Source: a virus
DNA: 22,325 bases
Reading direction: 5' to 3' (one strand)
Virus record (IMG/VR): IMGVR_UViG_3300013004_000207
Location: 1-22,325 of that record
Shown here: one piece after another, positions 1 through 22,325 of the stretch
Layout of the letters: the number at the start of each line of letters is the position of its first letter
Position numbering within the stretch: position 1 is the first letter of the stretch
Notes under the pieces: generated by a model
Told to the model about the DNA's origin: nothing
Databases searched by the model: none
Seen by the model: the letters and a program-made list of their open reading frames with translations, nothing else
Position numbers and translations under genes: made by a program

Positions 1-51
1 ATACGCGGTGCTAGCTAAAACTGAAGCTAAGATATATAATAATGTTTTCAT
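1..51 (-). CDS. Start of a secreted protein (3' end outside window)
   Basis: An ATG at 51-49 opens a frame that runs off the left edge of the window. The 17 visible residues, MKTLLYILASVLASTAY, have a short basic start and a hydrophobic stretch ending in small residues, as in a Sec signal peptide. The start lies 4 bases after the stop of the secreted protein at 56-634, so the two are probably co-transcribed as part of a run of exported proteins. Nothing of the mature protein is visible, so no function can be given. A chance short frame is possible, but spacing and signal-peptide character argue against it. Confidence 0.6.
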   Translation of the reverse strand, partial: MKTLLYILASVLASTAY

Positions 52-55
52 GCTG

Positions 56-634
56 TTAATTGTGTGATATAGCACCTATACTAGGTAATGCTGGGTCAAT
101 AGTTCCGTTAAATACTGTGAATGCGACTACGCCATCACAAGTTGTGCTGTTCCAGCTACCCCATAAGCCATCTGGTCCGGCAGTAACTGCAATTAATAAG
201 TCTTCATCAGTGCATACTTGGGCAACTGTTAGTATAACACAAAATGTCCATGTGCATGATCCAGAGTCTCCAAAATCATCAGATGTTACACCATCTCCAT
301 TCAAGTCAAAGAAATAGCCCGGGCCAGTTGCACCAGCTGGTGTTGCCGTGTTGTTGAACCAGATCCACTGTCCTCCGCCGCCTTGACAGTTTATTGGAGC
401 AGTTTGTGGTACTACACTAGCCCACCCTGCCCCTAGGGTCAAATCAAATCCTTCAATCCAATTGGCTCCTAGTTGCGGATAACCGGTCATTGTGTAACAC
501 ATGGTAACTATCTGGCCAGGCTGATATGTATTGTTGATTGGTGGTGGCGTTAATGTGAATGATTGAGCACCATTACATTGTGAGAACAATGCATTGCTGG
601 CAAATAGTGCAATTGCTAATATGATTAATTTCAT
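56..634 (-). CDS. Secreted protein of Bacteroidota type, unknown function
   Basis: 192 aa. Residues 1-19 form a clear Sec signal peptide (MKLIILAIALFASNALFS, then QC). The mature part is rich in Gly, Thr, Asn and aromatic residues, has several cysteines that could pair after export, and contains a GGGGQW stretch, GPGYFFDLNGDG and DDFGDSG. From memory, this layout (PGQ.VTMCYT near the start, then a Gly-rich W motif, then FFDLN.DG and a TWTFCVIL strand) resembles a beta-sandwich domain found in secreted Flavobacteriia proteins. No T9SS tail is visible. Neighbours are another signal-peptide gene and a lipoprotein, so the cluster probably acts outside the cytoplasm, at the envelope or after lysis. 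The domain name and role cannot be settled from sequence alone. Confidence 0.75.
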   Translation of the reverse strand: MKLIILAIALFASNALFSQCNGAQSFTLTPPPINNTYQPGQIVTMCYTMTGYPQLGANWIEGFDLTLGAGWASVVPQTAPINCQGGGGQWIWFNNTATPAGATGPGYFFDLNGDGVTSDDFGDSGSCTWTFCVILTVAQVCTDEDLLIAVTAGPDGLWGSWNSTTCDGVVAFTVFNGTIDPALPSIGAISHN

Positions 635-635
635 G

Positions 636-872
636 TTATTTAATGTTTCTAATAGAAGATATTTTAGTTGTACTGAACGGATAATAGCTCAAAACATAGA
701 TCTGATTGGTAATTGTGTCCTCAACCATAATTTCATATCCGTCTCGGGCTAACATGCTAGTGGTTGGTTGCACAATGCATTTTGGATATTTGGTTTGAGC
801 GTCCTTTAGACGATCCATTTGATTAACACAGCTTGTTAGTGCTAATACTGCTAGTAACAATGTTTTTTTCAT
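636..872 (-). CDS. Small lipoprotein, unknown function
   Basis: 78 aa. The N-terminus MKKTLLLAVLALTSC is a lipoprotein signal with lipobox L-T-S-C, so the mature protein would start at Cys15 and be lipid-anchored. The 64-residue mature part has one further Cys and a strand-rich end (IYVLSYYPFSTTKI). It lacks the proline-rich character of typical o-spanins, so I do not call it one. It lies one base from the secreted protein at 56-634 and 5 bases from the HNH gene upstream. Possible roles include an envelope or superinfection-related factor, but nothing in the sequence decides this. Confidence 0.75.
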   Translation of the reverse strand: MKKTLLLAVLALTSCVNQMDRLKDAQTKYPKCIVQPTTSMLARDGYEIMVEDTITNQIYVLSYYPFSTTKISSIRNIK

Positions 873-877
873 AATTT

Positions 878-1522
878 TTAATTAATGTATTTGTAACTGT
901 TATATTTAATGTTATTTGATTTAATACGATATATTATCAATGCATTTCCAATACCGGTTTTTTCTGCTGCTTCTGCTAAACATTGATATCGAATACCTTC
1001 TATTTCCACTGACCTAGCGTTTCCGGGTAGCCAGCCTTCTTTTCTATTTTCTTTTATAGCAGTACGCATCTTTTGCTTAGCTTCTATAGAATGAGTCTTA
1101 CCATAGAATGGATTTTTGATACCATGTTTATCATGTTTACCCATTTTAGAACTATCTCGTTTTGGTTTTCTAAGTTTCTGTTTTTGTTCTTCAGACATAC
1201 CTAATTTAGATTGATGTTCTTTTGCTTCCATATATGTACGGGAACTAGGCGTTATTCTGTTATCTAAACTTTTACCTTTAAGATTACACATTGCCCAAAA
1301 TGCATGAGCTAACTTTCTATTATCTGGATGTATTCTAATTAATAACCAATGTACTATAAAATGTTCTCGAGCCGTTAATAATACTAAATTAGTTTTTTTA
1401 TTACTACCACCCATACATTTAGGAACGATATGATGACATTCAAAGTATTGATCAGTACTTTTGTATCTCGATTCCGTACTAGCACGAGTTATGATATTAT
1501 CATATATTAACTGATAGTTCAT
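878..1522 (-). CDS. HNH homing endonuclease with NUMOD-type DNA-binding repeats
   Basis: 214 aa. Residues 27-60 carry an HNH core: ECHHIVPKCMGGSN (His30/His31), then a TNLVLLTAREH segment with Asn45 and His54/His58. Residues about 130-155 hold a NUMOD3-like motif (NPFYGKTHSIEAKQKM). The C-terminus (about 168-214, VEIEGIRYQCLAEAAEKTG then IYRIKSN) looks like NUMOD1, a helix-turn-helix-like DNA-binding module. This arrangement is typical of free-standing homing endonucleases of phages. It follows the thymidylate synthase gene by 15 bases; the synthase frame is intact, so this is not an intron insertion within it. A TATTTATTA motif sits directly before the ATG. The gene appears more AT-rich in codon use than GroEL, in keeping with mobility. 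The cut site cannot be predicted. Confidence 0.9.
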   Translation of the reverse strand: MNYQLIYDNIITRASTESRYKSTDQYFECHHIVPKCMGGSNKKTNLVLLTAREHFIVHWLLIRIHPDNRKLAHAFWAMCNLKGKSLDNRITPSSRTYMEAKEHQSKLGMSEEQKQKLRKPKRDSSKMGKHDKHGIKNPFYGKTHSIEAKQKMRTAIKENRKEGWLPGNARSVEIEGIRYQCLAEAAEKTGIGNALIIYRIKSNNIKYNSYKYIN

Positions 1523-1523
1523 T

Positions 1524-1536
1524 TATAATAAATATC
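1524..1536 (-). promoter_or_regulatory. TATTTATTA motif before the HNH gene
   Basis: On the coding strand this reads GATATTTATTATA, with the ATG at 1522 one base further on. It starts one base after the TAG stop of thymidylate synthase. It is one of five intergenic copies of the core TATTTATTA. It may act as a -10-only, late-type promoter giving a leaderless mRNA, or as a translation or RNA-processing element. Here the stop codon is not part of the motif, unlike the other four copies. Confidence 0.45.
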
Positions 1537-1537
1537 C

Positions 1538-2905
1538 CTAATTACTCAATGGAAATTTTATAGTTGGGTGTGACTGATAATTACTTAATTGCAAATCTTC
1601 TTCGAGTAAACACTTACAAAAATGTTCATTACTAAACCCATTAAATACTGCAGTAGCATCAATCGGACCAATTCCGCATTCTCCAGATTCTGTTGGCCAA
1701 AACTCGGTGTTGATGTTTAGAGTTGGTAGTGAAAATGGTTCTCTTGTTCGGGTTGGAACATTCCATTGATCAATTTCTGAATGTAATAATGTTGAGCTGT
1801 CACCTGCTGTATAAATCTGATTAAACATTTCCTGAGTAACCATTTCTCTTCTTTCATCTAAATCTAATTCTCTACCAATTTGTTCTTTAACACCGTCAAC
1901 TTGATTAAGATAGATGTGGCAGTCTCCTAAATTACCAATCAATTCGTCCGGTACCATATTCACTGCTTTAGCAATAATTTCTAATAACAATCCATATGAT
2001 GCAATATTAAACGGTAAACCTAGTGGCGTATCAACACTACGTTGATTCCACATTAAAGAGATTGCTCTGGTTGGTACATTAGGTGCCCATTTTTCTAACC
2101 AAGATTTTATATGTGAATTATCTTTTTCATTTTCATAAACCATCATTCCAATTAATTTAATCTCACCATATGGACCACCATTTTTACCATACCATTCCCA
2201 TCTTTCTTTTGCACTCAACTCTCTTGTATAAACTTGAAATCCATAATGACAAGGTGGGAGTGTCATTTGGTCTAATTCACCTACATTCCAAGCTGAAACC
2301 ATTAATCGTCTTGAGTCTGGATTTGTTTTAAGGTCGTTGATTAGGTTTGCGATTTGGTCAATTGGTACTTTAACTTCAAAAAATTCAGGTAGTGATTGTG
2401 GTTCACCAACAACATCACTTCTAAATCTTAATTCTCTTGTATACCAACTTCTCCATTGCTTACCATAAATTGGACCTAACTCACCCCATTTTTTAGCAAA
2501 TTCTCCCGAACCTAATTCGTCACAATTTTCAATCATATCAATAAAAAGTTCTTTTGGGATAATTTTATCAGCTACGCCTTTTACCATTGGTGATAAACCA
2601 CCAACCTTTCCTTCATTGAAAGCCTTTTCATAAGATTTATAACAATCGCCATCCCAAATATGACAATCATTGTCCACTAGAAATTTAATGTTTGTATCAC
2701 CACGTAAAAACCACATCAGCTCTGTTGCTATAAGTTTGAAGGGCATCTTTTTAGTTGTGAGTAATGGAAAACCATCTGACATTTTGTGTCTGATTTGTTT
2801 ACCAAATAAAGACAATGTTCCAGTTCCAGTACGGTCTTGTTTTGTTACTCCATTATCTAAGATGTCTTGAAGTAGATCTGTGTATTGTTTATCTAGATTG
2901 TTCAT
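1538..2905 (-). CDS. thyA: Thymidylate synthase (ThyA type, enlarged)
   Basis: 455 aa. It makes dTMP from dUMP using 5,10-methylenetetrahydrofolate. Visible signatures are DRTGTGT (25-31), the catalytic TLPPCHYGFQ with Cys219, SRRLMVSAWN (phosphate-binding Arg pair 199-200), LPFNIASYG (297-305) and GDCHIYLN (327-334). Common ThyA proteins are about 260-320 aa, so this one carries extra segments: about 88-145 between DGDCYKSY and GPIYGKQW, about 229-275, and an extended C-terminus after about 385. All catalytic motifs remain in frame, so it is probably active. It overlaps the upstream gene by 17 bases. Its role would be dTTP supply for phage DNA synthesis. The downstream neighbour is a homing endonuclease, and td is a familiar target of such elements in T4-like phages. 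Confidence 0.95.
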   Translation of the reverse strand: MNNLDKQYTDLLQDILDNGVTKQDRTGTGTLSLFGKQIRHKMSDGFPLLTTKKMPFKLIATELMWFLRGDTNIKFLVDNDCHIWDGDCYKSYEKAFNEGKVGGLSPMVKGVADKIIPKELFIDMIENCDELGSGEFAKKWGELGPIYGKQWRSWYTRELRFRSDVVGEPQSLPEFFEVKVPIDQIANLINDLKTNPDSRRLMVSAWNVGELDQMTLPPCHYGFQVYTRELSAKERWEWYGKNGGPYGEIKLIGMMVYENEKDNSHIKSWLEKWAPNVPTRAISLMWNQRSVDTPLGLPFNIASYGLLLEIIAKAVNMVPDELIGNLGDCHIYLNQVDGVKEQIGRELDLDERREMVTQEMFNQIYTAGDSSTLLHSEIDQWNVPTRTREPFSLPTLNINTEFWPTESGECGIGPIDATAVFNGFSNEHFCKCLLEEDLQLSNYQSHPTIKFPLSN

Positions 2906-3392
2906 TGATGATTTGTTTTAATCGTTTAATCTCAGCAATTACATCATCGCCTAATTCAATTTTAGACATCATTGATAAGTCTACTATTTGAGAGTACAAT
3001 ATTTTGATTAACTCGTCTTTTGCTTGTTCTTGTTCTTTACTCATAGTTGGTTTCCATGGATTAGGTTGTCCGGTTAGTTGTTGGTACATTGGGTTAAGTT
3101 CGCCAGTATATGGATCATATTGTGGAATATCAGTTTCATAGAATTCTACCTCATTAAACTCATATACATTGTTCTTGTCTGAAATGAATTGTAATTCAAC
3201 ATAGGCATTGAACTGAGTGTCGTCTTTTGACATCCAAGCAATTTTATGACATACCGTTACTGTTACATCTCGGCATAGAATATCTTCTGTAACACTTCCG
3301 TATTTAGAAGTATACCGAAACTTCCGACCAACATACATCGACCGGAAGTCATGATCCTTAGTGTGAATCTCCAACATCGTGTTTTTCTCCAT
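2889..3392 (-). CDS. Conserved-looking protein of unknown function
   Basis: 167 aa from the first ATG. Residues about 10-90 look beta-rich (FRYTSKYGSV, VTVTVCHKI, AYVELQFI), followed by a proline/glutamine linker (PYTGELNPMYQQLTGQP) and a charged helical C-terminus (about 115-167) that could form a coiled coil. I do not recognise the family. The start is uncertain: ATG 3392 overlaps the RNA ligase end by 35 bases, while the ATG at 3377 (MLEIHTKD) has GGAG nine bases upstream and may be the true start. It lies between the RNA ligase and thymidylate synthase in an overlapping run, so translation is probably coupled. No enzymatic motif is visible. Confidence 0.75.
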   Translation of the reverse strand: MEKNTMLEIHTKDHDFRSMYVGRKFRYTSKYGSVTEDILCRDVTVTVCHKIAWMSKDDTQFNAYVELQFISDKNNVYEFNEVEFYETDIPQYDPYTGELNPMYQQLTGQPNPWKPTMSKEQEQAKDELIKILYSQIVDLSMMSKIELGDDVIAEIKRLKQIINEQSR

Positions 3393-4512
3393 ATATTAGA
3401 TACGCTGGATTAATAACTTTTGCAATGCGGTTTCTTTCTCCTGTAACTACTTTGATAACAATTCCTTCATGTGGTACTTTGGTTCTTGGGATAAAGTTAT
3501 TGAAAACAAATTCGTCTTGTACTTCTTGAGACCATCTGCCAACATGCAATGTTTCTACAACAGGTAAATCCAATTGACTCAACATCCAGTCAGCCATTAC
3601 TGCAGATTCATATTTTCCAGAAACCACAACATCAAATCCAGCAAATTCAATATCAGTTAAACCATAATCATAGTTCTTTTGAATACCAGCTCCATAAATT
3701 TCACCATAAATTACTATGCCTGAGCCTAATTCATTGCAGTCTAAAAGATGCAAAGCATACTTTCTCAGTTTGTTTTTGATATCGTATCGTTCTGCAATAG
3801 TTCTCCAAACATCGGTTGAATAGAAACCTTGTGAGTCTGATCCTTTCTCAACGTTGTGTGAACCATAAACATATTCATATCCAACTAACTTATCAGCTAA
3901 CCGGAAGAACTTTTTCACTCGATCCATTAATGAAAGCTTGGTTTTCTTCACAATGCCGTAACGAGCATTTGTACCATGAAGTTTTCTGGAGATATGAACA
4001 ATGTCATCCTTAGTAAACATTCCGGCCACATTCTTCAAGTTAGGGAACTTGTAGTAGACATGAAAGTTTGGATTGTTACGGTATTTGACCTTTCTTCCAG
4101 ATGATAACTGAACTTGTCTTACTGGTGGCTCATATTTGAAGATACCTAAAAGATCCATCAAGTCATCGCCTTCTTCCCAAAAATATCCAATACCTGAGGC
4201 ATATTGTTTTTTCATTTGAGGCAAGCTGTCTAATGAAACAATCAAACACTCGGAATAAACACCTCTTAGTTTAACTGTTCTTACTCGTTGCCCCTTACGC
4301 AAATAACCAGTTACTCCGATTGCATCTGATATTTCTGCGGGAACAACGGCATCTGTAGTCATAATTACTACATGCTCTCCTACTGTTTGAGATCCTTTTT
4401 TGACGATGGCATTCCATCCACCTACAACTGCTAACTCAATGTTATCAGCTCCTTCAATTGCTTTTATTTCAGCTACGCGTCCTACGTAACATACTGAGTT
4501 TTGATTTTCCAT
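3358..4512 (-). CDS. RNA ligase, Rnl5/DraRnl-like
   Basis: 384 aa from the ATG at 4512. RNA ligases of this family seal RNA ends through an enzyme-AMP intermediate. Residues about 5-95 resemble an OB-fold domain like the N-terminal part of Deinococcus DraRnl. The nucleotidyltransferase motifs follow: motif I RKLHGTN with the likely adenylated Lys177 and the K-x-H-G form; motif III/IIIa VIYGEIYGAGIQ (about 267-278); motif IV HEGIVIKV with Glu349; motif V AKVINP with Lys365. The frame stays open for 28 codons before 4512, but a promoter at 4526-4554 would start RNA downstream of those codons, so the shorter form is preferred. Kinase and phosphatase genes nearby suggest a joint RNA end-healing and sealing pathway, for example against anticodon nucleases. 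Confidence 0.9.
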   Translation of the reverse strand: MENQNSVCYVGRVAEIKAIEGADNIELAVVGGWNAIVKKGSQTVGEHVVIMTTDAVVPAEISDAIGVTGYLRKGQRVRTVKLRGVYSECLIVSLDSLPQMKKQYASGIGYFWEEGDDLMDLLGIFKYEPPVRQVQLSSGRKVKYRNNPNFHVYYKFPNLKNVAGMFTKDDIVHISRKLHGTNARYGIVKKTKLSLMDRVKKFFRLADKLVGYEYVYGSHNVEKGSDSQGFYSTDVWRTIAERYDIKNKLRKYALHLLDCNELGSGIVIYGEIYGAGIQKNYDYGLTDIEFAGFDVVVSGKYESAVMADWMLSQLDLPVVETLHVGRWSQEVQDEFVFNNFIPRTKVPHEGIVIKVVTGERNRIAKVINPAYLIYGEKHDVGDSH

Positions 4513-4525
4513 ATCTTTTTTATTT

Positions 4526-4554
4526 ATTATAAGAAATAAATTTTTAAAATCCAA
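4526..4554 (-). promoter_or_regulatory. Promoter for the RNA ligase
   Basis: Coding strand: TTGGAT (4554-4549), 17 bases ending in TTTCT, then TATAAT (4531-4526). A start about 7 bases downstream would leave a leader of only about 7 bases before ATG 4512. The first box lies inside the end of the preceding gene. It is one of seven sites in the window with the same spacing. Confidence 0.7.
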
Positions 4555-4828
4555 GGGTTGGCCTAAAACTAAAATCCACCCAAACATTGCAAACAATTAG
4601 ATCCAACCCAATCATATAACAATTCACATGGTTTTCTTTTGCAAATAATGCTTTACCTTTGCCCGCGCCAACTGCTTCATATCGTTTAGCCCATATACTC
4701 AGCTTCAGTGTTTTTCTGATTTGGTTTGCTGTGTAGTTGCGCAGTGCACTGTTGCTTCCCTTTTCCCATCTGTGGCGGAATACCCAATTGGCTTTGAAGC
4801 CTCCTATTTTAGTTTTTATAATACTCAT
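4544..4828 (-). CDS. Small basic protein, unknown function
   Basis: 94 aa, rich in Lys, Arg and Trp (FKANWVFRHRWEKGSNSALRNY), with a hydrophobic C-terminal half (NCYMIGLDLIVCNVWVDFSF) that could be one buried strand pair or a weak membrane segment. AGGA lies upstream of the ATG (GGATCAGGAAATG), and the gene overlaps its upstream neighbour by 20 bases. Its last codons contain the first box of the RNA ligase promoter. I do not recognise the family. It could be a small nucleic-acid-binding host-takeover protein, but that is only a guess from charge. Confidence 0.65.
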   Translation of the reverse strand: MSIIKTKIGGFKANWVFRHRWEKGSNSALRNYTANQIRKTLKLSIWAKRYEAVGAGKGKALFAKENHVNCYMIGLDLIVCNVWVDFSFRPTLGF

Positions 4829-5081
4829 TTCCTGATCCTTTTACATAGTGAACTGATATACCGGTTGTTGTGTGTAACTCGATAAACATAGGATTACCGG
4901 TTGGTGTGCACAACATTATTTCTCGATTGGTAGGAACCACATCAAACAGAAAGTTTCGATTCTCACCGAGTACTCGGAGTTTGGTTCCTTCAATTGATAA
5001 ATCTTCGTTGATTGTAATCGTGATGCAGTTGTTGTTAACTGCTTGCACTGACCAATCGTGTAATGTGGGTGTCGTATGCAT
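4809..5081 (-). CDS. Small protein, unknown function
   Basis: 90 aa with alternating hydrophobic and polar residues typical of a beta-sandwich or barrel (CITITINEDLSIEGTKLRVLG, FLFDVVPTNREIMLCTP). No signal peptide or catalytic motif. The start ATG overlaps the TAA of the upstream gene (TAATG), so translation is probably coupled. The end overlaps the next gene by 20 bases. No family is recognised. Confidence 0.7.
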   Translation of the reverse strand: MHTTPTLHDWSVQAVNNNCITITINEDLSIEGTKLRVLGENRNFLFDVVPTNREIMLCTPTGNPMFIELHTTTGISVHYVKGSGNEYYKN

Positions 5082-5272
5082 TATTCAAAACTTTTTAAAG
5101 CTTCTGACAGCTTTTGATAAATAATATCTAATTCTTCCTGAGTCTCAATAGGGAAACTTTCAGTTGTTTCAATCTTTAATTCTAGCCACTTTTCGGTGGG
5201 ATGCATCGTAACATCAATAAAATCATTGGCTTTTTTAAATGAAAACTGATCGGTTATAACTTGTATACTCAT
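5081..5272 (-). CDS. Small acidic protein, unknown function
   Basis: 63 aa, acidic, with a beta-like first half (VITDQFSFKKANDFIDVTMH) and a helical, Glu-rich second half (ETQEELDIIYQKLSEALKSF). It is the first gene after a promoter at 5307-5335, with a leader of about 28 bases. It overlaps the following gene as TAATG. Small acidic proteins of this kind are common in phage early/middle regions as host-binding factors, but no role can be read from the sequence. Confidence 0.7.
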   Translation of the reverse strand: MSIQVITDQFSFKKANDFIDVTMHPTEKWLELKIETTESFPIETQEELDIIYQKLSEALKSFE

Positions 5273-5306
5273 TGTTCAAATATTTGATTGTAAATACTAC
5301 ATTAAT

Positions 5307-5335
5307 ATCATATGAAATTATAGTTTAACTTCAAA
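5307..5335 (-). promoter_or_regulatory. Promoter for the 63-aa gene
   Basis: Coding strand: TTTGAA (5335-5330), 17 bases ending in TTTCA, then TATGAT (5312-5307). The first box lies in the last codons of the kinase gene. The predicted leader is about 28 bases. It fits the spacing of the other six sites. Confidence 0.6.
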
Positions 5336-5710
5336 CCTATCTCGCATCTTTGTTAACGTTTCTTGCGGTACTCCGTGCTCATTTACTCCGCCGTGACGGT
5401 TCTCTACAATCAATGAGTACACTCGATATCCGTATTTCTCAGCTAACTTGTAATAAGCTTCCATCTCCCATTCCTGAGTGAATGTATTTGATACTACAAC
5501 CTTATGTTCGTACTTCATTAGAAAATCCACCTCCTCTTGACACCAAGTGTGAGCATCTCTAATTAAGTGTGGTTTGAAATTATAACTCCCATTACTATCT
5601 ACAAAGTACATATCAGCTTCTTTGATATAGCCCTTTGTACCTGCAATTGATTTAGCTAATGTTGATTTACCACTTCCAGGCAAACCTCTTAATAAGAATA
5701 ACTCTTTCAT
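5318..5710 (-). CDS. Polynucleotide 5'-kinase (P-loop, AAA_33 type)
   Basis: 130 aa. A P-loop GLPGSGKST at 9-17 is followed by EADMYF (about 32-37), NTFTQEWEMEAYYKLAEKYG (about 75-94) and an Arg-containing C-terminal region (ENRHGGVNEHGVP; MRDRFEVKL). This matches the small kinases related to the 5'-kinase half of T4 Pnkp and NEDD4BP2. The expected reaction is ATP-dependent phosphorylation of 5'-OH RNA or DNA ends. The 3'-phosphatase partner is the adjacent upstream gene, 3 bases away, so the two activities fused in T4 Pnkp are encoded here by separate genes. The substrate (tRNA, mRNA or DNA) is an inference. Confidence 0.85.
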   Translation of the reverse strand: MKELFLLRGLPGSGKSTLAKSIAGTKGYIKEADMYFVDSNGSYNFKPHLIRDAHTWCQEEVDFLMKYEHKVVVSNTFTQEWEMEAYYKLAEKYGYRVYSLIVENRHGGVNEHGVPQETLTKMRDRFEVKL

Positions 5711-5713
5711 AAC

Positions 5714-6160
5714 CTAAAAATTACCTGGAGCTACCTGGAAACAAGTTAATCCATTGTCTCTCCACATTTTTACTACTTTGTCTCGGTCATCGAACACACA
5801 GAACACTCTGTCTGCTCCTAGCTCATCTAACCATTGTTTCTTTAAGATGTCATCCGGTGTGAATGAACCTTGTGGACGCATCTTCAAGGCATCTGGTCTG
5901 ATATCATAACCATCTAGCCATGCTATGGTTTCATCGCGACTTATTTCATCTCTTCCTGAGAAGATAACTACATCAAACCCTTGGCGCTTAAATCCGTGAA
6001 ATGCCGACATAACTGGCATATTTGGTTTATCTAATGCAATGTTCTCCGGAGCAAAGAATATCTTCCAATTGATCTTTCCGTTTGGTTTTGCGGCCAAAGC
6101 TCTTCTTTCATCGATCAAAGCCAATGTGCCATCTAAATCAAATATAACTATATCTTTCAT
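5714..6160 (-). CDS. HAD-family polynucleotide 3'-phosphatase (Pnkp C-terminal type)
   Basis: 148 aa. HAD motif I is FDLDGTLA (Asp8, Asp10), motif II is IFSGRDE (about 67-73), Lys is likely supplied by LKMRPQG (about 92-98), and the last motif is FDDRDKVVKMW (about 123-133), followed by GLTCFQVAPGNF. The DDR.KVV.MWR..G...QV..G.F ending is highly characteristic of the T4 Pnkp phosphatase domain. The expected role is removal of 3'-phosphate or 2',3'-cyclic phosphate from cut RNA before kinase action and ligation. It is followed by the kinase gene. Upstream lie a promoter and a hairpin, so it may start a transcript running through the kinase. Confidence 0.9.
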   Translation of the reverse strand: MKDIVIFDLDGTLALIDERRALAAKPNGKINWKIFFAPENIALDKPNMPVMSAFHGFKRQGFDVVIFSGRDEISRDETIAWLDGYDIRPDALKMRPQGSFTPDDILKKQWLDELGADRVFCVFDDRDKVVKMWRDNGLTCFQVAPGNF

Positions 6161-6181
6161 TATTATACTGTTTTTATGTAG

Positions 6182-6206
6182 AAAAAGGGAACCGTTAAGT
6201 TCCCTT
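6182..6206 (-). terminator. Hairpin with U-tract after the phosphoesterase gene
   Basis: On the coding strand a perfect 8-bp stem, AAGGGAAC (6206-6199) and GTTCCCTT (6192-6185), closes a 6-base loop and runs into TTTTT. It lies 27 bases after the phosphoesterase stop and looks like a factor-independent terminator. However, it also sits just downstream of a promoter (6221-6249), so RNA from that promoter would carry it at its 5' end, where it may act as a protective or attenuating hairpin instead. Confidence 0.75.
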
Positions 6207-6220
6207 ATTAGATTATATTA

Positions 6221-6249
6221 ATTATAAGAAAATTATCTTGTAATTCCAA
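6221..6249 (-). promoter_or_regulatory. Promoter for the 3'-phosphatase/kinase genes
   Basis: Coding strand: TTGGAA (6249-6244), 17 bases ending in TTTCT, then TATAAT (6226-6221). The first box overlaps the end of the phosphoesterase gene. The predicted start, near 6214, is about 8 bases before the hairpin at 6185-6206. Confidence 0.65.
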
Positions 6250-6754
6250 GCTCTTGCAATGTTTTTGGAATATAATTTACCTGTTCGCCGGAAACACAGT
6301 GATAACGTCGATCAACTCGAGTAAACATGGTGATCCCAAACAACCGAACCGGCATCATTACTAGTTTACCGTGTATGTGCCCGTGTATGTTGCGAGGTAC
6401 TCGATATTCTAGTTCCATTGGATGCACTGGGCAATGTGTTAACCAAATACCTTTGTACTTTTCTATGCCAGATACACATTGAACATATTTAAGTAGTTCA
6501 GATACATGGGTTGGTCTATCATGATTGCCTAACACCACTTTTTTTTGTCCGTTAAGACGGTTTAACAAAGGATAACTATCAGTCTTTTCCATTGTGACAT
6601 CGCCTAAAATATAGGTTAAATCACGTTTATTTACCACACTGTTCCATTGCTTGATAATATGTTCATCATGTTCTTCAATGCTAGCAAATCCTCGATGCTT
6701 TGCCACAAATTCGTGTCCAAGATGTAAGTCTGCTATAAATCTAACTGTTGCCAT
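6233..6754 (-). CDS. Calcineurin-like metallophosphoesterase
   Basis: 173 aa. All metal-binding blocks are present in order: D-L-H-L-G-H (9-14), GDV (about 51), GNHD (about 76-79), THCPVHP (about 106-112) and HGHIHG (about 123-128). This is the compact bacterial/phage form without accessory domains. The family cleaves phosphodiesters or phosphomonoesters using two metal ions; the substrate cannot be read from sequence. Its place directly before the 3'-phosphatase and kinase makes processing of RNA 2',3'-cyclic ends or nucleotide signals a reasonable guess. It has its own promoter at 6767-6795 and probably a terminator at 6182-6206, which would make it a single-gene transcript. Confidence 0.88.
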   Translation of the reverse strand: MATVRFIADLHLGHEFVAKHRGFASIEEHDEHIIKQWNSVVNKRDLTYILGDVTMEKTDSYPLLNRLNGQKKVVLGNHDRPTHVSELLKYVQCVSGIEKYKGIWLTHCPVHPMELEYRVPRNIHGHIHGKLVMMPVRLFGITMFTRVDRRYHCVSGEQVNYIPKTLQELGITR

Positions 6755-6766
6755 ATTGTTTTCTTT

Positions 6767-6795
6767 ATTATAAGAAATTATTCTACAGGTTCAAA
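6767..6795 (-). promoter_or_regulatory. Promoter for the phosphoesterase
   Basis: Coding strand: TTTGAA (6795-6790), 17 bases ending in TTTCT, then TATAAT (6772-6767). It lies across the end of the preceding 69-aa gene. The predicted leader is about 6 bases before ATG 6754. Confidence 0.65.
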
Positions 6796-6987
6796 GTCTA
6801 TATCTGGAATTGTTTCGCAAAAGATAAAATGGGTTTCTGATTGAATTACTGTGTCAGAATTTAACATTTGCTTGAATGCATCAACAAACTCAGCATTAGG
6901 TTGTTCTCCTATTTGCTTTGCAAAGTAATAAGTTGGTTTAGATGCAATCACTTTGAAGGCAATGTCATTGTGTTTTATAATATTCAT
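6778..6987 (-). CDS. Small protein, unknown function
   Basis: 69 aa from the ATG at 6987, which follows the previous stop by one base (TGATATG). A start 7 codons further upstream (7008) would overlap the neighbour by 20 bases and is less likely. The sequence has a mixed alpha/beta look (IAFKVIASKPTYYFAKQIGE, then FVDAFKQML) and an acidic end (IPDIDFEPVE). No family is recognised. It is third in a run after groEL. Confidence 0.65.
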   Translation of the reverse strand: MNIIKHNDIAFKVIASKPTYYFAKQIGEQPNAEFVDAFKQMLNSDTVIQSETHFIFCETIPDIDFEPVE

Positions 6988-6988
6988 A

Positions 6989-7249
6989 TCAATGCAACCA
7001 TTCTTCATATCCCATGGTCATTGCTTCTGAAATATCAAGTTTTGGATTTTCTTTCATGTATTTAAGTGCATATGCAACAACTTCAGAAGCTAAACCAAAA
7101 TCATGGGCATCATTCAAATAATATGTGACTACATCAATTGACTGATTTATACATTCAATTGGTTTTTTGCGTCGACGAAATAATAAATGTTTAATGCGGT
7201 CGAAGAATGCTTTATCTTCGATAAAATTTTGGTTTAGCTTCTTTTTCAT
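6989..7249 (-). CDS. Small helical protein, unknown function
   Basis: 86 aa. The N-terminal 30 residues are very basic (FRRRKKP at about 24-30); the rest is predicted helical (VVTYYLNDAHDFGLASEVVAYALKYMKENP), ending in an acidic stretch. It begins two bases after the groEL stop, so it is translated from the groEL message. It is too different from GroES (no mobile-loop pattern, wrong fold) to be the missing co-chaperonin. No family is recognised. Confidence 0.7.
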   Translation of the reverse strand: MKKKLNQNFIEDKAFFDRIKHLLFRRRKKPIECINQSIDVVTYYLNDAHDFGLASEVVAYALKYMKENPKLDISEAMTMGYEEWLH

Positions 7250-7251
7250 TG

Positions 7252-8874
7252 TTACATCATTCCTGGCATTCCATGTGCCATATCCATATCGTTATCAGTT
7301 GGTTCGTCAACAATAATACATTCAGTCATTAATACCATAGAAGCAATTGATGATGCATTTTCGATAGCCGTACGAGTTACTTTGGTTGGATCAATAATAC
7401 CCATTTCCAACATATCACCAAACTCAGATGTTCTGGCATTGTATCCCCATGCACCAGTATTGGTTTTTACGAAGTGAACAATCATATCACTGTTACCTCC
7501 CGCATTGGATATAATTTGATACAATGGTGATTCAATTGCACGTTTCACAATTGCAATACCTATAGTTTCATCTTCATTAACACCTTTCAACGTGTCCAAA
7601 GCCGGAATACAACGAATCAAAGCAACGCCACCACCAGGAACGATTCCTTCTTCAACCGCAGCTCTTGTTGCAGCGAGTGCATCGTCAACGCGGTCTTTTT
7701 TCTCTTTCATTTCCATTTCAGTTGGCGCACCAATATATAAAACAGCAACTCCACCAGCCAATTTAGCCAATCTTTCTTGCAATTTTTCTTTGTCGTAATC
7801 TGAAGTAGAAGATTCAATTGATTGGCGGATGATTCGAATTCTTTCTTCGATTGCCTCTCTTTCGCCGGCTCCATTGATTACAGTTGTTTTATCTTTGGAA
7901 ATTTCAACTTTTTCGGCGGTTCCTAGCATGTCTAACGTCATATCAGCTAACGTGATACCTCTTTCCTCAGAAACAACTGTACCACCTGTTAGAGCCGCTA
8001 AATCGTCTAGCATCTCTTTGCGTTTTTCTCCGAATCCAGGAGCTTTTACTGCTGCAATTTTCAATGCACCTCTGATGCGATTCACAACCAATGTGCTCAA
8101 TGCATCTCCATCAAGATCCTCAGCTACAATCAACAATGCTTGTCCGGTTTGAACAACTGGTTCTAGGATTGGAAGCAGTTCCTTCATGCTTGAGATCTTT
8201 TTGTCAATCAACAAGATAAATGGACTTTCCATTTCAGTGATCATTTTTTCTTGATTGGTTACAAAGTATGGAGATAGGTAACCTCTGTCAAACTGCATAC
8301 CTTCCACAGTTTTCACTTCTGTTTCAGTTCCTTTTGCTTCCTCAACAGTGATTACGCCATCGTTTCCAACCACATTCATTGCTTGAGCAATTAAAGATCC
8401 AATTGTATTATCATTGTTTGCTGAGATTGAAGCAATTTGTCTGATTTTATCATTGTCATTGCCTACTTCTTGAGAAATTGATTTTAATTCTTCAACAACC
8501 ACACTAACTGCTTTGTCGATCCCACGTTTCAAATCAATTGGGTTTGATCCTGCTGCGACACTTTTAAGTCCATCAATGACCATTGCTCTTGCTAACACGG
8601 TTGCTGTGGTTGTGCCATCGCCAGCAACGTCAGCTGTTTTAGAGGCAACTTCTTTTACCATTTGTGCACCCATGTTTTCCATTGGATCTTTTAGTTCCAC
8701 TTCTTTAGCAACTGATACTCCGTCTTTGGTAATGTGTGGTGCTCCGAATTTTTTACCGATTACAACGTTGCGACCTTTTGGCCCTAATGTGCAGGCTACT
8801 GCGTTTGCTAATTGATTAACACCTGATGCTAATTTTGCTCTTGATTCGCTACCGAATTCAATTTGTTTTGACAT
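7252..8874 (-). CDS. groEL: GroEL chaperonin (60 kDa)
   Basis: 540 aa, full length, with no frameshift. ATP-binding and hydrolysis regions are intact: [10 protein letters not shown] (29-38), [10 protein letters not shown] (48-57), [12 protein letters not shown] (84-95, Asp86) and the GGGVAL segment near 410. The end, MAHGMPGMM, is a Met/Gly-rich tail like that of bacterial GroEL. The many matches to Bacteroidota GroEL (for example [29 protein letters not shown]) suggest capture from a host. No groES gene is present in the window, so it must use the host's, one elsewhere in the phage, or none, as reported for some large-phage chaperonins. A Shine-Dalgarno (AAAGGA) lies 8 bases before ATG and a TATTTATTA motif lies further upstream. 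The likely role is folding of phage structural proteins. Confidence 0.98.
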
Positions 8875-8898
8875 AACTTGTTCCTTTTTTTATAACTT

Positions 8899-8912
8899 TA
8901 TAATAAATATTA
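8899..8912 (-). promoter_or_regulatory. TATTTATTA motif upstream of groEL
   Basis: Coding strand: TAATATTTATTATA, beginning with the TAA stop of the preceding gene. Unlike the other four copies, it lies about 25 bases before the ATG and is followed by a separate AAAGGA ribosome-binding site. This placement supports a DNA-level promoter role rather than a purely translational one. Confidence 0.5.
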
Positions 8913-9443
8913 CAATTCTATTTTATTTGCATATTTTAATAACATTTCTGTGTTTTTCCAAGCATTACACCCGATTCTTTTGCCTTTTCCGGCAAGTGCC
9001 ATGTCTTGATAGAAATTTACATCCCAACAGTTGCCGGTTTTGTCATAGTTCAGAATGGCATTCTCATAGAATGTCTCTGAGTTAATCACAAAGATTGCAT
9101 CTACGCCTGGGTGATGAAATGATATTGAATCACATTTGCCTCGTTTGTTTGCTCCAATATTCTTGGCAGCGGCTGATGTTTTTCTGATGGCTAGTTTTTT
9201 ATGTTCATTGCGATGTGCACCAAACAAATGATCATAGCCATCAGCATCCACTACCTGGCCAGGACAATTAAAGAAATTTTCGAGATATGGTAACACTACC
9301 TGTTCAGAAAGCTTGCCAGCATTTATTGTCATGGCTTCTCCTGACTTTAAAAATAACTCAATCATTTCATCTGTGATGTGATTTGATACGAATACAGGCA
9401 TCATTATAACTCGCCCATTGTTTTGAAATCTGTGTGTTGTCAT
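8910..9443 (-). CDS. Protein of unknown function
   Basis: 177 aa. No signal peptide or membrane segment. The middle holds conserved-looking polar clusters: DADGYDHLFGAHRNEHKK (about 67-84), NKRGKCDSISFHHPGVDAIFVIN (about 98-120) and GNCWDVNFYQDM. A D...E-x-K arrangement in the first cluster could fit a PD-(D/E)xK nuclease, but the spacing and the expected strands are not convincing. It begins directly after the VWA gene stop (TAAATG) and precedes groEL. It could be part of the MoxR-VWA unit as a third component. I do not recognise the family. Confidence 0.7.
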   Translation of the reverse strand: MTTHRFQNNGRVIMMPVFVSNHITDEMIELFLKSGEAMTINAGKLSEQVVLPYLENFFNCPGQVVDADGYDHLFGAHRNEHKKLAIRKTSAAAKNIGANKRGKCDSISFHHPGVDAIFVINSETFYENAILNYDKTGNCWDVNFYQDMALAGKGKRIGCNAWKNTEMLLKYANKIEL

Positions 9444-11615
9444 TTAATTAGCTATTTCTAAAAATTTATTGTTAATTGTTTTTGCCACTTCCATCATATT
9501 GCCTGTCTGAATAAATTGAGCATCTGCGCCATACATTCTTTTGAATAGATTTACAGCCGTGCTATAAAATCTATCGTATATGAAATAACTCAGAATGCTA
9601 ATATTATAAGATTTCATTTCATTGATTACCGCGCGGGTAAATTCAACTCCATCATAATTCCTATAACATCCTTTGATTGATGTTGGTTCGCCATCTGAAT
9701 AATTAATAAAGATTAATTCATCTCCTTTAGCATCCGTTTTAATATCTTTGATGATACTTTTAAACGCAATTCCTTCTGGTGTCAAACCAAATGTCTTAAG
9801 ATATTTAAAATAAGTTTTGATTTTATTCAATTTATCATGAGCTGAGTCATACGCATACATTGTAACACATTGTTCAGTGCCAGACATATCGTGACTTGTT
9901 CCTCGCAATGAAATTTGCACTCTAATTCCATTGGTCATACTAGCCGCTTGGGCAATTGCAACGGCACTTGTAATTGCATTATGCAATTTGTCTCCGCCAC
10001 TCATTGATCCAGATGCATCAATTGAAATGTGTATAAAATAGTTTTTAAAATGATCCGTTACTATGCGATGGAACACATTGACATTGTTGTATCCTAATTG
10101 AGCAACCAATCTTCTATCAATCTTACCAGTTTGTAGTCGTGTCGATTTAAGACTCTTATCTGCATTTCTTAATTGAAGTTTGTTTCCTAATTGTTTGCCT
10201 AACAAGATTCCTTTTTGAACCGCTATATCCATTTTGTGAACACTTGAATTAGATTGAGTTGATATTGTTCTAACATTATTAATATAATCAGCAGCCCAAC
10301 TGTCAAATAAATGAGGCATTGTGCATATAATTCCAGCATTGATTTTTTTAATTACAACAGTGGTAACCGGATCTGCTTTGCCGTCCATACTAGTATACAC
10401 TTCGCGGGTTTCAGTTCCAGATTCTTTAATTGCATTAACCAATCTAGATTGCGATTTGCTTAGTCGACCGGTCTTTTTAGATTGACCATTTAGAAAATCT
10501 GATTGAGACTTAATTGCCTTTTCTAATCGAGCTTGGTCCTGGGTTGATAACTCAGTTACAATAATTTCTTCTTTAACCTCATCTTTTGAGTCAGTGTCTT
10601 CCTCAGCAGATTCATCACTGTCATCATCTTCATCATACTCAGCTCCACTAAACTGATCATCCGTGTCATCTGTTTCATCATAGTCTTCTTTATTAGAGTC
10701 TGGTGCATTGCCATCCATATCAGTTTTGTCAGACTCTGGTTCATCTTCCCATTCTTCTGATGGAGTTGTATTAGATGATTTGTCAGATTCTGGACCTGAA
10801 TTGCCCGGGCTCTTCTCATTGCTTATTAAGCCGTTATCTTCATATAGTTTTTCAAGTTTTTTCAATTCAACTTTAGATACAGCCTCCTTGATGATTCTAT
10901 ATGTATCACATGCAAGATCCAATGCGTCTAATGTAGACTCCAATCGCCCAATAGTTTTTAAATCAATTAGGTTCCAAATATCTCGCAATCGTTTCAATGC
11001 ATTAAGATTTCTATGTGGATTAGTAAAATTGATAATATGAAACATATAACAATCCCAATCTTCTATAATCTTTGCATTTTTCTGCAGAGCTTTATCAATA
11101 ATTTTATCATTGAAATACACGGCATACATGGATTCATAATATGAACGGTATCCTGGAGCATTTGTATATACTTTGAGATCAATTCTTCGATCTTCAATCC
11201 AATTCAACAAATCTTTGATATGTTTGAGGTCGGCATTTGACATATTGCAATCTGGATCTAGTCCTCTGTATCTTATATGAGTTGAAAAATTGCTAGTTGC
11301 TAATGTACTACCTCCTTTAAATATATCAAAATCAGTATATGCAATATGAGAACCTTCGTGTAATGCTAATCCAACTGCAGAATCAAAATTCTTGCCATCT
11401 AAGGTTGTACCAATTACAACAGATTCGCCATCCGTGTAACTAGAATCATTGTTTTGAAATACTACTGGTATTTGCTTGCCGGTTACAATGTTAACAAAAT
11501 TCCCAATTGCTCGTTGCGCGGCCGCTAATTTAGTGTAATCCTTGTTTGATTTACCGAAATCAACATCGAATTCACGATTTAACCAAAAATTTGAAGATTG
11601 TGTCTTAGTTGCCAT
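9444..11615 (-). CDS. CobT-like protein with HEGSH motif and C-terminal VWA domain
   Basis: 723 aa. Residues about 80-98 contain LALHEGSHIAYTDFDIF, a zincin-like HExxH motif as seen in CobT/VWA-type proteins. Residues about 265-355 are a low-complexity acidic linker (long runs of Asp, Glu and Ser). The C-terminal part carries a VWA domain with the MIDAS motif DASGSMSGG (Asp near 532) and a later NYSDGEP. It is paired with the AAA+ ATPase gene directly upstream, 9 bases away, as in CobS-CobT and RavA-ViaA pairs. In such pairs the ATPase remodels a target chosen through the VWA protein. Cobalt chelation itself is unlikely without a CobN subunit. The HEGSH site might be catalytic or only structural. 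Confidence 0.88.
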   Translation of the reverse strand: MATKTQSSNFWLNREFDVDFGKSNKDYTKLAAAQRAIGNFVNIVTGKQIPVVFQNNDSSYTDGESVVIGTTLDGKNFDSAVGLALHEGSHIAYTDFDIFKGGSTLATSNFSTHIRYRGLDPDCNMSNADLKHIKDLLNWIEDRRIDLKVYTNAPGYRSYYESMYAVYFNDKIIDKALQKNAKIIEDWDCYMFHIINFTNPHRNLNALKRLRDIWNLIDLKTIGRLESTLDALDLACDTYRIIKEAVSKVELKKLEKLYEDNGLISNEKSPGNSGPESDKSSNTTPSEEWEDEPESDKTDMDGNAPDSNKEDYDETDDTDDQFSGAEYDEDDDSDESAEEDTDSKDEVKEEIIVTELSTQDQARLEKAIKSQSDFLNGQSKKTGRLSKSQSRLVNAIKESGTETREVYTSMDGKADPVTTVVIKKINAGIICTMPHLFDSWAADYINNVRTISTQSNSSVHKMDIAVQKGILLGKQLGNKLQLRNADKSLKSTRLQTGKIDRRLVAQLGYNNVNVFHRIVTDHFKNYFIHISIDASGSMSGGDKLHNAITSAVAIAQAASMTNGIRVQISLRGTSHDMSGTEQCVTMYAYDSAHDKLNKIKTYFKYLKTFGLTPEGIAFKSIIKDIKTDAKGDELIFINYSDGEPTSIKGCYRNYDGVEFTRAVINEMKSYNISILSYFIYDRFYSTAVNLFKRMYGADAQFIQTGNMMEVAKTINNKFLEIAN

Positions 11616-11624
11616 ACTTTAAAA

Positions 11625-12782
11625 TTAAAATGGATGAAAGTCTTCGGTTGGGTGATCTAGCTCACCGCCTACATTAAATATATCAGTTGCTGCTTGCTCC
11701 ATATGTTTCTGCACAACTTGTTTAACATATGTTCTTTCTGAATCAGTACCTCCTGATGCGTCAAAGAATGGTATGATTGAAACTTCAGCCGCTTCTTCCA
11801 AAGAAAAACCATCACACAATAATTCACATACTCGCACTGTCATACGAGTTGATATCATGGTGGTTAATTTGCCTTCTTCGGATCGCCATTCTTTGCGTGT
11901 TGCATCTGCAATGTCAGCCACTGAATGTATTAGGCTTGCTGATAACTTGTTGCCATACTTGTATGTTAACAATGCTTCTTCTCGCTCTAATGATAGAATA
12001 TCAACTTCGATAATTTCAAATCGATCCATCAATGCTCTATCCAATACTCGGGTTGATGTGTATTCAGTTCCGATATTTGCTGTGGCAATAAATGATACTC
12101 CGGAAGCTACGTGAATTGTTGGGGCATCGATGTGTTCATCTAATCTTAGATAGCGTTGACCTTCATCTAACACCGTCATTAAAATATTCCATGCTTCTGG
12201 ATGTGCTCTGGATAATTCATCTAGCAAAATTACCGAGTTCTCAGTTTTAATTGCCTTAACAAATGCAGATTCATCAAAACATGTTTCGCCATCCTTAAAA
12301 TGCGTGTTTCCAATCAATGTTGCACGTGGATCTTGAGTAGCTCCTAAGTTAAAATAAAAGAATGGACGATCCGTTGCCTTAGGTAATGCTTTTGCGGCTT
12401 CTGTTTTACCACAACCAGCTGGACCTACCATCATGATGTTTTTACCGCGGAGGGCTGACCGAACAAGATATTTCCATTTAATGTCAGTCATTTCTAAATC
12501 AGCTGGCTTAATTTTTGCAGCATTTTTAATTAGTTGCATTACTGGATCTAATGGAGTGGCTTCAATTGGCGTTTCGGCAACCGTGTATGATTCGTTTGGT
12601 TCAACCTCACTTCGACTGCATCGTCTAGCTCTACCACTATCCATGTCATACATTAGCAACTGATCGTTGTCCCTTGCAACATCAATAATGCTTTGACGAA
12701 ACAAATGCGTGATGTTTTCTTTGGTAGCAATATCATATACTAAGTTAGTATAGACATCTACATAGCCATATAATTTTTTCAT
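11625..12782 (-). CDS. MoxR/CobS-type AAA+ ATPase
   Basis: 385 aa. Walker A GPAGCGKT at 120-127, Walker B VILLDEL at 184-190, sensor 1 FIATANIG at 231-238, and arginine residues in VLDRALMDRFE (246-256) that can serve as fingers. The order and the region between Walker B and sensor 1 (SRAHPEAWNILMTVLDEGQ) match the MoxR/CobS clade. The N-terminal 80 residues have a beta-rich piece (YGYVDVYTNLVYD) of unknown function. It lies immediately before the VWA gene and would form a hexameric motor with it. cobS-like genes are common in T4-like marine phages, where their role is unsettled. It is the first gene after a promoter at 12806-12834. Confidence 0.93.
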   Translation of the reverse strand: MKKLYGYVDVYTNLVYDIATKENITHLFRQSIIDVARDNDQLLMYDMDSGRARRCSRSEVEPNESYTVAETPIEATPLDPVMQLIKNAAKIKPADLEMTDIKWKYLVRSALRGKNIMMVGPAGCGKTEAAKALPKATDRPFFYFNLGATQDPRATLIGNTHFKDGETCFDESAFVKAIKTENSVILLDELSRAHPEAWNILMTVLDEGQRYLRLDEHIDAPTIHVASGVSFIATANIGTEYTSTRVLDRALMDRFEIIEVDILSLEREEALLTYKYGNKLSASLIHSVADIADATRKEWRSEEGKLTTMISTRMTVRVCELLCDGFSLEEAAEVSIIPFFDASGGTDSERTYVKQVVQKHMEQAATDIFNVGGELDHPTEDFHPF

Positions 12783-12790
12783 TGAATCTA

Positions 12791-12832
12791 GGATTTTATA
12801 CTTATATAATATGAAATAAAAATATAAAATCC
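12791..12832. repeat. Inverted repeat around the MoxR promoter
   Basis: GGATTTTATA (12791-12800) and TATAAAATCC (12823-12832) are exact inverted copies with 22 bases between them; three further flanking bases pair with one mismatch. One arm overlaps the first promoter box and the other overlaps the predicted start site. No U-tract follows, so a terminator is unlikely. A repressor or activator operator is possible, but the AT-rich context raises the chance of coincidence. Confidence 0.4.
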
Positions 12833-12834
12833 AA
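12806..12834 (-). promoter_or_regulatory. Promoter for the MoxR-VWA genes
   Basis: Coding strand: TTGGAT (12834-12829), 17 bases ending in TTTCA, then TATTAT (12811-12806). The predicted leader is about 17 bases before ATG 12782. It lies in the 55-base gap after the T9SS-like gene. Confidence 0.7.
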
Positions 12835-12837
12835 GAT

Positions 12838-13914
12838 TTATCTATAAATTTTTTGCACTAATCCATTATCATAATGTATTAACAAGTAGCCAACTGCATC
12901 CGGATTAACCTGTTGTCCTAATAGGTTGGTGATATGTGATATAGTTAAGTTGGTATGTTTATTATCAATAGCAATAGGATCATATGTATATTGATTGCCA
13001 TTAAAATCAACCTGTGTTAATCTGTAATAATTAGTTGCAGTACTGATATATGTTTTATCTCGATATGAATATGTCGATGCCGAACTAGTTGTCCCAGCTC
13101 CGGATTGTTTATCGATTACTTGCCACAAAGTGCCATCGATTGATCTTTCAATGATATAGTAATCATTATTTAATTCGGTAGCAGTCTTCCATGTTAATAA
13201 ATTGTGGGTATTATCAGCTGTGCCAGCAAACTCAATTAATTCAATAGGTAATGGATTAATTTCAAGCAATTGAATATTATCAATCCACCATTCTTCACCA
13301 GCCGAATTAATACGACAATAAATGTCAACTGCTAACTGTGTGATGCCGGTTGGCATAGTTAGCGTAATTGTTGATGGGCCTGTCGTTGTGTTGCCAACTG
13401 GGGCTGTATAAACATCACCGGTAGGTGCAGCTGAGTTAGTGAATGTTCCATTAGCAGTATGCGTAATTACGCCAGTTGCTGTGTAAGGCCATGTAGAATT
13501 GTTGTTGCCGGTTATTCTGAGTTCAGTTATATAGGTAGCTCCGCCATTTCTAGATACTTGAACGTTGATATAATCTGCTACATCGACACCTCTTGTTGTT
13601 GCGGTTGAGTTAGTAAATGTTCGAGATGCTAGTCTAAATTTCAATTGATATACACGTGATGCAATTAAACCAGTTACATTGGGTAACGAATACCAATCTT
13701 GCTCAATAACGGAAGCAGCAGTACCAACCCCATATATTACAGCGCTTTGAGTAGGAGAAACTGATGTACTAGTTGACCAAGATGCCGTTGTTGCAGGAGT
13801 CCACCATCCAGCTGATGCATAAATTGCAGAATAGGTTTCCATGTTATCATATTGGATAACCGTTTGTGCCGTGATTGAAACGCACGTCAATAAAAATAGT
13901 AGTAACAATTTCAT
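12838..13914 (-). CDS. Secreted protein with T9SS-like C-terminal end
   Basis: 358 aa. Residues 1-16 are a Sec signal peptide (MKLLLLFLLTCVSITA). Residues about 20-220 form a beta-rich, Thr/Ser-rich domain with a WWIDNIQLLEI end, typical of carbohydrate-binding-like or choice-of-anchor jellyrolls in Bacteroidota. Residues about 225-315 (LPIELIEF, LTWKTATELNNDYYIIERS, YYRLTQVDFNG) match the fibronectin-like region that precedes Por/T9SS tails. The last 40 residues (ITNLLGQQVNP, GYLLIHYDNGLVQKIYR) resemble the final motifs of a type A T9SS signal but lack the usual PNP motif. A Shine-Dalgarno AAAGG lies upstream. The likely fate is export and possible surface attachment by the host's T9SS. It is unlikely to be a virion part. 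Confidence 0.88.
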   Translation of the reverse strand: MKLLLLFLLTCVSITAQTVIQYDNMETYSAIYASAGWWTPATTASWSTSTSVSPTQSAVIYGVGTAASVIEQDWYSLPNVTGLIASRVYQLKFRLASRTFTNSTATTRGVDVADYINVQVSRNGGATYITELRITGNNNSTWPYTATGVITHTANGTFTNSAAPTGDVYTAPVGNTTTGPSTITLTMPTGITQLAVDIYCRINSAGEEWWIDNIQLLEINPLPIELIEFAGTADNTHNLLTWKTATELNNDYYIIERSIDGTLWQVIDKQSGAGTTSSASTYSYRDKTYISTATNYYRLTQVDFNGNQYTYDPIAIDNKHTNLTISHITNLLGQQVNPDAVGYLLIHYDNGLVQKIYR

Positions 13915-13950
13915 AAGATCCTTTATTAATAATTATCAACAAATGATCTT
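13915..13950 (-). promoter_or_regulatory. Possible hairpin over the ribosome-binding site
   Basis: In the message, AAGATC (13950-13945) can pair with GATCTT (13920-13915), which lies between the AAAGG Shine-Dalgarno and the ATG at 13914. Inside the loop, TTGATAATTATTAA is itself nearly palindromic. The fold could limit translation of the secreted protein. Stems are short and AT-rich, so this is tentative. Confidence 0.3.
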
Positions 13951-13957
13951 TTGAAAA

Positions 13958-14743
13958 TTACCAGTTTCTACAAGACCAGTAACGAGCTTTAGTACGTGGG
14001 CCTGGATTATCACAGTTATGTCTAGCTCGGAAGCTTTTTCTTCTTGCTGGATTATTCTTTTTGATGCTCATTGTTTTTTGTCCAGCTCGCTTTGCTGAGG
14101 TGCCTCCATGGCCAAAGTTAACTTTAACTACATTGCCTTCTGCATTGCGTACATACACTTTGAATTTTTTAACATCGCCTCGGGTTGGTTTCCCCAATTG
14201 CACTTTGCGGCCCTGATATTCTGCTTCGTGTAATGTTGAAACTTTGCCTTCTTTGATATCACGCATTAGTTCCAATGCACATCCATCACAAATTGTAGTT
14301 TCTTTCATGTAATCCTTGTTTTGTATATTTTCATTATTTTTTGATTTGTTGCCCCAATTTTTTGCGCCTTGTTTGCGACATTTAGATAAAGCTAAAGACC
14401 CATATGCTGATGGCCAGGTTCCTCCATCCTTTGTATACCGCGCTTTAACTTTGTAATAACAAGCATCTCGTTTCGGAGTTTTTTCTTCATCTACAATTGA
14501 TTCTGCTTTTGGAGTTCGCTTACCCATACCAACTTTACGTTTTTGGGCTACCAATGAATCTTTTTCTTTTTTGTCAAAAGAGCTCCATGTTTTAGGAGTG
14601 TCATCTGAAACTTTGCGACTAGGCCGACATTTCTTTACACCTTTTGTTTTAGAATTACCACATGGACGACCGTTTTGATCTAACCATTTTTCTTTAACCC
14701 ATCGACGTAAATCTTCATTTATAATATCATGTAATTTAATCAT
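13958..14743 (-). CDS. Putative head-packaged protein: DUF5872-like part plus basic C-terminal domain
   Basis: 261 aa. The N-terminus MIKLHDIINE|DLRR resembles a T4 capsid-targeting leader with cleavage after [IL]-x-E. Residues about 14-140 (RRWVKEKWLDQNGRPCG, KKCRPSRKVSDDTPKTW, CYYKVKARY, WPSAYGSLALSKCRK) look, from memory, like DUF5872, known from phages and giant viruses. Residues about 145-200 include STLHE|AEYQ, a second possible cleavage site. The strongly basic end (RRKSFRARHNCDN, ARYWSCRNW) resembles the end of virion-associated proteins of T4-like marine phages. Cysteines are numerous and could bind zinc. It overlaps the upstream gene by one base. It may be processed into two or more head proteins; the biochemical role is unknown. 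Confidence 0.8.
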   Translation of the reverse strand: MIKLHDIINEDLRRWVKEKWLDQNGRPCGNSKTKGVKKCRPSRKVSDDTPKTWSSFDKKEKDSLVAQKRKVGMGKRTPKAESIVDEEKTPKRDACYYKVKARYTKDGGTWPSAYGSLALSKCRKQGAKNWGNKSKNNENIQNKDYMKETTICDGCALELMRDIKEGKVSTLHEAEYQGRKVQLGKPTRGDVKKFKVYVRNAEGNVVKVNFGHGGTSAKRAGQKTMSIKKNNPARRKSFRARHNCDNPGPRTKARYWSCRNW

Positions 14744-15492
14744 TATAGTTCCTGTCTTATTGCTAGTTTAGGCAACCATTTTCTCCATGTCGTCAATATA
14801 GTTTGCATTTCATCAGCTGTGATTGCTTTCTGATTGACCCACCCAGTTAAATATTTTTCAACTACTTGTTTGAATGGCTGTTTTGATTTTTTTGCTTTTG
14901 TATGTAATCCATGGATCATTGCTGGTATTTCCTTTTTAAGCAAGAAATAATTCACGGCTGACAATTCACCCGAATTGATTTTGCTTCGGCGATTCATGTC
15001 TGATGGCATGAATTTAGATGACTTTGTGTTCCAACCACTTTGTGTGGTATGTTCAATTTCATGTCTCAACAAGTCTCCAAGATGCATTGCAGTTTTGCTT
15101 AAAACTTGAGGCCAATCCGCCGGATCCATTTCAAAACGTATTTCTATCAATGGAGGCTCATCTGAGACCCTTTTGGTGCTGTTATATGCATCGCCTCCAT
15201 AACGGTAATCCTTTAATCCTTGGGCCCATTGTACTTTAAGAGACACGTAAAAATCAAGCGGAATAGTAGGATTTTCTACTTCCTCAAAGTATATTTTTTC
15301 AAATTGAGCATCATCATCGATATTAGGCACCTTTTCATCGGATTTAAAGTATATTTTCTGACCTGCAAACATACCATTAGGATCTTGCGTGGCTGAATAA
15401 CTATCTTTAACAACTCGAAGCATTTTTCTTGATAGATCTGTTACTATGCTATCATATCGTCCTTCTATTATCAATGTTTTAAGTGATATCAT
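14743..15492 (-). CDS. HExxH zinc metalloprotease with capsid-targeting-like leader
   Basis: 249 aa. The N-terminus MISLKTLIIE|GRYD fits the T4-type leader and [IL]-x-E cleavage rule. Residues about 139-149 hold LLRHEIEHTTQSG, a zincin HExxH motif; a glutamate in YFLLKKEIPAMIHG, some 40 residues later, could be the third ligand as in gluzincins. The N-terminal part is beta/alpha mixed (LDFYVSLKVQWAQG; LIEIRFEMDPADWP) with no signal peptide. A TATTTATTA motif ends two bases before ATG. It precedes the DUF5872-like gene with TAATG overlap. If packaged, it could be injected and act on host proteins; acting in head maturation is an alternative. Substrate unknown. Confidence 0.8.
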   Translation of the reverse strand: MISLKTLIIEGRYDSIVTDLSRKMLRVVKDSYSATQDPNGMFAGQKIYFKSDEKVPNIDDDAQFEKIYFEEVENPTIPLDFYVSLKVQWAQGLKDYRYGGDAYNSTKRVSDEPPLIEIRFEMDPADWPQVLSKTAMHLGDLLRHEIEHTTQSGWNTKSSKFMPSDMNRRSKINSGELSAVNYFLLKKEIPAMIHGLHTKAKKSKQPFKQVVEKYLTGWVNQKAITADEMQTILTTWRKWLPKLAIRQEL

Positions 15493-15506
15493 ATTAATAA
15501 ATATCA
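15493..15506 (-). promoter_or_regulatory. TATTTATTA motif before the metalloprotease
   Basis: Coding strand: TGATATTTATTAAT, joined directly to ATG 15492. The TGA is the stop of the upstream HNH gene. It is identical over 14 bases to the copy at 17430-17443. A start site 5 bases after TATTTA would fall on the ATG, giving a leaderless message. Confidence 0.5.
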
Positions 15507-16061
15507 GTCCATTAAATTATAGTTCCACCAAGTCTCTTTTTGTTTGTTGAACGGATTACCAGCTTGTTGGTAATAACAATTCAAACATAGCATCTGCAGA
15601 TTTTCTATGCGGTGGTTTACTTCATCTCCGTCAACATGGTCCAACAGCAATGGCACAGTGTCATCTGTTACTCGTCGTTCTGAGTATCCACATGATGCAC
15701 ATTCTTCTGGCAATATTGCCAATGCTAATAATCGGTTACGAAGCTTCCATGTTGGGTAGTTTGGAAACTCGCCTTGTAGAATTCGGTCTATAGAATATGG
15801 CCCTGAATTAGCCCCTGCTGAATCTTTTGTGATGCCAACGCCAGCCTGATTGGTATGCATATCATACAAGGTCTTTTCTGTTTCCCGGTCTCGATACATG
15901 TTAGCATACTTTTTCCAAGTTGTAAATGATACACGACAAAATCTAGCAGCTTCTGAATTTGACTTGGTATTGGACATTGCATACCGGATATCTGATTCTG
16001 ACAAATCAAATGATGTTCGACCCCGACCATAAACATACTTATATTTAGGTTGGTCTTCCAT
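15504..16061 (-). CDS. HNH-type nuclease or DNA-binding protein with N-terminal helix-turn-helix
   Basis: 185 aa. Residues about 21-56 (SESDIRYAMSNTKSNSEAA, VSFTTWKKYANMY) look like a helix-turn-helix of the kind that selects DNA in small phage proteins. Residues 121-165 are an HNH/zinc module: CASCG (121-125), LLLDHVDGD (138-146, His142), IENLQMLCLNC (152-162). The usual final histidine after CxxC is Tyr (CYY), so catalysis may be altered, though the DH pair and zinc cysteines are kept. A GGAG lies upstream of the start, which overlaps the previous stop (TAATG). It could be a homing endonuclease, a packaging-associated HNH protein or a regulator. Confidence 0.82.
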   Translation of the reverse strand: MEDQPKYKYVYGRGRTSFDLSESDIRYAMSNTKSNSEAARFCRVSFTTWKKYANMYRDRETEKTLYDMHTNQAGVGITKDSAGANSGPYSIDRILQGEFPNYPTWKLRNRLLALAILPEECASCGYSERRVTDDTVPLLLDHVDGDEVNHRIENLQMLCLNCYYQQAGNPFNKQKETWWNYNLMD

Positions 16062-16447
16062 TAATATACTCCTAACTTTCTCAGTTCTAACAATGCAGAC
16101 TTTGGCGACATTTTTTTCTCAAACATGTTAGTTAACTCGGGTTTCAAATTCATTGTAAAGTCTACAAAGGTTTGTGGATAAACATTAGATGTTCGTTTAA
16201 TTTCCGCATACCATGTTGAATATGATGCATAGTCTTCATCGAATCGATCTAAATCGGTTCTGTTTTCCCAATACTCAATTTGATCTTGCAGTGGCCATAA
16301 ATTTACTGGCACTGATGCATCTTTTCTGCGTTCTGGTAATATCGGTTGACCTTTTGCTCGATTTGCATTTCTAGTAATGAACTTGTCCATTAAATTGATA
16401 GAACGGTCTTTTGGGGACATTCCTGAGTGTGCTGATTTCTTTCCCAT
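16061..16447 (-). CDS. Protein of unknown function
   Basis: 128 aa, basic N-terminus (MGKKSAHSG, RNANRAKGQP), then an acidic, aromatic middle (DRFDEDYASYSTWYAEI) and a helical end (ELTNMFEKKMSPKSALLELRKL). No signal peptide, membrane segment or catalytic motif. It follows a 58-aa gene by three bases and overlaps the HNH gene. The position before an HNH protein recalls packaging regions, but there is no evidence that it is a small terminase. I do not recognise the family. Confidence 0.7.
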   Translation of the reverse strand: MGKKSAHSGMSPKDRSINLMDKFITRNANRAKGQPILPERRKDASVPVNLWPLQDQIEYWENRTDLDRFDEDYASYSTWYAEIKRTSNVYPQTFVDFTMNLKPELTNMFEKKMSPKSALLELRKLGVY

Positions 16448-16450
16448 AAC

Positions 16451-16627
16451 TTATTTTGTTTTTTCTCGTAATATAACTAGTTTGCGCCAAGCATCTTCTG
16501 CTCGATATATGTATTTTTTAAATTTAATGATGTCTTGCTGTTTGCGCGCAAAGTCAGCTTTTTTTATGTTGCGATGATATGCTGCATGCAGCATTCCAAT
16601 TCGCCAATTATATAACCATTTAAACAT
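16451..16627 (-). CDS. Small basic protein of 58 aa, unknown function
   Basis: ATG at 16627-16625, TAA at 16453-16451. The protein is very basic and aromatic (MFKWLYNWRIGMLHAAYHRN, then IKKADFARKQQ and YIYRAEDAWRKLVILRE) and predicted to be mostly helical. It overlaps the end of the clpS-like gene by 8 bases and ends 3 bases before the next start, filling what would otherwise be a gap of about 170 bases in a fully coding region. This tight fit argues it is real. It may be a membrane-associated or nucleic-acid-binding micro-protein; function unknown. Confidence 0.7.
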   Translation of the reverse strand: MFKWLYNWRIGMLHAAYHRNIKKADFARKQQDIIKFKKYIYRAEDAWRKLVILREKTK

Positions 16628-16889
16628 TTTTTTTATATTTTATTATTGTTACTAATAATCCTTGTTCTGCTAACTCTGTTTGTACTTCGTTACAGTCATC
16701 CCAGAAATCAACAAATATACTACATTGACCTACCTGATGTGTAATTGTAGAACACTGCACTGCTTGTATATAGCTTTGTCCACAAATTTCCATTAAGCAT
16801 GCTATAACATGTTGTACTGTGGTATTGTTATCGTTAAGCAATATTACCTGCCACTGTCCACGCTTACTAGTTGATTGTTTTTTTGACAT
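16620..16889 (-). CDS. ClpS-like N-end rule adaptor
   Basis: 89 aa. Residues 13-80 follow the ClpS fold: WQVILLNDNNTT with N19-D20, HVIACLMEICG, IQAVQCSTITHQVGQ with His51, and a final VTI strand. The distance from Asn19 to His51 (32 residues) equals that between the binding-pocket Asn34 and His66 of E. coli ClpS. Asp36 is Asn21 here and the gatekeeper Met40 position is Val25, so specificity may differ. ClpS delivers proteins with certain N-terminal residues to ClpAP or ClpCP. A phage copy could redirect or block host proteolysis. It overlaps both neighbours and is read after the 64-aa gene from the promoter at 17067-17095. Confidence 0.85.
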   Translation of the reverse strand: MSKKQSTSKRGQWQVILLNDNNTTVQHVIACLMEICGQSYIQAVQCSTITHQVGQCSIFVDFWDDCNEVQTELAEQGLLVTIIKYKKNV

Positions 16890-17061
16890 CTCTAATTATT
16901 GCACATTGTTCAAAAAATTCATGGCGCTCTGCATAATCTAAACAGCTTTCTAGAAACTTTAGTTTGCGAGGCTCACTCCAATCATATGGCCATATCCACG
17001 AACTGCCAGACATAGCATTAATAGAATCTATTAATAGTTTGTTAACATAGTTTTCATCCAT
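16867..17061 (-). CDS. Small acidic protein, unknown function
   Basis: 64 aa with two tryptophan-rich turns (GSSWIWPYDWSEPRK) and a helical end (FLESCLDYAERHEFFEQCAIIRD). No known motif. It is the first gene after the promoter at 17067-17095, with almost no leader, and overlaps the ClpS-like gene by 23 bases. Co-expression suggests it may work with ClpS, perhaps as a partner or substrate, but nothing direct shows this. Confidence 0.7.
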   Translation of the reverse strand: MDENYVNKLLIDSINAMSGSSWIWPYDWSEPRKLKFLESCLDYAERHEFFEQCAIIRDVKKTIN

Positions 17062-17066
17062 AACTT

Positions 17067-17095
17067 ATAATATGAAAATATTAAGAATAATCCAA
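17067..17095 (-). promoter_or_regulatory. Promoter for the 64-aa and ClpS-like genes
   Basis: Coding strand: TTGGAT (17095-17090), 17 bases ending in TTTCA, then TATTAT (17072-17067). Only five bases separate the second box from ATG 17061, so transcription would start at or next to the ATG, giving a leaderless message. Confidence 0.68.
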
Positions 17096-17096
17096 A

Positions 17097-17429
17097 TTAT
17101 TTGCTTTTTTGATCGCGTATGATCAATTCACCTAATACTTCTAGACGACCTACTTCTCGTTGAAATTCAATCGGAGTCATGGTCAATGAAATACTTTTCA
17201 ATGTTTTTTCAAATTCCTTTTTAGCAGAATCGATATCGAATTTACCAGCTGTAGCTTGTTTATAGTATGAAGCTTTCACTTTAAAGTGATGCCATGTTAA
17301 TAATGCCAACCCGCCTTTTTCTTCAGCAGTTGAAGCTATCTTAGCAGCACCTTTTCCGCGTGTTTCTGCAAATTCCTCAAACTTATCGTTAGTTTGTTTG
17401 GATTCAAATAATAAATTGTATAGTTTCAT
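17097..17429 (-). CDS. Putative head-packaged protein with capsid-targeting-like leader
   Basis: 110 aa from the ATG at 17429. An ATG five codons upstream (17444) is in frame, but those codons are the TATTTATTA motif itself, and in three other genes the motif directly precedes the start, so 17429 is preferred. It then begins MKLYNLLFE|SKQT, matching the T4 leader pattern with [IL]-x-E cleavage. The rest is helical and basic (AAKIASTAEEKGG, FKVKASYYKQATAGK, DSAKKEFEKTLKSI). No enzyme motif. By analogy with T4 internal proteins it may be packaged with DNA and injected; function unknown. Confidence 0.75.
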   Translation of the reverse strand: MKLYNLLFESKQTNDKFEEFAETRGKGAAKIASTAEEKGGLALLTWHHFKVKASYYKQATAGKFDIDSAKKEFEKTLKSISLTMTPIEFQREVGRLEVLGELIIRDQKSK

Positions 17430-17443
17430 ATTAATAAATATCA
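17430..17443 (-). promoter_or_regulatory. TATTTATTA motif before the 110-aa CTS protein
   Basis: Coding strand: TGATATTTATTAAT, joined directly to ATG 17429 and identical to the copy at 15493-15506. Its TGA is the stop of the upstream gene. Confidence 0.5.
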
Positions 17444-18067
17444 TTCATGCCAAATTACATTTTTAAACTTTTCAGGGGACAACCCAAAGTAATTAGTTCG
17501 CCAAGCTGTTTGTTCAAAGAAATCTAAATAAAACCATTTATCCTTTAATTGCCACAATCGTTTTGCAATGTCATCCCAATCATTATTTATTACAAAATTT
17601 TCAATTTCAAATTTCTTTTCATGTATTAATTCATATTCAAATGAATCCCATTCATAATGAAATACTTCAAATACTGAATTTTCAGATACGTAATCTATAG
17701 AAATATCAATACCCCATTTGGGTTTCATTTTGATAATTTTATATAACATTGGATTATGTGATGCATACTGTGTTAATTGTTCTAACGCAGAATCATTATA
17801 TGCTTTTCGTTCAAACAAATCTGAATGGTTAATATGTGCGCCTTCAAACTTATCCCACACGATCCATGGCTGCCGTATCACAGTTTCATGTCGGCGAACT
17901 TTTTTCGGATATCCGTTGATATCTGCATATCGTTGTTCGATTGTAGTTAAATGATATCCATTTTGATCGAATAAATCAGTACAACGTTTATCAGATAAAA
18001 TATCAACATCTTCTAATTTTACGTTCCAATATGGATCTGGATTAAATGTTGTATTTTCTATATTCAT
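17441..18067 (-). CDS. Protein of unknown function
   Basis: 208 aa, rich in Asp, Trp, Tyr and Phe. The N-terminal part (NPDPYWNVKLEDVDILSD, RYADINGYPKKVRRHE) and C-terminal part (DDIAKRLWQLKDKWFYLDFF) look like a globular cytoplasmic protein. No signal peptide, membrane segment, cysteine cluster or known motif, and no capsid-targeting leader (MNIENTTFNP). It sits within the block of head-packaged candidates but its start gives no sign that it belongs to it. I do not recognise the family. Confidence 0.72.
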   Translation of the reverse strand: MNIENTTFNPDPYWNVKLEDVDILSDKRCTDLFDQNGYHLTTIEQRYADINGYPKKVRRHETVIRQPWIVWDKFEGAHINHSDLFERKAYNDSALEQLTQYASHNPMLYKIIKMKPKWGIDISIDYVSENSVFEVFHYEWDSFEYELIHEKKFEIENFVINNDWDDIAKRLWQLKDKWFYLDFFEQTAWRTNYFGLSPEKFKNVIWHE

Positions 18068-18070
18068 AGT

Positions 18071-18481
18071 TTATTTTTTAAATATTGGTCCGCCTGTTAC
18101 CCATGCAGCACAACTTCTTGCACCAGCACATTTGAAATGAAGAAAATTACAATAACCTAAATCACCTTGTTCAATTGTAGCTAATGCATCGATGTTTTTT
18201 TCTTTGCCTTCAATTCCGTTAGTCATACAATCATACATTTTGTCTGATATATCAAATGCAGCACAATTAGCACATTTCATTGTTTTAGCAGTAGCTTCAT
18301 CAGTTTTCCAACGCTTTGCAGCATCTTTCCAATATTTGCCTGGCTTATCTGGATTTGCTGGTCCATAATGATAGTCATCTATTCCGTGTTGGCGATTTTT
18401 CAAATTAACATGAATATCTTGTGTTGCTATTGGACAACCCGTTTTTGCTTCAATCAATAAATGTTTTAATTTTTCCATCAT
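18071..18481 (-). CDS. Cysteine-rich phage protein with capsid-targeting-like leader
   Basis: 136 aa. MMEKLKHLLIE|AKTG fits the leader and [IL]-x-E cleavage pattern (the start may be the second Met). The mature part begins with GCPIATQDIHVNLKNRQH, then YGPANPDKPGKYW, MKCANCAAFDIS, YDCM, LGYCNFLHFKC and SCAAWVTGGP. Eight or so cysteines in C-x-x-C and spaced pairs suggest a metal site, possibly an iron-sulfur cluster or zinc. From memory, a protein with this CP.ATQD..VNL.NRQ start and C..W..GGP end is common in T4-like marine phages, without known function. The start overlaps the upstream stop by one base. Confidence 0.8.
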   Translation of the reverse strand: MMEKLKHLLIEAKTGCPIATQDIHVNLKNRQHGIDDYHYGPANPDKPGKYWKDAAKRWKTDEATAKTMKCANCAAFDISDKMYDCMTNGIEGKEKNIDALATIEQGDLGYCNFLHFKCAGARSCAAWVTGGPIFKK

Positions 18482-18951
18482 TATTTTTTATGTTTTGAAA
18501 TTTCAACTGCAGCTAATTGAGCCAAAGCAGCTTTTTTTGATTTAGGTTGTTTGGATAATCTTCTACCAGTTTCAGTAGTAGCAAAGTATCCAGATTCTGT
18601 TTTTTCAATACGCTCTGGCATCAATTGTTTGAGATGATTTTTAAATCCTACTGGTACAAATTGAGGTTGTTGCATATTATATGAATTTGATTCATGTTCA
18701 TGATGCATTTCATTCATTAGAAAATCTCCAACTTCTTGTACATCATCTTTTGAAGTTGCAATATGGTCTGCAGCCCAATCGTGTCCATTACTTAATATCT
18801 CTTGAACTTGATCGGGGTTCATCTGCAACATGGCATCTACATATTTTTTAATAATTTTTAAGTTGCCAAAAAACATATAATTTCCATTCTCATCATTGCA
18901 ACCATTCGTGCCTCCACAACCACAACTACATTCATTGATTTGTTTTTTCAT
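18481..18951 (-). CDS. Putative virion protein with Cys-Gly cluster, unknown function
   Basis: 156 aa from ATG 18951, which has AAAGGA seven bases upstream; a start 15 codons earlier (18996) lacks this. It begins MKKQINE|CSCGCGGTNG, again an [IL]-x-E site followed by a Cys/Gly cluster that may bind metal. Residues about 25-85 (YMFFGNLKIIKKYVDAML, DWAADHIATSKDDVQEVGDF) are helical and resemble a small domain I recall from Bacteroidota phages. The end is basic (RRLSKQPKSKKAALAQL). It overlaps the upstream 64-aa gene by 20 bases. It may be a further head-packaged protein. Confidence 0.75.
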   Translation of the reverse strand: MKKQINECSCGCGGTNGCNDENGNYMFFGNLKIIKKYVDAMLQMNPDQVQEILSNGHDWAADHIATSKDDVQEVGDFLMNEMHHEHESNSYNMQQPQFVPVGFKNHLKQLMPERIEKTESGYFATTETGRRLSKQPKSKKAALAQLAAVEISKHKK

Positions 18952-19126
18952 TGTTATTCCTTTTTTTGTATATAGGCCAATTCTTAGTTTTTTCATTTAG
19001 CCAATCAGCTCGGTCATCACAACCACAATCTTCATCAAGGAGTTGAGCAATCTTTTTTGCAATTTGATCTAATCCTGTTGCTGCGGTAATTTTTTTAATG
19101 TCGTCGCCTAATCCTTTACTTTGCAT
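18932..19126 (-). CDS. Small conserved phage protein with CGC motif
   Basis: 64 aa. GLGDDIKKITAATGLDQIA (5-23) followed by LLDEDCGCDDRADWLNEKTK (28-47) recalls a small protein found repeatedly in Bacteroidota phages and prophages, recognisable by a GLGD.I.K.T.ATG start and a CGC..R...LN end. Function unknown. LLDE|DCGC also matches the [IL]-x-E rule, though it is internal. The start overlaps the NTase-SET gene end by 11 bases. No ribosome-binding site stands out, so translation is probably coupled. Confidence 0.75.
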   Translation of the reverse strand: MQSKGLGDDIKKITAATGLDQIAKKIAQLLDEDCGCDDRADWLNEKTKNWPIYKKRNNNEKTNQ

Positions 19127-20456
19127 TAGGATATCCTCCTTTTCTCATAAAGTCTTCAGGTTGTTCTAACTCAGGTTGAAGTCTATAATTTGTAGTTAAC
19201 TCTTCTCCAGGTTGTATATCACGTTTTGCATATACATATCTTTGATTACCTTTTTTAATACTATACATGTTAGGTTCATCAGAATGATTATGCATCTTTC
19301 CAATGTGTCCAACAGGTTGACCATTTTTATGAGCTAAACCTATAAGTTGATCTTTTCTAAAACCTTGATTAGAAAACAAACCTTTATTGGCTCCTTCTAT
19401 TTTAGAAGGCTTTACTACAACATGATTATGTTGCATTATCAAGGATTCAGTAACTTCGTCTTGTTTTTTGAATGCCGATGGTAATATGTATTTGTCGGCT
19501 TTGATTGCTTTGGCTAAAATTGCCAATAAACTACCGCCTGGCGCAATTGCCATACCTGTTAATCCTAACATTTTCACTACATCACCCATTTGATTGCGAA
19601 CCCATTTCCATTCTTCTGAAGTTAGTTTTTCTCCGTTAAGATGTTGCAGTAGCATGGCCATTGCGTGTTTTGTTTCATCGGTTTCGGTTTTAACTGCACC
19701 TACAAACCGTTTAACTTGATCTTTTGTTTTTTTAGCTAAATCTGGCATATCTACTTCTTTTACGACTTGTTCTATTGCAAGACGACCTCTAGATACTTTT
19801 TGCTCAATACGATTTAAACGTTCTAAATAACCTTGATTACGTAGATGTTTATAAGCCATATTCTCAATCGAGTATTCTCCCTCAGCTTGCAAGCCTGTAC
19901 TACGGAGATGGCGTAATCTTTGTTTTATGTTTTGAATTTTTTGTTCTACTTGTGGATCTTCTTCTTTTAAAGCATCAATCTCATATTGGTATGGATCTGC
20001 CTTTTGTTGAATTGCAGAATCATCAATCGATACTTGGTCAGCTGATGGTTGTGAAATCCATTTGCCTTTCATCACCGAATAAACGCCTACTGTTGAATGT
20101 AATTCCTGATTTGAATCTTGGGCATAAAGTTCAATGTTCATGCCTTTGTATATTAATGGATAATTTACATTCCATATACTTTTTTTAGCATGCATATAAT
20201 TACCAACCAAGTGCATGTTATCACCCACTTCCATGTAATTAATTACAACATGCAAATCAATATCACTGTACTCAGTCCAATTGTAATTTGCATTGCTTCC
20301 AATCAAAATAACATCATGTATATCTGCATTTATTTCTAGGAAATTATAAAATTCTTTGGCAATTTTCATAAATCCAACACGCAACTTTGGACGAAGTTGA
20401 TCGCCTTTCCAAAGTTTTGGATTAAGTGTGCTCTGTGTTTCGTATTCGGTTATCAT
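19116..20456 (-). CDS. Nucleotidyltransferase-SET domain fusion
   Basis: 446 aa. Residues about 10-140 form a nucleotidyltransferase: LNPKLWKGDQLRP, then LIGSNANYNWTEYSDIDLHV with the G-S motif at 53-54 and Asp65/Asp67, and a third acidic residue probably Glu109. Residues about 155-250 are charged and helical. Residues about 280-330 contain a hydrophobic hinge (DVVKMLGLTGMAIAPGG, KYILPSAF) seen in other phage proteins. Residues about 344-435 form a SET domain: VVVKPSKIEGANKGLFS, NHSDEPN (390-396), ELTTNY (419-424). SET domains transfer methyl groups to lysine; NTases transfer a nucleotide to a protein, RNA or small molecule. Such a pair could modify host or virion proteins. A TATTTATTA motif ends three bases before ATG. 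Confidence 0.85.
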   Translation of the reverse strand: MITEYETQSTLNPKLWKGDQLRPKLRVGFMKIAKEFYNFLEINADIHDVILIGSNANYNWTEYSDIDLHVVINYMEVGDNMHLVGNYMHAKKSIWNVNYPLIYKGMNIELYAQDSNQELHSTVGVYSVMKGKWISQPSADQVSIDDSAIQQKADPYQYEIDALKEEDPQVEQKIQNIKQRLRHLRSTGLQAEGEYSIENMAYKHLRNQGYLERLNRIEQKVSRGRLAIEQVVKEVDMPDLAKKTKDQVKRFVGAVKTETDETKHAMAMLLQHLNGEKLTSEEWKWVRNQMGDVVKMLGLTGMAIAPGGSLLAILAKAIKADKYILPSAFKKQDEVTESLIMQHNHVVVKPSKIEGANKGLFSNQGFRKDQLIGLAHKNGQPVGHIGKMHNHSDEPNMYSIKKGNQRYVYAKRDIQPGEELTTNYRLQPELEQPEDFMRKGGYPNAK

Positions 20457-20457
20457 C

Positions 20458-20471
20458 TATAATAAATATCA
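20458..20471 (-). promoter_or_regulatory. TATTTATTA motif before the NTase-SET gene
   Basis: Coding strand: TGATATTTATTATA, then G and ATG 20456. The TGA is the stop of the upstream membrane protein. No TTGGA-type box lies 17 bases upstream, so this is a different class from the seven two-box promoters. Confidence 0.5.
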
Positions 20472-20819
20472 CGATTTCCAAAAGAGCTGAACTAATATTA
20501 AGGCAAATGCTAATGACAAGGATACTGCTGTTTTTAAATTGATGGCTTCATGTTTAAACACATAGGTCATAATTGTAAAAATAAATATTCCTGCCGTGAA
20601 TGACATAAACCTGCCGGGCCAAAACATTCCATTAAATCCTTGCACTACAAGACTTGTTGCTTCCATAAACAACCATGTGATAGGAACTCCGAGAAGCATC
20701 AGCCAAAACTTGTGTTGTTTAGCCCACGGCCATAAGATAGGTCCATTTGTCTGTATCCACACAATTCCTTGACCAAACATGAACATAAGATATGCCATGA
20801 TAATGTAACGATAATTCAT
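20469..20819 (-). CDS. Small integral membrane protein
   Basis: 116 aa from the ATG at 20819. A TTG start 11 codons earlier would lie inside the promoter at 20825-20853, so it is rejected. It has about four hydrophobic segments: YIIMAYLMFMFGQGIVWI, FWLMLLGVPITWLFM, FMSFTAGIFIFTIMTYVF and AVSLSLAFALILVQLFW, with few charged residues between them. It is thus a small polytopic inner-membrane protein. Nothing marks it as a holin, although it lies near two other membrane genes. Function unknown. Confidence 0.75.
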   Translation of the reverse strand: MNYRYIIMAYLMFMFGQGIVWIQTNGPILWPWAKQHKFWLMLLGVPITWLFMEATSLVVQGFNGMFWPGRFMSFTAGIFIFTIMTYVFKHEAINLKTAVSLSLAFALILVQLFWKS

Positions 20820-20824
20820 ACTAT

Positions 20825-20853
20825 AATATAATGAATTAACATACAATTTCAAA
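20825..20853 (-). promoter_or_regulatory. Promoter for the small membrane protein
   Basis: Coding strand: TTTGAA (20853-20848), 17 bases ending in TTCAT, then TATATT (20830-20825). Five bases separate the second box from ATG 20819, so the message would be essentially leaderless. Confidence 0.6.
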
Positions 20854-20855
20854 GA

Positions 20856-21323
20856 TTAGAAATCTTTATTAACGCCAATATTGAAACTCTGTGCTCGATC
20901 GTAACCTAAACCACTCTGAAAGCAATAACTCAAACTAAGCGAATAATCATTTTTAAGAAAGATGCTGGTATTGAAATCATATTCAAACAGCAATTCTTTA
21001 TATGTGTAAAAATAATTTACCCCACCACTCATTGAAAATGCATAATAATCATTTGATAGCAATGGATATGTAATTTTTACTCCGTTATATTCAGATCCTT
21101 TAAGCAAAGACCAATATCCAAAATTTACGCCTACTGACATTCCTGATTTAAAGTATCGACCATACTCAATCGAAGCTCCTAATAATTGTTTCCAATCTTT
21201 CATTGGAGAATTAAAGAATGCACCAGTACCAATGCATATGTAATTGTGATTCTGAATAGTGTCCTGAGCAATACTGTTTGTAGTTAGTATAATTGCTAAT
21301 GTTGCTAATAGTATCTTGATCAT
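20856..21323 (-). CDS. Exported outer-membrane beta-barrel-like protein
   Basis: 155 aa. Residues 1-19 are a Sec signal peptide (MIKILLATLAIILTTNSIA, then QD). The rest consists of short alternating hydrophobic/polar strands with many Tyr, Phe, Gly and Ser (SIEYGRYFKSGMSVGVNFGY, YYAFSMSGGVNYFY, LFEYDFNTSIFL, LGYDRAQSFNIGV) ending in Phe (NKDF), as in small outer-membrane barrels. A C-terminal Phe is a usual barrel-assembly signal. A phage barrel could alter receptor exposure or block superinfection. The start overlaps the upstream stop as ATGA. Confidence 0.75.
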   Translation of the reverse strand: MIKILLATLAIILTTNSIAQDTIQNHNYICIGTGAFFNSPMKDWKQLLGASIEYGRYFKSGMSVGVNFGYWSLLKGSEYNGVKITYPLLSNDYYAFSMSGGVNYFYTYKELLFEYDFNTSIFLKNDYSLSLSYCFQSGLGYDRAQSFNIGVNKDF

Positions 21324-22030
21324 TTTCTTGTTGTCCTAGTTGCTGGCTTCTTTGCAGCTGGTTTACGGGCTACTGGTTTTTTTGTTGTAGCTCTAGTTTT
21401 TCTAACTGGTTTAGCTGGAGTTTTATCTTTGAATATTTTTGGATATAAAATAGATCCTAACATGATAAATGCTAAAGAAATTGCCCCAATCATAAAATTG
21501 GAAAAGTTATTCAGTAAGTCAATCATTTTCATGGTTTCTGCCTGACCAACCTCTGTTTGTAAATCTAACAACCAATTGATATCATTCATTGTGGCATTCA
21601 TCTCAGCATTAAATGCATCAGATGTTATTATAGATTTAACTTTGTTTGTATCTGCAGATGTTAAAATGAAATCGATAGTTTTATCTAAGTCAGCCATTTC
21701 CGCATTAACTTTATCAACCATGTTGGCTTCTGATTCAACTAGATATGTGCTAGTGTATCGATTCCACAAAGTATCACGTTCTATGCGTTGTTCTAGAATA
21801 TATTCTCGTTGTTGTTGAATATTTCTGATATCAGTGTTAGATGTAGTTAGGGCATCTTGAACTGTTGTGCCAAAGTAATCAAAAATATGAGATAGCATAG
21901 GAGCTGGCTTCAATCTATCTTCTAAAATTGTAGTGGCTGATGTTGATATATTAGATTCAACATATTTTCCGAAACTGGCTACGACAATGATAATTCCTGT
22001 CAATATAACCATTAATGTTGTTTGTTTCAT
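21320..22030 (-). CDS. Two-helix membrane protein with basic C-terminal tail
   Basis: 236 aa. A first hydrophobic segment at about 5-20 (LMVILTGIIIVVASF) may be a signal anchor. Residues about 25-170 are helical and charged, likely extracytoplasmic (QQQREYILEQRIERD, VDKVNAEMADLDKTIDF). A second segment at about 176-197 (FMIGAISLAFIMLGSILY) precedes a cytoplasmic tail of about 35 residues made of Lys, Arg, Pro, Ala and Thr (KPVARKPAAKKPATRTTRK). This hairpin topology recalls chemoreceptor-like sensors or membrane-linked DNA-binding tails, with no family match. It overlaps both neighbours as ATGA. Lysis or membrane-tethering roles are possible. Confidence 0.75.
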   Translation of the reverse strand: MKQTTLMVILTGIIIVVASFGKYVESNISTSATTILEDRLKPAPMLSHIFDYFGTTVQDALTTSNTDIRNIQQQREYILEQRIERDTLWNRYTSTYLVESEANMVDKVNAEMADLDKTIDFILTSADTNKVKSIITSDAFNAEMNATMNDINWLLDLQTEVGQAETMKMIDLLNNFSNFMIGAISLAFIMLGSILYPKIFKDKTPAKPVRKTRATTKKPVARKPAAKKPATRTTRK

Positions 22031-22325
22031 TTAGTTTTTCTTGTCGTAGACCTTTTAATGGGTGCTTTTTTTGTTGATGATGTAATCTTGCCGGATTTAG
22101 CATTTGAAAGAAACTCTGCTGGATTCTCAGAAAATTTAGTTGATATTTTAATTATTCCTGATAAGATTTCCGGCGAATTTAATCCTACCAATCCGTATAC
22201 TAATGCTTTCCACATTGCTGCGATTGCAAATTGTTCTAATATAAACCACGCAATTAATGATGCAATCATTGCTGCAAACATATTATTTATGATTTGTGAT
22301 GTTGTTTTTTCTTCAGGGTTTTTAC
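22027..22325 (-). CDS. Membrane protein, possibly holin-like (5' end outside window)
   Basis: The frame is open from the right edge to the stop at 22027; an internal ATG at 22281 gives 84 aa, but the codons before it (PEEKTTSQIINN) also read as normal protein, so the gene probably starts beyond the window. Two hydrophobic stretches, MFAAMIASLIAWFILEQFAI and MWKALVYGLVGLNSPEILSG, are followed by KISTKF and a Lys/Thr-rich tail (STKKAPIKRSTTRKTK). Size and layout resemble small phage holins or other membrane proteins, without proof. The tail is like that of the next gene, which it overlaps as ATGA, so the two may act together. Confidence 0.65.
   Translation of the reverse strand, partial: KNPEEKTTSQIINNMFAAMIASLIAWFILEQFAIAAMWKALVYGLVGLNSPEILSGIIKISTKFSENPAEFLSNAKSGKITSSTKKAPIKRSTTRKTK

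Follow-up and report, generated by a model that had tools for sequence, protein, structure and literature searches.

Several otherwise unrelated genes in this viral DNA begin with a short leader that, at a probability we put near 85%, is a capsid-targeting propeptide of a T4-type head, so that the proteins bearing it would be packaged, cut by gp21 and carried into the host with the DNA. The window analyzed here is the entire 22,325-nucleotide record IMGVR_UViG_3300013004_000207, a 22-kb fragment from an uncultured phage that is probably T4-headed and probably infects Flavobacteria-like bacteria; no near DNA relatives were found among named phages. What the sequences show directly is the leader with its residue pattern, its occurrence on unrelated proteins, the gp21 and Gp23 genes that relatives encode, and the association of the motif with gp21. 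The initial annotation had described five T4-like leaders in this region; all five open reading frames (ORFs) and leaders were recovered, and four match the T4 residues, whereas the fifth, of gene 18481, has the cut motif only. The genes and leaders are as follows (slashes mark predicted cuts).

13958..14743, minus strand: putative multidomain packaged protein with DUF5872 (Pfam), an RDACYxKVKxRY domain, and a C-terminal AEYQGRK...ARYWSCRNW domain (phrog_7595)
14714..14743, minus strand: leader MIKLHDIINE/D of the 13958–14743 protein, with the T4-type pattern
14225..14227, minus strand: codon of Glu173, P1 of a predicted internal gp21-type site, TLHE/AEYQGR, from the motif before the domain
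14743..15492, minus strand: putative packaged HExxH protein (HEIEH), a metalloprotease by motif only
15463..15492, minus strand: leader MISLKTLIIE/G of the 14743–15492 protein; E10 invariant and positions 4, 7, and 8 hydrophobic in 23 aligned orthologues
17097..17429, minus strand: putative packaged 110-aa protein, from orthologue alignment
17403..17429, minus strand: leader MKLYNLLFE/S of the 17097–17429 protein, from the second Met of the ORF
18071..18478, minus strand: putative packaged cysteine-rich 135-aa protein (CxNC...GYC...KCAGxRSC)
18449..18478, minus strand: leader MEKLKHLLIE/A of the 18071–18478 protein, from the second Met
18481..18951, minus strand: protein with a Cys-rich N-terminus, of uncertain place in the leader set
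18931..18951, minus strand: short leader-like start MKKQINE/C of the 18481–18951 protein (weak member), from the second in-frame start
19116..20456, minus strand: nucleotidyltransferase-like and SET-domain protein starting MITE/Y, a possible extra gp21 substrate

The first 10 residues of the T4 internal protein IPIII suffice, with residues 4 and 7 serving targeting and residues 8 and 10 processing, and gp21 cuts at L/I-X-E (PMC9026906; leader rules also from PMC3012670 and PMC12373910). The leaders of genes 13958, 14743, 17097, and 18071 have hydrophobic residues at positions 4 and 7, [LI] at 8, and Glu at 10, the targeting residues of 17097 being shifted by one relative to T4. The leaders, of 9 to 10 residues, are of the type M-I-[RK]-L-K-x-L-L-x-E, in which positions 4, 7, 8, and 10 are kept within and across families and positions 6 and 9 vary. 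The 18481 leader is weaker than the other four because it is short (7 residues) and has no hydrophobic residues at 4 and 7; what it retains is [LI]xE alone, a motif that, followed by Cys, recurs in its orthologues (MKRLNE/C, MKQQLTE/C, MKMRITE/C, and MAHLNE/C); with positions 4 and 7 missing, we rejected equal standing for it. The five P1' residues are D, G, S, A, and C; T4 prefers Ala at P1', and the broader usage here counts against the packaging reading.

Counts of a T4-derived pattern at N-terminal and internal Met residues set the leaders apart: the window holds 4 matches at 42 N-terminal Mets vs 0 at 164 internal ones (p = 0.0015; such p-values overstate the evidence because orthologues are not independent samples). 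Across seven records, 49 of 984 N-terminal Mets match compared with 4 of 3720 internal ones. The leader is common to about 30 families whose mature parts have no BLAST similarity to one another. The occurrence of [LIVMF][LI]xE peaks where the motif ends at residue 10 (60 of 1269 genes; neighboring positions mostly 4–25), and in gp21-negative phages there is no peak (0/456 at that position). Because gene starts in these AT-rich genomes favor codons for Lys, Ile, Leu, and Asn, the leaders might be ascribed to chance or coding bias, a reading with a negligible probability that is ruled out by the internal Mets, by AT-rich gp21-negative phages (zero matches in crAss001 and phi38:1), and by shuffling: same-composition shuffled N-termini gave 0.05–0.43 matches per record vs 2–13 observed, with an excess in every gp21-positive or related record and none in four gp21-negative records.

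The window's own record contains no head genes, and a search of this 22-kb fragment found no gp21, which limits the case for packaging. A gp21-like protease, which the initial annotation expected elsewhere in the genome, is encoded together with Gp23 in two relatives of 131–160 kb that carry the same genes as the window (G001 and G002). The gp21 of the relatives keeps the His and Ser motifs, and QLVKE/ASSTG in their Gp23 aligns with FLTE/AEIGG of T4. A close relative of the window, L001, with 98% identity in the gene compared, spans only 14 kb.

Two natural experiments, on superoxide dismutases (SODs) and on the C-terminal domain of the 13958 protein, agree in tying the leader or internal site to gp21, as judged from gene content and motifs. 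Phage SODs from T4-headed records carry the leader as an extra relative to cellular SODs and keep it across very divergent phages, and the leaderless phage SODs that were found come from records without gp21 and Gp23; one SOD from a gp21-positive record (L091) has no clear leader and is an exception. The 13958 C-terminal domain (domain 3) follows [LIVM]xE/[ASG] in T4-headed phages, with [LM]xE/[ASG] in four gp21-positive isolates, and begins with M/A (M/AKYxG) in seven gp21-negative ones. In the window protein this position is the TLHE/AEYQGR site at residue 173, which the initial annotation had missed; of 25 sequences, nearly all have [LIV]xE/[AS] ahead of the domain. Candidate gp21 substrate peptides, both predicted, are MKLYNLLFESKQT and STLHEAEYQGR. 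Conserved positions that match the T4 rules, gp21 and Gp23 in relatives, and the lack of the motif in gp21-negative phages lend support to the proposed capsid-targeting, gp21-cut leader. The same comparisons bear on whether the N-terminal peptide might instead be an uncleaved docking or amphipathic helix for a membrane or other complex, with no link to a prohead protease. A short leader that is both hydrophobic and basic, with cleavage predicted and some of the cargo lytic or tail-like, would suit such a helix; however, an invariant Glu beside a free P2 residue is the signature of a protease site, the peak falls precisely on residue 10, the position used in T4 IPIII, gp21-negative relatives of the same domains lack the motif, and an internal copy precedes the swappable domain of 13958, which makes the docking helix decidedly improbable.

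Conservation differs among the individual genes. The MIKLHDIINE-type leader is kept in 6 orthologues of 13958; in others it is changed to MNLDDVFKNE or MTLDEFFKNE, or replaced by MQYIDE or MKMYIDE, and orthologues in four records (L014, L026, L027, and L029) have K at the [LI] position (P3), which counts against the leader reading. In the 12 orthologues of 17097, among them one from Flavobacterium phage immuto, L3, L6, L7, and E9 are invariant; the linker that comes next varies and includes a deletion, and a conserved domain follows it. Of 10 orthologues of 18071, 9 keep the leader and the other ends in ...LLKD (D at P1); the model of this Cys-rich protein (pLDDT 46) was too poor to interpret, and profile searches returned noise. 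The earlier description of the 14743 product as a metalloprotease holds for the motif, HEIEH (H144, E145, and H148) being invariant in 23 sequences, but searches of Pfam and of PDB sequences linked the protein to no peptidase family, and no PDB fold matched it. A fold assignment was dropped, as the model was too poor (pLDDT 68) and there was no PDB match. The 19116–20456 protein, also passed over initially, has an M[IL]xE/[YF] start in about 20 orthologues, x being variable, and is possibly an additional gp21 substrate.

Upstream of the leader genes, ATATTTAT, a late-promoter-like string common to leader genes, portal genes, and tail genes, is found at 24 of 42 leader genes vs 71/545. Two copies in the window stand before leader genes.

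15497..15504, minus strand: ATATTTAT, candidate late promoter, 12 nt upstream of the 14743 gene start
17434..17441, minus strand: ATATTTAT, candidate late promoter, 12 nt upstream of the MKLYNLLFE start

An upstream string, GATATTTATTAATATG, is common to some leader genes and might suggest that promoter and first codons were recently copied together as a 5' DNA cassette rather than selected as a protein signal. Many leaders lack this upstream string, leaders persist in deeply diverged orthologues, and aligned leader Leu pairs use the same codon in only 35 of 131 cases; the cassette, very improbable on these grounds, was rejected because leaders differ in their synonymous codons.

Together, the residue pattern, the gp21 link, and the upstream motif make packaging and gp21 processing of the leadered proteins likely. 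Their cargo includes SOD, lysozymes, a GDSL lipase/tail lysozyme, and HExxH proteins; the lysozymes and the GDSL lipase/tail lysozyme could be members of a tail or lysis module, which counts against packaging. Whether packaged proteins would act in the next host is a separate matter, since prohead-targeted, gp21-cut proteins could serve head assembly or DNA condensation as core or scaffold. In T4, gp21 also cuts the core proteins gp22 and gp67 (PMC9026906), internal sites of the kind seen in a core protein occur in the 13958 protein, and the mature part of 17097 is highly conserved, as expected of a structural protein. Against this, there are many leadered families, most of them lineage-specific and sporadic in occurrence, which is closer to the variable T4 internal proteins than to conserved core proteins, and several are enzymes (SOD and lysozyme); we consider a purely structural role possible, though unlikely.

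For delivery into the host, we infer core binding, cleavage, presence in the virion, ejection, and action in the host. The cargo proteins would be made late in infection, alongside capsid and tail proteins, and their first 9 to 10 residues would bind the scaffold core, enclosing them in the prohead. A gp21-family protease would then cut after the Glu of [LI]xE and remove the tag, and in the 13958 cargo a cut at the second, internal site would free the C-terminal domain. The mature proteins would stay beside the DNA inside the head and pass with it into the next host cell.

By analogy, such a system likely works as do the T4 internal proteins IPI, IPII, IPIII, and Alt (Tequatrovirus), with which it shares an N-terminal tag about 10 residues long, hydrophobic residues at 4 and 7, [LI]xE at 8–10, unrelated mature parts, and, in relatives of the window, the gp21 protease and Gp23 head. 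It differs in its consensus (MI[RK]LKxLLxE vs MKT[YF]xEF... in T4) and in a larger, enzyme-rich repertoire: one 160-kb relative has 14 tagged genes of at least 80 aa, compared with four known in T4, and the cargo, unlike that of T4, comprises SOD, lysozyme, GDSL-lipase/tail-lysozyme, and HExxH proteins. As far as searched, the mature parts have no homology to T4 internal proteins. The ejection (inner body) proteins of phiKZ and SPN3US are likewise many virion proteins cut after Glu by a gp21-like protease and ejected with the DNA, a fate predicted here; their cut motif is different and their propeptides are often long, in contrast to the short shared [LI]xE tag. The Glu rule for the phiKZ and SPN3US protease cut is given in PMC9026906. 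Among isolates, Flavobacterium phage vB_FspM_immuto (Immutovirus) encodes gp20, gp21, and gp23, the 17097 orthologue (gp082) with the leader MRLLELLRE/A and a predicted mature start at AKEAIEDFAK, gp099 with a predicted cut before GEYRGK, and other tagged proteins (MIKLIDLLTE/S and others), whereas its metalloprotease-like domain is leaderless and makes up the C-terminal part of a 907-aa NadR-like protein. Orthologues in immuto are annotated under unrelated names, e.g., "tRNA(Ile2) agmatinyltransferase." The Kyanoviridae DUF5872 proteins (S-CAM9 gp114 and S-SRM01) also combine DUF5872 with KDACYxKVKxRY in a single protein, with [IV]NE-like motifs ahead of them, but these domains are internal in proteins of 600–700 aa rather than N-terminal.

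With several unrelated genes beginning with a T4-type address tag, this phage probably delivers a group of enzymes into its host together with its DNA. On balance, we lean toward a broader reading, in which T4-headed phages of Bacteroidota-like hosts may possess a general, exchangeable injection system whose 10-residue tag loads a large and changing enzyme set into the capsid, to be delivered as infection begins. That set would include superoxide dismutase, lysozymes, HExxH and Cys-rich proteins, and multidomain precursors cut internally. Injected T4 proteins inhibit host defenses; to our knowledge, few examples of injected proteins have been described outside T-even phages, and a search of the non-subscription literature turned up no report of tagged proteins in phages of Bacteroidota or of a phage SOD packaged in virions. 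The N-terminal rule nominates dozens of candidate packaged proteins in uncultured phages and is directly testable by mass spectrometry in the existing isolate immuto, and the tag could load foreign proteins into such phages. The tagged SOD, kept across very different phages, would, if the reading is true, reach the host as an enzyme ahead of all phage gene expression.

The five minus-strand open reading frames for which the initial annotation proposed a shared T4-like leader lie where it had placed them, and the leader set holds for all but 18481-18951, which carries the cut motif only.

Leader genes of the window
13958-14743, minus strand: DUF5872 multi-domain protein, leadered
14743-15492, minus strand: HExxH protein, leadered
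17097-17429, minus strand: leadered, start at the second in-frame Met
18071-18481, minus strand: Cys-rich protein, leadered, start at the second in-frame Met
18481-18951, minus strand: cut motif only, start inside a longer ORF

The 14743 protein has 37 relatives among viral contigs, essentially all of which retain the leader MIS[LM]KxLIxE↓GRYD (arrow, predicted gp21 cut). Within the 17097 family, L3, L6, L7, and E9 are invariant and the adjoining residues are variable (with a deletion in Flavobacterium phage immuto, NC_055915) up to a conserved domain. Some 13958 orthologues have no N-terminal [LI]xE. Elsewhere in the window, 19116-20456 encodes a protein that joins a nucleotidyltransferase-like domain to a SET domain, the C-terminal part being seemingly absent from shorter orthologues and the M[IL]xE↓Y start retained; 9444-12782 holds a MoxR-type AAA ATPase beside a 723-aa protein with DASGSMSG (vWA-like) and N-terminal HEGSH motifs and no Pfam match; and a thymidylate synthase gene directly adjoins a NUMOD3/I-TevI-like homing endonuclease gene (878-2905).

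Searching the window for gp21 is uninformative because this complete IMG/VR record of 22,325 bases has no head genes. Two large relatives, the 160-kb G001 and the 131-kb G002, encode a gp21-like protease: their Peptidase_S77 (gp21) and Gp23 capsid protein both score far above the cut-off. In their gp21, both the His and the Ser motif are retained and the N-terminus reads LIVE↓Y (LLIE↓T in T4), and their Gp23 contains QLVKE↓ASSTG, aligning with T4 FLTE↓AEIGG. The closest named phage is immuto, whose annotation lists gp20, a prohead protease, and Gp23; from this kinship and gene content, we infer Bacteroidota as the host group. Two immuto annotations are likely erroneous: the 17097 orthologue, gp082, is labelled "tRNA(Ile2) C34 agmatinyltransferase," and gp088, which has a C-terminal HExxH domain, "NMN adenylyltransferase."

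Packaging of T4 IPIII requires no more than its first 10 residues; targeting depends on residues 4 and 7 and processing on 8 and 10, and gp21 cuts at L/I-X-E (PMC9026906). A pattern based on these positions, fixed only after the leaders had been seen, matched 49/984 N-terminal versus 4/3720 internal Mets in seven records (Fisher 2e-29, with p-values inflated by the post hoc pattern and non-independent orthologues) and 4/42 versus 0/164 in the window alone. Across eleven records of gp21 carriers or their close relatives, shuffled N-termini predicted 0.05-0.43 matches versus 2-13 observed; four gp21-negative records (G031, G032, crAss001, phi38:1) had none. Likewise, the gp21-positive/related group shows a peak of [LIVMF][LI]xE at residue 10 (60/1269 genes), a position at which the gp21-negative records have none (0/456 genes).

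Leadered proteins form 48 clusters, about 30 apparently genuine by length and leader, and BLAST found no similarity between their mature parts. Within families, positions 4, 7, 8, and 10 are hydrophobic, hydrophobic, [LI], and E, and 6 and 9 vary; aligned leader leucines use different codons in 96/131 pairs, placing the similarity at the protein level. Most belong to no known family; cargo in relatives includes phage lysozyme, a GDSL-lipase/PG-binding/tail-lysozyme protein, DUF6934 proteins, superoxide dismutase (SOD), and weak M56/SprT-like matches. The lytic proteins among this cargo may be parts of other modules. A second leader type of ~20 residues, [IL]LAE↓NM[RL]RF[KG]TKNL[SN]E, occurs on otherwise unrelated proteins (G001 7161, 26128, 96407, 110124, 117479; G002 119023-126541; G003 9730, 82153), and a third, MQKLAGIITE↓, in immuto, G015, and G017.

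The 13958 protein appears to contain an internal site as well: [LIV]xE↓[AS] stands just before its C-terminal domain in nearly all of 25 sequences, which carry different domains upstream. Named gp21-positive phages have LEE↓A (HTVC008M), LTE↓A (C48C1, whose protein also begins MKKFKQYIDE↓), MME↓S (Melnitz-3), or LDE↓G (immuto) at this point, versus a gene start, M↓A[KT]Y, in seven gp21-negative phages (Kolga, HTVC026P, HTVC111P, HTVC202P, HTVC112P, CRP-901, CRP-902; Fisher 0.003 among named isolates). As site and start align, the predicted cut would yield the N-terminus of the free-standing protein after Met removal. Cyanophage proteins S-CAM9 gp114 and S-SRM01 have [IV]NE-like motifs before DUF5872 and KDACY domains, which suggests that they too are gp21-cut multi-domain precursors; the gene for one adjoins a small terminase gene.

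Relatives also encode Fe/Mn SODs with a leader (MKLMSILTE↓AKQQDFKRLPL...) that is extra relative to cellular SODs; a leadered SOD likewise lies at locus L030, 223-858. Most of 49 phage SOD loci (L078-L126) carry M[IK]x[LM]xx[IL]LxE↓, P2 and the linker both varying; in L117, L118, and L121-L123 the SOD domain starts directly. Among records long enough for head genes, fragments being uninformative, gp21 and Gp23 accompany several leadered SODs (G015, G017, G020, G022, G025), and neither was found in leaderless-SOD records, including those of 167 and 266 kb; the exception is L091 (G016), with gp21 and no clear SOD leader. We predict that leadered SODs across diverse T4-headed phages are virion-packaged.

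Leader genes are enriched for an upstream motif, ATATTTAT (24/42 versus 71/545, p=2e-10), which recurs with strand bias throughout G001 and G002. Most copies are in coding orientation, 12-40 nt ahead of genes for structural proteins such as the portal, tail sheath, and tail tube.

ATATTTAT in the window
1528-1535, minus strand
8903-8910, minus strand
15497-15504, minus strand
17434-17441, minus strand
20462-20469, minus strand

We regard this motif as a candidate late promoter of the phage group; where 12 nt separate it from the ATG, transcripts may all but lack a 5' leader.

At the sequence level, both the tag and its association with gp21 are evident, and we consider it highly probable (roughly 0.85) that the leader is a gp21-processed capsid-targeting tag. 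In the literature searched, we found no earlier description of such a tagged set. It would work like the T4 internal proteins and shares their testable sequence features, but differs in consensus, repertoire size, and kinds of cargo. T4 internal proteins are expressed late, bind scaffold, are enclosed in the prohead, cleaved by gp21, retained with DNA, and ejected (PMC9026906, PMC3012670, PMC12373910). By the same route, leadered proteins would be expressed late, enclosed through binding of the tag to scaffold, and cleaved after [LI]xE, and the mature cargo would be kept with the DNA and then ejected; delivery of most of it into the host is moderately probable.
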